Part shown: one piece after another, positions 1-64,000 of the stretch | How positions within the stretch are numbered: position 1 is the first letter of the stretch | Layout: every line of letters starts with the position of its first letter | Assembly: GCF_003651225.1 (NCBI RefSeq) | Contig: NZ_RCDB01000002.1 | Coordinates: 248,001-312,000 of the forward strand | DNA length: 64,000 nucleotides | Direction: 5' to 3' | Origin: Microbacterium telephonicum | GTDB taxonomy: Bacteria > Actinomycetota > Actinomycetes > Actinomycetales > Microbacteriaceae | Notes under the pieces: generated by a model | The model's input: the letters and a program-made list of their open reading frames with translations, nothing else | Database searches by the model: none | What the model was told of the DNA's origin: nothing | Translations under genes and position numbers: made by a program

Positions 1-461
1 TCGCGCACCTGCGCGGCGGTGCGCACGGGCAGGCCGGCGTCGCGCACGACCGACGTCGGCAGCGCGTGCACCGCGGCGAGGGCGTCGGCCAGCGCCGTGG
101 CCACGCCGGGCCCGGCGGGGACGTGTCCCGCGTCGACGCGGTAGCCGGGCAGGAAGCTCTGCACGAGCGCGGGCGAACGCTTCAGCGTCGCGCGGCCCAG
201 CACATCGGGCGCCGCGAACGGCAGCACGCCGCGCACGCCGGCAGACAGCGCGGCGAGGGCGCGCGCGTCGCCGGCGAGGTCGTCGGCGGCTTCGGCATCC
301 ACGGCCACGCGCACGACGACCTGCCTCCCGTCGCCGAGTGTCGCGATCGCGCTGTCGTAGCGACCCGACATGCCCTCGGTGAGTTCGGCCACCCGCACGA
401 CCTCGGTGCGGGGAAGGGCCGACGTCACCGCGGCGGCTAGAGTGAGGGGAGAGCGTGCCAT
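1..461 (-). CDS. Phosphotransferase-like protein (3' end outside window)
   Basis: The reading frame opens at an ATG on the minus strand at 461 and stays open to the window edge, giving the first 153 residues. The start MARSPLTLAAAV leads into a small N-lobe-like region with the segment VVVRVAVDAEAADDL, then ALVQSFLPGY and LADALAAVHALP. This is the pattern of the aminoglycoside/macrolide phosphotransferase (APH, kinase-like) fold, where the last segment precedes the catalytic loop. The catalytic HGD and metal-binding DFG-like motifs would lie beyond the window, so activity cannot be judged. It is divergent from nudC with only 64 bases between the starts. The substrate is unknown and fold assignment is by inspection only. 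Confidence 0.72.
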   Translation of the reverse strand, partial: MARSPLTLAAAVTSALPRTEVVRVAELTEGMSGRYDSAIATLGDGRQVVVRVAVDAEAADDLAGDARALAALSAGVRGVLPFAAPDVLGRATLKRSPALVQSFLPGYRVDAGHVPAGPGVATALADALAAVHALPTSVVRDAGLPVRTAAQVR

Positions 462-525
462 GCCCCCAGGGTAGGTCGCTCCCGCGCCGGCTCCGCCGCG
501 CCACGCCCGGCAAGGAAGGTCCTGA

Positions 526-1437
526 ATGTCACCGCAGGACGCGCCGCAGGCACCGGCCCTCGCCCGGGCGGCCATCGACCGTGCCGCCGACGAGCGCCGC
601 GAGGCGGGACTGCTGCAGCGGCTGCGCGACGACCCCGCGAGCCGCGTGCTCGCCGTGCACGGCGACCGCACCCCGGTGCGGGATGGCCGACTCGTCTTCG
701 CGACGCCGTCGGAGGTGACGGCGGCCGCGCACTGGGCGCTTCTCGGGCGCACCGGCGACGGGACCGCCGTGCTCCTGGCCGCCACCGGCGCCGGTGACGA
801 CCCGCCGACTCGCGCCGAAGAGTGGGCGTCGCTGCGCGCCGTCGGCGCACAGCTCGACGCCGAGGAGGCCGGGCTGCTCGTGGAGGCGGTCGCGCTCGCC
901 CGCTGGCTCGTCGACGCCCCGTTCTGCCCGTTCTGCGGCACGCGGCTCGAGGACCGCGCCGCCGGGTGGTCGCGGTCGTGCCCCTCGTGCGGCCGTGAGC
1001 ACTTCCCGCGCACCGACCCCGCCGTCATCGTCGTGATCGCGGATGCCGACGACGAGCGACTGCTGCTCGGACGCAACGCGCTCTGGGGCGATCGGGTGCT
1101 GTACTCCGCGTTCGCCGGATTCGTCGAGGCGGGGGAGTCGGCGGAATCCGCGCTCGTCCGCGAGGTCGCCGAGGAAGCCGGCGTGCGGGTGACCGACCTG
1201 CGCTACCGCGGGTCGCAGGCCTGGCCCTACCCGCGATCGCTCATGCTCGGCTTCACGGCGGTCGCCGCCGATGTCGCTGCGGCGCGTGCCGACGGCGAGG
1301 AGATCGTCGACGTGCGCTGGTTCACCCGCGCCGAACTGCGCAACGCGCTGGCGGGGGCCGGCGACATCGAGCTGCCCGGACCCGCCTCCATCGCCCACGC
1401 CCTCATCCGCGACTGGGTCGGGACGGAGCGCTCGTGA
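526..1437 (+). CDS. nudC: NAD(+) diphosphatase NudC (Nudix hydrolase)
   Basis: A 303-residue protein with the full NudC layout: a variable N-terminal domain, a zinc ribbon (CPFCG, later CPSCG) at about residues 131-155, and a C-terminal Nudix domain with the box GFVEAGES...REVAEEAGV. The family cleaves NAD(H) to NMN and AMP and can remove NAD caps from RNA; the downstream SQAWPYPRSLM matches the conserved SQPWPFPxS(L/M) motif that marks NudC within the Nudix superfamily. AAGGAAGG lies about 8 bases before the ATG and fixes the start. The stop overlaps the GTG of the downstream helicase by 4 bases, so the two are probably co-transcribed. Confidence 0.95.
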   Translation: MSPQDAPQAPALARAAIDRAADERREAGLLQRLRDDPASRVLAVHGDRTPVRDGRLVFATPSEVTAAAHWALLGRTGDGTAVLLAATGAGDDPPTRAEEWASLRAVGAQLDAEEAGLLVEAVALARWLVDAPFCPFCGTRLEDRAAGWSRSCPSCGREHFPRTDPAVIVVIADADDERLLLGRNALWGDRVLYSAFAGFVEAGESAESALVREVAEEAGVRVTDLRYRGSQAWPYPRSLMLGFTAVAADVAAARADGEEIVDVRWFTRAELRNALAGAGDIELPGPASIAHALIRDWVGTERS

Positions 1438-3176
1438 GCGGCGATGCCCTGGCGGGCCTGGACGAACGCCAGCGCGAGGCCGCGTCGATCCTGCGGGGGC
1501 CCGTCTGCGTGCTGGCCGGCGCCGGCACCGGCAAGACACGCGTGATCACGCACCGCATCGCCCACGGCGTCGACACCGGCGCCTACTCGCCCCACCGCGT
1601 CATGGCGGTCACGTTCACGACGAAGGCGGCGGGCGAGATGCGTGGCCGCCTGCGCGAGCTGGGCGTGCAGGGCGTCGCCGCCCGCACTTTCCACGCCACC
1701 GCGCTCGCCCAGCTGAACCACTTCTGGCCGCAGGTGGCGGGAGACTCCGCCCCGACGATTTCCGACAGCAAGGTGCGCGTGCTCGCCCACGCCGCCGAGG
1801 AGCTCAAGCTGCGACTCGACCGGGCATCGCTGCGCGACGTGGCCGGCCAGATCGAGTGGCGCAAGGTCACCATGCGCTCCATCGACGCCTACGCGCAGGC
1901 ACGGCCGCAGGGCGTCGCCGGTCTCGCGTTGCCCGCACTGATCGACCTCATGCGCGCGTACGAGCGGATCAAGGACGAGCGCCGACAGCTCGACTTCGAA
2001 GACGTGCTGCTCGCGTGCGCGGGGATGCTGGAAGCCGAGCCGCGGGTCACCGCCCAAGTGCGCGAGCAGTACCGGCATTTCACCGTCGACGAGTTCCAGG
2101 ACGTCTCGCCCGTGCAGCACCGTCTGCTGGAGCTGTGGCTCGGTGACCGGCACGACCTGTGCGTCGTCGGCGACGCGAGCCAGACGATCTTCTCCTTCAC
2201 CGGTGCCGACCCGCGCTTCCTGCTCGAGTTCGAGACCCGGCACGCCGACGCGCGCGTCGTGCGGCTCGAGCACAACTACCGCTCCGCGCCGGGCGTGCTC
2301 GACGTCGCCAATGCGCTCATGCGGGGGCGGCCGGGTGCGCTGCGCCTGGTCACCGACGCGGCGGCCGGTCCGACCCCCGAGGTCACGGCGTACCCCGACG
2401 ACGCCGCCGAGGCGGCGGGGGTGGCGGCGCGCATCTCGGCGCAGGTGGATGCGGGGATCGATCCCGCGTCGATCGCGGTGCTCTACCGTTCCAACGCCCA
2501 GTCCGCTCCGCTGATCGGTGCCCTCGCGGCGAAGGGGATCGCGGCGTCGGTGCTCGGCGGCAAGCGCTACTTCGACCTGCCCGAAGTGCGCCAGGCGCTG
2601 CTCGCACTCCGGGGCGCTTCGGTCGCGCCGCTGCAGGGCGACTTCACCGACGCCGTCCGCGACGTGCTGCGCTCGCTCGGTCTGACCGACGAGGCGCCGC
2701 CCGCCGGCGGCGCGTTGCGCGACGCGTGGGAGGCGCGCTCGGCGCTGCTCCGCCTCGCGGAGGAGGCCCCCGCCGACATGACGCTGCGCCGGTTCACCGA
2801 CGAGCTGCTGGCCCGCGCGCGCAACCAGCACGAACCCGCCCTGCGCACCGTCACCCTCGCGACGCTGCACGCGGCGAAGGGCCTGGAGTGGGATCACGTG
2901 CACCTCGTCGGACTCTCCGAGGGGCAGCTGCCCATCTCGTACGCGACGACGCTCGAGCAGATCGACGAGGAGCGCCGTCTCGCGTACGTGGGGGTCACGC
3001 GGGCCGGGCGCACCCTCTCGGTGTCGTGGGCGCGCGCGAGCGGTCACCGCGAACGGCAGCCGTCGCGGTTCCTGCAGGAGATCGGTTCCGCGGCCCTCAC
3101 GCCTGCGGGCGCCGGCAGAGGCAGGCCGCGTGCGGACGATGGGCGTGCCAGACCCGGCGCGCACTCGCCGTACTGA
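1434..3176 (+). CDS. UvrD/Rep-family ATP-dependent DNA helicase (UvrD2-like)
   Basis: A 580-residue superfamily 1A 3'-5' helicase. Visible motifs are Walker A GAGTGKTR near residue 30, motif Ia VTFTTKAAGEM, motif II DEFQD, motif III region GDASQTIFSFTGAD, motif IV YRSNAQ and motifs V/VI LHAAKGLEWDHV and RRLAYVGVTRA. It most resembles actinobacterial UvrD2, but it ends soon after the helicase core, so the C-terminal HRDC and tetracysteine region of mycobacterial UvrD2 is absent. GTG start overlaps the nudC stop. The last ~27 codons, a basic low-complexity tail, overlap the antisense 3' end of the next gene. Confidence 0.92.
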   Translation: MSGDALAGLDERQREAASILRGPVCVLAGAGTGKTRVITHRIAHGVDTGAYSPHRVMAVTFTTKAAGEMRGRLRELGVQGVAARTFHATALAQLNHFWPQVAGDSAPTISDSKVRVLAHAAEELKLRLDRASLRDVAGQIEWRKVTMRSIDAYAQARPQGVAGLALPALIDLMRAYERIKDERRQLDFEDVLLACAGMLEAEPRVTAQVREQYRHFTVDEFQDVSPVQHRLLELWLGDRHDLCVVGDASQTIFSFTGADPRFLLEFETRHADARVVRLEHNYRSAPGVLDVANALMRGRPGALRLVTDAAAGPTPEVTAYPDDAAEAAGVAARISAQVDAGIDPASIAVLYRSNAQSAPLIGALAAKGIAASVLGGKRYFDLPEVRQALLALRGASVAPLQGDFTDAVRDVLRSLGLTDEAPPAGGALRDAWEARSALLRLAEEAPADMTLRRFTDELLARARNQHEPALRTVTLATLHAAKGLEWDHVHLVGLSEGQLPISYATTLEQIDEERRLAYVGVTRAGRTLSVSWARASGHRERQPSRFLQEIGSAALTPAGAGRGRPRADDGRARPGAHSPY

Positions 3177-3846
3177 CCGTCGCCGACACGCCGGTCCGCC
3201 CTTCCGCCAGCAGGCGCCCCGCGAGCACGGCGGCTTCCGCGAGCACCGCGGGGTCGCTGCGCACCGGCGGGCGACCGAGCAGCTGGGCGGCGATCTGAGG
3301 CCACAGGGCGTCCGCGTCGCGGCGATGCGCGTTCTCGCACGCGAGGCACGCGGTCTCGCCCGGGACGACGAGCGGTCCGACGGTGGCGGCGTCGCCGGCG
3401 AGCACGACCGGCAGGTGGGGCACGTCGTCGGCGGTGAGCCCGGCTGCCCGATGCGGCGGGGCGATGCGGTGCGCGACGAGCACGACGGGGGCGGGCGAGC
3501 GGGCCGGGACGATCGTGAGCCCCGCCGCCAGGATGCCGTCCCGCACGGCGTCCGCCTCGTGCGCGGGCAGATCCACCGGCAGGTCGAGTCGCGCGGCGGT
3601 GTGAGTCGGCGGGGTCCGGAGCGCAGGGCGGACGGCCTCCAGGAACGCTCGGGCTTCACCGCCGGTGGCGCCGTACTCGACCGCGAGGGGCACCAGCAGT
3701 GCGTCGGCGATACCGCCGGTCAGGGCCGCCAGCATCCGCTCCTGCCACGGCGCGATGTCGTCGATGCGCGCTGCGGCATCGGGGCCCAGCTGCACCGAGG
3801 TGGGCGTGCGCCACAGCGGCGGGTGCGAGTCGGCGAGGCGCAGCAT
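3097..3846 (-). CDS. TOMM cyclodehydratase-like (leader-binding/E1-like) protein, orphan
   Basis: A 249-residue protein. The segment GETACLACENAHRRDAD, followed by WPQIAAQLLG and a Cys-rich C-terminus (HAACLCRRPQA), matches the 'bacteriocin biosynthesis cyclodehydratase domain' found in thiazole/oxazole-modified microcin (TOMM) systems, where such proteins bind the precursor leader. No YcaO cyclodehydratase, dehydrogenase or precursor peptide lies nearby, so this looks like a solitary homologue of unknown role. It runs convergently to the helicase gene and shares 80 bases with its 3' end. The conserved Cys-containing tail lies within the overlap, which suggests that the overlap is real and not an annotation error. 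Identification is from motif pattern only. Confidence 0.72.
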   Translation of the reverse strand: MLRLADSHPPLWRTPTSVQLGPDAAARIDDIAPWQERMLAALTGGIADALLVPLAVEYGATGGEARAFLEAVRPALRTPPTHTAARLDLPVDLPAHEADAVRDGILAAGLTIVPARSPAPVVLVAHRIAPPHRAAGLTADDVPHLPVVLAGDAATVGPLVVPGETACLACENAHRRDADALWPQIAAQLLGRPPVRSDPAVLAEAAVLAGRLLAEGRTGVSATVSTASARRVWHAHRPHAACLCRRPQA

Positions 3847-3911
3847 GCTGCGATCATGACGCGCCGGCGCCGGCCGCGGCGGATGCTGTCCACAGCCGGC
3901 CGCCTCCCCGA

Positions 3912-5324
3912 TCAGACCGGGCGGGGGCCCTCCGGGGTGTCGTCGCCGGTGGTGTCGTCGGGGGCGTCGGCGGCGTCACCGTTCCCGCCCTGCGCCTCCT
4001 GCGCGAGCAGCGCCTCGAGGGCGTCGTCGAACTCGTCACGCTCGGCGGCGTCGCCGCGGGCGGCCGCCTGCAGACGCGCGATGAGCGCCGTCGGGTCGTC
4101 GATGTCGTCGGCGCCGGGCATGAGGTCGGGGTAGTCCCACAGGCTGTCGCGCGCCGCTGTGCCGACCGCCTCGGTGACCGCCCGCCACATCGCCGCGGCC
4201 TCGCGCAGCCGTCGCGGGCGCAGCTCGAGCCCGACGAGGGCCCCCATCGCGCGTTCCGCCGGCCCGCCCACGGCGCGCCGGCGACGCACCGCCTCGGCGA
4301 CGCGTTCGGCGGCGGGCAGGCGGCTCGTCGCCTCGGTCGTCACGACGTCGACCCAGCCCTCGATCGTGGCGAGCAGATTCTCCAGACGCGTGAGGGCCGC
4401 CGTCTGCGCCTCGGTGCGCGGGGGCAGCAGGGCGCCCGACTCGAGGGCCGCCCGCAGTTCTTCGGGCGAGGACGGGTCGAACCGGGACGCGAGGTCTTCG
4501 AGCGCGTCGGTGTCGACGTGCAGGCCGCGGGCGAACTCGGTCACCTGCGAGATGACGTGCAGCCGCAGCCACTTCGCGTGCCGGAACAGACGCACGTGCG
4601 CGAGCTCCCGCGTCGCGAGATACAGCGCGAGCTGATCGTCGTCGATCTCGAGGTCGCGACCGAAGTCGGCGAAGTTCTGCGGCAGGATCGCCGCCTCGCC
4701 GTCGGGCATGACCGGGATGCCGACATCACCGCCGGAGACGACCTCCAGCGACAGACGCCCCACGACGGAGCCGAGCTGCGCGGCGAACATCTGACCGCCC
4801 ACGGTGCGCATGAGGCGCCCGGCACCGGCGGCGGCGCCCTTCATCTCCTCGGGCAACTGGGCGCCGATCGCCTCGGTCATCGCGTCGGCGATGGAGGCGG
4901 CGACGGGCTCGGCGAGCTCCTGCCACACCGGCAGTGTCGCCTCCACCCACTGCCCGCGCGTGATCGCGCGCGGCGGCGTGGCGACATCCGAGATGCCGGT
5001 CGCCTCTCCCAGCCACAGGCCGGCCAGGGCGAAGGCCTGGTCGAAGTCCTGCTTGTCGCCGGAGGAGATGCCCAACCCGTCCTTGTTGGCCAAGTGCAGC
5101 GCGTGCGTCTTCGCCGAGCTCAGGTCGATCTCGCCGGGTCCGTCGCCGGCCGCGGCGAACGCCCCCTGCAGTTGGCGCATCAGTTGCTGGGCCATCGCGG
5201 GGTCGATCCCCATGCTGCGCAGCTGCTCCAGCTGCGCGGGGTCGATCGCGCCGCCCTGGCCTCCCAGCAGATTGCGCAGCATTTCCTGGAACTCGTCTTC
5301 GGGGGAGCGGTCCTCGTCGGTCAT
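3912..5324 (-). CDS. Zinc-dependent metalloprotease-like protein (DUF2342/F420-associated hydrolase family)
   Basis: A 470-residue protein of the actinobacterial family labelled putative zinc-dependent metalloprotease or coenzyme-F420-associated hydrolase. N-terminus: acidic start, then GGQGGAIDPAQLEQLRSMG. The family hallmark is the helix ALYLATRELAHVRLF, with the conserved His, followed by a helical region and a C-terminal acidic tail (GNGDAADAPDDTTGDD). The biochemical role is not established in this family. The gene is divergent from the PDZ/Lon-like protease, an arrangement frequent in Actinomycetota. In the 153-base gap, CTACGCTAGT near 5390 could serve as a -10 in either direction. GGAGG lies just before the ATG. 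Confidence 0.88.
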   Translation of the reverse strand: MTDEDRSPEDEFQEMLRNLLGGQGGAIDPAQLEQLRSMGIDPAMAQQLMRQLQGAFAAAGDGPGEIDLSSAKTHALHLANKDGLGISSGDKQDFDQAFALAGLWLGEATGISDVATPPRAITRGQWVEATLPVWQELAEPVAASIADAMTEAIGAQLPEEMKGAAAGAGRLMRTVGGQMFAAQLGSVVGRLSLEVVSGGDVGIPVMPDGEAAILPQNFADFGRDLEIDDDQLALYLATRELAHVRLFRHAKWLRLHVISQVTEFARGLHVDTDALEDLASRFDPSSPEELRAALESGALLPPRTEAQTAALTRLENLLATIEGWVDVVTTEATSRLPAAERVAEAVRRRRAVGGPAERAMGALVGLELRPRRLREAAAMWRAVTEAVGTAARDSLWDYPDLMPGADDIDDPTALIARLQAAARGDAAERDEFDDALEALLAQEAQGGNGDAADAPDDTTGDDTPEGPRPV

Positions 5325-5477
5325 GGCGTTCCTCCTCGCTCACGTCAGGCGCTTTAAGCGGACGCATGACGGCGCGTCCTACGCTAGTCGCACGTCCTCT
5401 CGCGGCGGCCGTGATCCGGTGCCGGGAAGGTTGTCCCGTGTACGCCGGTCGCGAACGCCCGGCCAGAGAGGTCTCCT

Positions 5478-6599
5478 GTGGCTCTGTTCGACGAGAACGT
5501 CGAGGTCCGTCCTGCGCCCCGCAAGCGTCTGTCGCGCGGCGCCGTCGTCGGTCTGTGGGCGCTGTCGATCGCCCTCGTGGCGATGCTGCTGCTCACGATC
5601 CTGCCCACCGGGTTCGTCATCCAGCAGCCCGGCCCCGTCTTCGACACGCTCGGCACCGCCGAGAACGCCGACGGCGACGACGTGCCGCTCATCTCGGTCG
5701 AGGGTGCCGAGACCTACCCCACCGACGGCGCGCTCGACCTGCTCACGGTGCAGGTCGTCGGCAGCCGCGAACGCACACCGTCGTGGATCGAGCTCGCCGG
5801 CGCATGGTTCGACCCGTCGCGCGCCGTGCTCCCGATCGACGACGTCTTCCCGCAGGGGCAGACCACCGAGCAGCGCCAGCAGCAGAGCGCCGCGCAGATG
5901 GTCGACTCGCAGAAGGAGGCGACGGCGGCCGCCCTCACCGAGCTGGGCTACGACGTCGAGCCGATGGTGCGCGTGTACGCCCTCACCGACGATTCCGCCG
6001 CCGAAGGCGTGCTGCAGCCCGACGACATCATCCGCACCGCCGACGGTCAGGACATCACCGACACCGAGCAGCTGCGGGCGATCGTGAACGCCGACGACGG
6101 CGCACCGGTCGAACTCGGCATCGAGCGCGACGGAGAGCAGCTCACCGAGACCGTCACCCCGAAGCAGACCGAGGTCGACGGCACGACGACGTGGCTGCTG
6201 GGCATCACGACGATGCACGACTTCACGTTCCCCATCGACGTCACGATCCAGCTCAACAACGTCGGTGGACCGAGCGCGGGGATGATGTTCGCCCTCGGCA
6301 TCATCGACACCCTCACGCCCGAGGAGATCACCGGCGGGGAGCGGATCGCGGGAACCGGGACGATCGACGCGGCCGGCGAGGTCGGACCCATCGGCGGCAT
6401 CCGACAGAAGCTGTACGGCGCGAAGGATGCCGGCGCCCGGTGGTTCCTGGCGCCGGAGAGCAACTGCGACGAGGTCGTCGGCCACATCCCCGACGGGCTT
6501 CGGGTGTTCTCGGTGGCGACGCTCGACGACGCCCTCGACGCACTGTCGGCGATCCGCGGCGACGGCGACCTCGACGCGCTGCCCACCTGCACCGGCTGA
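5478..6599 (+). CDS. PDZ-domain Lon-like serine protease (YlbL/S16 family)
   Basis: A 373-residue membrane-anchored protease: one N-terminal transmembrane helix (about residues 22-45, GLWALSIALVAMLLL), a PDZ domain in the middle (around LQPDDIIRTADGQ) and a C-terminal Lon-type proteolytic domain. The Lon Ser/Lys dyad is visible as Ser266 in GGPSAGMMFALG and Lys311 in GIRQKLYGAKDAG. There is no AAA+ domain, as expected for the YlbL group. The domain should face the outside of the membrane. GTG start behind GAGAGGTCTCCT. A 69-base gap precedes UPF0182, which has its own promoter. Confidence 0.93.
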   Translation: MALFDENVEVRPAPRKRLSRGAVVGLWALSIALVAMLLLTILPTGFVIQQPGPVFDTLGTAENADGDDVPLISVEGAETYPTDGALDLLTVQVVGSRERTPSWIELAGAWFDPSRAVLPIDDVFPQGQTTEQRQQQSAAQMVDSQKEATAAALTELGYDVEPMVRVYALTDDSAAEGVLQPDDIIRTADGQDITDTEQLRAIVNADDGAPVELGIERDGEQLTETVTPKQTEVDGTTTWLLGITTMHDFTFPIDVTIQLNNVGGPSAGMMFALGIIDTLTPEEITGGERIAGTGTIDAAGEVGPIGGIRQKLYGAKDAGARWFLAPESNCDEVVGHIPDGLRVFSVATLDDALDALSAIRGDGDLDALPTCTG

Positions 6600-6656
6600 G
6601 CCGTCTGCCAAACCGGGAATATGCCCCGCCGGGGATCTGCCCGTAGGGCGCCCGCC

Positions 6657-6662
6657 TAGGAT
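6657..6662 (+). promoter_or_regulatory. Putative leaderless -10 element of the UPF0182 gene
   Basis: TAGGAT ends 6 bases before the GTG start at 6669. With transcription starting about 6-8 bases downstream of the -10, the mRNA would begin at or next to the start codon. No Shine-Dalgarno sequence is present. The same spacing recurs elsewhere in this window. Confidence 0.5.
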
Positions 6663-6668
6663 GGACGG

Positions 6669-9587
6669 GTGACCTCGACCTCTGCACCGACCCCGGCCAC
6701 AACCCCCAGTCCGTTCCGACGCGCCGTCGGCATCACGCTGGCGATCATCGCCGCGCTCGTGGTGGGCTTCTTCATCTTCGCGACGCTGTTCGCGGACTGG
6801 CTCTGGTACGACCAGCTCGGCTTCGACAAGGTGCTCGTCACCCAGTGGGTCGCGCGCGTGGCGATGTTCGCGATCGGCTTCCTCGCGATGGCCGTCCCGG
6901 TGTTCCTCGCCATCCAGCTGGCGTACCGGCTGCGCCCCGTCTACGCGCGGCTGAGCTCGCAGCTGGACCACTATCAGGAGGTCGTCGAGCCGCTGCGCCG
7001 TCTGGCGATGTGGGGCATCCCGATCTTCTTCGGGTTCTTCTCCGGATTCGCCGCCTCGGCGCAGTGGGAGACCGCATGGCTGTGGGCGAACCGGGTCTCG
7101 ACCGGCACCCTCGACCCCGAGTTCGGCCTCGACACCGGCTTCTACCTGTTCGAGCTGCCGTTCTACACGGCCGTGCTCGGCTTCGCCTCGGCGGTGCTGC
7201 TCGTGTGCCTCGGCGTCACCGTGCTGGTGGCGTACCTGTACGGCGCCGTGCGCATCGGGCAGCGCGAGCTGCGCATCTCGAAGTCGGCCCGCATCCAGCT
7301 GGCCGTCATCGCCGGCATGTACCTGCTGGTGCAGGCGGTGAGCCTGTGGCTCGACCGCTACCGCACGCTCGTCGAGAAGGGCGAGCGCATCACGGGCGCC
7401 GGCTACACCGACGTGCACGCCATCATCCCCGGCCTCACGATCCTCTCGATCGCCGCCGCGATCGTCGCGCTGCTGTTCTTCGTCACCGCGATCATCGGCC
7501 GCTGGCGCTTCCCGCTCATCGCGACCGGGCTCCTCATCATCTCGTCGCTGCTGCTGGGCGTGGCCTACCCGTGGTTCGTCAACCAGTTCCAGGTCGTACC
7601 GAACCAGGAGAGCTACGAGAGCGAGTACTACCAGCGCAACATCGACGCCACGAAGGCGGCTTACGGCATCGACGGCCTCGAGAAGGAGGACTTCGAGGCG
7701 GTCACCGACGTCGAGCCCGGCCAGCTGCGCGCCGATGCCGACACGACGGCGTCGATCCGCATCATGGACCCGGCGATCATCCCGCCGACGGTGCGCCAGC
7801 TCGAGCAGTACCGCTCGTACTACAAGTTCCCCGCGACCCTCGACGTCGACCGCTACGAGCTCGACGGCCAGTCGCAGGACACCGTCGTGGCCGTGCGCGA
7901 GCTCAACCTCGACCAGCTCGGGGCGGCCGCGTCCTGGTACAACACGACGCTCGTCTACACGCACGGCTACGGCATGGTCGCCGCCAAGGGCAACGACCGC
8001 ACGAGCGACGGCAACCCCGTCTTCCTCGAGCGCGGCATCCCCACCGCCGGCGACCTGACGACGCAGGAGGAGTACGAGCCGCGCATCTACTTCGGCGAGT
8101 CGTCGCCGACGTACTCGATCGTGGGCGCCCCCGAGGGCGCCACCGACATCGAGCTGGACTACCCGCGCGGCGAGGACGGCGCGGCGCAGACGAAGACGAC
8201 CTTCACGGGCGACGGCGGCCCGAACGTGGGCAACATCTTCAGCCGCCTCATCTACGCGCTGAAGTTCCAGTCCACCGACATCCTCTTCTCGGATGCCGTC
8301 AACGACCAGTCGCAGATCCTGTACGACCGCAACCCCGTCGACCGGGTGCAGAAGGTCGCGCCCTACCTCGAGCTCGACAACGACCCGTACCCGTCGGTCG
8401 TCGACGGGCGCATCGTCTGGATCGTCGACGGCTACACGCTGAGTGCGAACTACCCGTACTCGTCGATCGTGAGCCTGCGCGACGCCATCAGCGACACGAC
8501 CAACGCGCAGCCGCGCGTGGCGCTGGACGACATCAACTACATCCGCAACTCGGTGAAGGCCACCGTCGACGCGTACGACGGCAAGGTGACCCTGTACGCG
8601 TGGGACGAGACCGACCCGCTGCTGCAGGCGTGGCAGAAGGTGTACCCGGCCACGGTCGAGCCGATCTCGGAGATGTCGGCCCAGCTCATGAGTCACGTGC
8701 GCTATCCGACCGACCTCTTCAAGGTGCAGCGCGCCATGCTCGGCACCTACCACGTCGACGATGCGGCCTCGTTCTACGCCCGGGACAACGCGTGGAAGAC
8801 GCCGAACGACCCGATCGAGCGCGACCTGCTGCAGCCGCCGTACTACCTGACGCTGCAGATGCCGGGTCAGGAGGCTCCGACGTACTCGATGTTCACGTCG
8901 TTCATCCCGGCCGCCGAGGGCGACGACTCCCGCAACGTGCTCATGGGCTACCTCGCGGTGGACTCGAACGCGGGCTCCGAGGCCGGAGTGAAGGGGGAGG
9001 GGTACGGCAAGCTGCGGATGCTGGAGATCAGCGCCGACGTGAGCGTGCCCGGCCCCGGTCAGGTGCAGAACACGTTCAACTCGAACGAGTCGATCTCGGC
9101 CCAGATCAACCTGCTCAAGCAGGGCCAGTCCGAGGTGCTCAACGGCAACCTGCTGACCCTTCCGGTCGGCGGCGGTCTGCTCTACGTGCAGCCCGTGTTC
9201 GTGCAGGCCTCCAGCGGCACCCAGCTGCCGACGCTGCGCAAGATCCTCGTCGCGTTCGGTGACGAGGTGGCCTTCGAGGACACGCTGCAGGAGGCCCTCG
9301 ACGCGCTGTTCGGCGGCGAGTCCGGAGCCAACACCGGTGACCACAACGTGCAGCCGACGCCCGGCGCGACTGAGACCCCGACGCCCGGGGAGACGACCGA
9401 CCCCGGGACGGGCGGCACCGGCGGCACCGACACGAGCGTCGCCTTCCAGGCAGCGCTCCAGGAGGCCCAGCAGGCGATGGCGGCCCGCGACGCCGCGTTG
9501 AAGTCCGGCGACCTGACCGCGTTCGCCACCGCAGACGAGGCTCTCACCGCCGCGGTGGAGAAGCTGCTCGCCCTGCAGGGGGAGTGA
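6669..9587 (+). CDS. UPF0182 family large membrane protein
   Basis: A 972-residue protein. The first ~320 residues hold seven or so transmembrane helices (for example ITLAIIAALVVGFFIFATLF and IGFLAMAVPVFLAIQLAY). They are followed by a large, predicted extracytoplasmic region with many aromatic and acidic residues (for example FQVVPNQESYESEYYQRNI). The C-terminus is a Pro/Thr/Gly-rich linker (TPTPGETTDPGTGGTGG), then an Ala-rich helix. UPF0182 proteins are near-universal in Actinomycetota; a firm function is not known to me. The start is GTG with no ribosome binding site, consistent with a leaderless message. A strong hairpin follows the gene. Confidence 0.93.
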   Translation: MTSTSAPTPATTPSPFRRAVGITLAIIAALVVGFFIFATLFADWLWYDQLGFDKVLVTQWVARVAMFAIGFLAMAVPVFLAIQLAYRLRPVYARLSSQLDHYQEVVEPLRRLAMWGIPIFFGFFSGFAASAQWETAWLWANRVSTGTLDPEFGLDTGFYLFELPFYTAVLGFASAVLLVCLGVTVLVAYLYGAVRIGQRELRISKSARIQLAVIAGMYLLVQAVSLWLDRYRTLVEKGERITGAGYTDVHAIIPGLTILSIAAAIVALLFFVTAIIGRWRFPLIATGLLIISSLLLGVAYPWFVNQFQVVPNQESYESEYYQRNIDATKAAYGIDGLEKEDFEAVTDVEPGQLRADADTTASIRIMDPAIIPPTVRQLEQYRSYYKFPATLDVDRYELDGQSQDTVVAVRELNLDQLGAAASWYNTTLVYTHGYGMVAAKGNDRTSDGNPVFLERGIPTAGDLTTQEEYEPRIYFGESSPTYSIVGAPEGATDIELDYPRGEDGAAQTKTTFTGDGGPNVGNIFSRLIYALKFQSTDILFSDAVNDQSQILYDRNPVDRVQKVAPYLELDNDPYPSVVDGRIVWIVDGYTLSANYPYSSIVSLRDAISDTTNAQPRVALDDINYIRNSVKATVDAYDGKVTLYAWDETDPLLQAWQKVYPATVEPISEMSAQLMSHVRYPTDLFKVQRAMLGTYHVDDAASFYARDNAWKTPNDPIERDLLQPPYYLTLQMPGQEAPTYSMFTSFIPAAEGDDSRNVLMGYLAVDSNAGSEAGVKGEGYGKLRMLEISADVSVPGPGQVQNTFNSNESISAQINLLKQGQSEVLNGNLLTLPVGGGLLYVQPVFVQASSGTQLPTLRKILVAFGDEVAFEDTLQEALDALFGGESGANTGDHNVQPTPGATETPTPGETTDPGTGGTGGTDTSVAFQAALQEAQQAMAARDAALKSGDLTAFATADEALTAAVEKLLALQGE

Positions 9588-9627
9588 GCGCCACCCGCTG
9601 ACCCGGACGGTGTCCGCGTCACCACGA

Positions 9628-9668
9628 CGCCGCCGAGACCGCGTGCCCCGCACGTGATCTCGGCGGCG
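9628..9668. terminator. Bidirectional hairpin terminator
   Basis: A perfect 11-base inverted repeat, CGCCGCCGAGA (9628-9638) and TCTCGGCGGCG (9658-9668), with a further GCGTGCCCCGCACG-like pairing inside the loop. It sits between the convergent ends of the UPF0182 gene and the carotenoid operon. There is no clear U-tract, which is common for actinobacterial terminators. Confidence 0.7.
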
Positions 9669-9694
9669 CGGTGCTGTAGGGGAGCACCGCGCGG

Positions 9695-10561
9695 TCAGGC
9701 GGTCAGCATCCACCACCAGATGAGCAGCAGGGTCACGAGGAAGCCGCCCAGCTGGTTGAGCCACAGGAAGCGGCGCCACCCCGTCGTGGCGGCGGTGCAG
9801 TCGGCATCGGCGAGGTTCCGGTAGGGCCACACTGCCAGCAGGTAGGGCACGACCACGATTGCGGCCAACGGTCCCGGCCACGGCGTCACGAGCATCGCGA
9901 GTCCCGCGAGCGCGTAGCAGACGAGGGCGAAGCGCACCGTCCAGCGCGCACCGCGCACGGTCGCGATCGAGGCGATGCCCGCCTCCCGGTCGGCGGTGAC
10001 GTCCTGTACGGCGCCGAAGGCGTGCGAGGCGACGCCCCACAACGCGAAAGCGCCGGTGAGGGCCACCAGCGGCCACGTCCACGTCGTGCCGGCCAGAACG
10101 AACCCGTACACGGCGGGCGAGAAGAAGTGGATGCTGCTGGTCACCGAGTCGGCGAAGGGCACCTCCTTCAGCCGCAATGGCGGCGCGGAGTAGAACACGA
10201 CGAAGAACAGGCTCGCCGCCAGCACGAGCCATGACAGCGGCGAGCCGACGACGACGAGGTAGACGACGAAGGGAAGGCAGGACAGTGCCGCCGCCCACAG
10301 CGTGATGCGATGGAAGCTGCGGTCGAGCACGGCGCCGTGGGCGCCGCCCTTGCGTGGGTTGCGCAGGTCGGACTCGTAGTCGAAGACGTCGTTGACGCCG
10401 TACATCGCGAGGTTGTACGGCACGAGGAAGAACAGCGTGCCGACGATGAGCGTCGCGTCGATCTGCCGCGTCGTCAGCAGGTACGCGGCCGCGAACGGGT
10501 AGGCGGTGTTGATCCAGCTGACCGGACGTGAGGCGACCAGGAGCTGTCGGAGGGTGTTCAC
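9695..10561 (-). CDS. crtEb: UbiA-family prenyltransferase, probable lycopene elongase (CrtEb)
   Basis: A 288-residue integral membrane prenyltransferase, GTG start. The UbiA Asp-rich motifs are visible: NDVFDYESD at about residues 57-65 and QDVTADREAG further on, with 7-9 hydrophobic helices. In C50-carotenoid producers such as Corynebacterium and Micrococcus, CrtEb adds two C5 units to lycopene to make flavuxanthin, the precursor of C50 cyclic carotenoids. Position as the last gene after crtYe and crtYf supports this role over ubiquinone-type prenylation. Overlaps crtYf by 4 bases. The product chain length cannot be told from sequence alone. Confidence 0.88.
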   Translation of the reverse strand: MNTLRQLLVASRPVSWINTAYPFAAAYLLTTRQIDATLIVGTLFFLVPYNLAMYGVNDVFDYESDLRNPRKGGAHGAVLDRSFHRITLWAAALSCLPFVVYLVVVGSPLSWLVLAASLFFVVFYSAPPLRLKEVPFADSVTSSIHFFSPAVYGFVLAGTTWTWPLVALTGAFALWGVASHAFGAVQDVTADREAGIASIATVRGARWTVRFALVCYALAGLAMLVTPWPGPLAAIVVVPYLLAVWPYRNLADADCTAATTGWRRFLWLNQLGGFLVTLLLIWWWMLTA

Positions 10562-10890
10562 GGGGCGTCCTCCTCGGGCCCGGCGTGGCCGGCCGGTCGT
10601 GGGGTCAGCAGCGCGTGCACGGCGGGCACGAGGAAGGCGGCGCACACGGGGTACGAGAAGTCCTCGAGCGGCGCGAGCCCGATCCGCAGGCCGCTGAGGT
10701 GCTCGGGCGGGTAGGTGAACAGGTCGAGGGCGATCATGACGTTGTCGAACACCGCCGTGAGCAGCACGAGACCGATGGCGGCGAGCGCCGAGGCTGTCAG
10801 TCTGCGCCGGATGCCCGGACGGCGGGCCGACAGGGCCGTCACGATCACGGTGAGCAGCACGAACGGCACGATGAGCGCGGCGTAGGTCAT
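10558..10890 (-). CDS. crtYf: Lycopene cyclase-domain protein, heterodimeric C50 cyclase subunit (CrtYf-like)
   Basis: A 110-residue protein with three hydrophobic helices and the lycopene cyclase domain signature DNVMIALDLFTYPPEHLSG followed by LAPLEDFSYP. This matches the second subunit of the heterodimeric C50 carotenoid cyclases, which cyclise flavuxanthin-type intermediates to decaprenoxanthin- or sarcinaxanthin-like products. The ATG lies 4 bases into the crtYe stop region, so translation is probably coupled; the stop overlaps the crtEb GTG. Confidence 0.88.
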   Translation of the reverse strand: MTYAALIVPFVLLTVIVTALSARRPGIRRRLTASALAAIGLVLLTAVFDNVMIALDLFTYPPEHLSGLRIGLAPLEDFSYPVCAAFLVPAVHALLTPRPAGHAGPEEDAP

Positions 10891-11234
10891 GCGGCGTCCC
10901 CGCTTCGTCCGCGCCGCTGCGCGCGGGCGGCGAGTCGCCGCAGCGCAGCGCTGTGCAGCACGAGGGCGAGATAGCACAGGAACGCGAGGAAGACGGGCTC
11001 CTCCACCGGCAGGTGGGGCGCGAGGTCGACACCGAGCAGCAGGGGACTTTCGCCCTTGACGAACACGCCCGCGGCGATGCCGACGGCATCCCACGCGAGG
11101 AAGAAGACGGTGCCGATCGCGGTCGCCGCGACGGTGCGCCCCGGCGAGGTCGCCCCAGCCAGCCGGAAGCGCGCGTCCAGGAGCGCGACGCCGGCGAACG
11201 AGACGAGGATCGCCGCGAGGTACAGGCCCGGCAC
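10887..11234 (-). CDS. crtYe: Lycopene cyclase-domain protein, heterodimeric C50 cyclase subunit (CrtYe-like)
   Basis: A 115-residue membrane protein with three to four helices. The segment FFLAWDAVGIAAGVFVKGES, followed by LGVDLAPHLPVEEPVFLAFL, is characteristic of the first subunit of C50 carotenoid cyclases. Paired with crtYf as two small genes, as in Corynebacterium and Micrococcus, where both subunits are needed. The GTG start at 11234 lies one base after the crtI stop codon, so I chose it over in-frame codons further upstream inside crtI. It overlaps crtYf by 4 bases. Confidence 0.87.
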   Translation of the reverse strand: MPGLYLAAILVSFAGVALLDARFRLAGATSPGRTVAATAIGTVFFLAWDAVGIAAGVFVKGESPLLLGVDLAPHLPVEEPVFLAFLCYLALVLHSAALRRLAARAQRRGRSGDAA

Positions 11235-11235
11235 G

Positions 11236-12762
11236 TTATGACTCCCGGATGCGGTCGCGCACGAGTTCGGCCGAGATGAGGCACATCGGCAGGCCGATAC
11301 CCGGCAGTACCGTCGCCCCGGCGTACGACAGGTTCGAGACCTTGCGGGAGAACGGGCGGGGACGGAAGGGACCCGACTGGGCGAGCGTGTGGGCGAGCCC
11401 CAGCGAGTTGCCGCGCCAGGCGTGGAAGTCGGCCGCGAAGTCCGCCGGGGCGATCGTCCGGCGCACCCGAATGCGGCCGGCGAGGTCGGGGGTGCCGGTC
11501 CACGCGGCGATCTGGGCGATCGCGCGGTCTGCCGCCGCCTCCACCGCCGGCGCGCCGGCACCGTCCACGCCGCCGCGCCCCAGCGAGGGGTCGGCGGGGA
11601 TCGGCACGAGCACGAACAGGTTCTCGGAACCCGCGGGCGCGACGGTGTCGTCGGTCGCGCTGGGACGGCACACGTACAGGGAGGCCGGATCGGGCACGCT
11701 CGGCGACCGCCCGAAGATCGCATCGAAGTTCGCCCGCCAGTCCCGCGTGAACAGCAGGGTGTGGTGCGCGAGCGCGGGCAACTCGCCGTCGACGCCCAGG
11801 AGGACCAGCAGCGCGCCCGGACTCGGGGTGCGCCTGCGCCAGACGCGCTCGGGATGCGACTGCGCCTCCGGCGTCAGCAGGGCGGTCTCGGTGTGGTGCA
11901 GGTCGGCGGTCGAGACGACGCGGTCGGCGCGGACGATCTCACCGTCCTGCAGGCGCACGCCGGTCGCCCGGCCGCCCTCGGTGAGGATCTCCGCGACCTC
12001 GGCGCCGGTGCGCACCGTCACGCCGCGCGCGACGGCGAGGCGTTCGATCGCCGCGATGACCTCGGTGAAGCCTCCGCGTGGGTACAGCACGCCTTCGTCG
12101 AGGTCGAGGTGGCTCATGAGGTGGTAGAGCGCCGGTGCGCGGAACGGGGAGGCGCCCAGGAAGACCGCCGGGTATCCGAGGATCTGCCGCAGCAGCGGAT
12201 CGCGCACGGTGCGGGAGACGCGCCGCGACAGCGGCTCTGCGAGCATCCCCAGCAGTCGAGGCAGACGCCGCAGCAGGGCGGGATCGCGCGCCGCGGCGAG
12301 CGTGGCGTAATCGTCGTACAGGAACTTCGACACCGCGAGGTCGTACGCGTCGGCGGCGGAGTCGAGGTAGGCGTCGAGCCGGGCGCCGGCACCCTTCTCG
12401 CGCGACTCGAACAGCGCGGTCGCCGCCGACCGCCCCGACACGACGTCGATCCGCTCGCCCGGCCCGTCGGCATCCGGCTCGCCGTAGACGCGGTAGGCGG
12501 GCGTGAGCGGCACGAGGTCGAGTTCGGCGGCGGCGCTCGTGCCGAGCAGGCCGAAGAAGCGGTCGAAGACCTCGGGCATGAGATACCAGCTGGGCCCGGT
12601 GTCGAAGCGGAACCCCTCGTGCTCCCAGGAGCCGGCGCGGCCGCCCGTGGCGGGCAGGGCCTCGAAGACCTCGACCCGGTGTCCGTCCTCGGCCAGCAGC
12701 GCCGCGGTGGCGAGCCCGGCGATGCCGCCGCCGATCACGGCGACGGTGCCCGGCGCGCTCAC
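11236..12762 (-). CDS. crtI: Phytoene desaturase CrtI
   Basis: A 508-residue FAD-dependent desaturase/isomerase. The N-terminal Rossmann fingerprint is VAVIGGGIAGLATAALLAED, followed by FEALPATGGRAGSW. Substrate-region signatures such as FDTGPSWYLMPEVF and the C-terminal YAGATVLPGIGLPMCLISAE match CrtI enzymes, which convert phytoene to lycopene. The GTG start overlaps the crtB stop by 4 bases. Length is typical. It supplies lycopene to the downstream elongase and cyclase. Confidence 0.94.
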   Translation of the reverse strand: MSAPGTVAVIGGGIAGLATAALLAEDGHRVEVFEALPATGGRAGSWEHEGFRFDTGPSWYLMPEVFDRFFGLLGTSAAAELDLVPLTPAYRVYGEPDADGPGERIDVVSGRSAATALFESREKGAGARLDAYLDSAADAYDLAVSKFLYDDYATLAAARDPALLRRLPRLLGMLAEPLSRRVSRTVRDPLLRQILGYPAVFLGASPFRAPALYHLMSHLDLDEGVLYPRGGFTEVIAAIERLAVARGVTVRTGAEVAEILTEGGRATGVRLQDGEIVRADRVVSTADLHHTETALLTPEAQSHPERVWRRRTPSPGALLVLLGVDGELPALAHHTLLFTRDWRANFDAIFGRSPSVPDPASLYVCRPSATDDTVAPAGSENLFVLVPIPADPSLGRGGVDGAGAPAVEAAADRAIAQIAAWTGTPDLAGRIRVRRTIAPADFAADFHAWRGNSLGLAHTLAQSGPFRPRPFSRKVSNLSYAGATVLPGIGLPMCLISAELVRDRIRES

Positions 12763-13619
12763 CGGTGCGCCGCCATCAGCCGCGGCGGACGCCCCGCGGC
12801 GGCGCGGGCCGCGATCGCGGCCTTCACCGCCGACGGCACCCGCACCCGGCCGCCGGGCTCGGAGCCGGTCACGGTGGCGCGCCGCAGTCGCGCCGACAGC
12901 TCCGCGAACAGGTCGTGCGCGGCGGTCACCGCGGCACGGCAATCGGCGGGCAGGGCGCGGATGGCGGCGGCCGACGCGTCGAGGTCGGCGTCGATGCGGT
13001 CGAGCACCGTCACGGCGTCGCCGTCGAGGTACTCGCGGCCGAGCAGGTCGCGGTCTTCGCCGCGGTCGCGGAGGAAGTTGACGTCCTGGAAGGCCGCCCC
13101 CAGGCGGCGTGCGCCGTCGACGAGGTGCGCGGGCGCCGGCCGCGGCGCAGGGGAGCCCGCGTTGACGAACGTCTGCAGGCACATGAGCCCCACCACTTCG
13201 GCGGAGCCGTACACATAGGCGTCGTGCGAGGCGGCGTCGTGCGCCGCGGTGTCGAGATCGGTGCGCATCGAGGCGAAGAAGGGCGCAGTGAGATCGTCGC
13301 CGATGCCGCAGGCGCGCGCCGTGCGCGCGAAGGCATGCACGACGAGGTTGGTGCTGAACCCCCGCTCGTGCGCGCGGCGCGTCTCGTCCTCGAGATCGTC
13401 GAGCACGGCGCGGCGGCCGGCGGGATCCACGCCCGCCGCCTCGGCGGCGCCGTCGACGATCTCGTCGGCGACCCGCACGAGGGCGTAGACGTTGCGAACG
13501 TGCGGACGCACCCGCGGGCCCAGCAGGCGTGCGGCGAGGGAGAACGAGGTCGAGTACGCACCGATGACGCGGGCGGCCGCGGCCTCGGCGGTGCGGTCGT
13601 AGAGGGTGTCGTCGGTCAC
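12759..13619 (-). CDS. crtB: Phytoene synthase CrtB
   Basis: A 286-residue squalene/phytoene synthase. Both Asp-rich substrate-binding motifs are present: VADEIVDGAAE near the N-terminus and QDVNFLRDRGEDRD near residue 160. The N-terminal STSFSLAARLLGPRVR segment is also typical. It condenses two geranylgeranyl diphosphates to phytoene. GTG start in a 4-base overlap with the stop of the prenyl diphosphate synthase gene, so supply and use of GGPP are translationally linked. Confidence 0.94.
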   Translation of the reverse strand: MTDDTLYDRTAEAAAARVIGAYSTSFSLAARLLGPRVRPHVRNVYALVRVADEIVDGAAEAAGVDPAGRRAVLDDLEDETRRAHERGFSTNLVVHAFARTARACGIGDDLTAPFFASMRTDLDTAAHDAASHDAYVYGSAEVVGLMCLQTFVNAGSPAPRPAPAHLVDGARRLGAAFQDVNFLRDRGEDRDLLGREYLDGDAVTVLDRIDADLDASAAAIRALPADCRAAVTAAHDLFAELSARLRRATVTGSEPGGRVRVPSAVKAAIAARAAAGRPPRLMAAHR

Positions 13620-14671
13620 GGGATGCGTCCGCGGATCGCATCGGTGAGGGCGTCCATGAGCTCCCGCGCGCCGGCCGGGAGGGCCTCGGTCGTGCGTCGC
13701 GACTGCTCCAGGGTCTCGGCGATGAGCTCGACCATGCGCGTGCGCGCGCCGCTGGCCGTCAGCTCCCGCTGCGCGCGGCGCACCGCGATCGGACCGGTGT
13801 GTGCCAGCGCGAGGGCCGAGGACACCTGCGGCCACGACGCGGTGTCGCGGGCGAAGGCGATGAGTGGCGTGCGCTTGCCCTCGCGCAGGTCGGCGCCCGG
13901 CGTCCGGCCCGCCTGCGCCCGCGTGCCGAAGGTGCCGATGAGGTCGTCGACGAGCTGGAAGGCGAGTCCCAGCTGCGCGCTCGCCTCGGCGACGGCCGCC
14001 TGCGCGGCGGCATCGGCGCCGGCGAGGATCGCCCCGGCGGCCAGCGGTGCCCGGAAGGAGTACACCGCCGTCTTGTCGTGCGCCGCACCCAGCAGCGCGG
14101 TCGCGGCGGGCACGTCGGCGTCGGCCGCGTTCTCGACGTCGGCGAGCTCTCCGACGGCCGAGACCAGCACGGCCTCGTCGAGCACGTCCAGCAGTGTGTC
14201 GCGCACGTCGCCGGGAAGGTCGGCGGTGGCGATCAGCCGGGAGACCTCGTGCAGCAGCAGGTCGCCGGCGAGGATGGCCGCAGCGTCGCCGACGATGGCG
14301 CATGCCGCCGGCGCGGCGCCCCGGTCCCGCGCGCGTGCCCGGAACTCCCCGCCCACGTTCGGCACGCCGCGGCGCGCGGTGTCGCGGTCGATGACGTCGT
14401 CGTGCACGACGAAGGCGGTGTGGAGCAGCTCGAACGCGGCGGCGACCTGCCAGAGCGCAGGAGTCGCCGTCCGGTTGCCGCCGAAGGCCTCGAAGGCGCG
14501 CACGACGAGCGCGGGGCGCAGCCTCTTGCCGCCGGCCGCCGCGCGTTCGATCGCCGACGCGAGGGCGGCGGCGGATTCGCCGCGGGTGGCGGCGCGGGCC
14601 GACAGGCGGGTGAGGGACGCATCGATGGCCGCGTCGATGCGCAGGCGCGCGTCGGTGTCGACGGCGATCAT
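13616..14671 (-). CDS. crtE: Geranylgeranyl diphosphate synthase (polyprenyl synthetase, CrtE/IdsA)
   Basis: A 351-residue trans-prenyl diphosphate synthase. The first Asp-rich motif is VVHDDVIDRDTARRG and the second is QLVDDLIGTFG, where DDxxG replaces DDxxD as in actinobacterial IdsA-type enzymes. GGKRLRPAL is the conserved IPP-binding region. It elongates DMAPP/FPP to GGPP for CrtB. ATG start in a 4-base overlap with idi. An Ala-rich N-terminus and total length fit the IdsA group. Product length (C15 or C20) is inferred from the operon. Confidence 0.9.
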   Translation of the reverse strand: MIAVDTDARLRIDAAIDASLTRLSARAATRGESAAALASAIERAAAGGKRLRPALVVRAFEAFGGNRTATPALWQVAAAFELLHTAFVVHDDVIDRDTARRGVPNVGGEFRARARDRGAAPAACAIVGDAAAILAGDLLLHEVSRLIATADLPGDVRDTLLDVLDEAVLVSAVGELADVENAADADVPAATALLGAAHDKTAVYSFRAPLAAGAILAGADAAAQAAVAEASAQLGLAFQLVDDLIGTFGTRAQAGRTPGADLREGKRTPLIAFARDTASWPQVSSALALAHTGPIAVRRAQRELTASGARTRMVELIAETLEQSRRTTEALPAGARELMDALTDAIRGRIP

Positions 14672-15201
14672 GACGCCACCGGTTCGGCTGTGAGGGCGGC
14701 CAGCTGCAGCACGAGCCACGGGCTGAACGCCCACGGCGTCGCGCGCGCGGCGACGGCGAGGTCGACGGGGGAGACCCACCGGTACTCGGCGATCTCGTCG
14801 GCGCGGGGGGCGGGGGCGTCGGTGGTGGTGGCGGCGAAGACGGGGCAGATCTCGTTCTCCACGATCCCGGCCGCATCCACGGCGCGGTAGCGGAAGTCGG
14901 GGAGGATCGGGCGGATGTCGGCGACCTCGATGCCGAGCTCGTGGCGTGCGCGCCGGCGCAGTGCCTCCTCGAGGTCCTCTCCGGGTCCGGGATGTCCGCA
15001 GAAGCTGTTGGTCCACACGCCCGGCCACGTGCGCTTGTCGAGTGCGCGCCGGGTGACCAGCACGCGACCGTCGGGGCGTGCGACGTGGCATGAGAACGCG
15101 AGGTGCAGCGGGGTGTCGGTGGTGTGGACCGCGGACTTCGCGGCGGTGCCGATGGGCGTGCCGCCCTCATCGACGAGCACCACCTGCTCTTCGTCGACCA
15201 T
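14668..15201 (-). CDS. idi: Isopentenyl-diphosphate delta-isomerase (type I)
   Basis: A 177-residue Nudix-fold isomerase. The catalytic Cys is in TNSFCGHP and the catalytic Glu in VENEICPVF; the Nudix-like helix is GEDLEEALRRRARHELGI. It interconverts IPP and DMAPP, priming GGPP synthesis. First gene of a seven-gene operon in which each later gene overlaps or touches the previous one. The leader has GGGAGG just before the ATG. The putative -10 (TAAACT on the minus strand, 15246-15251) lies inside a palindrome shared with the divergent MarR gene. Confidence 0.94.
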   Translation of the reverse strand: MVDEEQVVLVDEGGTPIGTAAKSAVHTTDTPLHLAFSCHVARPDGRVLVTRRALDKRTWPGVWTNSFCGHPGPGEDLEEALRRRARHELGIEVADIRPILPDFRYRAVDAAGIVENEICPVFAATTTDAPAPRADEIAEYRWVSPVDLAVAARATPWAFSPWLVLQLAALTAEPVAS

Positions 15202-15240
15202 GGGTCCTCCCGGGTGCCGCTCTCACGTTCATGAGGCTGA

Positions 15241-15259
15241 TTGCTAGTTTAGCTAGCGA
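15241..15259. promoter_or_regulatory. Candidate operator between the carotenoid operon and its MarR regulator
   Basis: Imperfect inverted repeat TTGCTAG-TTTAG-CTAGCGA (6 of 7 positions pair), in a short AT-richer stretch. It contains the putative -10 of the idi operon (TAAACT on the minus strand) and lies where the -35 of the divergent regulator gene would be if CATACT at 15268-15273 is its -10. A MarR dimer bound here could repress the operon and autoregulate. No binding data exist; this is inference from position and symmetry. Confidence 0.5.
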
Positions 15260-15299
15260 GTTTCCGTCATACTACAGAGGATCGCGAGGAGGTGTCCAG

Positions 15300-15803
15300 G
15301 TGAGCGGAACGGTACCCGGAGCGCGGGTCCCGGCGACCGAGCGCGAGCGGATCGAGCGCGCCGCGATGGAGGCGGTACGCGCGTTCACCGACGCGATGGA
15401 CCGCATGCACGGCACGCTGCGAGGCGACATGGACATGAACGCGACCGACCTCGCGGCCCTGCGCATGCTGATCGTGCGGGAGCAGCGCGGCGAGGTGGTC
15501 ACGCCGCACCAGTTGGCGGAGCATCTGGCGATCACGACGGCCTCGACGACGAAGTTGCTGGATCGGCTGACCGCCGACGGCTACCTCGAGCGGCGCCCGC
15601 ATCCGACCGACCGGCGGGCCCGCGTGGTGGCCATCACTGATGCCGCGCGAGGGGACTTCTACCGCCACATGGGCGAGCGGATGCGGCGGATGCGCGAGGC
15701 CATGACGGTCTACTCCGACGAGGAGTTGCGGGCCGTCATCAGCTTTCTCGAAGACATGGAAGTCGCTCTCGCCACGCCGGAATGGGGGCCGACATCCGCG
15801 TGA
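15300..15803 (+). CDS. MarR-family transcriptional regulator, probable CrtR-like carotenoid repressor
   Basis: A 167-residue winged-helix protein. The HTH runs through TPHQLAEHLAITTASTTKLL, the recognition helix region, followed by the wing RRPHPTDRRARVVAITDA, which is the canonical MarR D-x-R-x-x-x-V/L motif. GTG start chosen because GAGGAGG lies 7 bases upstream; the frame extends further upstream, but into the promoter. It is divergent from the idi-crt operon. In Corynebacterium glutamicum the MarR-type CrtR sits divergently at the crt operon, represses it and responds to GGPP. The same arrangement here suggests the same job. Confidence 0.88.
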   Translation: MSGTVPGARVPATERERIERAAMEAVRAFTDAMDRMHGTLRGDMDMNATDLAALRMLIVREQRGEVVTPHQLAEHLAITTASTTKLLDRLTADGYLERRPHPTDRRARVVAITDAARGDFYRHMGERMRRMREAMTVYSDEELRAVISFLEDMEVALATPEWGPTSA

Positions 15804-15828
15804 TCCCGCGGAGCTCGCGGGGCAAACA

Positions 15829-15858
15829 GAGAAGGCGTCCCGAGTGGGACGCCTTCTC
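15829..15858. terminator. Strong rho-independent terminator
   Basis: A perfect 13-base stem (GAGAAGGCGTCCC / GGGACGCCTTCTC) with loop GAGT, followed by ATTTTGTT on the plus strand. It ends the MarR gene and, read on the minus strand (followed by TGTTTG), can also end the initiator tRNA transcript. Confidence 0.88.
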
Positions 15859-15864
15859 ATTTTG

Positions 15865-15938
15865 TTGCGGGGACAGGATTTGAACCTGCGACCTCTGGGT
15901 TATGAGCCCAGCGAGCTACCGAGCTGCTCCACCCCGCG
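15865..15938 (-). tRNA. Initiator tRNA-fMet (anticodon CAT)
   Basis: A 74-base tRNA without encoded CCA. It begins CGCGGGGTGGAGCAG, has the anticodon stem-loop CTGGGCTCATAACCCAG and the T-arm GGTTCAAATCC. The unpaired C1-A72 at the acceptor end and the three G-C pairs (GGG/CCC) in the anticodon stem are the hallmarks of bacterial initiator tRNA, so this is not elongator tRNA-Met. Confidence 0.95.
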
Positions 15939-16009
15939 GCACAAGAAGATAGCCTAGCACGGATTTCGGGCGGTTGCGACACGAGGTGCGCGCGGGCGAG
16001 GATGAGGGC

Positions 16010-16537
16010 ATGTCCGACGCCCGCCGCCCCCGTGATCGAGGCGACGATTCCGTGCCGGATGCCGCCCCGGACGGACGCGACGAGACCGAGAACGAGCGCG
16101 CCGACCGCAACTGGAACGAGATCCTGCAGGAGCTTCGGGTGCTGCAGACCGGTACGCAGATCCTCACCGGCTTCCTGCTGGCACTCGCCTTCCAGCCCGC
16201 GTTCGCCGACCTCGACGCGGACCAGCGCACCTTCTACCTCGTGCTGATCGTGCTGGCGGCGCTGAGCGCGATCGTCGCGCTCGCGCCGGTGGCGCTGCAC
16301 CGGCTCCTGTTCCGTGCGAAGGCGAAGAGCGCGGTCGTCGCGTACGGGCACGCCGCGTTGGTGACCTCGCTCGTGACGGTGGCCGCCCTGCTCGTCGGTG
16401 TCGTCTCGTTCGTCTTCGACGTCGTCGTGGCAGCCGACGCGGCCGTCACAGCTGCTGTCGTGCTGGGGGCCCTGCTGGTCGTGCTGTGGATCGGCATCCC
16501 GTTGATCCTGCGTGCCCGTCGCCGGAGCGCCTCGTGA
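16010..16537 (+). CDS. DUF6328-like small membrane protein
   Basis: A 175-residue protein with a charged N-terminus (DETENERADRNWNEILQEL), then four hydrophobic helices: GTQILTGFLLALAFQPAF, YLVLIVLAALSAIVALAPVA, a third around LVTSLVTVAALLVGVVSFVF, and VLGALLVVLWIGIPLIL. The motif NEILQELRVLQTGTQILTGF is typical of the actinobacterial DUF6328 family; its function is unknown. ATG at 16010 was preferred to an in-frame ATG 12 codons upstream because a GAGGATGAGGG purine run precedes it. The stop overlaps the GTG of the next gene by 4 bases. Confidence 0.8.
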   Translation: MSDARRPRDRGDDSVPDAAPDGRDETENERADRNWNEILQELRVLQTGTQILTGFLLALAFQPAFADLDADQRTFYLVLIVLAALSAIVALAPVALHRLLFRAKAKSAVVAYGHAALVTSLVTVAALLVGVVSFVFDVVVAADAAVTAAVVLGALLVVLWIGIPLILRARRRSAS

Positions 16538-17343
16538 GCGCGGCGGCGCTCGGCGTCGCCGTCGCCCAGTTCGCGCCGTCGGCGGACCGTGAGGGCAATC
16601 TCGCGGCCGTGGAAGAGCTCGTCGCGACCGCGGCGCGGCGTGGGGCGCGGGTCGTGCTGCTTCCGGAATACGCGAGCTACTTCGTCGACCCGTTCGACGC
16701 GTCCCTCGCCGCCCACGCCGAAGAGCTCGACGGCCCGTTCACGCGGCGGCTGCGCGAGCTGGCGGCCGCCCACGAGGTCGTGGTCGTCGCGGGGCTGCTC
16801 GAACGGGCCGCGGATGCCGCGCGCGTGCGCAACACCGTCGTCGCCGTCGACGCCTCGGGGGTCGTCGCGGCCTATCGCAAGCTGCACCTCTACGACGCGT
16901 TCGGTCAGCGCGAGTCCGACTGGGTGGAGCCGGGCGCGATCGCGGCGCCGGAGACGTTCGAGATCGACGGCATCCGGTTCGCCCTCATGACCTGCTACGA
17001 CCTGCGCTTCCCCGAGGTGGCCCGCGTGCTCGCCGACAGTGGCGCGCACGTCATCCTCGTCGCGGCCGAGTGGGTGCGGGGACCTCTCAAGGAGCACCAC
17101 TGGCATACCCTGCTGCACGCGCGCGCGATCGAGAACACGCTCTACGTCGCGGCCGCCGACCACCCGCCGCCGCTCGGGGTGGGTGCGTCGCTCATCGTCG
17201 ACCCCACCGGGACCGAGGTGGCCGGTGTGGGGACGGCGACAGACGTCGCCGTCGCCTGGGTGGACCCCGCCGTCGTCGACCGGGTGCGACGGGTCAATCC
17301 GGCGCTCGCGCTGCGGCGGTTCCGGGTGGCGCCGCGCGACTGA
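16534..17343 (+). CDS. Carbon-nitrogen hydrolase (nitrilase superfamily amidase)
   Basis: A 269-residue CN-hydrolase. The Glu-Lys-Cys triad is visible: Glu in LLPEYASYF, Lys in YRKLHLYDAFG, Cys in MTCYDLRFPEVAR. The context around the Cys and the HHWHTLLHARAIEN segment resemble the Nit2/omega-amidase-like and related deaminated-glutathione amidase branch, but the exact amide substrate cannot be read from sequence. GTG start in a 4-base overlap with the DUF6328-like gene. It faces an aminotransferase on the opposite strand, and omega-amidases often work with transaminases that make alpha-keto acid amides, so a link is possible but not shown. Confidence 0.88.
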   Translation: MSAAALGVAVAQFAPSADREGNLAAVEELVATAARRGARVVLLPEYASYFVDPFDASLAAHAEELDGPFTRRLRELAAAHEVVVVAGLLERAADAARVRNTVVAVDASGVVAAYRKLHLYDAFGQRESDWVEPGAIAAPETFEIDGIRFALMTCYDLRFPEVARVLADSGAHVILVAAEWVRGPLKEHHWHTLLHARAIENTLYVAAADHPPPLGVGASLIVDPTGTEVAGVGTATDVAVAWVDPAVVDRVRRVNPALALRRFRVAPRD

Positions 17344-17377
17344 TCGCGCGGAGCGCTCTGCTCTGGCAGCCGCGCGG

Positions 17378-18586
17378 TCACCCGCGCAGCGCGGCGAGCC
17401 GCGCGGACGCTTCGGCGATCACGTCGCGCCTCTTGCAGGCGGCGAAGCGGACGAGGTGCGCATACTCCGCGCGGCGGGCGGGGGACGCGAAGGCCGTCAG
17501 CGGGATGGCGACGACGCCCGCCCGTGCGGGGAGCGAACGGCAGAAGTCCGCGGCGTCCTCGCCGTGCCGCAGCAGCGGGCCGGCGTCCGCCACGGTGAAG
17601 TAGGTGCCCGCCGGTACCGACACGTCGAACCCGGCCGCGCTCAGTCCCGTGCCCAGGAGGTCGCGTTTGGCGCGCAACTCGGCGCCGATGCGCGCGAACA
17701 CGGGGTCCGGGAGCCGCAGCCCCGTCGCGATCGCCGGCTGGAACGGGGCGCCGTTGACATACGTCAGCCACTGCTTCACGGCGAGCACGGCATCCACGAG
17801 CGCCGCCGGCGCGGTCAGCCAGCCGATCTTCCATCCCGTCGTCGCGAAGGTCTTGCCGCCCGACGAGATCGTGACCGTGCGCTCCCACGCCCCCGGCAGC
17901 GTCGCGATCGGCACGTGATCGCCGTCGAAGACGAGGTGCTCGTACACCTCGTCGGTGACGATGACGGCATCGTGCCGGTCGGCGAGCCGCACGATCTCCT
18001 CCCGCACCGGCGCGGTGAAGACGGCGCCGGTGGGGTTGTGCGGGTCGTTGACGAGGATGATGCGGGTGCGATCGGTGACCGCCCGCCGCAGGTCGTCGAG
18101 ATCGGGCTGGAAATCGGGGAAGCGCAGCGGCACGGTCACCAGACGTGCTCCCGCCAGGGCGGCGACGGCGGCGTACGCGTCGTAGTACGGCTCGAAGACG
18201 ACGACCTCGTCATCCGGACCGCCGAGGAGGGCCAGCAGCGTCGCCGCGAGCGCCTCGGTGGCTCCCGCCGTGACCAGCACCTCGCGCTGCGGATCGATGC
18301 GCAGGCCGTAGAACCGCCGCTGGTGCTCCGCGATCGCCTGCAGCAGATCGGGGACGCCGCGCCCCGGAGGGTACTGGTTCATCCCCTCGCAGATCGCCTC
18401 GCGCGCGGCGGCGAGCACCTCGGCCGGGCCGTCCTCATCGGGGAAACCCTGCCCGAGGTTGACGGCCCCGGTCGCGGCGGCCAGCGCACTCATCTCCGCG
18501 AAGATCGTGGGCGCGGCGCTTCCGTCCGCGGCGAGCAGTCCCGCACCCCCTGCGGCACGGCGCCAGGCACCGGGGATCTCGCTCAT
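17378..18586 (-). CDS. Class I/II PLP-dependent aminotransferase
   Basis: A 402-residue fold-type I aminotransferase. Visible motifs are VNLGQGFPDEDGP near the N-terminus, NQYPPGRGVPDLLQAIAEHQ, the NPTG substrate loop (NDPHNPTGAVF), the PLP-ring DEVYEHLVFDG segment and the Schiff-base Lys in SGGKTFATTGWKIGW. The pattern fits the kynurenine/glutamine (YbdL, DapC-like) branch. The ATG at 18586 was chosen over an upstream in-frame ATG because a TAGCCT -10 hexamer lies 7 bases before it. Confidence 0.88.
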   Translation of the reverse strand: MSEIPGAWRRAAGGAGLLAADGSAAPTIFAEMSALAAATGAVNLGQGFPDEDGPAEVLAAAREAICEGMNQYPPGRGVPDLLQAIAEHQRRFYGLRIDPQREVLVTAGATEALAATLLALLGGPDDEVVVFEPYYDAYAAVAALAGARLVTVPLRFPDFQPDLDDLRRAVTDRTRIILVNDPHNPTGAVFTAPVREEIVRLADRHDAVIVTDEVYEHLVFDGDHVPIATLPGAWERTVTISSGGKTFATTGWKIGWLTAPAALVDAVLAVKQWLTYVNGAPFQPAIATGLRLPDPVFARIGAELRAKRDLLGTGLSAAGFDVSVPAGTYFTVADAGPLLRHGEDAADFCRSLPARAGVVAIPLTAFASPARRAEYAHLVRFAACKRRDVIAEASARLAALRG

Positions 18587-18593
18587 CGCGCTC

Positions 18594-18599
18594 AGGCTA
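18594..18599 (-). promoter_or_regulatory. Putative leaderless -10 of the aminotransferase gene
   Basis: TAGCCT on the minus strand, ending 7 bases before the ATG at 18586. It supports the shorter start. A second hexamer, TAGGCT, lies on the plus strand at 18606-18611 and could serve the divergent htrA-like gene with a leader of about 65 bases. Confidence 0.45.
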
Positions 18600-18684
18600 C
18601 ACGCATAGGCTGGTCGCGGTTTCGCCATAAGAAACGCACAGAATCGCTGGGCATCCTGAAGGGGCCTTGAGAGAAGGAGCAGTC

Positions 18685-20196
<1,512 letters not shown>

Positions 20197-20244
20197 CATC
20201 GCCGCGCCGGTTTCGGCGCTGACGGACAGGACGCCACCCCGCGA

Positions 20245-20250
20245 TAGGCT
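20245..20250 (+). promoter_or_regulatory. Putative leaderless -10 of the first CDP-glycerol transferase gene
   Basis: TAGGCT ends 6 bases before the GTG start at 20257, with no Shine-Dalgarno sequence between. Confidence 0.5.
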
Positions 20251-20256
20251 CGCAGG

Positions 20257-21510
20257 GTGGCGTCCTTCTCGTTCGGCGCGGGCAACGTCGCCAAGCTCGC
20301 GCGGATCCCGCTCTACGCCGCGGGGCGCCTGGTCACCCTGATCGTGCCGCGCACCCGCGACCGCTGGGTCTTCGGCTGCGCCGTCGGGGTCGCCGACGGC
20401 GCGCTCGCGCTGTGGGAGTGCGCCGTCGACACGCACGGCGCGCGCGCGGTCTGGCTGACGGCCGACGACGCGCAGGACGCCGTCGCCGCCGCGCGCGGCA
20501 TCCCGACCGTCCGCCGCGATTCGCTGCGCGGGTTCTGGGCGACCACGCGCGCCCGCGTGGTCGTCGTGACGCACGGCTTCGGCGACGCCAACCGGTACGG
20601 TGCGGCCGGGGCGTTCGTCGTGCAGCTGTGGCACGGCATCCCGCTCAAGCGCATCGGGCTCGACTCGCCGGTGACGACACGCAGCCCGCTGCTGCCGCGC
20701 CTCACCGAGCCGCTGCTGCGGCGCCTCTACCGTCGCACGCAGCGCCGCATCTCGCTGCTCCCGGCCGCGTCGCACCTCGTGCGCGGGCGTCTCGAATCGG
20801 CATTCGCGCTGCCCGACGCGCGCGTGCCCGTGACCGGCGAGCCGCGCGTCGACGTGCTCTCCCGCGGCACGCCCGAGGAGCGCCGCGCCCGTGCGCGGGA
20901 TCGCCTCCACGAGCTCGGCGGCACATCCGACGCCTCCTCGCGCGCGGTCCTCTACGCACCGACGTGGCGCGACGGCGCCGCCGATCCGGCCGTCCCGTCG
21001 ACGTCGGACTGGGAACGCATCGACGCGCTGCTGGAGCACACCGACGCGACGCTCTGGGTGCGCTCGCACCCGCTCGGCGCCGGGGAGTACCGTACGTCGT
21101 CGCCCCGGGTGCGCCTGCTGGGCAGCGACGTCGTCGCCGACGTCACACCGCTGCTGCCCGCGTTCGACGTGCTCGTCACCGACTACTCCTCCCTCGTGTT
21201 CGACGCCTCGCTCGTGCCGCTTCCGACGGTGCTGCTCGCCCCCGACCTCGCCGCGTACGCCGCCGACCGCGGGTTCTACGGCACCTTCGACGAGGTGGCC
21301 GGCACGCCGGCCGCGTCCGACTGGCCGGCCGCTGTCGCGCAGCTGGAACGCGTGCTCACGGATGCCGACGAGCACGCGCGCCGGGTCGCGCACGCGCGGG
21401 CGCTCGACGCGCGCGTGCACGCGTTCCGCGACGGCGACAACACCGCGCGCGTCTACCGCGCGATCCTCGGCGGCCTCTCGCGCCGCCCCGCCCCGAAGGC
21501 AGGACGATGA
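20257..21510 (+). CDS. CDP-glycerol glycerophosphotransferase family protein (teichoic acid type)
   Basis: A 417-residue GT-B-like TagF/TagB family protein. Signature pieces are VVQLWHGIPLKRIGLD (HG-x-PLK), VLYAPTWRDG and VLVTDYSSLVFDAS. These enzymes move glycerol- or ribitol-phosphate, or related phosphopolyols, from a CDP carrier onto a growing wall polymer on the inner membrane face. A hydrophobic/basic N-terminal segment (LARIPLYAAGRLVTLIVPR) suggests membrane attachment. The stop overlaps the ATG of the next, paralogous gene by 4 bases. The polymer type cannot be inferred. Confidence 0.88.
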   Translation: MASFSFGAGNVAKLARIPLYAAGRLVTLIVPRTRDRWVFGCAVGVADGALALWECAVDTHGARAVWLTADDAQDAVAAARGIPTVRRDSLRGFWATTRARVVVVTHGFGDANRYGAAGAFVVQLWHGIPLKRIGLDSPVTTRSPLLPRLTEPLLRRLYRRTQRRISLLPAASHLVRGRLESAFALPDARVPVTGEPRVDVLSRGTPEERRARARDRLHELGGTSDASSRAVLYAPTWRDGAADPAVPSTSDWERIDALLEHTDATLWVRSHPLGAGEYRTSSPRVRLLGSDVVADVTPLLPAFDVLVTDYSSLVFDASLVPLPTVLLAPDLAAYAADRGFYGTFDEVAGTPAASDWPAAVAQLERVLTDADEHARRVAHARALDARVHAFRDGDNTARVYRAILGGLSRRPAPKAGR

Positions 21511-22979
21511 CCGCTCGCTTCGCCACCGCCGCCGACGGCGTCCCCGACGTCCTCGTGCTCAGCGGAACGGGGGACGCGCCGGCCACCGCGACCCTTCGCG
21601 GTGCCCGTGCGCACGTCGACGGGGCCATCGACGTCGACGGCGAGACCTGGACGGTGAGCGTGCCGCTCGCCGCGGCACGGTACGGGGGACCGACGTTGCC
21701 ACTGCCGACGGGGGACTATCGACTCGACCTGCGCGGCGCCGACGGGACGGGGACCACCATCGCCGACGTGGTCCCGGTACGCCTGCTCGCCGGTGTGCGG
21801 GCCGGGCTGGAGGAGGGTGTCGTGCGCGTCGACCCTCCGGTCGACGCCGAGACGATGTCGTCCGCCGGGCAGAAGGCCGCCGAGGCGACGTACGCGGCGC
21901 GCACCGAGCCGCTGGAGAACGCGGTGTTCTTCGAGAGCTTCTACGGGCGCAATGCGAGCTGCAATCCGCTCGCGCTCGACCGCGAGATCGCGCGCGTCGC
22001 CCCCGCCGTCACCCGGTACTGGAGCGTCGTCGACCTCTCCGTCGCGGTGCCCGCCGGCGCGGTGCCCGTCGTCGAAGGATCGCACGCGTGGTGGCGGGCG
22101 CGCAGCACCGCGCGACTGCTCGTGGTCAACGACTGGCTGCGCCGGCGGTTCGTGCGCCGCTCGGGCCAACGCGTGCTGCAGACCTGGCACGGCACGCCGT
22201 TGAAGCGGCTGGCGCTGCACCGCCCCGGCTTCGACCCTCGACGTGCCGTCGCCATCGTCCGGGAGTCCCGCCGCTGGGACGTGCTGCTCGCCCAGAACCC
22301 CTACGCCGCGCGCATGCTGCGCCGGGCGTACGCGTTCATCGGCCGGCCGCTCTGGGTCGAGGGGTACCCCCGCAACGACGTTCTGCTGACCGGCGATCCC
22401 GCTCCGGTGCGGGCCGCGCTCGGCATCGGCGCCGACGAGCGCGTGCTGCTGTACGCGCCGACCTGGCGTGACGACCGCCAGACGATGGTCGACTTCCTCG
22501 ACCTCGAGCGGCTCGCCGCGCGAGCGGACGCCGTCGTGCTCGTACGCGGGCATTCGCGGACACTCGCGCCGGGGGAGGACGTGTCCGGGACCTCCGCCAC
22601 CGGCCCGCGGGTCGTCGACGTCACCGCCTACCCCGACATCGCCCGACTGCTGCTGGTCGCCGATGCGCTCATCACCGACTACTCGTCGGTCATGTTCGAC
22701 TTCACCGTCACGGGGCGTCCGGTGTACTTCTTCGTCCCCGACGTCGCGCACTACCGAGGCGACCTGCGCGGCTTCTACTTCGATCTCGACGAGCGTGCCC
22801 CCGGCCCGGTCGTGGCGACGCAGGAGGAGCTGGAGTCCGCGCTGGCCGATGAGGGCACGGTAGGGCGCTTCTCCGAGCGCTACGCGCAGTGGCGCGCCCG
22901 CTTCAACGCCCGAGACGACGGGCGTGCGGCCGAGCGCGTCGTGGCGCGCATCCTCGACCAGGGATTCCTCGACCGCTGA
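21507..22979 (+). CDS. CDP-glycerol glycerophosphotransferase family protein with N-terminal beta-rich extension
   Basis: A 490-residue paralogue of the preceding gene. The C-terminal two thirds carry the TagF-type signatures VLQTWHGTPLKRLALHR, VLLYAPTWRDDR and ALITDYSSVMFDFTVTGRPV. About 120 residues at the N-terminus form an additional region rich in Val, Thr, Gly and Asp (for example GTGDAPATATLRGARAHVDG) that looks like a beta-sandwich and is not part of the catalytic family; its role is unknown. The ATG overlaps the upstream stop by 4 bases, so the two transferases are co-expressed and may act in sequence. Confidence 0.87.
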   Translation: MTARFATAADGVPDVLVLSGTGDAPATATLRGARAHVDGAIDVDGETWTVSVPLAAARYGGPTLPLPTGDYRLDLRGADGTGTTIADVVPVRLLAGVRAGLEEGVVRVDPPVDAETMSSAGQKAAEATYAARTEPLENAVFFESFYGRNASCNPLALDREIARVAPAVTRYWSVVDLSVAVPAGAVPVVEGSHAWWRARSTARLLVVNDWLRRRFVRRSGQRVLQTWHGTPLKRLALHRPGFDPRRAVAIVRESRRWDVLLAQNPYAARMLRRAYAFIGRPLWVEGYPRNDVLLTGDPAPVRAALGIGADERVLLYAPTWRDDRQTMVDFLDLERLAARADAVVLVRGHSRTLAPGEDVSGTSATGPRVVDVTAYPDIARLLLVADALITDYSSVMFDFTVTGRPVYFFVPDVAHYRGDLRGFYFDLDERAPGPVVATQEELESALADEGTVGRFSERYAQWRARFNARDDGRAAERVVARILDQGFLDR

Positions 22980-23022
22980 TTCCCGGGCCGCTGAGCGCCT
23001 TGTGCCGAACCCGCCGCGCGGA

Positions 23023-24114
23023 TCAGGGGAGCGGGGTGTTGCGCGACAGTCGCGACGTGTCGACCGTCCCGTGCGCGCCGCGCAGGATGCCGCCCAGGAA
23101 CCCGACGCCCCACGGCAGGTGCATCGAGGGCACGACGGCGAGCGTCCACAACCGATCCCGCCAGCCCGTGCCGCCTCCCCGCCCCGCGGCGATCGCGATC
23201 AGCAGGACGACGTAGGCGAGCAGCGGAAGATAGACCAGCGAGGAGATCAGCGCCGCAGGCCCGGCGAGCACTCCGACCGCCTGCAGGGCGCCGACGACGA
23301 CGGCGGCTGCGAGCGCGACGACCAGCAGCGGCGGGGCGAAGAAGCGCAGCGAGTTGCGGCGGCCGAAGCGTCGGACCAGCTCGCCGCGCCACGTTCCGGT
23401 CGCATGGAACTGCCGCACGAGCCGGCTCCAGCTCTCGCGGGGCCAGTAAGTCACCGACAGTTCCGGGTCGAACCAGACCCGGTAGCCGGCGGCGCGGATG
23501 CGCAGGTTCAGCTCCCAGTCCTCGCCGCGGCGGATCGACTCGTCGAACAGCCCCACCTCCTCGAGGACGGCGCGCCGCATCACGCCGAGATAGGCCGACT
23601 CGGCCGGGCCCTCTGCGCGGGACCCGTGGTACGCACCGCCGCCGAGGCCGACGGGGGAGTTGTAGGCGCGCGCCACGGCGCGCTGGAAGGGCGTGCGCCC
23701 ATCGGCGCGCATGACGCCGCCGACGTTGGCCGCCTTCACCCGCGCGAGGGTGTCGAGGGCGCGCGCGGTGTAGCCGGCGTCGAGTTCGGAGTGCGCGTCG
23801 ACGCGCACGACCGTGGGGTAGCGCCCCGCCCGGATCGCCAGGTTGAGGCCCACCGGGATGTCGGCGGCGGGATTGTCGACGAGCCGCACACGCGGATCGG
23901 TCGCCGCGAGCTCCGCAGCGAGCGCATTCGTGCCGTCGCCGGACGGCGCCAGGGCGAGGATCACCTCGCGCGGTCCGTCGAACTCCTGCGCGAGCACGGC
24001 TCGGACGGAGCGGGCGAGGTAGGCGCTCTCGTTGAGCACCGGCATGACGAACGTCACGCCCGAACCCGCCGCGGGGACGGGCGCATCCCGTGAGGAGGGG
24101 TGCTCGTCGTGCAT
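23023..24114 (-). CDS. Family 2 glycosyltransferase (ExoA-like)
   Basis: A 363-residue inverting GT2 enzyme: GT-A domain starting VTFVMPVLNESAYLARSVRA, a DxD-like VRVDAHSELDAGY, the acceptor-site GEDWELNLRIRAAGY, then two to three C-terminal membrane helices ([40 protein letters not shown]). This is the layout of membrane glycosyltransferases of exopolysaccharide or wall polymers such as ExoA. ATG at 24114 was chosen because longer versions would run into the divergent gene's promoter. It sits among teichoic-acid-type genes and so probably acts on the same envelope polymer. Confidence 0.87.
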   Translation of the reverse strand: MHDEHPSSRDAPVPAAGSGVTFVMPVLNESAYLARSVRAVLAQEFDGPREVILALAPSGDGTNALAAELAATDPRVRLVDNPAADIPVGLNLAIRAGRYPTVVRVDAHSELDAGYTARALDTLARVKAANVGGVMRADGRTPFQRAVARAYNSPVGLGGGAYHGSRAEGPAESAYLGVMRRAVLEEVGLFDESIRRGEDWELNLRIRAAGYRVWFDPELSVTYWPRESWSRLVRQFHATGTWRGELVRRFGRRNSLRFFAPPLLVVALAAAVVVGALQAVGVLAGPAALISSLVYLPLLAYVVLLIAIAAGRGGGTGWRDRLWTLAVVPSMHLPWGVGFLGGILRGAHGTVDTSRLSRNTPLP

Positions 24115-24155
24115 CCCTCGATCCTCGCACGCCGGGCGCTCCCGGACGTGCTCGG

Positions 24156-24161
24156 TAAACT
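24156..24161 (+). promoter_or_regulatory. Putative leaderless -10 of the third CDP-glycerol transferase gene
   Basis: TAAACT ends 6 bases before the ATG at 24168; only GGCGGG lies between. Confidence 0.45.
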
Positions 24162-24167
24162 GGCGGG

Positions 24168-25448
24168 ATGGGAATCGTCGCGGACGCACGCAAAGCAGGA
24201 GCGCTCGTGCGCAAGGCGATCGCGAGTCGATCGGCCGTGCAGGACGTGCGTCGCAGGCTCGGCGAGAGCCCGCGGCATCCGTCGCACCACTACCGCGTCG
24301 CGGTGTACTTCGCCGACGGCGCCGTCAACATGTATCAGATGCGCCAGTGGTATCGCCCCCTGGCGGAGCTCGCGAAGATCCAGCCCGTCGTCGTGCTCAG
24401 CCGCAGCGCCACCGGCGCGCGTGCGCTGCTCGACGACGCGGCACTCCCGGTCGCGTTCGTGCCGACGGTGCGCGACCTCGAGCGTTTCATCGTCGACCAG
24501 GACATCCGCGTCGTGCTCTACGTGAACCAGAACACGCGCAACTTCCAGATGTTCCGATACGGGCGCCGCTGGCACGTGTTCATCAACCACGGCGAGTCCG
24601 ACAAGATGTACATGACGACCAACCAGTTCAAGGCGTACGACTACGCCCTGATCGCCGGTGACGCCGCCCGCGAGCGTCTCGCCCGGGTGCTGTGGGGGTA
24701 CGACCTCGACGCCCGCACGATCCCGATCGGTCGTCCACAGGCAGACCACTACTCCGGCACGCTGCCGTACGCCCCCGACGAGCGCACCGTCGTGCTCTAT
24801 GCGCCGACGTGGGAGGGGGATCGTCCCTCCGCGCACTACGGGTCTATCCGCACCCACGGCGAAGCCCTCGCCGCCGCCGTGCTCGCCTCGCCCGCGCACC
24901 GCCTCGTCTACCGGCCGCATCCGCGATCGGGGGTCGTCGACGCGGAGTACGGCGCCGCGAACAAGCGCATCGTCGCGGCCATCGCCGCCGCGAACGCCGC
25001 CGACCCGACCGCCCGGCATGTGTACGACGACGGTCCCGAGCTGGGGTGGCAATTGGCCGCTGCCGACGTCGCCGTCGTCGACATCTCGGCGATGGTCTAC
25101 GACCGCCTCGCCGCCGACAAGCCGCTCATGGTCACCCGGCCCGCCGACCCGGCCGCGATCGTCGACACCCACGGCTACCTCTCGGACGCGGAGTGGCTGA
25201 CCTCGGCCGGGGCGGGGGAGATCCTCGCCGCCGTCGAGCGGGTGCTCTCCGATCCGGAGGCGCAGGGCCGCCTCGCCGGATGGGTGCGGCACTACTTCGG
25301 CGACACCGCGCCGGGCGCTGCCACCGCGCGATTCCACGCCGCGATCGACCGGCTCATGGCCGAGTGGGAGCAGTGCCATGCCCGCACGGTCGACGACGAG
25401 GACGACGCCGACGAGGCCGAACTCGCCGACGACGTCGCCTCAGCCTGA
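24168..25448 (+). CDS. CDP-glycerol glycerophosphotransferase family protein
   Basis: A 426-residue TagF-like transferase, more diverged from the two upstream copies. Signatures include HVFINHGESDKMYMTTNQFK (the HG motif), VVLYAPTWEGDRPSAHYGS, YRPHPRSG and VVDISAMVYDRLAADKPLM. The C-terminus is a short acidic tail (DDEDDADEAELADD). The ATG is probably leaderless. The last 9 bases overlap the convergent maltokinase-like gene. The different N-terminal domain suggests a separate acceptor or a distinct step from the 20-23 kb pair. Confidence 0.87.
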   Translation: MGIVADARKAGALVRKAIASRSAVQDVRRRLGESPRHPSHHYRVAVYFADGAVNMYQMRQWYRPLAELAKIQPVVVLSRSATGARALLDDAALPVAFVPTVRDLERFIVDQDIRVVLYVNQNTRNFQMFRYGRRWHVFINHGESDKMYMTTNQFKAYDYALIAGDAARERLARVLWGYDLDARTIPIGRPQADHYSGTLPYAPDERTVVLYAPTWEGDRPSAHYGSIRTHGEALAAAVLASPAHRLVYRPHPRSGVVDAEYGAANKRIVAAIAAANAADPTARHVYDDGPELGWQLAAADVAVVDISAMVYDRLAADKPLMVTRPADPAAIVDTHGYLSDAEWLTSAGAGEILAAVERVLSDPEAQGRLAGWVRHYFGDTAPGAATARFHAAIDRLMAEWEQCHARTVDDEDDADEAELADDVASA

Positions 25449-26720
25449 GGTCTGCCCCCGCCGTGCGAGGCGTTCGACGGCGGCCAGCGGGATGGCGATC
25501 CAGTCGGGGCGGTTGCGGGCCTCGTAGATGGCCTCGTAGACCGCTTTGTCGAGTTCGAACGCGTCCAGCAGCGGCCCGGTCGCCGGTGTGCCGGAGCGAT
25601 CCTCGTAGCCGCCGAGGAACGCGCGCCGCGCGCTGAGCGCCCACTCCTCGACCGCAGGGACCTCGGGAAGGGCGCCGGCGATGTAGTCGAACGAGCGGAG
25701 CATCCCGGCGACGTCGCGGGCGGCGGCATCCGGTGCGCGACGCTCCGCGATCGGACGCAGCGGCTCGCCCTCGAAATCCAGCAGCACCCAGCCGCGGCCC
25801 GGCACCTGCAGCACCTGCCCGAGGTGGAAGTCGCCGTGGATGCGCTGCAGCGGTGGCCAGGCGATCCGAGTGGCACGCGTGTAGACGGCGTCGACGGCGT
25901 CCCGGTGTGCCGCCAGCTCCGGCACCTCGGCCATCGCGATGCGCAGACGCCGGTCCCACGCCGCGCGGATGGCGGCGCGCTGCGCGTCGTCGGCGGCGGC
26001 GATCGGGAACAGCCGCGCGAGGTCGGCGTGCACGTCGGCGGTGGCGGCCCCGAGGGCATGCGCCTGCGAGGTGAACGGCGTCCCGGCCGTCGCCGCCACG
26101 AGCGCGACGCGCCAGGCGTCCTCGACGTCGGGGAAGTACTCCTGCGCGAAGACCGCGGCACCGCGTTCATCCGGGCCGTCGACACCTGGCCGCCACATGG
26201 TCTCGAGATGGCCGACGACACGCGGCACGTGCGACGAGCCGGCCGCGCCGAGTGCCGTCTGCACCTCCACGTCGGGGTTCACGCCCGGCTGGAGGCGGCG
26301 GAACACCTTCGCGATGATCGGAACGCCACCGGCCGGGGCGTAGATCACCGACGTGTTCGACTGTTCGCCGGCGAGCACCGTGGCCGCGGCGGAGACACCG
26401 GGCAGCAACCGTGTGCTGACGGCATCCTGGTAGGCGCGGTCGTGTGGGCCGTCGACGAGCGTCGTGCCGTCCGCCAGGCGCCCGACGACGTTCTCGGCGG
26501 CGACGACCGCAGCCGTCGGACGTGCCACGATCGGCACCTGGTACACGACCACCGGGTCGGCCGCCTCGTCGACGACGACGTGGACGAGCACCCGCGCCGC
26601 GGGATCGGGGGACTCCAGGTCGTGCACCGCCGCCACGCGTAGATGCGGCCGGGTGCCCGTCGCCGAGTACCAGCGCTGGCGCGGCATCCATTCCGCCAGA
26701 CACGCCACGGTGCTGTCCAT
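25440..26720 (-). CDS. Maltokinase-like phosphotransferase
   Basis: A 426-residue protein with the two-part structure of actinobacterial maltokinases (Mak/Pep2): an N-terminal cap region (EWMPRQRWYSATGTRPHLRV) and a kinase-like C-lobe with the catalytic loop RIHGDFHLGQVL and metal-binding LLDFEGEPL. Maltokinase makes maltose-1-phosphate for the GlgE alpha-glucan pathway. No treS, glgE or glgB lies nearby, so a glucosamine kinase or another sugar kinase of the same fold is possible. It is third in a minus-strand run after two uncharacterised genes, with an 85-base gap. Confidence 0.82.
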   Translation of the reverse strand: MDSTVACLAEWMPRQRWYSATGTRPHLRVAAVHDLESPDPAARVLVHVVVDEAADPVVVYQVPIVARPTAAVVAAENVVGRLADGTTLVDGPHDRAYQDAVSTRLLPGVSAAATVLAGEQSNTSVIYAPAGGVPIIAKVFRRLQPGVNPDVEVQTALGAAGSSHVPRVVGHLETMWRPGVDGPDERGAAVFAQEYFPDVEDAWRVALVAATAGTPFTSQAHALGAATADVHADLARLFPIAAADDAQRAAIRAAWDRRLRIAMAEVPELAAHRDAVDAVYTRATRIAWPPLQRIHGDFHLGQVLQVPGRGWVLLDFEGEPLRPIAERRAPDAAARDVAGMLRSFDYIAGALPEVPAVEEWALSARRAFLGGYEDRSGTPATGPLLDAFELDKAVYEAIYEARNRPDWIAIPLAAVERLARRGQTSG

Positions 26721-26805
26721 CCTCCGATGGTAGGACCTCACGCGGTGACCGGGGCGCAGAGTGTCGACGGCGCGCGGCGGTGACGTCGGCGCGCGGGTGG
26801 CGACC

Positions 26806-27033
26806 TCAGCGCGTGGCGGTGCCGTCCTCGGTACAGTCCTCGCCGAGCGTCTCGGTGAGCAGCTCCTCGCGCAGTTCGATCGGCACCGACACCGAGGCGC
26901 CGGCCGCGAACAGCCCCAGATCGTCGTCGCCGGCATCCGCGAGCACTTCGGAAGGGGTGCGCGGCTCCCACGGTTCGGACGGCAGCCCCGCCCACTCCGT
27001 CGGCTCCTCGGGTCGTTGCTGGAAGATCCCCAT
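26806..27033 (-). CDS. Small conserved acidic protein, unknown function
   Basis: A 75-residue protein (MGIFQQRPEEPTEWAGLP...), acidic and without hydrophobic segments, rich in Glu, Asp and Pro, with a more ordered C-terminal half (VSVPIELREELLTETLGED). I do not recognise a family. Start set at the ATG 27033 because GGAGAG (minus strand) lies about 6 bases upstream and the ATG is 4 bases after the stop of the upstream gene. The spacing implies co-translation with the 305-residue protein. Confidence 0.7.
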   Translation of the reverse strand: MGIFQQRPEEPTEWAGLPSEPWEPRTPSEVLADAGDDDLGLFAAGASVSVPIELREELLTETLGEDCTEDGTATR

Positions 27034-27037
27034 GGGA

Positions 27038-27955
27038 TCACTCTCCTCGGTCGTCGGACGTCTCGGTGTCGGCCTCGCCGCCGCGGGCTGCGCGTCGGCC
27101 CGGCAATGCCGCGGCCGCGCGTCGCCCGGTGCCGGCGATCGCCCCGCCCGCGCGGCGCACCGCGCGCACCGCCGAGTGCTCCAGGCGGGCGGCACCCGGC
27201 TTGGGCTCTAGTTCGGCGGGGTACGTGATCGGGGGCAGTCCGAACGCGCGATGCGCACCGACGACGACGCGGCGCCCGAGCAGGTGATTGCCGGTGCCGC
27301 CGACGGCGGCACCGATGCCGAAGGGCAGGGCCTTGCCGAGCACGGAGGCGCCGCCGGCGGCCGCGAAGCGCTTGAGGAACACGGCCTTCAGCCGGTCGAC
27401 GAGCGGCCCGACGGCGGCGCGCGGCAGCGACTTCGTGACGAGATCGCCCCAGTACGCGGAGCGGGTCGCGCCCGACCCCGAGGCCTGCCGCGCCAGCTGC
27501 GAGACGAGATCGACGCCCTCCTTGCCGAGCATGAGCGTCAGCACGAGCGCCCGCGCACGATCCGGGTCCTCGACGCGGATGCCGTGCAGCTCGGCGAGCG
27601 ACTGCGCATAGAGCGCCGTCGCCTCCAGGAATCCGACCGTCTCCACTCCGCTGAGGGCCAGGGTCACGCCGGTGCCGATACCCGGGACGACCGCGGTGGC
27701 CCCGACGGCGGCGCCGCCGGTCGTCACGGCGGTCAGATACCGGCGCTCCAGCATCCGCACGATCTGCGCTGTCGTGGCGTCGGGGTGACGCAGGCGGATG
27801 CTGCGCAGATGCGCGACGACGGCGGGACGCTGCACCGCGAGCACGCGGTCGAGCGCTCGGATGCCGAGGGGATGCTCACTCGAGCCCTCCGGAGGGAGTC
27901 CGCCCGTCCAGGGGGAGTCGTCCGGGAGGGAGTGGATGCGGTGGACCTTCGCCAT
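27038..27955 (-). CDS. Conserved protein with Gly-rich hydrophobic core (EcsC-like?), unknown function
   Basis: A 305-residue protein. The middle contains a Gly/Ala-rich hydrophobic stretch (TTGGAAVGATAVVPGIGTGV) and a second one near residue 215 (LGKALPFGIGAAVGGTGNHL), recalling EcsC-family proteins; I am not confident in that assignment. The C-terminus is basic (GTGRRAAAALPGRRAARGG), then acidic. The start ATG follows a TAGGAT hexamer at leaderless distance. It heads a minus-strand run with the 75-residue protein and the maltokinase-like gene. Confidence 0.7.
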   Translation of the reverse strand: MAKVHRIHSLPDDSPWTGGLPPEGSSEHPLGIRALDRVLAVQRPAVVAHLRSIRLRHPDATTAQIVRMLERRYLTAVTTGGAAVGATAVVPGIGTGVTLALSGVETVGFLEATALYAQSLAELHGIRVEDPDRARALVLTLMLGKEGVDLVSQLARQASGSGATRSAYWGDLVTKSLPRAAVGPLVDRLKAVFLKRFAAAGGASVLGKALPFGIGAAVGGTGNHLLGRRVVVGAHRAFGLPPITYPAELEPKPGAARLEHSAVRAVRRAGGAIAGTGRRAAAALPGRRAARGGEADTETSDDRGE

Positions 27956-27964
27956 GTCGGCTCG

Positions 27965-27970
27965 ATCCTA
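27965..27970 (-). promoter_or_regulatory. Putative leaderless -10 of the EcsC-like gene
   Basis: TAGGAT on the minus strand, ending 9 bases before the ATG at 27955, with no ribosome binding site between. Confidence 0.42.
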
Positions 27971-28016
27971 GGCAGGGCCGCTGGGCGCGCGCTGTGACGC
28001 GCCGTCGGCATCCGGG

Positions 28017-28709
28017 TCAGACGAAGAGGTTGGCGCGCTCGAGGTCTTCGGCGAAGTCGACCTCGACGGCGTACAGGTCGGAGATGTCCAGCGGTGCCAG
28101 GCGCAGGCCGTTCTCGGCGATCGCGAGCTCGAGACCGCGCTCGAAGTAGTCCTGGTCGTCGACGCGCCCGAGCTGGGCGATGAAGGCCTTCTTGTCGGCG
28201 GCCGAGATGTAGTTGATGCCCACGGCCTCTCCGATGCCGCCGCGCACGGTCTTGGAGAGCTCCTTGATGAAGCCGTCCGCGTCGACGGTGTACTTGACCT
28301 CTTCGTCGCTGACCTTCGCGGTGTTGACGGTGACGAACGACTGGTCGCGCTCGATGAGGTCGATCGCGCGGCCGAGCACGCGCGGGTCGAAGACGACGTC
28401 GCCGTTCATCCAGAGCACGCCGCTCTTGCCGGTCGCCGCGAGGGCGCGCAGCAGGCTCTTGGAGGTGTTGGTCTGGTCGTAGCGGTCGTTGTACACGTAG
28501 TCGACGTGGGGGAACGCCTCGACGATGGTCTCGGCGCGGTAGCCGACGACGGTGGTGATGCGGGCGCTCTTGCCGAAGGCGGCACGGATGTTGTCGTGCT
28601 GCTGGCGCATGATCGAGCGGCCGTCGTTGAGTTCGGTGAGGGGCTTGGGCAGGCTGCGCCCCAGGCGTGAGCCCATTCCGGCCGCGAGGATGACGGTCTG
28701 AAGAGTCAT
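28017..28709 (-). CDS. NTP-transferase (LicC-like sugar-phosphate/phosphocholine cytidylyltransferase family)
   Basis: A 230-residue nucleotidyltransferase. The nucleotide-binding signature is VILAAGMGSRLGRSLPKPLT, with metal-site MNGDVVFDP and the closing VEVDFAEDLERA. The combination with QQHDNIRAAFG and YNDRYDQTNTSKSLLRAL resembles LicC-like cytidylyltransferases more than RmlA-type glucose-1-phosphate enzymes. It could supply a CDP-activated substituent to the nearby CDP-glycerol-type transferases, but the substrate is not resolved by sequence. CAGGAGCTTTCCCC precedes the ATG 28709; in-frame upstream ATGs are less likely. Confidence 0.85.
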   Translation of the reverse strand: MTLQTVILAAGMGSRLGRSLPKPLTELNDGRSIMRQQHDNIRAAFGKSARITTVVGYRAETIVEAFPHVDYVYNDRYDQTNTSKSLLRALAATGKSGVLWMNGDVVFDPRVLGRAIDLIERDQSFVTVNTAKVSDEEVKYTVDADGFIKELSKTVRGGIGEAVGINYISAADKKAFIAQLGRVDDQDYFERGLELAIAENGLRLAPLDISDLYAVEVDFAEDLERANLFV

Positions 28710-28908
28710 GGGGAAAGCTCCTGGGTGAAGTTGTTCACTGTCGGTTTGACGAATGGACACCACTTCGTGCCGTTGTTCATGTTAGCCAGGGGGTGGCTGG
28801 GAACATTCGGAAAGTGCCCGGTAGTTGCCGATTCGTGACCTGGCGGCCCGTGGCGGGGAATGTGCGCAGAAGTGTCGCCCGGCCGGGCGTGGGGCCCGAT
28901 CGACTTGC
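28710..28908. other. AT-richer divergent intergenic region
   Basis: About 200 bases between the nucleotidyltransferase and the ABC ATPase, distinctly less GC-rich at 28735-28835 than the rest of the window. On the minus strand TAACAT (around 28778-28783) is a possible -10 for the nucleotidyltransferase with a leader of about 70 bases. A 24-codon frame MNNGTKWCPF... (28780 to 28706) in that leader ends in a 4-base overlap with the nucleotidyltransferase start. I cannot show that it is translated. Confidence 0.4.
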
Positions 28909-28914
28909 TACGTT
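28909..28914 (+). promoter_or_regulatory. Putative leaderless -10 of the ABC ATPase gene
   Basis: TACGTT in TTGCTACGTTGG ends 6 bases before the GTG at 28921. This favours the GTG start over an in-frame ATG 32 codons upstream. Confidence 0.4.
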
Positions 28915-28920
28915 GGACCG

Positions 28921-30576
28921 GTGACCGCCGCACTCCCCGCCCCGCAGGACGACTCGGAGCCGATCCGCGTCGTGCGCACGATCACGCCCCCGCCGCTGCC
29001 GGAGCGGTCGGCGGAGGATGCCGCATCCGAGGTGCGCGACCTGCCGCCGGTCCCGCCGCTGCCGGATGACGTCGCACCCGCGGCGACGCCTAAGCCGGTG
29101 GCCGCCCGCGCGCCGCGCAAGCCGCGTCCGAAGCGCCCACCCCGCCGTCCCGCCGCGCCCCCGGCGCCGGAGGCGACGGCCGTCGTCTCGGCGGCGGACG
29201 GGACGGAGACTCCCGTGCTTCCGCCGAAGCCCGCGGTCGACGCCGCCGCCGTCGCCGCCGCTCTCGCGACACCCGCACAGTCGGAGGCGCCGAGCGCGGA
29301 TCAGGTGCCGGATGTCGCGCCCCTCGCCGAGGAGCCCGCTCCCGTCCCGCCGCGTCCCGCGCGTGCGCCGCGCAAGCGTCCCTCACGCGCCAAGCGGGTG
29401 GCGCCAATCGCCGTGCCGGTCGAGGCGGAGCTCCCGGACGAACGTGAAGATCCGGCCACGAGCGTCCCGGCGACCACGACCGAACCGGATGAGGTGGCCA
29501 CGCCCGAGGCCGTCGCGGACCCGGCGCCCGACGTCGTCGCCGAACCCCAGGTCGAGGCCGTCAGCCCCGAGGTCGAGGTCCTCGTCGAACCCGAGCCCGA
29601 CATCGTTCCCGAGCCGGAGCCCGACGTCTTCGCGGAACCCGAGTCCGAGGCCGTCGTCGCACCGGATTCCGAGTTCGTCCTCGAGCCGGAGCCCGACGTC
29701 GTCGAGCCGGAATCCGACGCTCCCGCCGAGGCCTCGTCCGCCCACGATGCCGCCGAGACCCTCGCCGATGAACTGCTCGATGACCTCGCCGATCCGGGTG
29801 CCGATGCGGACGTCGCGGCGTCCGCGGTCCACGTGCGCGGCCTCGTGAAGACCTTCGGCGACGCCGTCGCCGTCGACGGTGTCGATCTGACCGTGCCTGC
29901 CGGCACGTTCTACGGGCTCGTCGGCCCGAACGGCGCCGGCAAGACGACCACCCTGTCGATGATAACGGGCCTCCTGCGCGCCGACGCCGGCACGATCAGC
30001 GTCGCCGGGCACGACCTGACCTCCGACCCCGCCGGGGCGAAACGCCTCATGGGAGTGCTCCCCGACCGCCTGCGCACCTTCGATCGGCTCACCGGGCGGC
30101 AGCTCCTCCACTATTACGGCGTGCTGCGCGGACTGAAGTCGGCCGTCGTGGAGAGCCGCACGGCCGATCTGGCGCGGGCGTTCGACCTCGAGAGCGCGCT
30201 CGCGCGGCCCGTGTCCGACTACTCCGCGGGGATGACGAAGAAGGTCATGCTCGCCGGGGCGATGATCCATTCGCCGCGCGTACTGGTGCTGGACGAGCCG
30301 TTCGAGTCCGTCGACCCGGTCTCCAGCGCCGTCATCCTCGACATCCTCTCCGCCTACGTCGCCCACGGCGGCACGGTGATCCTCTCCAGCCACGGCATGG
30401 ACCTCGTCGAGCGGGTGTGTCAGGGCGTGGCCGTCATCGTCGCCGGTCGGGTGCTGGCGGCGGGCACGGTCGACGAGGTGCGCGGCGGACGCACGCTGGA
30501 GGAGCGGTTCCTCGAACTCACCGGCGGCGCCGCCGACGTGGAGGGCCTGGAATGGCTGCACACGTTCTCCGGCTGA
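28921..30576 (+). CDS. ABC transporter ATP-binding protein with ~300-residue low-complexity N-terminus
   Basis: A 551-residue protein. The ABC ATPase domain starts near residue 302 (VHVRGLVKTFGDAVAVDGVD) with Walker A GPNGAGKTTT, Q-loop replaced by VLPDRLRTFDRLTG, signature DYSAGMTKKVMLAGAM (YSAGM in place of LSGGQ), Walker B VLVLDEPFESVDP and the H-loop SSHGMDLVERV. This matches ABC-2-type export ATPases. The first 300 residues are Pro/Ala/Glu-rich: two basic blocks (RAPRKPRPKRPPRRP near 62 and RAPRKRPSRAKR near 147), then an acidic EPEPD-type repeat region near 200-270. Such an extension is unusual. The gene overlaps the permease gene by 25 bases. Confidence 0.88.
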   Translation: MTAALPAPQDDSEPIRVVRTITPPPLPERSAEDAASEVRDLPPVPPLPDDVAPAATPKPVAARAPRKPRPKRPPRRPAAPPAPEATAVVSAADGTETPVLPPKPAVDAAAVAAALATPAQSEAPSADQVPDVAPLAEEPAPVPPRPARAPRKRPSRAKRVAPIAVPVEAELPDEREDPATSVPATTTEPDEVATPEAVADPAPDVVAEPQVEAVSPEVEVLVEPEPDIVPEPEPDVFAEPESEAVVAPDSEFVLEPEPDVVEPESDAPAEASSAHDAAETLADELLDDLADPGADADVAASAVHVRGLVKTFGDAVAVDGVDLTVPAGTFYGLVGPNGAGKTTTLSMITGLLRADAGTISVAGHDLTSDPAGAKRLMGVLPDRLRTFDRLTGRQLLHYYGVLRGLKSAVVESRTADLARAFDLESALARPVSDYSAGMTKKVMLAGAMIHSPRVLVLDEPFESVDPVSSAVILDILSAYVAHGGTVILSSHGMDLVERVCQGVAVIVAGRVLAAGTVDEVRGGRTLEERFLELTGGAADVEGLEWLHTFSG

Positions 30577-32114
30577 GGTTCGATCTGCTGCTCGGCGCCC
30601 TGCGCGGCGACGGACGGCGTCGTGCCCGCGGCGTCCTGTCCGCGCTCGGGCTGGCGGCTCTCGCCGTCCTCGTCAGCTGGGGGCTGCTGCGGCTGCGCGG
30701 CGCCGCCGACGAGACGGCGATGGTCGTGACGGTCGTCGCGGGCGCCGCCGTCGCGCTCGGGTTCCTCATCGCGCCGCTCGTGGTCGGTGCCGACGATCTC
30801 CTCGATCCGCGCCGGTTCGGCGTGTTCGGAGCCGAGCCCGCACCGCTCGCGTTCGCGCTGCTGCCGGCGGCGTTCGTCAGCGTGCCGGTCCTCGCCCTCG
30901 TCGTCGGCGCCGTCGCGTCCGCGCTCATGTGGACCGCACACGGCGTCGACGGCGTCGTGGCGGTGCTCTCGGCCGTCCTCGCCGTGGTGACCTGCGTGCT
31001 GCTGAGCCGCGTCGCGTTCGCCGTGTCGGCGCTCGTGCTGCGCGAGCGGCGCTCCCGCGAACTGACCGGACTGTTCCTCGTCGGCGTGCTGGTGATCGCG
31101 CTGCCGGTCGTCGTCTTCCTCGCGTCGCTGCAGTGGGGCGACGGCGTGCCCGTGCCCCTGGTCGCGGCGGTCGAGGTCCTCGCCGTCACTCCGCTCGGAG
31201 CGGCCTGGGCGCTCCCCGCGGGCGCTGTCGGGCTGGGCGGTGCCTTCGTGGTCGAACTGCTCATCGCGCTGGCCACGCCGCTGCTGCTGCTCGGCCTGTG
31301 GGTCTGGCTCGTGCGGCGTCTGCTCACGACCATCGAGCGGCCGCTCGCCCAGCGCGGGCGGCGCGGGCTCGGGTGGTTCGCGGTGATGCCGGGCACCGCG
31401 ACCGGCGTCATCGCGGCGCGCAGCCTCACCTACTGGCTGCGCGACCCCCGATACCTCGTCAACATCGTCATCGTGCCGATCGCGGCGGTGATCACGATGG
31501 TGCCGTTGCTGGTCGTGGGCGTTCCGATCCCGGTGGCCGTGCTCGTGCCGGTGCCGCTGATGGCCCTGTTCCTCGGCTGGCTTCCCCACAACGACCTCGC
31601 CTACGACTCCACGGCGCTGTGGCTGCACGTGGCGGCCTCGGTGCGCGGCGCCGCCGATCGGGCCGGCCGCCTCGTGCCGATCGTCCTGCTGGCGGTGCCG
31701 CTGCTGGCGGTGACGATCCCGGTGGCGGTCGCGCTGCACGGCCAATGGTCGGTGTGGCCGGCGCTGGTCGGGGTGTGCGCGAGCCTGTTCCTCACCGGGC
31801 TGGGGCTGAGCTGCGTCTCCTCGGTGCTCGCGCCGTACGCCGCCTCCCGTCCCGGCGACGGCGCCTTCCAGCAGCCGCAGCGCACGGGCGGGGGCCTCGC
31901 GCAGGGCGTCGTCCTGGTCGCGGCGATCGTCCTGAGCGCCCCCACGCTGTGGGGCGGGTGGCTCGCGCTCGGCGGCGACGTCGACGCATCCTGGGCGACG
32001 CTGTGGACCGGCCTCGGTACGGGGGTCGTCGTCCTGGCCCTCGGCATCGCGCTCGGCGGGGTCGTGTTCCGGATGCGGTCGGGCAAGCTCATGGAGTTCG
32101 TCGAGTCGACCTGA
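30552..32114 (+). CDS. ABC exporter membrane protein (ABC-2-like permease)
   Basis: A 520-residue polytopic membrane protein with about 12 hydrophobic segments (for example GLAALAVLVSWGLLRLRG, VVAGAAVALGFLIAPLVVGA, LVNIVIVPIAAVITMVPLLV). It has an RFDLLLGALRGDGRRRARG N-terminus like other actinobacterial exporter permeases that pair with a single ATPase. Start at ATG 30552 inside the ATPase 3' end, giving 25 bases of overlap. The substrate is unknown. ATPase and permease form a two-gene unit. Confidence 0.85.
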   Translation: MAAHVLRLRFDLLLGALRGDGRRRARGVLSALGLAALAVLVSWGLLRLRGAADETAMVVTVVAGAAVALGFLIAPLVVGADDLLDPRRFGVFGAEPAPLAFALLPAAFVSVPVLALVVGAVASALMWTAHGVDGVVAVLSAVLAVVTCVLLSRVAFAVSALVLRERRSRELTGLFLVGVLVIALPVVVFLASLQWGDGVPVPLVAAVEVLAVTPLGAAWALPAGAVGLGGAFVVELLIALATPLLLLGLWVWLVRRLLTTIERPLAQRGRRGLGWFAVMPGTATGVIAARSLTYWLRDPRYLVNIVIVPIAAVITMVPLLVVGVPIPVAVLVPVPLMALFLGWLPHNDLAYDSTALWLHVAASVRGAADRAGRLVPIVLLAVPLLAVTIPVAVALHGQWSVWPALVGVCASLFLTGLGLSCVSSVLAPYAASRPGDGAFQQPQRTGGGLAQGVVLVAAIVLSAPTLWGGWLALGGDVDASWATLWTGLGTGVVVLALGIALGGVVFRMRSGKLMEFVEST

Positions 32115-32145
32115 CCGACGCCGATCCGACGTCGGCACGCGCGGG

Positions 32146-32151
32146 TAGACT
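32146..32151 (+). promoter_or_regulatory. Putative leaderless -10 of the DUF3039 gene
   Basis: TAGACT ends 8 bases before the ATG at 32160; no Shine-Dalgarno sequence between. Confidence 0.5.
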
Positions 32152-32159
32152 CGTCGTCC

Positions 32160-32426
32160 ATGAGCACCCCGCTGGACAGCCCCGACCAGGGGGGCGTCGC
32201 CACCCTCGACCGCGAGCTCGAGGAGCTGCTGCGCGAAGAGCAGATCGAGCCGGGTGATCACGAGCGCTTCTCGCATTACGTGCGCAAGGAGAAGATCCTC
32301 GAATCGGCCATCACCGGCAAGCCGGTGCGCGCCCTGTGCGGCAAGAAGTGGACGCCCGGGCGCGACCCGGAGAAGTTCCCGGTGTGTCCCGCCTGCAAAG
32401 AGATCTACGAGTCCCTGCAGGGCTGA
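32160..32426 (+). CDS. DUF3039 family protein
   Basis: An 88-residue protein typical of Actinomycetota. After an acidic N-terminus (ELEELLREEQIEPGDHERFSH) it has YVRKEKILESAITGKPVRAL followed by CGKKWTPGRDPEKFPVCPAC. The Cys residues in CGKKW and CPACKEIY form a probable zinc-binding C...C-x2-C ribbon. Function unknown. It converges on the nicotinate phosphoribosyltransferase gene with only 6 bases between the stop codons. Confidence 0.92.
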   Translation: MSTPLDSPDQGGVATLDRELEELLREEQIEPGDHERFSHYVRKEKILESAITGKPVRALCGKKWTPGRDPEKFPVCPACKEIYESLQG

Positions 32427-32432
32427 GCGCAC

Positions 32433-33758
32433 TCACGCCCGATCGACGAACACCGTCGGCAGCGCCGGGTCGCCCTTGCTGAGGGCCAGCGCCCGGATGG
32501 GCAGTTCTTCGCGCACCTGTGCGTGATGGGTGCGGGCCGCCTGCACGCCCGCCGCGCCGACATGGGCGGCGTCGGTCTCACCCTCGGTGACCAGCGGCAC
32601 CTGCAGGGCCCGTGCATCGGGGTGGGAGGCGGCGTCGTCGACCTCTTCGAAGCCGTCCGAGACGACGATGAGCTCGCTCGTCGCGGTGCCGCGCTCGAGC
32701 GTGCGGAACGCGGCTTTGCGGCCACCCGTCGACGCCTTGTCGGTCGACGCCTTGGCCACCGAGACCCACGATCCCGCGTCGTCCTGGCGGGCCACCAGCT
32801 TGTAGACCATCCCCGCCGTCGGGGTGCCCGAGCCCGTCACGACCGAGGTGCCCACGCCGTACGCGTCGACCGGGGACGCGGCCAGCGCGGCGATCGCGTA
32901 CTCGTCGAGGTCGCTCGTGACGGTGATCTTCGTCTCGTGCGCGCCGAGGTCGTCGAGCAGCCCCCGTACGTACGCGGCCACCGTGGGCAGGTCGCCGGAA
33001 TCCAGCCGCACCCCGCCGAGGCCCGTGCCGGCGACCGCGATCGCCGTCTCGACGCCGCGTCGGATGTCGTACGTGTCGACGAGGAGGGTCGTTCCGGTGC
33101 CGAGCGTGGCGACCTGGGCGCGGAAGGCGTCCTCCTCGCTGTCGTGCAACAGGGTCCAGGCGTGCGCGGCGGTGCCCATCGTGGGCACACCCCACGTGCG
33201 CCCGGCCTCGAGATTGCTCGTGGCGCCGAATCCGACGATGTGCGCGGCACGCGCCGCGGCGACGGCCGAGCGCTCCTGCGCACGCCGCGACCCCATTTCG
33301 GCGAGCGGCCGGTCGCCGGCGGCGATCGACATGCGCGCCGCCGCGGTCGCGACGGCCGAATCGTGGTTGAGGATGCTGAGGGCCACCGTCTCGAGGATGA
33401 CGCCCTCGGCGAAGCCCGCCTCGACGGTGAGCACGGGGGAGCCGGGGAAGTAGAGCTCGCCCTCGCGATATCCGGTGACCGTGCCGGTGAATCGGTAGTC
33501 GGCCAGGAACGCCAGGGTGGCGGCATCCACGACCTTCTCGTCGTGGAGGAACCGCAGCTCGTCGTCGCCGAAGCGGAAGTCCTCGATCGCCTGGAGGAGG
33601 CGGCCGGTACCGGCGACGACCCCGAACCGGCGGCCGCCGGGCAGACGCCGTCCGAACAGTTCGAAGACGCAGCGCCGGGAGCCGGTGCCGTCGCGCAGCG
33701 ACGCCTCGAGCATCGTGAGTTCGTAGCGGTCGGTCAGCAGCGAGGTCGCGTCTCCCAT
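32433..33758 (-). CDS. pncB: Nicotinate phosphoribosyltransferase
   Basis: A 441-residue NAPRTase. It starts [20 protein letters not shown], the conserved N-terminal motif, with [19 protein letters not shown]. The catalytic-His neighbourhood is [20 protein letters not shown] and the PRPP/substrate site is [10 protein letters not shown]. It makes nicotinate mononucleotide in the Preiss-Handler NAD salvage route. It runs convergently with DUF3039 and divergently from murI. NudC (0.5 kb) is the only other NAD-related gene in the window. Confidence 0.94.
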
Positions 33759-33817
33759 GTCGTCACCCTATCGGCCGTGGGAACGGCGCACCGGGGGGAC
33801 GGCGTGCGGGCGGCGGG

Positions 33818-33823
33818 TAGGCT
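33818..33823 (+). promoter_or_regulatory. Putative leaderless -10 of murI
   Basis: TAGGCT ends 8 bases before the GTG at 33832, supporting this start over an in-frame ATG 25 codons upstream that lies inside the divergent gene's 5' end. Confidence 0.5.
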
Positions 33824-33831
33824 GGACGATC

Positions 33832-34659
33832 GTGAACGACGCGCCCATCGGCATCTTCGACTCCGGGGTGGGTGGGCTCACGGTGGCGCGGGCGGTCTCG
33901 CAGCTGCTGCCGCGCGAATCGGTGCGCTACATCGGCGACACGGCGCGGTCGCCCTACGGCCCCAAGCCCATCGCCGACGTGCGCCGCTACTCGCTCGAGG
34001 TGCTCGACACGCTCGTCGACGAGGGCGTGAAGATGCTCGTGATCGCGTGCAACACCGCATCCGCCGCCGTGCTGCGCGACGCCCGGGAGCGCTACGACGT
34101 CCCCGTCGTCGAGGTCATCGGCCCCGCCGTGCGCACCGCCGTGTCCGCGACGCGCTCCGGGCGGATCGGCGTCATCGGCACCGCCGGCACGATCGGCTCC
34201 GGCGTGTATCAGGACATGCTCGGCGTCGATGCGCGCCTCACCGTCTTCGCGCAGGCGTGCCCGCGCTTCGTGGAGTTCGTCGAGGCCGGCGTCACCGGCT
34301 CGTCCGAGGTGCTCGCCGTCGCGGAGGACTACCTCGCGCCGCTGCGCCACGCCGCCGTCGACACGCTCGTGCTCGGCTGCACGCACTACCCGTTCCTCGA
34401 GGGAGCCATCAGCTACGTCATGGGCGAGGGCGTCACCCTCGTCTCCAGCGACACCGAGACGGCCAAAGACGTCTACCGGCAGCTCGTCTCCCGCGACCTT
34501 CTCGCGGGCCCGGATGCCGCCCCCCGCCACGTCTACGAGGCCACCGGCGCCTCCGCCGACGAGTTCCTCGACCTCGCGCACCGCCTCATGGGGCGCGGGG
34601 TCGACTCCGTGCGCCTCGTCCAGACGGGCGCCATCGACCTCCCGAAGGGAATCGCATGA
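33832..34659 (+). CDS. murI: Glutamate racemase
   Basis: A 275-residue cofactor-independent racemase that supplies D-glutamate for peptidoglycan. Both catalytic cysteines are in their conserved motifs: [10 protein letters not shown] (first) and [14 protein letters not shown] (second). The N-terminus [18 protein letters not shown] is diagnostic. The stop overlaps the rph ATG by 4 bases, giving the murI-rph-rdgB arrangement common in Actinomycetota. Confidence 0.96.
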
Positions 34660-35390
34660 CCGACATCGTCCGCGCCGACGGCCGTACCCCCGACCAGCTG
34701 CGACCGGTCGTGATCGAACGCGGCTGGAGCGCCCACGCCGAAGGCTCGGCGCTCATCTCCTTCGGCGGCACCAAGGTGCTGTGCACCGCCTCGTTCACCG
34801 CGGGAGTCCCGCGCTGGCTGACCGGCAAGGGCAAGGGCTGGGTCACCGCCGAGTACGCGATGCTGCCGCGCGCGACCAACAGCCGCAACGACCGCGAGTC
34901 CATCAAGGGCCGGGTCGGCGGACGCACCCACGAGATCTCGCGTCTCATCGGGCGGGCCCTCCGCGCCGTCGTCGACACGAAGGCCCTCGGCGAGAACACG
35001 ATCGTCATCGACTGCGACGTGCTGCAGGCCGACGGCGGCACGCGCACCGCCGCGATCACGGGCGCCTACGTGGCCCTCGCCGACGCGATCGAGTGGGGTC
35101 GCGCGAAGGGGCACGTGCCCAAGAACGCGAAGGCGCTCATCGATTCGGTCGCCGCCGTCTCGGTCGGCATCATCGACGGCGCACCGATGCTCGACCTCGC
35201 CTACGTCGAGGACGTGCGAGCCGAGACCGACATGAACGTCGTCGTCACCGGCCGTGGGCTCTTCGTCGAGGTGCAGGGCACCGCGGAAGGTGCGCCCTTC
35301 GACAAGCGGGAGCTCGACGCCCTGCTGGAGCTCGGCGTGGCCGGGTGCGCCGACCTGCGTGAGGCCCAGACCTCAGCCCTGGGGGAGTGA
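34656..35390 (+). CDS. rph: Ribonuclease PH
   Basis: A 244-residue phosphorolytic 3'-5' exoribonuclease that trims tRNA 3' ends. Diagnostic segments are [31 protein letters not shown], the RNA/phosphate site [20 protein letters not shown] and [17 protein letters not shown]. Full length, no truncation. ATG in the murI stop; rdgB follows after a 4-base gap. Confidence 0.97.
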
Positions 35391-35394
35391 TCCG

Positions 35395-35994
35395 GTGACT
35401 TCGCGCATCGTGCTGGCGACCCACAACCCGCACAAGGTCGAGGAGTTCGCCGCGATCGTCGCCGCGACGCGCCCCGACATCGAGGTCGTCGGCTACGACG
35501 GCCCCGAGCCGGTCGAGGACGGGACGACGTTCGCCGACAACGCGCTCATCAAGGCGCGCGCGGCTTGCGCCCACACGGGACTCCCCGCCCTCGCCGACGA
35601 CAGTGGCATCTGCGTGGACGTGCTCGGCGGTGCGCCGGGGGTGTTCTCCGCCTACTGGGCGGGTCACCGCAAAGACGCGCGGGCGAACCTCGACCTGCTG
35701 CTGGACCAACTCGCCGACATCGCCGACCCGCACCGCTCCGCGCAGTTCGTCTCCACGATCGCCCTCGTGCGTCCCGACGGCACGCACACCGTCGTCGAGG
35801 GGACCTGGCCGGGCCGGCTCGCGCGGGAAGCGTCCGGCGGTGGGGGATTCGGATACGACCCGATCTTCATCCCGAACGGCCAGCCGGCGGGAGCCGAGCG
35901 CACGGTGGGCGAGTGGTCGGCCGACGAGAAGAACGCCGACTCGCACCGCGCGCGGGCGTTCACGGCGTTGGCGCCCCTGCTCGAGGCACTCTGA
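35395..35994 (+). CDS. rdgB: dITP/XTP pyrophosphatase (RdgB/HAM1)
   Basis: A 199-residue non-canonical purine NTP pyrophosphatase. Signatures: VLATHNPHKVEEFAAIV, TFADNALIKARAA, ALADDSGICVDVLGGAPGVFS, and FGYDPIFIPNG. It removes dITP/XTP from the nucleotide pool. GTG start 4 bases after the rph stop. Confidence 0.96.
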   Translation: MTSRIVLATHNPHKVEEFAAIVAATRPDIEVVGYDGPEPVEDGTTFADNALIKARAACAHTGLPALADDSGICVDVLGGAPGVFSAYWAGHRKDARANLDLLLDQLADIADPHRSAQFVSTIALVRPDGTHTVVEGTWPGRLAREASGGGGFGYDPIFIPNGQPAGAERTVGEWSADEKNADSHRARAFTALAPLLEAL

Positions 35995-36029
35995 TCCCGG
36001 TCGCGTCCGCTCGGGACCGCACCCGCGAG

Positions 36030-36059
36030 TGAGAATCGTTCCGTTCTGAGACTCGTTCC
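36030..36059. promoter_or_regulatory. Paired operator-like boxes upstream of the cation diffusion facilitator
   Basis: Two near-identical boxes, TGAGAATCGTTCC (36030-36042) and TGAGACTCGTTCC (36047-36059), 12 of 13 identical, period 17. They sit in an otherwise short intergenic region between rdgB and the CDF transporter gene. The first half (TGAGAATC) resembles the TGAtAATC half-site of Fur/Zur-family operators. The boxes lie 41-70 bases upstream of the putative -10. Role as a metalloregulator site is inference. Confidence 0.45.
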
Positions 36060-36099
36060 CGAGTGGCGCGACGTGGCCCCGGACACGGGGCGATCGCCC

Positions 36100-36105
36100 T
36101 AGCCT
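36100..36105 (+). promoter_or_regulatory. Putative leaderless -10 of the CDF transporter gene
   Basis: TAGCCT ends 6 bases before the GTG at 36112; no ribosome binding site between. Confidence 0.48.
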
Positions 36106-36111
36106 CGAAGC

Positions 36112-37020
36112 GTGCACGACCACGCTCCCACCGGCATCCGCGGCGCCGGCAGCCGCCGGCTGCTGTCGATCTCGCTCGCCCTCACCGCCACGGTGCTGGT
36201 CGTGCAGCTCGTCGGTGGCGTGCTCACCGGATCGCTCGCCCTGCTGGCGGATGCCGCGCACATGTTCGCCGACGCGTCGGCGCTCGTGATCGCCCTCATC
36301 GCCTCGATCGTCGCGGCCCGCCCCGCCGATGCGCGCAACACGTACGGCTACCGTCGTGCCGAGGTGTTCGGCGCCCTCGTGAACGCGATCATCCTCATCG
36401 GGCTGTCGGTCGGCATCGCCGTCGAAGGCATCGGGCGGCTGCTGCGGCCGACCGAGGCCGAGGTCGACGGCGGTCTGATGCTCGTCATCGCGGTCGTCGG
36501 TCTCATCGCCAACGCGGTGTCGCTGTGGCTGTTGAGCGCGGCGCAGCGCACGAGCATCAACGTGCGCGGCGCTTACCTGGAAGTGCTGGGAGACCTGCTC
36601 GGCTCGGCGCTCGTGATCGTCGCGGCGATCGTCATCGCGACCACGGGCTGGCTGCCCGCCGACGCGCTGGCGTCGCTGCTGATCGCGGCACTCATCGTGC
36701 CGCGGGCGGTGACGCTGCTGCGGGAGGTGGTGTCGGTGCTCGCCGAGACCGCGCCGCGCGGCACCGACGTGCACCAGATCCGGGAGCACCTGCTGTCGGC
36801 CGACGGCGTGAGCGACGTGCACGACGTGCACGTGTGGCAGCTCACACGCGGCGCCCCGGTGTTCACCGCGCACGTGGTGGTCGACCCGGCTGTGCTCGCG
36901 CGCGGTGCGGGGCCGCTGCTGACGCGTCTGCAGTCGTGCCTGGCCGATCACTTCGACGTCGAGCACTCCACGATCCAACTCGAGCCGGCCGGACATCGCG
37001 AGCACGACGCGCACGTCTGA
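36112..37020 (+). CDS. Cation diffusion facilitator family metal exporter (CzcD-like)
   Basis: A 302-residue CDF protein with six membrane helices. Metal-site residues are visible in helix II (LLADAAHMFADASAL: the HxxxD pattern) and helix V (YLEVLGDLLGSALVIVA: DxxxD-like). The cytoplasmic C-terminal domain contains VSDVHDVHVWQLTRG, the conserved metal-binding region. It exports divalent metals such as Zn(II) by proton antiport. A His-rich loop is absent, as in shorter CzcD proteins. The paired boxes upstream suggest metal-responsive control. Confidence 0.92.
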   Translation: MHDHAPTGIRGAGSRRLLSISLALTATVLVVQLVGGVLTGSLALLADAAHMFADASALVIALIASIVAARPADARNTYGYRRAEVFGALVNAIILIGLSVGIAVEGIGRLLRPTEAEVDGGLMLVIAVVGLIANAVSLWLLSAAQRTSINVRGAYLEVLGDLLGSALVIVAAIVIATTGWLPADALASLLIAALIVPRAVTLLREVVSVLAETAPRGTDVHQIREHLLSADGVSDVHDVHVWQLTRGAPVFTAHVVVDPAVLARGAGPLLTRLQSCLADHFDVEHSTIQLEPAGHREHDAHV

Positions 37021-37041
37021 GGCGCCGCGGACGGTTCCGCC

Positions 37042-39432
37042 TCACTCCGGGCGCACGCGGTCCGGCGAGACGTCCGGGCGCAGACCGCGCCACCGTGCGT
37101 GGCGCAGCGCGCCGCTCGGGGTCGCCTCGGCGTACTCCACCTCGCCGACCAGCTCGGGCCGCACCCACAACGCGTCCCGGGCATCCACGGCGGGAACACC
37201 CCGCAGCGGGTTCTCGTCGGTACGCAGGGGCGCGAGCACATCGCCGAGACGCCGCAGCTCGGCATCCGTGAACCCGGTGCCCACCCGTCCGACGTAGCGC
37301 AGGCCGTCGGCGTCGGGGATCCCCAGCAGGAGAGAACCGATCTGTCCACCGCGCGTGCCCCTGCCCGGCCGGATCCCCGCGATGACGACGTCCTGCGTGC
37401 GGGTGAGCTTGACCTTGAGCCACTCCTCGCTGCGCTCGCCCGGTCGGTAGCGGCCGCCGGGGCTCTTCACGACGACACCTTCGAGCGAGAGCGCGCGCGC
37501 CGTCGCGAGCGCGTGGTCGACGTCGTCGGCGACCGGCGGCACCTCGATGCCGTGCCCCGCGTGCCCGGCGACCCGCTCGAGCAGTGCCCGACGCTCGCGC
37601 AAGGGGCGGCCGGTGACGTCGTCCCCGCCCGCCTGCAGCAGGTCGAAGAGATAAAGGCGCACCGGGGCGCGTTCGGCGGCGCGGGCGATATCCCGCGGCG
37701 TGGTGAGGTGGATGCGGTGCTGCAGCAGGGGGAAGCTCGGTCGCCCCGACGCGTCCAGTGCGACGATCTCGCCGTCCAGCAGCAGCGGCGCTGCGCCCAG
37801 GTCGGCGGCGCCGGCGGTCAGCTCGGGATAACGCTCGGTGATGTCGGTGCCCGAGCGGGCGCGCAGCCGCAGCGACGAGCCGTCCCACAGGGCGAAGGCG
37901 CGGATGCCGTCCCACTTGAACTCGACCCACGGCTCGCCCCACGCCGCCGCGCGGGTGCGGGCGTAGGCGGGCGTCGCCGTCGTCGCCAGCATGGGTGCCG
38001 GCGGGGCGGCCGGGATGCCCGGGGGAGGCACCGGCTCGGCGGGGGCAGCACGGGCGCGCCGGTCGGCGGGGGCCGCATCCGTCTTCATCCGGTGCAGGAG
38101 CCACTGCGACTTCTCGCCGTCGCCGGAGGTGCGGATGAGCGCGAACCGTCCGGTCCCGAGAGGCCCGTCCGGCGCACCCGTCGCGGTGAAGATGACCTCG
38201 TCGGCGCGCCACTTCTCGGCGTGATACGTGCCGTGGTCCCAGACGCTCATGTGACCGGCGCCGTACTCCCCGGCGGGGATCTCGCCGGCGAACGTCAGAT
38301 ACTCCAGCGGATGCGGTTCGGTCATGACGGCCAGGTGGTTGCGGGCGGCGTCGTCGGGGATGCCGCGCGGCACCGCCCAGCTCACGAGCACGCCGTCGCG
38401 CTCCAGCCGCAGGTCGTAGTGCAGTCGGCGCGCATGATGTTCCTGCACGACGAAGCGCGGCTCGCCGTCGCCGGCAGCAGCGGACGCGTCGCGCTCGGGC
38501 ATCGGCTCGGGGGTGCGGTGCGCCGAGCGTTTGGCGAGGTACGAGTCGAGGGGCAGGGCGAGGGCGGTGAGGCCGCGGAGCGGATCGATCCCCGCGGCCA
38601 GCCTTGCGAGCACCTCGTCGAAGCGCAGGTGCGCCAGGTGCGGATCATCCAGCTCGTCCCACGTGCGCGGTGCGGCGACGGTCGGTTCGGGACGTCCCCG
38701 CAGCGAGTAGGGCGCGATCGTGGTCTTCGAGCCGTTGTTCTGGCTCCAGTCGAGGAACACCCGTCCCGCCCGCACCGCCTTCGCCATCTGGCTGACGACG
38801 AGGTCGGGATGGTCGGCTTCCAGCAGGCGGGCCAGCTCCTTCGCGAAGGCCGAGATGTCGTCGCTGGAGCGCGTCCCGTCCAGCGGCGCGTACAGGTGGA
38901 TCCCCTTGCTGCCGCTGGTCACCGGATAGGCGTCGAGACCGACATCGGCCAGCAGGGCGCGGGCGAGCCGGGCGACCTCGGCGCATTCGGGCAGGCCCAC
39001 CCCCGGTCCCGGATCCAGGTCGAGCACGAGCCGGTCCGGCGCCCCGCGGTCGCCCTCGGGGGTGAAGCGCCACTGCGGCACGTGCAGTTCGAGGCTCGCG
39101 ATCTGCGCGAGATGCAGGAGGGTGGGCAGGTCCTCGACGAGCGGATAGTCCTTCGTGCCGGAGGAGTGGGCGATCGGCATCCGCCTGATCCAGGCCGGAG
39201 CGCCGCGCTCGAGATCCTTCGCGAAGAACGGTTCGTGGTCGGTGCCCTCGGGCCAGCGCTTGCGCGTCACCGGGCGTCCGGCGATCGGGGGGAGCAGGGC
39301 GGGGGCCACGCGCCTGTAGTAGTCGATCACCTCGCCCTTGGTGGTGCCGGTGGCGGGGTAGAGGACCTTGTCGAGATTGGTCAGGCGCAGGCGCCTGCCC
39401 TCCACCCGCACCTCCGCCGAGTCCGCCGCCAT
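37042..39432 (-). CDS. ligD: Multifunctional NHEJ DNA ligase D (polymerase-phosphoesterase-ligase)
   Basis: A 796-residue LigD in the mycobacterial domain order. Residues ~10-290: primase-like polymerase with catalytic DxD in LVLDLDPGPG (Asp138, Asp140) and SGSKGIHLYAPL. Residues ~316-440: 3'-phosphoesterase (FVVQEHHARRLHYDLRLE, VPRGIP, WDHGTY). Residues ~480-790: ATP-dependent ligase with the lysine-adenylation motif FKWDGIRAF (Lys496) and later LEGVVVKSPGGRYRPG. It repairs double-strand breaks with Ku, which is encoded divergently 70 bases away. The ATG is probably leaderless. Confidence 0.95.
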   Translation of the reverse strand: MAADSAEVRVEGRRLRLTNLDKVLYPATGTTKGEVIDYYRRVAPALLPPIAGRPVTRKRWPEGTDHEPFFAKDLERGAPAWIRRMPIAHSSGTKDYPLVEDLPTLLHLAQIASLELHVPQWRFTPEGDRGAPDRLVLDLDPGPGVGLPECAEVARLARALLADVGLDAYPVTSGSKGIHLYAPLDGTRSSDDISAFAKELARLLEADHPDLVVSQMAKAVRAGRVFLDWSQNNGSKTTIAPYSLRGRPEPTVAAPRTWDELDDPHLAHLRFDEVLARLAAGIDPLRGLTALALPLDSYLAKRSAHRTPEPMPERDASAAAGDGEPRFVVQEHHARRLHYDLRLERDGVLVSWAVPRGIPDDAARNHLAVMTEPHPLEYLTFAGEIPAGEYGAGHMSVWDHGTYHAEKWRADEVIFTATGAPDGPLGTGRFALIRTSGDGEKSQWLLHRMKTDAAPADRRARAAPAEPVPPPGIPAAPPAPMLATTATPAYARTRAAAWGEPWVEFKWDGIRAFALWDGSSLRLRARSGTDITERYPELTAGAADLGAAPLLLDGEIVALDASGRPSFPLLQHRIHLTTPRDIARAAERAPVRLYLFDLLQAGGDDVTGRPLRERRALLERVAGHAGHGIEVPPVADDVDHALATARALSLEGVVVKSPGGRYRPGERSEEWLKVKLTRTQDVVIAGIRPGRGTRGGQIGSLLLGIPDADGLRYVGRVGTGFTDAELRRLGDVLAPLRTDENPLRGVPAVDARDALWVRPELVGEVEYAEATPSGALRHARWRGLRPDVSPDRVRPE

Positions 39433-39438
39433 GCGGGA

Positions 39439-39444
39439 AGCCTA
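39439..39444 (-). promoter_or_regulatory. Putative leaderless -10 of ligD
   Basis: TAGGCT on the minus strand ends 6 bases before the ATG at 39432. Confidence 0.48.
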
Positions 39445-39502
39445 CGGGCGCCGACGAGAGCGGCACTACCGGTGGACGGTGTGACCGGTGTGTACTGGTG
39501 TG

Positions 39503-40399
39503 ATGAGAGCGATCTGGAAGGGCGCACTGACGTTCGGCCTCGTCAACGTGCCGGTGAAGGTCTACTCCGCCACAGAGGACCACGACGTGCCGCTGCACCA
39601 GGTGCACAACAAGGACGGTGGCCGCATCCGCTACCAGCGCATCTGCGAGATCGACGGCGAGGTCGTGCCGTACGCCGACATCGACAAGGCGTACGACGAC
39701 GGCGAACGTACGGTGGTGCTCACCTCGGACGACTTCGCCGCGCTGCCCTCCGAGCGCAGCCGCGAGATCGACGTCGTGGAGTTCGTGCCGAGCGACCAGA
39801 TCGACCTGCTCACCCTCGACAAGGCGTACTACCTCGAACCGGATTCGGCCTCGCCGAAGGCGTACGTCCTGCTGCGCAAGACCCTCGAGCAGACCGACCG
39901 CACCGCTGTCGTGCGGTTCTCGCTGCGCCAGAAGACGAGGCTCGCGGCCCTGCGGGTGCGCGGCGACGTGCTCGTGCTGCAGACCCTGCTGTGGTCGGAC
40001 GAGGTGCGCGAGGCCGCTTTCCCATCGCTCGACGAACCGGTGCGGATCTCGGCGAAGGAGCTGGAGCTGTCGGCGTCGCTCGTGGAGAGCTTCTCGAGCG
40101 ACTTCGACCCGTCGGCATTCGGTGACGAGTATCAGCAGGAGCTGCGCACGCTCATCGACGCGAAGCTCGAGAAGGGCGATGCGCTCGACACCGCGGAGAC
40201 CTTCGGGGAACGCGAGGAGCAGGAATCGGGCGAGGTCATCGACCTCATGGCGGCGCTGCGTGCCAGTGTCGAGCGGTCGCGCGCCGCGCGCGGCGAGACC
40301 GCATCCGATTCCCCGGCATCGAAGAAGGCGCCCGCGACGAAGAGCCCGGCGAAGAAGGCGCCCGCGAAGAAGGCGCCCGCCAAGAAGAAAGCCTCCTGA
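39503..40399 (+). CDS. ku: Ku protein (non-homologous end joining)
   Basis: A 298-residue bacterial Ku: MRAIWKGALTFGLVNVPVKV at the N-terminus, HNKDGGRIRYQRICEIDGE, then the ring-forming core with YLEPDSASPKAYVLLRK. The C-terminus ends in a Lys/Ala/Pro repeat tail (KKAPAKKAPAKKK) of the sort that adds non-specific DNA binding in actinobacterial Ku. ATG 39503 was preferred because it begins the conserved MRAIWKG; an in-frame ATG lies 5 codons upstream. Paired with the divergent ligD as a two-component NHEJ system. Confidence 0.95.
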   Translation: MRAIWKGALTFGLVNVPVKVYSATEDHDVPLHQVHNKDGGRIRYQRICEIDGEVVPYADIDKAYDDGERTVVLTSDDFAALPSERSREIDVVEFVPSDQIDLLTLDKAYYLEPDSASPKAYVLLRKTLEQTDRTAVVRFSLRQKTRLAALRVRGDVLVLQTLLWSDEVREAAFPSLDEPVRISAKELELSASLVESFSSDFDPSAFGDEYQQELRTLIDAKLEKGDALDTAETFGEREEQESGEVIDLMAALRASVERSRAARGETASDSPASKKAPATKSPAKKAPAKKAPAKKKAS

Positions 40400-40417
40400 C
40401 CGCGCGGTCGGGAGGCT
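40390..40417. terminator. Hairpin terminator overlapping the ku stop codon
   Basis: AGCCTCCTGACCGC and GCGGTCGGGAGGCT form a near-perfect dyad (one T-G wobble). The ku stop codon TGA lies inside the left arm. It serves the convergent ku and dedA genes. Only a weak T-rich stretch follows. Confidence 0.62.
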
Positions 40418-40436
40418 CCTTCGAGGACGTCTGTCC

Positions 40437-41240
40437 CTACGGTTTCGGGGTCTCGCCCGCGTCCGGGTGGCCGATCTCGGGGGTCTTGTCGAAGACCTCG
40501 GGGGAGAGGGCCATCGCCTCGGCCTCGACGTGGTCGACGGCGGGCGCCTCGCCGGCGGCGAGCTCCTTCTTGACCTTGCGCTTCTCCGAGAAGTAGTGCC
40601 AGAGGGTCACCAGGGCGGTGCCGCCGACGGCGACCAGCAGGATCACGTCGATGTACTCGGTGACCAGGTGCGCCACCCACGGGATGTAGCCGACGAGATA
40701 GCCGACCATCGTGAGGCCGAAGCCCCAGACCATCGCGCCGATGAAGTTGTACAGGCTGTACCGTCGCCACGGCATGTGGCCGACGCCGGCCGCGACCGGG
40801 GCGAAGGTGCGCACGATCGGCACGAAGCGGGCGAGGATGACCGTGAGACCGCCGTACCGCTCGAAGAACGCGTTCGTGCGCTCGACGTTCTTGCGGCTGA
40901 ACAGACCGGACTCCTTGCGCTCGAAGACGGCGGGACCACCCTTGTGGCCGATGAGGTAGCCGACCTCACCTCCGATGAACGCCGCGAGGGCGATCAGCAG
41001 GGAGACCACCCAGATGTTGACGCCGAAGATCTCGTTCGTGTGCGTCAGCAGGCCCGAGATGATCAGCAGCGTGTCGCCGGGAAGGAGGAAACCGACCAGC
41101 AGCCCCGTCTCGGCGAAGACGATGAAGCACACCACGAGCAGAGCCCAAGGGCCGGCCGCCTCGATGATGGTCGTGGGATCCAGCCAGGGGATCAGAGCGA
41201 TGGAGTGCACGGGGTTCCCGTCGGTTCGTGTCGTGAGCAT
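40437..41240 (-). CDS. DedA family membrane protein
   Basis: A 267-residue DedA/VTT-domain protein. Conserved pieces are FAETGLLVGFLLPGDTLLI, the reentrant-loop GGEVGYLIGHKGG, and ARFVPIVRTFAPVAAGVGHM, with the conserved Arg residues and four to five helices. DedA proteins act in undecaprenyl-phosphate or lipid recycling and membrane homeostasis. The C-terminus is a charged cytoplasmic tail of about 55 residues. The start may instead be GTG at 41210 (VHSIALIPW), just before the conserved core; neither start has a good ribosome binding site. Confidence 0.9.
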   Translation of the reverse strand: MLTTRTDGNPVHSIALIPWLDPTTIIEAAGPWALLVVCFIVFAETGLLVGFLLPGDTLLIISGLLTHTNEIFGVNIWVVSLLIALAAFIGGEVGYLIGHKGGPAVFERKESGLFSRKNVERTNAFFERYGGLTVILARFVPIVRTFAPVAAGVGHMPWRRYSLYNFIGAMVWGFGLTMVGYLVGYIPWVAHLVTEYIDVILLVAVGGTALVTLWHYFSEKRKVKKELAAGEAPAVDHVEAEAMALSPEVFDKTPEIGHPDAGETPKP

Positions 41241-41283
41241 CCGGCTCGGCGGAAGGACGCGGAGAGTCTCTCATTCCCCGTCG

Positions 41284-41365
41284 TGCGGAAGGTGGGACTT
41301 GAACCCACACGCCCGAAGGCACAGGAACCTAAATCCTGCGTGTCTGCCGATTTCACCACTCCCGC
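41284..41365 (-). tRNA. tRNA-Leu (anticodon TAG)
   Basis: An 82-base class II tRNA without encoded CCA. Acceptor stem GCGGGAG/CTTCCGC, D-loop GTGAAATCGGCAGACAC, anticodon stem-loop CAGGATTTAGGTTCCTG (TAG in the 7-base loop), a variable arm (TGCCTTCGGGCG) and T-arm GGGTTCAAGTCCC. It reads CUA/CUN leucine codons. Confidence 0.93.
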
Positions 41366-41393
41366 GCGGGTTCCAGTGTAGGCGGCGGCGCGC

Positions 41394-42221
41394 TCAGTCG
41401 CGGGAGGCGGCGGCATCCGCCAGTTCGGCGGCGCGACGGGGCAGCAGGCGCGGGGATCCGCCGACGACCCAGTACCCCAGCCCCACCACGAGGCCGCCGC
41501 CGACCAGGTTGCCCAGCCCGACCCACAGCAGGTTCACGCCCATGTGGGCGAGGGTCGCGTTCGGGTCGCCGGTGAACAGGCCGATGCCGTAGGTCGTCAT
41601 GTTGGCCACGACGTGCTCGAACCCCGAGGAGATGAACGCCAGGATCGCGGCGAAGATGAGCAGGATCTTCGCGACGTCGCTCTTCACGCGGGCGCACATC
41701 CAGATCGCGAGGCAGACGAGCACGTTGCACAGGATGCCGCGCACGAACATCTCGGCCGGGCCTTCGTGGGCCTTGCCGGCCAGCATGTCCTGGATCATCG
41801 CCCCCGCGGGGGCGTTGGAGTGCAGCACGCCGCTGGCGACGACGAGGCCGGCGAACACGAGGGCACCGAGCAGGTTCGCCACGAAGGTGGCCAGCAGCGT
41901 CAATGCCCACCAGCCCCACGTGACCGAACGCATCAGTGCGCCCAGGGTGACCGTCATCATCGCGCTCGTGAGCAGGTCGCCGCCGGCGAAGACGACGAGG
42001 GTCAGGGCGACGCCGAAGACGGCGCCCGCGACGAGTTTGGCGAGGCCGTCGCCCGCGGCGATGAGGGGGCCCGCGGTGGAGACCATGAGCACGACACCCA
42101 CGCCGATGTAGGCACCCGCGAGCATCGCCGAGACGAGGAAGCGGCCGGGCGCGCGCAGGGCCTCGACCTTGTGCACGGCGGCATCCTGCTGGACGTCGAG
42201 CGTTTCGGCGATGGTGAGCAT
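41394..42221 (-). CDS. Formate/nitrite transporter (FNT) family channel
   Basis: A 275-residue FNT protein with six helices. The N-terminal helix is preceded by LRAPGRFLVSAMLAGAYIGV, and the FNT pore signature appears as GGDLLTSAMMTVTLGALM plus GILCNVLVCLAIWM. The central-pore His of many FNT channels is probably that of SSGFEHVVANM. Transport of formate, nitrite or hydrosulfide cannot be told apart. ATG 42221 is the start; the gene is divergent from the Tad locus with 114 bases between. Confidence 0.9.
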   Translation of the reverse strand: MLTIAETLDVQQDAAVHKVEALRAPGRFLVSAMLAGAYIGVGVVLMVSTAGPLIAAGDGLAKLVAGAVFGVALTLVVFAGGDLLTSAMMTVTLGALMRSVTWGWWALTLLATFVANLLGALVFAGLVVASGVLHSNAPAGAMIQDMLAGKAHEGPAEMFVRGILCNVLVCLAIWMCARVKSDVAKILLIFAAILAFISSGFEHVVANMTTYGIGLFTGDPNATLAHMGVNLLWVGLGNLVGGGLVVGLGYWVVGGSPRLLPRRAAELADAAASRD

Positions 42222-42335
42222 GCCTCCATGATCCTCTGTGGTCAGACCAACAGCAAGGGTCCGGACTGTGAAAAGTCCCCGTCGCGCTGTGGAGAACTTC
42301 CGCCGTCGTATCGGTGCTTTGTCAGGATGCCGGGC

Positions 42336-43499
42336 ATGACCCTCGCCCCTCCCGCCGAGATCGGGTCGGCGACCCGCGCGGTGGCCGAGCGTGTGCGCGA
42401 CCGGCTGCGCTCCGAGCGCACCGACCCCGCGGTCGAGCCCGACCGGGCGGCGGCCGTGGCGCACGCGGAGGTGCGCGCCCACAACGACATCGCCCTCGCA
42501 CGCGGCCTCGAGGTCATCGACGACGAAGCCGCCGCCGCACGGCAGGTGCTCGCGATGGTCGCCGGGTTCGGCCCGCTGCAGGACCTGCTGGAAGACCCGA
42601 CGGTCGAGGAGATCTGGATCAACGCGCCCGACCGGGTCTACGCGGCTCGGGGTGGCCGCAGCGAACGCGTGAAGCTCGCGTTGACCGAGGTGGGGGTGCG
42701 CGACCTCGTCGAGCGGATGCTGCAGTCCACCGGGCGCCGCATCGACATGAGCACCCCGTTCGTCGACGCCTCGCTGCCCGACGGCTCGCGTCTGCACGTC
42801 GTGATCCCGGACATCACGCGGCGGCACTGGGCGGTCAACATCCGCAAGTTCCTCACCTCGCACCGGACGCTCGAGGACCTCGTCGCGGCGGGGTCGATGC
42901 CTCCCGAGGTCGCCGCGCAGCTGCGCTCCCACCTGGCGCGCGGGCGCAGCATCGTGGTGTCCGGGGCGACGCACGCAGGGAAGACGACGCTGCTGGCCGC
43001 GCTCGTGGCCGCCTGCCCGCCCGAGCAGCGCCTGGTCACCGTCGAGGAGACCTTCGAGCTGGCGGTGAGTGCACCCGACATCGTGGCGATGCAATGCCGG
43101 CAGCCGTCGCTGGAGGGCACCGGGGAGGTGTCCATGCGCCGCCTCGTGAAGGAGGCGCTCCGGATGCGGCCGGACCGCATCGTCGTCGGCGAGGTGCGCG
43201 ACGCCGAAGCGCTCGACCTGCTGCTGGCGCTCAACACCGGCGTGCCCGGCGCCGCCACGGTGCACGCGAATTCGGCGCGCGAGGCGCTGCGCAAGCTCGC
43301 CGCGCTGCCGCTGCTGGCGGGCCGCAACATCGACGCCGCCTTCATCCTCCCGGCTGTCGCCTCGTCGGTGCACGTGGTCGTGCACTGCGAGCGTTCCACC
43401 CGTGGCCGGCGCCGCATCGCTGAGATCGTGGAGACGACCGGCGCCGTCGTCGACGGTGAGGTCGAGGTGCGCAGCGTGTACCGGGCGGCCGCGCCGTGA
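42336..43499 (+). CDS. tadA: Tad pilus assembly ATPase TadA (CpaF)
   Basis: A 387-residue secretion-type ATPase: N-terminal helical domain, then FGPLQDLLEDPTVEEIWINA and the RecA-like core with Walker A SGATHAGKTTLL (Lys216), Asp box VTVEETFEL, Walker B RIVVGEVRDAEALDLL and the His box GAATVHANSAREAL. It powers assembly of the Flp/Tad pilus. ATG 42336 was chosen because AGGA lies 8 bases upstream; ATG 42327 is possible. The stop overlaps the tadB GTG by 4 bases. No CpaE/Ssd-type localisation ATPase precedes it, unlike many actinobacterial loci. Confidence 0.92.
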   Translation: MTLAPPAEIGSATRAVAERVRDRLRSERTDPAVEPDRAAAVAHAEVRAHNDIALARGLEVIDDEAAAARQVLAMVAGFGPLQDLLEDPTVEEIWINAPDRVYAARGGRSERVKLALTEVGVRDLVERMLQSTGRRIDMSTPFVDASLPDGSRLHVVIPDITRRHWAVNIRKFLTSHRTLEDLVAAGSMPPEVAAQLRSHLARGRSIVVSGATHAGKTTLLAALVAACPPEQRLVTVEETFELAVSAPDIVAMQCRQPSLEGTGEVSMRRLVKEALRMRPDRIVVGEVRDAEALDLLLALNTGVPGAATVHANSAREALRKLAALPLLAGRNIDAAFILPAVASSVHVVVHCERSTRGRRRIAEIVETTGAVVDGEVEVRSVYRAAAP

Positions 43500-44356
43500 T
43501 CGTCCTGCTGGGCGTGGTGCTCGCCGCGGGCCTGCTGCTGGCGGCATCGCCGTGGCTGTGGCCCACCGGGTGGACGCCACGGGCCGCCGTCGCCTCCACA
43601 GGGCGATTGCGACGGCTGATGGATGCGGCCGGCTACGCGCATGCACCGGTGGGCCGTGTCGCCGCCGTCGCGCTGGGGTGCGCGATCGTCGCCGCCTCCG
43701 TCGCATGGCTCGTGACGGCGCTGCCGACACTGGCGTTGCTCGCCGCCGTCTGCGGCGCGTTCGCGCCCTGGGGATATCTCAGCTCGCGGGCGCGCCGCAT
43801 CCGAAAGGCGCGGCGGCTGCTGTGGCCCGGGGTGTGCGACCTGCTGGTCTCGAGCGTCCGTTCCGGCGTCGCGCTGCCGGAGGCCGTGGCGACCCTCGCG
43901 ACGACGGCGCCCGCGCCGCTGCGCCCCGCGTTCGCCGGCTACGCCGCCGACCTCTCCGCGTCGGGCCACTTCGACTCCGCCGTGCTGCGTCTGAAGGCGG
44001 TGCTGGGAGACCCCGTCGCCGACCGGATCGTCGAGACACTGCGCATGGCCCGGCAGGTCGGCGGCACCGAGCTGACCACGGTGCTGCGGTCGCTGTCGAC
44101 GTCGGTGCGCGCCGAGTCGACGCTGCGCGCCGAGGTCGAGGCGCGCCAGAGCTGGATCCGCGGCGCAGCGGTGCTCGGAGTCGTCGCGCCGTGGGTGATC
44201 GTCGCGCTGCTGGCCACCCGCCCTGAGGGCGCGGCCGCCTACGCGAGCTCCGCGGGGGTCGTCCTGATGCTCGTCGGAGCGGCGGTGTCGGTGGTCGCGT
44301 ACCGGTTGATGATGCGACTGGGTCGGCTGCCGGAGCCGCAGCGGTGGTTCGCATGA
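43496..44356 (+). CDS. tadB: Tad pilus inner-membrane platform protein TadB
   Basis: A 286-residue type II secretion F-domain protein. N-terminal helix (VIVLLGVVLAAGLLLAASPWL), a helix pair near 60-100, then the cytoplasmic F domain (DLLVSSVRSGVALPEAVATL, RMARQVGGTELTTVLRSL) and two C-terminal helices. With TadC it forms the membrane platform driven by TadA. GTG start overlaps tadA by 4 bases, and the stop overlaps the tadC ATG. Confidence 0.88.
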   Translation: MIVLLGVVLAAGLLLAASPWLWPTGWTPRAAVASTGRLRRLMDAAGYAHAPVGRVAAVALGCAIVAASVAWLVTALPTLALLAAVCGAFAPWGYLSSRARRIRKARRLLWPGVCDLLVSSVRSGVALPEAVATLATTAPAPLRPAFAGYAADLSASGHFDSAVLRLKAVLGDPVADRIVETLRMARQVGGTELTTVLRSLSTSVRAESTLRAEVEARQSWIRGAAVLGVVAPWVIVALLATRPEGAAAYASSAGVVLMLVGAAVSVVAYRLMMRLGRLPEPQRWFA

Positions 44357-45267
44357 CGGTCTGGACGCAACTCGCCTACGCCGTCGTCCTGGGCGGGGGG
44401 ATCGCAGCGGGACTGCTCCTCGTCGCGACGCGGGTGCCGCGATGGGCGGCGCCGTCGCTGGCCCGTCGTCTCGCGCCGTACCTGCGGGACGTGACCGATC
44501 CACGCGGGGTCACGCCGGTCGCGGCGCTGCCCGCGATCGCATGGCGACGCCGCCGCGACGCGCTGCTGGCACGACTCGGCGGAGCGGAGGCGCTCGGGGT
44601 GAGGCTGCGGCAGGCGGGCTGGAGCATCGACGCCGTCTCGTTCCGCGGCCGCCAGGTCGCCTGGGCGGCGGCGGGAGTCGCGATCGGCGCCGCCGCGATC
44701 ATCGCTCTGACGGTGACCGGGCGGATGACGCCGTTCGCCGGCATCCTCCCCGTCGTGGCGGGAGCGCTGTGCGCCGTTCTCTGCGACGCCCACCTCGCAG
44801 CGGCGGTGGCGCGCCGGCAACGGCGGATGCACGAGGAGCTGCCGACCGTCCTGGAGTTCGTCGCACTGTGCCTGGCGGCGGGGGAGAGCCTGCGCGATGC
44901 GCTGCGACGCGTGGGCGAGGTCGGCTCCGGCGTGCTGACCGACGAACTGCGCCGCGCGGTGCTCGCCAGCGACACGGGGTCGAACCTGGCCGAGGCGCTG
45001 CAGGAGATGGCCGACGGCGTCGGGCTGCCGACGCTGTCGCGCGCGACCGACCACATCGTGGCGGCCCTCGAGCGCGGCGCACCGCTGGCGCAGGTGCTGC
45101 ACGACCAGGCGGCCGATGCGCGCGAAGACGCGAAGCGCACGCTCATCGAGCAGGCGGGACGCAAGGAGATCCTCATGCTCCTGCCGCTCGTGTTCCTCGT
45201 GTTGCCGCTGTCGGTGCTGTTCGCGGTCTTCCCGGGCGTCGTGATGCTGCGGCTCGGGATCGGATGA
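44353..45267 (+). CDS. tadC: Tad pilus inner-membrane platform protein TadC
   Basis: A 304-residue F-domain protein paralogous to TadB. Helices at the N-terminus (AYAVVLGGGIAAGLLLVAT) and middle, F domain ELPTVLEFVALCLAAGESLR with the following LRRVGEVGSGVLTDELRRA, and the C-terminal KEILMLLPLVFLVLPLSVLF. ATG 44353 in a 4-base overlap with tadB; a GTG 9 bases further upstream is in frame. Confidence 0.88.
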   Translation: MTVWTQLAYAVVLGGGIAAGLLLVATRVPRWAAPSLARRLAPYLRDVTDPRGVTPVAALPAIAWRRRRDALLARLGGAEALGVRLRQAGWSIDAVSFRGRQVAWAAAGVAIGAAAIIALTVTGRMTPFAGILPVVAGALCAVLCDAHLAAAVARRQRRMHEELPTVLEFVALCLAAGESLRDALRRVGEVGSGVLTDELRRAVLASDTGSNLAEALQEMADGVGLPTLSRATDHIVAALERGAPLAQVLHDQAADAREDAKRTLIEQAGRKEILMLLPLVFLVLPLSVLFAVFPGVVMLRLGIG

Positions 45268-45299
45268 GGCGCCCGCGGGCGCGACGGAAGGAGCAGGTG

Positions 45300-45497
45300 A
45301 TGGACGGAACATGGCGGGAGCGGGTGGCGGCGGAGCGTCGACGACTGCGGCTGCTCGACGACGAGCGTGGAGACGTGCCGGGCTGGGTGCTCGTCACCCT
45401 CATGACGGCGGGCCTGGTCATCGCGATCTGGGCGCTCGCGGGTCCGGCGCTGGCCGACCTGTTCGAGCAGGCGATCTCCCGGGTCTCGGCGTTCTGA
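45300..45497 (+). CDS. Flp-type pilin
   Basis: A 65-residue peptide: a charged leader (MDGTWRERVAAERRRLRL) followed by LDDERGDVPGWVLVTLMTAG and a long hydrophobic helix ending ALADLFEQAI. Size, position between tadC and tadE, and the processing-like GD(V)PG-hydrophobic pattern fit a Flp/type IVb major pilin, although the classic G/XXXXEY cleavage site is not evident. AAGGAG 9 bases before the ATG 45300 decides the start over an in-frame ATG at 45264. Confidence 0.75.
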   Translation: MDGTWRERVAAERRRLRLLDDERGDVPGWVLVTLMTAGLVIAIWALAGPALADLFEQAISRVSAF

Positions 45498-45508
45498 CGG
45501 GGACCGTC

Positions 45509-45892
45509 ATGGATGCGGCGGACGACTCGGGGTCGAGCACGGTCGAGTTCGTGCTCGTCGGATCGCTGCTGACGCTGCTGACGCTGGCCGTGCTGCAGTT
45601 CGGGCTCGCCGTCTACGTGCGCAACGTCGTGCACGATGCGGCGGTGGACGGCGCCTACCACGCGGCCCTCGCCGACGTGGACCTCGCCGAGGGCGGGGAG
45701 CGCACGCGGCAGGTCGTCGAGCGCACCGTCGGCGGCGGCATCGTCGATGCCGTCTCCGTGCGCGAAGTGACCGATGCCGGCGGCGCGTTCGTCGAAGTAT
45801 CTGTGACCGCGACGCTCCCGCTGGTGGGGCTGCTCGGCGCGCCACGCGGGTGGGAGGTGATCGCGCGTGCTCCGGCCGAATCGTTCGACTGA
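45509..45892 (+). CDS. TadE-like pseudopilin
   Basis: A 127-residue TadE-family protein. The N-terminal GSSTVEFVLVGSLLTLLTLA helix is the TadE pilin-like segment with the conserved Glu, followed by QFGLAVYVRNVVHDAAVDGA and a small extracytoplasmic domain. TadE proteins are minor pilins needed for Flp pilus assembly. The gene's 3' end overlaps the next gene's start by 26 bases. Confidence 0.85.
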   Translation: MDAADDSGSSTVEFVLVGSLLTLLTLAVLQFGLAVYVRNVVHDAAVDGAYHAALADVDLAEGGERTRQVVERTVGGGIVDAVSVREVTDAGGAFVEVSVTATLPLVGLLGAPRGWEVIARAPAESFD

Positions 45893-46337
45893 GCCTGATG
45901 ACGGCGGAGCGGATGCCGGATCGGCGGCGATCGAGTTCATCTTCGCGGGACTCGTGCTGCTCGTCCCCATCGTCTACCTGATCGTCGCGCTCGGCGCGAT
46001 CCAGGGGCAGGCCATGGGAGTGCAGACCGCCGCCCGCCAACTCGCCCGGTCGATCGCGACGGCCGACGGCGCGGCGGATGCCGACCGCCGGGCCGAGCGG
46101 ATCGCCGACGCCGTCGCGGAGGAGTACGGCATCGACCGCGCCTCCCTCGAGGTGTCCGTGGAATGCACGCCCACGGCGCAGGGCTGCCCGTCCGCCGGGG
46201 CCACGCTGCACGTGCACGTCGCGACACGCGTCGCACTGCCCCTCATCCCGCCCGTGCTGGGGCTCGACGACCTTGCCGCCGTGCCCGTCGAGGCGCAGGC
46301 CGTGCACAAGGTCTCTCGCTACGCGGTGGCGCCGTGA
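45867..46337 (+). CDS. TadE/TadG-like pseudopilin (second copy)
   Basis: A 156-residue protein with DAGSAAIEFIFAGLVLLVPI as its pilin-like helix (conserved Glu), then GQAMGVQTAARQLARSIATA and an extracytoplasmic domain with a Cys pair (VECTPTAQGC) that could form a disulfide. GTG start inside the 3' end of the previous tadE gene; the 26-base overlap implies coupled translation. The stop overlaps the next GTG by 4 bases. Confidence 0.83.
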   Translation: MLRPNRSTEPDDGGADAGSAAIEFIFAGLVLLVPIVYLIVALGAIQGQAMGVQTAARQLARSIATADGAADADRRAERIADAVAEEYGIDRASLEVSVECTPTAQGCPSAGATLHVHVATRVALPLIPPVLGLDDLAAVPVEAQAVHKVSRYAVAP

Positions 46338-46753
46338 GAGCGCGGCGGCCGGACGACGACGACGAGGGGAGCGTGCTCCTGCTGACCCTCGGCTACGCGC
46401 TCCTGGCCATCGTGCTGGTGCTCGTCTGCGTCGACGCGACGAGCCTCTACCTGGCGCAGAAGCGGGCCGACGCCGTGGCCGATGCCGCGGCGCTGGCCGG
46501 CGCCGACGGTTTCGAACTGCGGATCGTGGCGGGCGAACCGGTCGCGGTGCTCACCGACGCGGACGTGCGCGCGCAGGCCGATGCGGTGGTCGCCGCCGAG
46601 GGCGCCGCGTCGGTCGTCTCGGCCGACACGCCCGACGGGGCCTCGGCGCGCGTCACCGTCCAGACGACCTGGCGACCGCCCGTCTTGACGCTCTTCGTCC
46701 CCGATGGTCTGTCCCTGCAGGCGACGGCGACGAGCCGCACCGCCCTGCGGTGA
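46334..46753 (+). CDS. TadG-like / Rv3654c-type pilus-associated protein
   Basis: A 139-residue protein: short charged N-terminus (VRARRPDDDDEGSVLL), one hydrophobic helix (LTLGYALLAIVLVLVCVDAT), then SLYLAQKRADAVADAAALAG, a signature shared with the actinobacterial helicase/secretion-neighbourhood TadE-like family, and a small beta-rich domain. It closes the Tad locus. GTG start overlaps the previous stop. Confidence 0.82.
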   Translation: MRARRPDDDDEGSVLLLTLGYALLAIVLVLVCVDATSLYLAQKRADAVADAAALAGADGFELRIVAGEPVAVLTDADVRAQADAVVAAEGAASVVSADTPDGASARVTVQTTWRPPVLTLFVPDGLSLQATATSRTALR

Positions 46754-46770
46754 GCGGACGAGTCGCCCAG

Positions 46771-46828
46771 CGCCGCGGCACGAAAGGGCTCAGCGCCGTG
46801 GCACGAGAAGCTCACCGCCGCGGCACGA
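46771..46828. repeat. Three imperfect direct repeats at the end of the Tad locus
   Basis: CGCCGCGGCACGA (46771-46783), CGCCGTGGCACGA (46794-46806) and CGCCGCGGCACGA (46816-46828) recur with periods of 23 and 22 bases. The third copy encodes part of the C-terminus of the convergent MFS gene, so the repeat may have spread from that 3' end. No function is evident. Confidence 0.5.
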
Positions 46829-48086
46829 ACCGCGGCACCCAGCGCAGGAACGCGCCCGCGCCGACGAGTCCGACCACGCCCATGGCGGCCGTCGCGATCG
46901 AGAGCGAGAACACGGCGGCGATGGCCGAGACGAGCAGCGGCGCGACGGCGCCGCCGGCATCCGTGAGCGTGCGCCATGATCCCAGGAACGCGGCCGGCTC
47001 GCTCTGCGGTGCGACATCCGCACCGAGTGTGAGCAGGATGCCGCTGGACAGGCCGTTGCCGACCCCCAGCACGGCCGCGAACATCGCGAACCACATCGCC
47101 GCCTCATCGAGGTCGTGCGTCAGCGAGAGCGCGAGGAAGCCCGTGCCCATCAGGACCATCGCCGGGAGGGCGGCCCACAGCCTTCCGAACCGGTCCATCA
47201 CCTGGCCGCTCGCGTAGAACAGGGCGAAGTCGATCGCCCCGGAGATGCCGACGACGAGGGCGATCGTCTGGGCGTCGAGCCCGATCGACACTCCCCAGAG
47301 GGGGAGCACGACCTGGCGGGCCGACCGCACCGCCGACAGCGAGGCCGCCGCGAGCCCCAGCCGCGACAGCACGCCGCGGTTGCGCCACATCGTGCGGATG
47401 ACGCCCGTCGGCGCGTGGGTGCCGATCGAGCCGGTGACGGCTTCGCCGGTGTCTTCCCGGTCACGGCCGTCGTCGGCGGGGGTCCGGCCGGTGATCGTCG
47501 TCTCCGGGTCGGGACCCAGCAGGACGAGGGCGACGGTGGCGACGAGGCACACGCCGAAGAACCACACCGCTGCGTGCTCGTCGCCGAAGATCGCGAGCAG
47601 GCCGGCGGCGATGAACGGCCCGACGAACATGCCGAGGCGGAACGATCCGCCCAGCAGCGACAGCGCCCGCGCCCGGAACGACAGCGGTACGCGTGTCGTC
47701 ATGAACGAGTGCCGCGCGAGCCCGAACGCCGCCGCGCAGAATCCGATGAGCAGCACCGAGGCGGTCAGCACGGGAAGACTCGGCGCGACGATGAGCCCGA
47801 CGACGCCGGCCAGCGCGATCCCGCCGCCGAGCGCCATCGTCGCCCGTTCTCCGATGCGGGCGACCGCCCACCCGGCGGGGATGTTGCCGCACAGCTGGCC
47901 GACGACGAGGGCGGATGCCACGAGCGCGGCCATCGGGACGTCGGCGCCGAGCTCCGAGGCGAGCACCGGGATGAGGGGGATCACCGCGCCCTCGCCGAGC
48001 CCGAACAGCACCGTCGGCCCGTAGATCATCGGCGCGAGGCGCCACAGCATCCGCCGGATCGATTCGGGGGAGTCGTCGGGGGACAC
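46812..48086 (-). CDS. MFS transporter
   Basis: A 424-residue major facilitator with twelve predicted helices in two halves joined by an acidic linker ([19 protein letters not shown]). The motif A region between helices 2 and 3 appears as [20 protein letters not shown], and the second half has [17 protein letters not shown]. The substrate is unknown; it looks like a drug- or metabolite-efflux permease. GTG 48086 was used as start (GGAAGG just upstream); ATG 48053 is an alternative. Divergent from prfB with 25 bases between the starts, so the promoters overlap. Confidence 0.86.
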
Positions 48087-48111
48087 GCCTTCCACGTTAG
48101 TCTGGAGTGTC

Positions 48112-49224
48112 ATGCTCGAATTCGATCCGTCCGCCGACATCCAGGCCCTGCGTTCCACCTTCGCCGACATCAAGGCCGTGGCGGACGTCGAGGCGCTCAC
48201 CGCCGACATCGCGCGCCTGTCCGAGGAGGCGGGCGCGCCCGACCTCTGGGACGACGTCGAGAAGGCCCAGAAGGTCACCAGCGCGCTCAGCCACCGCCAG
48301 GCCGAGCTGAAGCGCCTCACCGAGATCGAGCAGCGTCTCGACGACCTCGACGTGCTCGTCGAGCTCGCCAACGAGATGGAAGACGAGGAGTCCGTCGAAG
48401 AGGCCAAGCGCGAGCTCGTCGACCTGGGCGAGACGATCAGCCAGCTCGAGGTGCAGACGCTCCTCGACGGCGAGTACGACGCGCGCTCGGCCGTCGTGAC
48501 GATCCGCTCCGGCGCCGGCGGCGACGACGCGACCGACTTCGCCGAGATGCTGCTGCGCATGTACCTGCGGTGGGCCGAGCGCCACAAGTACCCGGTCAAG
48601 GTCATGGACACCTCCTACGCCGAGGGCGCCGGCATCAAGTCGGCGACGTTCGAGATCGACGCGCCGTACGCCTACGGCACGCTCTCGGTCGAAGCCGGCA
48701 CGCACCGCCTGGCGCGAATCAGCCCGTTCGGATCGGCCGACAAGCGGCAGACGTCCTTCGCCGCCGTCGAGGTCATCCCGGTCATGGAGGAGGCCGTCGA
48801 GGTCGACGTGCCCGAGGGCGACATCCGCGTCGACGTCTTCCGCTCGTCGGGTCCCGGCGGGCAGTCGGTCAACACGACCGACTCGGCGGTGCGCATCACG
48901 CACATCCCGACCGGCATCGTCGTGTCGATGCAGAACGAGAAGTCGCAGATCCAGAACCGTGCGGCCGCCATGCGCGTGCTGCAGACCCGCCTCCTGCTGC
49001 TGAAGAAGGAGGAGGAGGCCGCCAAGAAGAAGGAACTCGCCGGCGTCATCACCGCGAGCTGGGGCGACCAGATGCGCTCCTACTTCCTCTACGGCCAGCA
49101 GCTCGTCAAGGACCTCCGCACCGGCTACGAGGTGGGAAACCCCGCCGCCGTGTTCGACGGCGACCTCGACGGACTCATCGCGGCCGGCATCCGCTGGCGC
49201 AAGCGCAAGGACGACGACGACTGA
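48112..49224 (+). CDS. prfB: Peptide chain release factor 2
   Basis: A 370-residue class I release factor recognising UGA/UAA. The peptidyl-hydrolase motif is [18 protein letters not shown] (GGQ) and the stop-recognition region is [19 protein letters not shown] (SPF). The frame is continuous from ATG, so the programmed +1 frameshift with in-frame UGA seen in many bacterial prfB genes is absent. It begins the conserved prfB-ftsE-ftsX-smpB block, also seen in mycobacteria. Confidence 0.97.
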
Positions 49225-49270
49225 GTTCGACGCGTCGAGTGTCGTTCGACGCATCCGCGTGACGCGCACG

Positions 49271-49276
49271 TAGGCT
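49271..49276 (+). promoter_or_regulatory. Putative leaderless -10 of ftsE
   Basis: TAGGCT ends 9 bases before the ATG at 49286. Confidence 0.45.
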
Positions 49277-49285
49277 CGTCGGGTC

Positions 49286-50419
49286 ATGATCCGGTTCGAA
49301 AACGTCACCAAGCACTATCGCGGGACGACCAAGCCGGCGCTGAGCGATGTCGGCTTCGAGGTGCAGCGCGGAGAGTTCGTCTTCCTCGTCGGCGCATCCG
49401 GGTCGGGCAAGTCGTCGTGCCTGCGCCTCATCCTGCGCGAGGACACCCCCACCGACGGCCAGGTGATCGTGCTCGGGCGCGACCTGCGCACACTGGCGTC
49501 GCGGAAGGTGCCCTACTTCCGCCGTCACGTCGGATCCGTGTTCCAGGACTTCCGGCTGCTTCCGGGCAAGACGGTGTTCCAGAACGTCGCGTTCACGCTG
49601 CAGGTCATCGGGTCTTCGCGTGCCTTCATCACGCAGGCGGTGCCCGAGGCGTTGGCCCTCGTGGGCCTCAAGGGCAAAGAGAAGCGGATGCCGCACGAGC
49701 TCTCGGGTGGCGAGCAGCAGCGTGTCGCCATCGCCCGCGCGATCGTGAACCGCCCGCAGATCCTGCTCGCCGACGAGCCGACCGGAAACCTCGACCCCGC
49801 CACCTCGGTGGACATCATGCAGCTGCTCGCGCGCATCAACACGGGGGGCACGACGATCGTCATGGCCACCCACGAGGCCGGCTTCGTCGACCAGATGCAG
49901 CGCCGCGTCATCGAACTGCGCGGCGGTGTCATGGTGCGCGACGACCGCCACGGCGGCTACGGCGACACGTCGCAGCTGCCCTCGCTCGCCCCCGAGCCGG
50001 TGCGGGGCGCTGCCGCCACGGCGGCGCTGACCGCTGTGCTCGAGCTGCAGAAGCAGATCGCGCGCGAACAGGGGTCGACCGGCCCCGTGCCGCAGATCAC
50101 ACACGACCCCGCGGGGGCGGCGGCTGCCGCATCCGTCCCTTCCCAGGCGCCGACAGAGCCGCCGACGGAGTCCGCCGCGCCGATCGTCGAGAGCGTCGAT
50201 CCGGTGGCGGTCGCTGCGGCGCGCGTGAGCGCCGAACCTCCCGTCTCCGCCCCGGCGGCGTCGGGCGAGGCCGGTGCCCCCGGTGACACGGCGCCGATCA
50301 CGCGCGCCGTGCCGCTGATGACCGGACCGGTCGATCTCGATGAGCTCGGACTGTCGGGGGTGGACGTCAAGCGTCTGGGCCTCGGAGCCGACGAGGACGA
50401 AGTGGGGCCCACCTCGTGA
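49286..50419 (+). CDS. ftsE: Cell division ATP-binding protein FtsE with C-terminal extension
   Basis: A 377-residue ABC ATPase. Walker A is GASGSGKSSCL, then the Q-loop VFQDFRLLPGKTVFQNV, signature LSGGEQQRVAIARAI, Walker B LLADEPTGNLDP and the H-loop ATHEAGFVDQM. With FtsX it activates peptidoglycan hydrolases at the division site. The conserved domain ends near residue 225; the remaining ~150 residues are Ala/Pro/Thr-rich low complexity ending in VDLDELGLSGVDVKRLGLG. Most FtsE proteins stop near 230 residues, so this tail is unusual. GTGA overlap with ftsX. Confidence 0.94.
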   Translation: MIRFENVTKHYRGTTKPALSDVGFEVQRGEFVFLVGASGSGKSSCLRLILREDTPTDGQVIVLGRDLRTLASRKVPYFRRHVGSVFQDFRLLPGKTVFQNVAFTLQVIGSSRAFITQAVPEALALVGLKGKEKRMPHELSGGEQQRVAIARAIVNRPQILLADEPTGNLDPATSVDIMQLLARINTGGTTIVMATHEAGFVDQMQRRVIELRGGVMVRDDRHGGYGDTSQLPSLAPEPVRGAAATAALTAVLELQKQIAREQGSTGPVPQITHDPAGAAAAASVPSQAPTEPPTESAAPIVESVDPVAVAAARVSAEPPVSAPAASGEAGAPGDTAPITRAVPLMTGPVDLDELGLSGVDVKRLGLGADEDEVGPTS

Positions 50420-51330
50420 GAGTCCGCCTCATCCTCGGCGAGGCGTTCACGGGCCTGCGCCGCAACGCCTCCATGGTCATCTCGATCGTGCTCGTGACCT
50501 TCGTCTCGCTGACGTTCGTCGGCGCAGCGATGCTCATGCAGATGCAGATCGGCAAGATGCAGGACTACTGGGTGGATCGCGCCCAGGTCGCCGTGTTCAT
50601 GTGCTCGTCGATCTCGACGACCGAGACCTGCGCGAGTGGCACGGCCAGCGAAGAGCAGGTGCAGGCGGTGCGCGACAAGCTCGACGGCGAGGCGCTGCAG
50701 TCCGTCATCCGCGACTACCGGTTCGAGACGCGCGACGACGCGTACGCGAACATCATCGCGCTGTACGGCGACGACTACGCCGACTTCGTTACGCCCGAGC
50801 AGCTCAACGAGACGTTCTGGGTGAACCTCGTCGATCCGAGCCAGTCCGACGTGCTCGCCGAAGCCTTCGGCGGCCAGGACGGCGTGGAGCAGGTCAAGGA
50901 CCAGCTGCAGTACCTCGACCCGCTCTTCTCGGCACTCACCGTCGCGACGTACATCGCGATCGGCATCGCCGTGCTCATGCTCGTCGCCGCCGTGCTGCTG
51001 ATCGCGACGACCATCCGGCTGTCGGCGTTCGCCCGGCGCCGTGAGCTCGGGATCATGCGGTTGGTGGGTGCGTCGAACCGGTTCATCCAGACGCCGTTCA
51101 TCCTCGAAGGCGTGTTCGCCGCGTTCATCGGCTCACTGCTGGCGTCGGCGGCGATCGTCGCCGGAGTGCAGTTCGGCGTCGGCGGATACCTCGAGGGGCG
51201 GGTCGACTTCATCACGACGTGGGTGCAGTTGCCCGATGCCCTCGTGGTCGTCCCGGTGGTGATCGGCATCGGTCTCGTGCTGGCCGCGGTGTCGGCCGGA
51301 TTCGCGATCCGGCGCTGGCTGCGCGCCTGA
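50416..51330 (+). CDS. ftsX: Cell division protein FtsX
   Basis: A 304-residue membrane protein: N-terminal helix (MVISIVLVTFVSLTFVGAAM), a large extracytoplasmic loop with a Cys pair (MCSSISTTETC) that may form a disulfide as in mycobacterial FtsX, then three C-terminal helices around TIRLSAFARRRELGIMRLVG (the FtsX/MacB motif). It passes the FtsE ATPase signal to extracytoplasmic hydrolases such as RipC. GTG start overlaps ftsE by 4 bases. Confidence 0.95.
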   Translation: MRVRLILGEAFTGLRRNASMVISIVLVTFVSLTFVGAAMLMQMQIGKMQDYWVDRAQVAVFMCSSISTTETCASGTASEEQVQAVRDKLDGEALQSVIRDYRFETRDDAYANIIALYGDDYADFVTPEQLNETFWVNLVDPSQSDVLAEAFGGQDGVEQVKDQLQYLDPLFSALTVATYIAIGIAVLMLVAAVLLIATTIRLSAFARRRELGIMRLVGASNRFIQTPFILEGVFAAFIGSLLASAAIVAGVQFGVGGYLEGRVDFITTWVQLPDALVVVPVVIGIGLVLAAVSAGFAIRRWLRA

Positions 51331-51344
51331 GCCCGGCGGTCGGC

Positions 51345-51350
51345 TAGACT
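51345..51350 (+). promoter_or_regulatory. Putative -10 of smpB
   Basis: TAGACT. Transcription would start near 51357, giving a leader of about 40 bases that contains two tandem palindromes and a GAGGAGAG ribosome binding site. Confidence 0.5.
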
Positions 51351-51361
51351 GATGGGCTGCC

Positions 51362-51381
51362 GTCGGCCGACGTCGGCCGAC
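51362..51381. repeat. Two tandem 10-base palindromes in the smpB leader
   Basis: GTCGGCCGAC occurs twice head-to-tail with no gap (51362-51371, 51372-51381), each a perfect palindrome. It lies between the putative smpB -10 and its ribosome binding site. Two copies could pair with each other as a 10-bp RNA hairpin with no loop, fold as smaller units, or bind a protein at the DNA level. Confidence 0.6.
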
Positions 51382-51397
51382 ATCACGAGGAGAGATC

Positions 51398-51874
51398 ATG
51401 CCCAGGGAACGCGGGGAGAAGGTCATCGCGACCAATCGTCGCGCGCGTCACGACTACACGATCGAGAAGACGTATGAGGCGGGGCTCGTGCTGACCGGCA
51501 CCGAGGTCAAGTCGCTCCGGCAGGGGCGCGCGAACCTCACAGACGGCTACGCGTACATCGACGGAGGACAGGCGTTCCTCGACGCGGTGCACATCCCGGA
51601 GTACTCGCAGGGCCACTGGACGAACCACGCCGCCAAGCGCACCCGCAAGCTGCTGCTGCACAAGGAGGAGATCGTCAAGCTCTCCCACGCGATCAGCGCC
51701 GGCGGGTACACCCTCGTCCCGTTGAAGCTGTACTTCTCGGATGGCCGCGCCAAGGTCGAGATCGCGATCGCGAAGGGCAAGCGCGAGTTCGAGAAGCGTC
51801 AGACGATCCGCGAGCGCGAGGACAAGCGCGAGGCCGAGCGTGCCATGCGCTCCCGCAACCGCCTCGGCGACTGA
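51398..51874 (+). CDS. smpB: SsrA-binding protein SmpB
   Basis: A 158-residue trans-translation factor that carries tmRNA to stalled ribosomes. Signatures: [40 protein letters not shown], and a C-terminal basic tail ([18 protein letters not shown]) that enters the mRNA channel. ATG follows GAGGAGAG by 5 bases. I do not see ssrA (tmRNA) immediately downstream within the window. Confidence 0.96.
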
Positions 51875-51917
51875 CCCCTCCCGAGGCAATCGAACTCGCC
51901 GACGACGGCGGGTGCGC

Positions 51918-52006
51918 GGGTTTCGATACGCCGGCTGCGCCGGCTACTCAACCACCGGAGCCTTCCGGTCGTTGAGCGAGGAGCGTGAGCGACGAGTCGA
52001 AACGCC
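51918..52006. repeat. REP-like palindromic element
   Basis: A ~89-base element of nested dyads: GTTTCGA (51920-51926) pairs with TCGAAAC (51997-52003); CCGGCTGCGCCGG (51931-51943) is a small hairpin; CTCAACCACCGG (51947-51958) pairs with CCGGTCGTTGAG (51965-51976), 11 of 12. The outer arms with TTTCGA and the inner GTTGAGCGAGGAGCG are, to my knowledge, the style of dispersed intergenic repeats in Microbacteriaceae genomes. Only one copy was found in this window. Confidence 0.65.
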
Positions 52007-52027
52007 CCGAGCTTCGCGGCGCGAGGA

Positions 52028-52033
52028 TAGGCT
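52028..52033 (+). promoter_or_regulatory. Putative leaderless -10 of the ACT-domain gene
   Basis: TAGGCT ends 7 bases before the ATG at 52041. Confidence 0.48.
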
Positions 52034-52040
52034 CGGCGGC

Positions 52041-52550
52041 ATGGCACACCTCGTCCTCACCGTCGTCGGCGACGACCGCGCCGGCCTCGTCCGCGCCCTC
52101 GCGGACACCGTCGCCGTGCACGGCGGCAACTGGGAGCGCAGCGAACTCGCCGAACTCGCCGGAGCGTTCGCGGGCATCGTGCTGGTCACCGTCCCCGACG
52201 ATGCCGCGGCCGGGCTCGTCACCGCGCTGCAGGCGCTCGACGGGATGCTGCGCGTCACGACGCACACCGGAACGCACGTGGCGGACGCCGCCGCGTCCCG
52301 CACCTTCTCGTTCACGGTGCTCGGCAACGACCGTCCGGGCATCGTGCGAGAGGTGACGTCTGCGATCGCCGCGAACGCCCTCAGCATCGACAGTTTCACG
52401 AGCCGCACCCTCGAGGCGCCGATGGCCGGCGGCACCCTGTTCGAAGCCGAGGTATCGGTGCGGGTCCCCGCCGATGCCGACCTGGCGCCGCTCGTCACCG
52501 AACTGGAACGGATCGCGGGGGAGATCCAGGTCGACCTCACGCTCGCGTGA
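52041..52550 (+). CDS. Tandem ACT-domain protein (GcvR-like)
   Basis: A 169-residue protein with two ACT domains: AHLVLTVVGDDRAGLVRALA at the start and FSFTVLGNDRPGIVREVTSA in the second half, each with the GxDRxG(I/L)V pattern. This is the layout of glycine-cleavage repressor GcvR-like proteins, which sense amino acids and act through partner proteins rather than DNA. No gcv genes are nearby. The stop overlaps the next GTG by 4 bases. Confidence 0.86.
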   Translation: MAHLVLTVVGDDRAGLVRALADTVAVHGGNWERSELAELAGAFAGIVLVTVPDDAAAGLVTALQALDGMLRVTTHTGTHVADAAASRTFSFTVLGNDRPGIVREVTSAIAANALSIDSFTSRTLEAPMAGGTLFEAEVSVRVPADADLAPLVTELERIAGEIQVDLTLA

Positions 52551-53212
52551 ACGCCGCGCGTCTCGCAGACGACATCCGCGCGGCGCTGCGGGAAGTCGCC
52601 GATCCGGCACGCGCCCCGGGCCAGCAGGCGTACATGAAGTCCGCCATGCCATTCCTCGGCGTCCCGGTGCCCGAATCCCGCCGCATGGCCCGCGCCCTCG
52701 CCAAGGACGTCACCGACGGGGACGTGTTGGCGGATGCCGCATCCGCCCTCTGGGACGAGGCGACGCACCGGGAGGAGCGCTACGCCGCGCTCGCGCTGCT
52801 CGCCCTCCCGCCGTTGCGCCGCGACCCGGCACTCGTCGCGCTGCTCGAGCGGTTCACGGTCGAGGGCGCGTGGTGGGACTTCACCGACGAACTCGCCCAC
52901 CGCGTCGCCGAGCTGCTCGACACCGACCCGGTTCCGATGGCCGCCCAGGTGCGGGCGTGGGCGCATTCCCCCGACATGTGGCTGCGTCGCCTCGCCGTCA
53001 TCGCCCAACTCGGACGCCGGGAGCGCGTCGACCGGATGCTGCTCGCCGATGTCATCGAGGCGAACCTCGACGACGGCGAGTTCTTCATCCGGAAGGCGAT
53101 CGGGTGGGCGCTGCGGGACCACGCCCGGGTCGCGCCGGACTGGGTGCGTGCGTTCGTCGCCGCCCACCCACTCAGCTCCCTCAGCACGCGTGAGGCGCTC
53201 AAGCACCTCTGA
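52547..53212 (+). CDS. DNA alkylation repair protein (AlkD-like)
   Basis: A 221-residue all-helical HEAT-like repeat protein. Signatures of the family: MPFLGVPVPESRRMARALAK, HREERYAALALLALPPL, WWDFTDELAHRVAELLDTD and DDGEFFIRKAIGWALRDHAR. AlkD-type glycosylases remove N3- and N7-alkylpurines without base flipping. GTG start in a 4-base overlap with the ACT-domain gene. It runs convergently with the transporter downstream. Confidence 0.9.
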   Translation: MNAARLADDIRAALREVADPARAPGQQAYMKSAMPFLGVPVPESRRMARALAKDVTDGDVLADAASALWDEATHREERYAALALLALPPLRRDPALVALLERFTVEGAWWDFTDELAHRVAELLDTDPVPMAAQVRAWAHSPDMWLRRLAVIAQLGRRERVDRMLLADVIEANLDDGEFFIRKAIGWALRDHARVAPDWVRAFVAAHPLSSLSTREALKHL

Positions 53213-53251
53213 CACGCGCGATGTCGGGCCGTTCGGGTCGTCGTCGTGTGT

Positions 53252-54418
53252 TCAGGCGAGCGCGGCCAGCGGGATCACCGACAGCCCCACCACGATCGGC
53301 GCCGCGACGAGCCCGGCGAGCATGTAGCGCCGCCAGGGCACGTCCACGCCGACGGCGCGCAGACGCTGGTGCCACAGCAGCGTCGCCAGCGACGCCCACG
53401 GTGTGATCAGAGGTCCCGCGTTGACGCCGACGAGCAGCGCCGCGAGCCGCACCGGCGAATCGGCGACGGACTCGAACGCGAGGTACGCGGGCAGGTTGTC
53501 CACCGCGTTCGCCGCCAGCATCCCCGCTCCCGCCAGCCGCCACAGATCCGTGAGACCCTCACCCGTGCCCGCGGCGGCGCCCACCACGGCTCCCGAGCCG
53601 AGCGACTCCAGGGCTGCGACGGCGAGGAACAGACCCGACGCGAAGACGAGCAGGCTCCACGGCACGAGGCCGGGATGCAGCACCCGCGGCGAGCGCCATG
53701 CCATGTACGCGGTCAGCACCACCGCGGCGGCGAGCGCCGGCATCCACGGGGGGAGCCCGCTCACGAGAAGCGGCAGCAGCACGAGAACGACGGATGCCGC
53801 CACCACCAACTGCTGTCGGTCGGCGACCCGTGGCGGCGGCGCCGGGTCGAACCGTCCGCGCAACGCTCGGCGGTGGAGCACCCACAGCAACGCGGTCGTG
53901 GCGAGGACGGCGACCAGCGCCGACGGCCCCAGCAGCATCGCGAAGCCCACGGCTCCGATGCCGCCGAGTCGGTGCTCGGCGAGCAGATTCGTCAGGTTCG
54001 AGACGGGGAGCAGCAGCGAAGCGGTGTTCGCCAACCACACCGTCGTGAACGCGAACGGCAGGGGCGGCAAGTGGTTCGCCCGCGCTACCGCGATCACGAC
54101 CGGCGTCAACAGCACGGCGGTCGTGTCCAGCGACAGGAAGGTCGTCGACACGGCGGCAAGGGCGACCACGAGCAGCCACAGCACCACCGTGCGGCCGCGC
54201 GACCAGCGGGAGAGGCGCGCGGCGGCGGCATCGAAGACGCCGGCGATCGCGGCGAGCTCGGCGACGACGGTGACCGCCACGACGAACAGCAGAACCGGCC
54301 AGACGCGGTCCGCGACGGCGAGCGCGTCGGACACCGGCAGCACGCCGGACACGACGGCCGCCCCGCCCAGCAGGAGCAGCACGGCTCCGACGAGGGCGAG
54401 CTTCACGGCATCCATCAT
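53252..54418 (-). CDS. ArsB/NhaD-type (SLC13-like) membrane transporter
   Basis: A 388-residue protein with about ten helices. The segments [21 protein letters not shown] and [20 protein letters not shown] correspond to the first conserved pore region (TxFLSxDTT, [14 protein letters not shown]) of the ArsB/ion-transporter superfamily; the second, [20 protein letters not shown] with [17 protein letters not shown], lies in the C-terminal half. The substrate could be arsenite, a dicarboxylate or Na+. No arsenic genes are near. Start ATG 54418, or 54415. Confidence 0.85.
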
Positions 54419-54459
54419 GGCCCGCGCCGCGGAGATGTCGGTGCGCCGTGCGGCGACGA

Positions 54460-54465
54460 TAGACT
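54460..54465 (+). promoter_or_regulatory. Putative -10 of the thrS transcript
   Basis: TAGACT ends 6 bases before ATG 54472. By analogy with other promoters in the window, transcription would start at or next to that ATG, making the small open reading frame leaderless and placing it at the very 5' end of a ~120-base thrS leader. Confidence 0.5.
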
Positions 54466-54471
54466 CGGGGC

Positions 54472-54528
54472 ATGGAACCTCGCCGGATCACCGCAGTCGC
54501 GACCGGCACGCGAACGCTTCACGCCTGA
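54472..54528 (+). CDS. Candidate thrS leader peptide (18 aa, Thr-rich)
   Basis: A short frame encoding [18 protein letters not shown], with Thr codons at 4 of 18 positions (ACC, ACC, ACG, ACG), all in its second two thirds. It starts where a leaderless message from the TAGACT promoter would start and stops 65 bases before thrS. A GC-rich hairpin follows 7 bases later. This is the layout expected for ribosome-mediated attenuation that senses threonyl-tRNA. Translation and regulation are inferred, not shown. Confidence 0.45.
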
Positions 54529-54535
54529 GCGGGCG

Positions 54536-54550
54536 GGGCGCGACGCGCCC
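54536..54550 (+). promoter_or_regulatory. Hairpin between the candidate leader peptide and thrS
   Basis: GGGCGCG-A-CGCGCCC, seven complementary bases each side (about five pairs once a minimal loop forms), flanked by further G/C. It has no U-tract downstream, so it may be part of an attenuator or may affect thrS translation instead of being a classic terminator. Confidence 0.45.
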
Positions 54551-54593
54551 GAAGCTGAGCATCCTGTTCGAGCCACCTTCTGGAGACGTTCCC

Positions 54594-56600
54594 TTGACCA
54601 CCCCCTCCGCCGACGTGTCGTATCCGGCCGACGGCTTCGCCCTGTTCCCCGACCGTTCCGTCGTCGCCCTGCGCGTGAACGGCGACCTGAAAGACCTCGC
54701 GACGGTCGTGACCGCATCCGACGCCGTCGAGCCGGTGACCGTCGACAGCGCCGACGGTCTCAGCATCCTGCGCCACTCCACGGCGCACGTGCTCGCCCAG
54801 GCGGTGCAGCGCATCAAGCCGCAGGCGAACCTCGGCATCGGTCCGCCCATCACCGACGGCTTCTACTACGACTTCGGCGTCGCCGAGCCCTTCACTCCGG
54901 AGGACCTGAAGGCGATCAAGAAGGAGATGGAGCGCATCGTCCGCGAGAATCAGCGCTTCGTCCGCCGTGTCGTCACCGAGGACGAGGCACGCGCCGAGAT
55001 GGCGGGGGAGCCGTTCAAGCTCGAACTCATCGGGCTCGCCGGGGGTCCCGGCGCCGGGGCGACCGAGGGGGCCTCCGTCGAGGTCGGCGCCGGGGAGCTC
55101 ACGATCTACGACAACGTCACCCGTGACGGTGAGACCGCCTGGAAGGACCTGTGCCGCGGACCGCACGTGCCCGGCACCCGACTGGTCGGCAACGGCTGGG
55201 ATCTCACCCGCGTCGCCGGCGCCTACTGGCGCGGCAGCGAGAAGAACCCGCAGCTGCAGCGCATCTACGGCACCGCCTGGCCGACGAAGGACGAGCTGCG
55301 CGCCTACCAGCACCGCCTCGAAGAGGCCGCCAAGCGCGACCATCGCAAGCTCGGCAAGGAGCTCGACCTGTTCTCGTTCCCCGACGAGATCGGTCCGGGG
55401 CTCAGCGTCTTCCACCCCAAGGGCGGCATCATCCGCTACGAGATCGAGCGCTACATGCGCGAGCGACTGCTCGCCAACGGCTACGAGGTCGTGAACACGC
55501 CGCACATCACCAAGGGCGACCTGTTCATGACCAGCGGCCACCTGCAGTGGTACGCCGACGGCATGTACCCGCCGATGGTGCTCGACGAGGTCGTCGACGA
55601 GGACGGCCACGTCAGCCGCGAGGGCCAGGAGTACTACCTGAAGCCCATGAACTGCCCGTTCCACAACCTGATCTTCCGCTCCCGCGGCCGCAGCTACCGC
55701 GAGCTGCCGCTGCGGCTGAGCGAGTTCGGGTCGGTCTACCGGTACGAGAAGAGCGGCACCCTGTCGGGCCTCACCCGCGTGCGCGGCATGACCCAGGACG
55801 ACACCCACATCTACGTGACCGCCGACCAGGTCAAGGGCGAACTCGTCCACAGCCTGGAGTTCGTGCTGCAGACGCTGCGCGACTACGGCCTGAACGACTT
55901 CTACCTCGAGCTGTCGACGAAGGAGGAGGGCAACCCCAAGTTCATCGGCGACGACGCGCTGTGGGAGCAGGCGACTGCGACGCTGCGCGAGGTGGCCGAG
56001 GGGTCGGGACTCGAACTCGTCCCCGACCCGGGCGGCGCGGCGTTCTACGGTCCGAAGATCTCGGTGCAGGCGCGCGATGCGATCGGCCGCACCTGGCAGA
56101 TGTCGACCATCCAGCTCGACTTCAACCAGCCCGAGCGCTTCCAGCTCGAGTACACCGGCCCCGACGGCGAGAAGCACCGTCCGGTGATGATCCACCGCGC
56201 CCTGTTCGGCTCGATCGAGCGGTTCTTCGCGATCCTGCTCGAGCACTACGCCGGCGCCTTCCCGGTCTGGCTCGCTCCCGTGCAGGTCGTGGGCATCCCG
56301 GTCGCCGACGCGTTCGCGCCGTACCTCGACGACATCGTCGCGCAGCTGCGTGCCCGCGGCGTCCGCGCCGAGGTCGACCACTCCGACGACCGGATGCCGA
56401 AGAAGATCCGTACGCACACCACGCAGAAGGTGCCGCTGCAGCTGATCGCCGGCGAGCAGGACAGCTCGGCGGGCACCGTGTCGTTCCGCTTCCGCGACGG
56501 CACGCAGACCAACGGCATCCCGGTGGCCGACGCGGTCGAGAAGATCGTCGCCGCGATCGCCGGCAAGACGCTCGTGAACACCGCGGAGGACCTCGCGTGA
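54594..56600 (+). CDS. thrS: Threonine-tRNA ligase
   Basis: A 668-residue ThrRS. N-terminal TGS domain (residues ~10-70), N2 editing domain with [14 protein letters not shown], catalytic class II core with motif 2 ([21 protein letters not shown]) and motif 3 ([18 protein letters not shown]), zinc ligands in [11 protein letters not shown] and elsewhere, and a C-terminal anticodon-binding domain. TTG 54594 is chosen because TGGAGA lies 9 bases upstream; an in-frame GTG at 54615 is the alternative. The stop overlaps the HIT gene GTG by 4 bases. Confidence 0.95.
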
Positions 56601-57142
56601 CCGACGGGGAGCTCGAAGACGCCGCCCTCCTCGCGGGCGTGCCCGACGGGTTCCAGCGGCTGTGGACGCCGCACCGCATGGCCTACATCAAGGCCGGGCC
56701 CGAGGTGCTGCGTCACGAGTGCCCGTTCTGCGCGGCACCGGAGAAGTCGGATGCGGACGGTCTCATCGTCGCGCGCGGGCGTACCGCGTACGTGCTGCTG
56801 AACCTGTTCCCGTACAACTCGGGCCACCTGCTGGTGTGCCCGTACCGGCACATCGCGACCTACGACCAGGCCACGGCGGAGGAGGTCGCCGAGATCGGCG
56901 AGCTCACCCAGATCGGCATGCGGGTGCTCCGCGAGGTGGCCCGCTGTGACGGGTTCAACCTCGGCATGAACCAGGGCGCCGTCGCCGGTGCGGGTGTCGA
57001 CGAGCACCTGCACCAGCACATCGTGCCGCGCTGGGCGACCGACGCGAACTTCTTCCCGATCATCGCGAAGACCAAGGCGCTGCCGCAGCTGCTCGGCGAG
57101 GTGCGCGACGCCGTCAGCGCGGCGTGGCCCACCCCCGCCTGA
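56597..57142 (+). CDS. HIT-family nucleotide hydrolase/phosphorylase
   Basis: A 181-residue HIT protein. The histidine triad is in [12 protein letters not shown], and CPFCAAPEK upstream is a C-x2-C that with downstream residues could bind zinc, as in mycobacterial diadenosine-tetraphosphate phosphorylase (HIT next to thrS and pgsA). GTG start overlaps thrS by 4 bases. Likely substrate: dinucleoside polyphosphates such as Ap4A, which are by-products of aminoacyl-tRNA synthetases, so the pairing is sensible. No pgsA follows; a terminator does. Confidence 0.92.
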
Positions 57143-57168
57143 CCACCTGTCGGCGAGCCCGCCGACGC

Positions 57169-57235
57169 TGAGAGAACACGTCGGCGCCGAGGGCGCGGGC
57201 GGCACCCGTTCCCTCGGCGCCCTGCGGTTCTCTCA
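57169..57235. terminator. Large nested bidirectional terminator
   Basis: Inner perfect 11-base stem GGCGCCGAGGG (57183-57193) / CCCTCGGCGCC (57211-57221), nested in a 9-base stem TGAGAGAAC (57169-57177) / GTTCTCTCA (57227-57235). It lies between the convergent HIT and pyridoxal kinase genes. Another small dyad, GTCGGC...GCCGAC (57149-57166), lies just before. Confidence 0.75.
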
Positions 57236-57264
57236 CGGTCCCCGCGGGGGTGCAGACGCGCGCG

Positions 57265-58116
57265 TCAGCGCACCTGCGTGACGGGGAACTGCAGGCGCGG
57301 GTGGGCGTAGAACTCCTGCGACTCCACGAGCTGCAGCTCGCGCGTGCCGGCGTCGTAAGTCGTCTGCAGCAGGTCGAACACGCTGGAGACGGTCTTCGCT
57401 AGCGCGTCCGCGGCGTCGCCGCTCGCGCGGTAGTGCGCCGTGAACAGCGCCGCCGTGACATCGCCCGAGCCGTTGGCCTTCATCGGGATGTGCGGCGTCT
57501 GCACGATCCAGGCGCCGGCGTCGGTGACGGCGAGCATCTCGATCGTGCCCTCGGGGCGATCGGGACGCTCCACCGAGGTGACGAGCACGGTCGACGGACC
57601 CATCGCGCGCGCGGCGTCGACCGAGGCGAGCGTCGAGGCGAGGTCGGTCGGCTCGGTTTCGGTGAGGAAGCCCAGCTCGAACTGGTTGGGCGTGATGATG
57701 TCGGCGGCGGGGACGACCCGTTCGCGCAGCAGGATCGGGATGGCGGGGGCGACGAAGCAGCCCGACTTGGCGTTTCCCATCACCGGGTCGCATGCGTAGA
57801 CGGCCGACGGGTTCTCGGCCTTGACGCGCGCGACGGCGTCGAGGATGACGTCGGCGATGCCTTCGCCGCCCTGGTAGCCCGACAGCACGACGTCGATCTC
57901 GCCGAGCACACCGCGTTCCTGGATGCCGGTGATGACGTCGCGGACGTCGTCGGGCGCGATGAGCGGTCCCCGCCACGCCCCGTAACCGGTGTGGTTGGAG
58001 AAGTTCACGGTGTACACGGGCAGTACCTCGACGCCGATGCGCTGCAGCGGGAAGACGGCGGCGGAGTTGCCGACGTGGCCGTACGCGACGGCGGACTGGA
58101 TGGACAGGATCTTCAC
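57265..58116 (-). CDS. pdxY: Pyridoxal kinase PdxY
   Basis: A 283-residue ribokinase-fold kinase phosphorylating pyridoxal (salvage of vitamin B6). Conserved pieces: ILSIQSAVAYGHVGNSAAVF, FSNHTGYGAWRG, LSGYQGGEGIADVIL, ACDPVMGNAKSGCFVA, DIITPNQFELGFLT and the catalytic-base anion hole KANGSGDVTAALFTAHY (GxGD). ATG overlaps the end of pdxR by 4 bases, so regulator and salvage kinase are one operon, opposite the de novo pdxS-pdxT pair. Confidence 0.94.
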   Translation of the reverse strand: MKILSIQSAVAYGHVGNSAAVFPLQRIGVEVLPVYTVNFSNHTGYGAWRGPLIAPDDVRDVITGIQERGVLGEIDVVLSGYQGGEGIADVILDAVARVKAENPSAVYACDPVMGNAKSGCFVAPAIPILLRERVVPAADIITPNQFELGFLTETEPTDLASTLASVDAARAMGPSTVLVTSVERPDRPEGTIEMLAVTDAGAWIVQTPHIPMKANGSGDVTAALFTAHYRASGDAADALAKTVSSVFDLLQTTYDAGTRELQLVESQEFYAHPRLQFPVTQVR

Positions 58117-59462
58117 GGGGCGATCATCCCACTCTCGTGGTGTCGGGCCGCCTCGACGGCGGCGTGGATGTCCGATGCCAGGCGGGCCGCATCGGAGTCG
58201 GACAGGTCGTGCACCGTCAGGCGCAGGTGCGACGCAGCGTCGGTGTCGGCGAGGATGAATTCGTCGCCGGGGCGGGCCAACCAGCCGCGGCGCATGAGCT
58301 GCGCCGTCACCTCCCGCGCCGCGACGGGGAGCCGCACCCAGAGGCTGAGCCCGTCACCCGGCGTCGTCGGCACACCCGCGGCGGACAGCATCCGCGCGAA
58401 TGCGGCGTTGCGCGCCGCGTAATGCGCGCCCGCCGCGCGGATGCCGTCGGTCACGGCGGCATCCGTCAGCTGTGCGACGGCGAGGCGCTGCAGCAGGTGA
58501 CTGACCCAGGTCGTACCGGGGCTGAGCCGGGTCGCCAGGCGCTGCGCGGTGTCGGGGTCGGATGCCGTCACCGCCAGGCACATGTCGGGACCCAGGAACT
58601 TGGACACCGAGCGGACGAGGGCGAAGCGGCGATGTCCCGGCCCGATGAGCGAGTGGAACGGCTGTGCAGACAGCAGCGAGAAGTGGTCGTCCTCGATCAC
58701 GAGCACGTAGGGGTGGTCGGCGAGCACCTCGCGCAATGCCGCCGCGCGGGCGGGGCTGAGGCTCGCGCCGGTCGGGTTCTGCGCGCGTGGAGTGCAGACG
58801 ATCGCTCGAACGCCGGCGTCGACGGCGGCGCGCAGACCCGCGACCGTCATGCCCTCGGCGTCGACGGGAACCGGCACGGGACGGTATCCGCCGAGGCGCA
58901 CGATGTTCATGCTCGACAGGAAGCACGGGTCCTCGAGTGCGACGGCGTCGTCCCGGGTGAGGGCCTGTGCGAGCAGGCGCTCGATCGCGTCCGACGCGCC
59001 GCCGGTGATGGTCAGCCTCACCTCCGGTGCCGCGGGAAGGGCATCCCGCATCCATCCGGTCGCCCAGTCCTCGAGCCCGCGGTCGATGACGGGCTCGCCG
59101 TAGAGCACCGTGCGCCTGCCGATGCGGGCGAGTGCCGGCGTCGGGTCGGGGATGAGGTCGGGGTCGGGATTGCCGGTGCCGATGTCGCGCAGCACCGTGC
59201 CCTGGGCGAACCCCTCCTGCGCCACTGCGGCACGCCGGGCCACCCGTGTGCCGCCGCGGCCACGGCTGACGACCACACCCGCCTGCGCGAGCTGCTTGTA
59301 GGCGGCGACGACCGTGTTGCGGTTGACGCCGAGTTCTTCGGCCAGGGTGCGCACGGGCGGAAGCAGCTCGCCCGGAGCGAGCGTGTCGCGTTCGACGAGT
59401 TCGCGCACGGAGTCGGCGATCTCGGTCGCCGTGGTCCCGGCGATCGCGTTCCCGATCGTCAC
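58113..59462 (-). CDS. pdxR: MocR/GntR-type regulator of vitamin B6 genes (PdxR)
   Basis: A 449-residue fusion of an N-terminal GntR winged helix ([20 protein letters not shown], residues ~35-55) and a fold-type I aminotransferase-like domain that binds PLP. The Schiff-base Lys region is [14 protein letters not shown]. PdxR proteins activate pdxST when PLP is low and repress their own promoter. GTG start after GGAAGGAGGCGGAGT. TAGACT on the minus strand (59490-59495) is the likely -10. Adjacent to pdxS across an 83-base divergent region, and coupled to pdxY downstream. Confidence 0.93.
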
Positions 59463-59489
59463 ACTCCGCCTCCTTCCGCGTCCTCGTGA

Positions 59490-59528
59490 AGTCTAGGTGG
59501 TGGGACATGCTACTTTTTGGCCTAGGTC
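59490..59528. promoter_or_regulatory. Divergent pdxR/pdxS control region with direct repeats
   Basis: The hexamer CTAGGT recurs at 59493-59498 and 59522-59527 (29-base period, near three helical turns), the second inside TGGCCTAGGTC, whose core CCTAGG is palindromic. The first copy overlaps the minus-strand -10 TAGACT of pdxR. MocR-type activators bind direct repeats, so these are candidate PdxR sites for pdxST activation and autorepression. The T-run TACTTTTT (59511-59518) lies between them. Confidence 0.5.
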
Positions 59529-59545
59529 AAACCCGAAGGAGCCTC

Positions 59546-60436
59546 GTGTCCACTCCCACCACCGGATCGTCGCGCGTCAAGCGCGGTCTCGCCGAGATGC
59601 TGAAGGGCGGCGTCATCATGGACGTCGTCACCCCCGATCAGGCGAAGATCGCCGAGGATGCCGGCGCCGTCGCCGTGATGGCCCTCGAGCGCGTTCCCGC
59701 CGACATCCGCGCCCAGGGCGGCGTCTCGCGCATGAGCGACCCGGACATGATCGACGGCATCATCGAGGCCGTCTCGATCCCCGTCATGGCCAAGGCCCGC
59801 ATCGGCCATTTCGTCGAGGCGCAGGTGCTGCAGGAACTCGGCGTCGACTACATCGACGAGTCCGAGGTGCTCTCGCCCGCCGACTACGTCAACCACATCG
59901 ACAAGTGGAACTTCACGGTGCCGTTCGTGTGCGGTGCGACGAACCTCGGAGAGGCGCTGCGACGCATCACCGAGGGCGCCGCCATGATCCGCTCCAAGGG
60001 CGAGGCGGGCACGGGCGACGTGTCCGAGGCGATGAAGCACATCCGCAAGATCCGCGGCGAGATCGCGGCGCTGAGCTCGCTCGCTCCCGACCAGCTGTAC
60101 GTGGCCGCCAAGGAGCTGCAGGCGCCGTACGAGCTCGTCGCCGAAGTGGCGGCGACGGGTCAGCTGCCCGTCGTGCTCTTCGTCGCCGGCGGCGTGGCGA
60201 CCCCCGCGGATGCCGCGATGATGATGCAGCTGGGTGCGGACGGCGTCTTCGTCGGCTCCGGCATCTTCAAGAGCGGCAACCCCGCCGAGCGTGCCGCCGC
60301 GATCGTGAAGGCGACCACGTTCTACGACGACGCGACGGTGATCGCGGACGTCTCGCGCGGACTCGGCGAGGCCATGGTCGGCATCAACGTGTCCGATCTG
60401 CCCGCACCCCACCGTCTCGCCGAGCGCGGCTGGTGA
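59546..60436 (+). CDS. pdxS: Pyridoxal 5'-phosphate synthase lyase subunit PdxS
   Basis: A 296-residue TIM-barrel PLP synthase that condenses ribose-5-phosphate, glyceraldehyde-3-phosphate and ammonia. Signatures: [20 protein letters not shown], the Lys of [20 protein letters not shown], the phosphate loop [18 protein letters not shown] and [19 protein letters not shown] start at 59546 with GAAGGA 8 bases upstream. Forms the synthase with PdxT, encoded 37 bases downstream. Confidence 0.97.
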
Positions 60437-60473
60437 TTCGGGGGCCACGGGCGTCGGCGTCGGGCGCGGGCGC

Positions 60474-61058
60474 ATGACGGCGCGGGTCGGCGTGCTCGCG
60501 CTGCAGGGCGACGTGCGCGAGCACGTGCGGGTGCTGGGCGATCTCGGTGCCGAAACGGCGCTCGTGCGCCGGCCCGAGGAGCTCGCCCGCATCGACGGTC
60601 TCGTCCTGCCCGGCGGCGAGTCGAGCGTCATCGACAAGCTGTCGCGTGCGTTCGGGATGCAGCAGCCGATCCGCGACGCCATCGCGGCCGGGATGCCGGT
60701 CTACGGCACGTGCGCCGGGCTCATCCTGCTCGCCGACCGGATCGAGAACCCGATCGACGGCCAGGAGAGCTTCGGCGGACTGGACGTGACGGTGCGCCGC
60801 AACGCCTTCGGCGGTCAGGTCGAGTCGTTCGAGACCGAGCTCGCCGTCGACGGCTTCGCCACGCCCGTGCACGCGGCCTTCATCCGCGCGCCGCTCGTGA
60901 CGGCCGTCGGCCCCCGCGCGCAGCCGCTGGCGTCGCTGCCGGACGGACGCGTCGTCGCCGTCGCGCAGGGCAACCTGCTCGGCACCGCCTTCCACCCCGA
61001 GGTGTCGGGGGAGTCGCGCTTCCACGCGCGCTTCCTCGACCTCGTCCGCGCGGCCTGA
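60474..61058 (+). CDS. pdxT: Pyridoxal 5'-phosphate synthase glutaminase subunit PdxT
   Basis: A 194-residue class I glutamine amidotransferase that feeds ammonia to PdxS. The oxyanion/substrate motif is LVLPGGESSVIDKL, the nucleophile Cys is in VYGTCAGLILLADRI, and the His/Glu pair is in TAFHPEVSGESRFHARF. Translated from ATG 60474, 37 bases after pdxS. Followed by yebC, which has its own putative promoter. Confidence 0.96.
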   Translation: MTARVGVLALQGDVREHVRVLGDLGAETALVRRPEELARIDGLVLPGGESSVIDKLSRAFGMQQPIRDAIAAGMPVYGTCAGLILLADRIENPIDGQESFGGLDVTVRRNAFGGQVESFETELAVDGFATPVHAAFIRAPLVTAVGPRAQPLASLPDGRVVAVAQGNLLGTAFHPEVSGESRFHARFLDLVRAA

Positions 61059-61069
61059 CCGCATCACCG

Positions 61070-61075
61070 TAAACT
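61070..61075 (+). promoter_or_regulatory. Putative leaderless -10 of yebC
   Basis: TAAACT ends 7 bases before the ATG at 61083, overlapping the start of the leader; only GGAGACC lies between. Confidence 0.42.
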
Positions 61076-61082
61076 GGAGACC

Positions 61083-61841
61083 ATGTCCGGACACTCCAAA
61101 TGGGCCACGACCAAGCACAAGAAAGCGGTCATCGACGCGCGCCGTGCCAAGTCGTGGGCGAAGCTCATCAAGAACATCGAGGTCGCCGCGAAGCTCGGCG
61201 GGGCGGACCTGCAGGGCAACCCGACCCTCTTCGACGCCGTCCTCAAGGCGAAGAAGACCTCGGTCCCCAAGGACAACATCGACCGCGCCATCAAGCGCGG
61301 CGCCGGCATCGGCGGCGAGTCGGTCGAGTACGCCTCGATCATGTACGAGGGCTACGGCCCGAACGGCGTCGCCCTCATGATCGAGTGTCTGACCGACAAC
61401 AAGAACCGCGCCGCCGCCGAGGTGCGCACGGCGCTCAGCCGCAACGGCGGCACGCTCGCCGACCCCGGCTCGGTCGCCTACAACTTCTCCCGCAAGGGCG
61501 TCATCGTCGTCTCCGGTGAGGGTGCCACGGAGGATGACGTCATGCTCGCCGCGCTCGAGGCCGGCGCCGAAGAGGTCGAGCCGCACGCCCAGGGCTTCGA
61601 GGTGATCACCGAGGCCTCCGACCTGGTGGCCGTCCGCACCGCGATCCAGGAGGCAGGGCTCGAGTACGAGTCCGCTGACGTCGAGTTCGTCCCGTCGCTG
61701 AAGGTCGAGGTCGACGCCGAGACGGCGCGCAAGGTCTTCCGTCTCATCGACGCCCTCGAAGACAGCGACGACGTGCAGAACGTCTTCACCAACTTCGATC
61801 TCACCCCCGAGGTGCAGGCCGAACTCGAAGAGGACGAGTAA
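61083..61841 (+). CDS. yebC: YebC/PmpR family protein
   Basis: A 252-residue protein: [20 protein letters not shown] start, [34 protein letters not shown] and the C-terminal [14 protein letters not shown]. It has the three-domain YebC fold. Family members were described as DNA-binding regulators, and some act on ribosomes at proline-rich stretches. Its position before ruvCAB is conserved in Actinomycetota. Confidence 0.95.
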
Positions 61842-61860
61842 CCGCCGCCACGCGTTTCGC

Positions 61861-61911
61861 AGAGCGGATGCCGCCTCCCCGCCCGTAGCGTGGGGGAGTG
61901 GCATCCGCTCT
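61861..61911. repeat. Inverted repeat spanning the ruvC start
   Basis: AGAGCGGATGCC (61861-61872) and GGCATCCGCTCT (61900-61911) are perfectly complementary over 12 bases, with a 27-base loop holding the GGGGGAG ribosome binding site and the GTG start codon (61898-61900) at its edge. In a message that includes yebC the fold could limit ruvC initiation. The motif core GGATGCC is frequent in this genome, so chance is possible. Confidence 0.5.
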
Positions 61912-62467
61912 CCGCGTTCTCGGCGTCGACCCCGGTCTCACCCGGTGCGGCGTCGGCGTGATCGACGTCGCGCCTAACCGCGCGGCCTCGCTCGTGCACG
62001 TCGGCGTCGTGCGCTCCTCGCCCGACCTGCCGATCGAGCGTCGATTGAAGGCGATCGCGGAGGGGATCCGCGCCGTGCTCGACGAGCACCGTCCGCATGT
62101 CGTGGCCGTCGAGCGCGTCTTCGCCCAGAACAACCGGCACAGCGTCATGGGCACGGCGCAGGCCAGCGGCATCGCGCTGCTGCTCGCCGCCGAGCACGGC
62201 GTGCCGGCGCACACGCACACGCCGTCCGAGGTGAAGGCCGCCATCAGCGGCTACGGCTCGGCCGACAAGCGCCAGGTGCAGACGATGGTCGCCCGGGTGC
62301 TTCGGCTCGACGCTCTACCGCAGCCGGCCGACGCCGCCGATGCGCTGGCCCTCGCCCTGTGTCACGCGTGGCGCAGCGGTGGCACGGCCACCGGCGGCGG
62401 CGCGGTGACGTCGCTCACCCCCGCGCAGCGGGCGTGGGCCGACGCCGAGAAACTCGCGCGGCGTTGA
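61898..62467 (+). CDS. ruvC: Holliday junction resolvase RuvC
   Basis: A 189-residue RNase H-fold endonuclease. Acidic active-site residues in [16 protein letters not shown] (first Asp), [13 protein letters not shown] (Glu) and [15 protein letters not shown] (Asp pair). It cuts Holliday junctions moved by RuvAB. GTG start with GGGGGAG upstream; the ATG-free N-terminus [10 protein letters not shown] is normal for the family. A 50-base gap separates it from ruvA. Confidence 0.96.
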
Positions 62468-62505
62468 ACGTGCGTGTCGCTCGAACAAACGTCCGAACCG
62501 GCGGC

Positions 62506-62511
62506 TAGGCT
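62506..62511 (+). promoter_or_regulatory. Putative leaderless -10 of ruvA
   Basis: TAGGCT ends 6 bases before the ATG at 62518, so ruvAB may have its own leaderless promoter in addition to read-through from ruvC. Confidence 0.5.
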
Positions 62512-62517
62512 CGTCGC

Positions 62518-63138
62518 ATGATCTCGTCATTGCGCGGCCGGGCGCTGCACCTCGACTCCGAGAGCGTGATCGTCGATGTCGGCGGGGTCGGCTTCGCCGT
62601 GGCCGTCACGCCGCAGGTGGCGCGCGAGTTCCACGTCGGCGACGAGATCGTGCTGCACACCACCCTCATCGTGCGCGAGGACGCCCTGTCCCTGTACGGA
62701 TTCCGGGGGCGCGAGGAGCTGTCGGTGTTCACGCTGCTGCTGAGCGTCTCGGGCGTCGGGCCGAAGTCCGCGCTCGGCGTGCTCGCCTCGCTCACCACCG
62801 GCCAGATCGCGGATGCCGTGGCCGCCGAAGACGACGCGCCGTTCCGGCGCGTGTCGGGCATCGGCCCGAAGACGGCCAAGCTGATCGTCGTGCAGCTCGC
62901 CGGCAAACTGACGGCGGTCGCACCGAACGCCTCGCCGGTGTCGGGGAGCGGATCCGGTGGCGCCCTCGCGCCACAGGTCGTGGCCGCGCTCGTGGCCCTC
63001 GGCTGGAACGAGCGGGTCTCGACCGAGGCCGTCACGGCCGTCGTCGCCGACGCGCCGGCATCCGCCACCGTCCCGGCGCTGCTGAAGCTCGCCCTCGGGC
63101 ACCTGGGCCCGGCCCGCACGGAGCCGCGCGGTGTCTGA
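62518..63138 (+). CDS. ruvA: Holliday junction branch-migration protein RuvA
   Basis: A 206-residue RuvA: N-terminal OB domain ([20 protein letters not shown]), tandem helix-hairpin-helix region ([20 protein letters not shown] and [20 protein letters not shown]) and a C-terminal RuvB-contact domain. It tetramerises on four-way junctions. The stop lies 8 bases into ruvB. Confidence 0.96.
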
Positions 63139-64000
63139 GCCCGACTTCGCCCCCCGTGATCCGGGGCTCGCCGAAGACCAGACCGAGCTCGCCGTCGAGG
63201 GCGCCCTGCGCCCCACGTCGCTCGGCGAGTTCGTCGGCCAGCAGAAGGTGCGCGGTCAGCTGCAGCTGCTGCTGGACGCGGCCCGCATCCAGCAGCGACC
63301 GGCCGACCACATCCTGCTGTCGGGTCCGCCGGGGCTCGGCAAGACGACGCTCGCCATGATCGTCGCGCACGAGAGCGAGCGGCCGCTGCGCATGTCGAGC
63401 GGCCCCGCGATCCAGCACGCCGGCGACCTCGCGGCGCTGCTGTCGAGCCTCACCCCCGGCGAAGTGCTCTTCATCGACGAGATCCACCGCATGGCACGCT
63501 CCGCCGAGGAGATGCTCTACCTCGCGATGGAGGACTTCCGCATCGACATCATGGTCGGCAAGGGCGCGGGCGCCACGAGCATCCCGCTCGACCTCGCCCC
63601 CTTCACCCTCGTCGGCGCCACGACCCGTTCCGGCATGCTCCCGAACCCGCTGCGCGACCGCTTCGGGTTCACCGCCCACCTCGAGTACTACGAGCCCGAG
63701 GAGCTCGAACTCGTGATCGGCCGCTCGGCGGCGGTGCTCGACATCCAGTTGCCCGCCTACGCGCGCGCCGAGATCGCACGACGCTCCCGCGGCACGCCCC
63801 GCATCGCCAACCGCCTGCTGCGGCGCGTGCGCGACTACGTGATCGTCCACGGCGAGAGGGACGGCGCGCTGCCGCGCGCGACGACCGCCGATGTGAACGC
63901 CGCGCTCGACCTCTACGACGTCGACGCGATCGGACTCGACCGGCTCGACCGCGCCGTGCTCGACGCGCTCATCCGGCGGTTCCGCGGCGGCCCCGTGGGA
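63131..64000 (+). CDS. ruvB: Holliday junction branch-migration ATPase RuvB (3' end outside window)
   Basis: The first 290 residues of RuvB, open to the window edge. AAA+ motifs: Walker [20 protein letters not shown], Walker [20 protein letters not shown], sensor 1 [19 protein letters not shown] (includes the Arg finger region) and sensor 2 [17 protein letters not shown]. It drives branch migration with RuvA. GTG start, overlapping ruvA by 8 bases. The winged-helix C-terminus is mostly cut off. Confidence 0.96.

Follow-up and report, generated by a model that had tools for sequence, protein, structure and literature searches.

Putative tandem Zur boxes upstream of a CDF exporter gene of Microbacterium telephonicum, in a promoter layout conserved among relatives

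The intergenic region upstream of a CDF-family metal exporter gene in Microbacterium telephonicum contains two near-identical repeats that dimers of Zur, the zinc sensor, quite probably bind, and zinc-bound Zur is predicted to activate the exporter gene and to repress znuA. Under this mechanism, both repeats would bind dimers of Zur, which is encoded next to znuACB; zinc-bound Zur would sit just upstream of a leaderless CDF promoter and help RNA polymerase initiate, so that the exporter would be made when zinc is plentiful, and the same zinc-bound protein would block the znuA promoter, where the box overlaps the promoter. Three observations support this prediction, namely, the match of the repeats to a matrix derived from znuA boxes, the conservation of the site in relatives, and the fixed distance between the site and the promoter; Zur binding and activation are what we infer from them.

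The repeat copies, TGAGAATCGTTCC (positions 36030-36042, + strand) and TGAGACTCGTTCC (36047-36059, + strand), are identical in 12 of 13 positions with a period of 17 bases, and both lie within the 117-base gap that separates the stop codon of a ham1-like gene (35994) from the GTG start codon of the CDF gene (36112); the original prediction gave the same positions and gap length for them. In the 3.1-Mb genome, exact TGAGAMTCGTTCC is confined to these two copies. The CDF gene is flanked by the ham1/rdgB-like gene on one side and by a convergent ligD-like gene on the other. The -10-like promoter previously placed at position 36100 also stands, given that the TANNNT pattern is conserved in orthologs, and because TAGCCT lies 6 bases before the GTG codon, the CDF transcript is probably leaderless, with the start site deduced from the -10 element. 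A scan of positions 35900-36200 yielded no sigma-70 -35/-10 pair, no clear -35 element and no terminator, and no RNA family reached the gathering score in positions 35300-37300.

Table 1 Features of the CDF gene and its upstream region.
Feature	Position	Strand	Remarks
Zur box copy 1 (putative), 7-1-7 frame TGAGAATCGTTCCGT	36030..36044	+	-82 from start codon; 9.7 bits
Zur box copy 2 (putative), TGAGACTCGTTCCCG	36047..36061	+	-65; 9.4 bits
TTCCCGAGT, counterpart of the conserved TTCCCGACT of relatives	36056..36064	+	TTCCCG frame conserved in orthologs
-10 hexamer TAGCCT	36100..36105	+	TANNNT conserved in orthologs; 6 bases before start codon
CDF-family metal exporter gene, zitB/czcD-like, GTG start	36112..37020	+	PF01545, PF16916, TIGR01297
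ham1/rdgB-like gene, upstream, start approximate	35389..35994	+	PF01725, E 1.1e-59

The gene at 36112-37020 encodes a CDF transporter (PF01545, E 5.9e-43; PF16916, E 2e-13) that exceeds the cut-off of the TIGR01297 CDF model, the ZitB equivalog model being second and under its cut-off (239.9 vs 408 bits); the exported metal would be zinc. In the fifth membrane helix, this protein carries Glu (EVLGD) at the site occupied by His (HVLGD/HVMGD) in SLC30A1 (zinc) and in SLC30A10 (named a calcium/manganese antiporter), and the EV.GD form is present in 79 of 81 CDF orthologs, the other two being unparsed.

The presumptive regulator is a Zur-like protein encoded beside znuACB in this genome. Its best solved relatives are 3mwm (E 3.7e-39), which we take to be the Zur of Streptomyces coelicolor, 7vo0 and others, and 2o03 (M. 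tuberculosis FurB). In an alignment with 3mwm inspected by eye, the HHHH stretch, both CxxC pairs and the equivalents of C79 and H36 are retained. All NCBIfam models score under their cut-offs for this protein, with the Fur model first and the Zur model third.

Using the znuA boxes of the genus, we constructed a Zur matrix from 21 sites, none of them from a CDF gene; loci L070-L091 were scanned and 21 of the 22 were kept, L091 (another family, without a good box) being left out and L092-L099 (fragments or other families) remaining unscanned. Scored with this matrix, the two copies come first and second among all 15-mers of the window, that is, the whole 64-kb stretch of DNA analyzed, with 9.7 and 9.4 bits followed by 8.8 bits for the next site, compared with 22.6-28.7 bits for the znuA boxes themselves. 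Each copy matches 7 of the 11 scored letters of the published consensus tGaNNatSatNNtCa, and in most relatives, the site matches it better. Copy 1 combines a good left half and center with a poor right half, and agrees with TGANAATCGTTCTCA over the first 12 bases before diverging.

The zinc uptake genes of this genome carry the palindromic form of the motif. Exact TGANAANSNTTNTCA occurs just twice in the genome, with five further places matching it at one mismatch. One occurrence, TGATAATCGTTCTCA (reverse complement TGAGAACGATTATCA), is upstream of znuA, which is followed by ABC-transporter genes and zur, and ends 19 bases short of the znuA start; the other, TGAAAATCGTTCTCA, separates an aztA-like gene from a divergently oriented aztB-like gene. 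The original prediction proposed a genome-wide search for the motif near metal genes and took its absence from such genes as a counterargument. This absence seemingly holds for the exact 13-mer, which occurs nowhere else, and does not hold for the palindromic TGANAANSNTTNTCA, which marks both znuA and the aztA/aztB-like locus. The latter (L068, contig G000:C4, approximately 5511-8341) appears to be an azt-like zinc uptake locus with the exact Zur box between the divergent genes; the AztB model is over its cut-off, the AztA model just under, and the AztD-like protein scores weakly.

Taken alone, the repeat is a weak signal because a 12/13 direct repeat with a period of 13-59 was found in 233 of 17,094 random 117-base blocks (first-order Markov sequence with the composition of the window). 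Likewise, the count of the single 13-mer motif in the window is not above chance in a shuffle test, with 2 matches at up to 2 mismatches compared to 2.27 expected, and at least 2 in 70 of 100 shuffles. These counts, along with the lower scores of both copies compared to most sites in relatives, are compatible with a chance repeat in a GC-rich intergenic region, functionless in this species, where an ancestral Zur site would have decayed. We nevertheless consider this explanation very unlikely, given that two sites of at least 9.4 bits on the znuA-derived matrix occurred together in none of 34,187 simulated blocks, that copy 2 is located where the nearest relative has its box, and that the -10 element and the TTCCCG frame are kept. 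Single sites with such a score are expected by chance about 50-70 times per genome (1.5e-5 to 2.35e-5 per position across 3.1 Mb), so that the case depends mainly on conservation in relatives.

Conservation was assessed in 80 orthologs from named records, the best of 392 relatives and mostly labelled Microbacterium; Microbacterium sp. W1N, with 87% identity, is the nearest. In 76 of these 80 orthologs, a Zur box upstream of the CDF gene is the highest-scoring site of the locus. The same region contains the top site of the whole locus in 27 of the 30 loci of another set, including the locus of this genome; the counts are not independent, given that some genomes belong to both sets and that the species are related. 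Two further loci from the same genus, L125 and L126, contain the box and are outside the counts. Among the 80 orthologs, the Zur box is absent in L168 and L190, and in the 30-locus set, L028 lacks a box and L006 has only a poor one elsewhere. In L028 and L168, the TAGCCT -10 element is kept in the absence of a Zur box, and the space after the upstream gene in L028 looks short.

The layout of the region is largely fixed among these 80 orthologs (the best of 392). Of them, 61 have the start of the best box at -71, and 78 have it between -77 and -65; the box is followed by TTCCCGACT or a near variant, with TTCCCG at -55 to -57 in 77 of the 80. In 76 of the 80 orthologs, 6 bases separate TANNNT from the start codon, and in three the distance is 7 bases; among the 76 loci in which both elements were found, the distance from TTCCCG to the -10 element is 44 bases in 71 and 43 in five. 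The stretch between these two elements is little conserved (30 loci). One ortholog with the same promoter layout, L187 (JACEFY010000099.1), is a Microbacterium-type CDF locus with 76% identity on a contig labelled Stenotrophomonas maltophilia, perhaps a contamination of that assembly. A degenerate search with GAATCANNNTCATTCCCGA, allowing up to 2 mismatches, matched 27 of 33 genus genomes (one match for the reversed control), but mixes CDF sites with others and was not used.

Within this conserved layout, the tandem arrangement is a small local variant. Measured upstream of the frame that ends in TTCCCG, the offset of the best box is 6 bases in 66, 12 in seven, 0 in four and undefined in three of the best 80 of 392 relatives, and the two boxes of this genome are at offsets 0 and 17. 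Copy 2 is the positional equivalent of the box TGATACTCATTCCCG in the nearest relative, L128, which has a single box at offset 0 and no site at the position of copy 1, so that copy 2 looks ancestral and copy 1 looks added. A pair with the 17-base spacing, at up to 3 mismatches, was detected in 1 of 366 genus genomes, namely, this one. Both window copies have poor right half-sites and are weaker than the best site of 75 of the 80 relatives. L197 and L198, which both bear the name Microbacterium oxydans, differ by 6 bp in the position of the best box.

Comparable sites are present outside the genus. When the 40 upstream regions that match best in other genera of the family are scored, 28 reach at least 9, for example, TGAGAACGGCACTCATTCCTATCTAG in L238, and by eye, 4 more have poorer but recognizable sites and 8 have no clear site. 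A composite, TGANAAYN5TSATTCCYRWCT, searched with up to one mismatch, has 32 matches distributed over 31 of 120 family genomes, and its reversal has none. Each of the 19 exact matches is just before the CDF gene, as are 6 of the 13 one-mismatch matches; the other 7 are elsewhere. The composite was drawn from the other-genera loci, so this count tests specificity rather than discovery. It has no match in this genome or in 88 others of the 120, and the putative boxes of this genome are a split variant of it. In other families of the order, a score of at least 9 is reached by 2 of 18 regions upstream of CDF genes. The Zur-like boxes that were originally proposed upstream of a metal exporter gene are supported by an independent znuA matrix, by conservation in the orthologs and in other genera, and by the Zur-like protein beside znuACB.

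The sites might merely resemble Zur boxes and instead serve another regulator, for example, a second protein of the Fur family or an exporter repressor of the ArsR type. A second FUR-domain protein is indeed encoded in this genome (L069, contig G000:C3, 3792-6602), an ArsR-family gene precedes the CDF gene in all 3 inspected loci of the 18 from other families, and the conserved TTCCCGACT is poorly explained by the Zur matrix, on which this frame mostly scores below 6 bits. We consider this alternative unlikely, because a matrix made from znuA boxes alone recovers the site as the best of its locus in 76 of 80 orthologs (best 80 of 392), and because the second FUR-domain protein adjoins a peroxidase-domain (KatG-like) gene and scores best against the PerR model, under the cut-off, which makes a peroxide sensor the likelier function of that protein.

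Zur is mainly a repressor, and repression of the exporter gene, such that zinc-bound Zur would lower export at high zinc, would draw on the same matrix and ortholog evidence for the boxes. The position of the boxes argues for the predicted activation. The znuA boxes overlap the promoter, covering the -35 region and the spacer, with a TANNNT-like -10 element after the box (by eye); 19 of 21 begin with TTGA when the preceding base is included (by eye). The boxes of the CDF gene, in contrast, span -82 to -51, farther upstream than the -35 region, and in relatives the distance from box to -10 element is rigid. A box over the znuA promoter suggests a repression layout, whereas a box upstream of the CDF core promoter at a rigid distance suggests an activation layout, in which Zur would touch RNA polymerase. 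Furthermore, shutting down an exporter in excess zinc would be physiologically odd, and the S. coelicolor counterpart is activated (PMC5472717). Repression by Zur therefore appears quite unlikely. The original prediction held an activator and a metal-released repressor to be equally possible; compared with the znuA boxes, the rigid upstream position favors activation by zinc-bound Zur.

The zinc-bound Zur of S. coelicolor is a repressor at znuA and an activator at the CDF gene zitB, where the Zur box is 8 nt upstream of the -35 element and the footprint, from -78 to -40, grows upstream with zinc (PMC5472717). The arrangement in Microbacterium is similar in that a 7-1-7 box of the tGaNNatSatNNtCa type is located upstream of the promoter of a CDF exporter gene, and the footprint spans about the same distance as the block here. 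In contrast to zitB, which has a 50-nt leader in the same source, the Microbacterium CDF gene is probably leaderless, the Microbacterium relatives have the conserved TTCCCGACT between the box and the promoter, and this genome has two separate boxes 17 bases apart, recognized from sequence alone. On 33-bp zitB DNA, several Zur dimers are bound next to one another at a single site (PMC11077047); neighboring dimers might likewise cooperate in Microbacterium, on a different site layout. The zinc ligand H36 of S. coelicolor Zur aligns with a histidine in the Zur-like protein of this genome, whereas D37 and H41, the suggested dimer-dimer contact, align with A and E.

Two other actinobacterial systems can be compared. 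Mycobacterium smegmatis zitA encodes a zinc-induced CDF zinc exporter, resembling the zinc induction proposed here, that is controlled by the release of the ArsR-type repressor SmtB (PMC7174638); unlike zitA, the gene studied here has ham1-like and ligD-like neighbors. The Zur regulon of Corynebacterium glutamicum and other actinobacteria likewise combines a palindromic Zur motif (21 bp there) with zinc uptake targets, and the main text of that report contains neither of the terms exporter and cation diffusion (PMC2823685). Among the matches listed for open papers, a few of which mention both Zur and Microbacterium, no title concerns Zur in Microbacterium.

A less likely possibility is that Zur dimers occupy a lattice of slots in the operator, set on a promoter frame that is itself rigid, with activation by a dimer array rather than by one fixed box, and that the usual overlapping pair is split here into two separate boxes. 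The strongest slot would then move between species in steps of approximately 6 bp (0, 6 and 12, and here 0 plus 17), with TTCCCGACT and the -10 element staying put. Side peaks at 6 bp were considered as proof of such a lattice and rejected, given that znuA boxes also peak at +6 (mean -2.4 bits, vs -2.8 for the CDF gene; at -6, -16.2 vs -5.6 bits), so that part of this signal is the internal repeat of the motif itself, and the 6-bp stepping may reflect nothing else. A tree count indicates at least 8 slot changes and leaves the doubt about the lattice standing; the tree was a quick one, with 32 of 78 inner branches open and no shuffle control, and it left out 3 loci without a defined slot and treated this genome as slot 0.

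Most likely, then, the arrangement upstream of the CDF gene is one already known from Streptomyces that recurs in the sequences of many relatives of M. telephonicum. As a prediction from sequence, and with a fixed promoter layout, the present analysis would carry the Zur-driven activation of a zinc exporter beyond Streptomyces, into Microbacterium and further Microbacteriaceae. Natural variants, such as L197 and L198, would be suitable for studying how the position and number of Zur boxes relate to the response.
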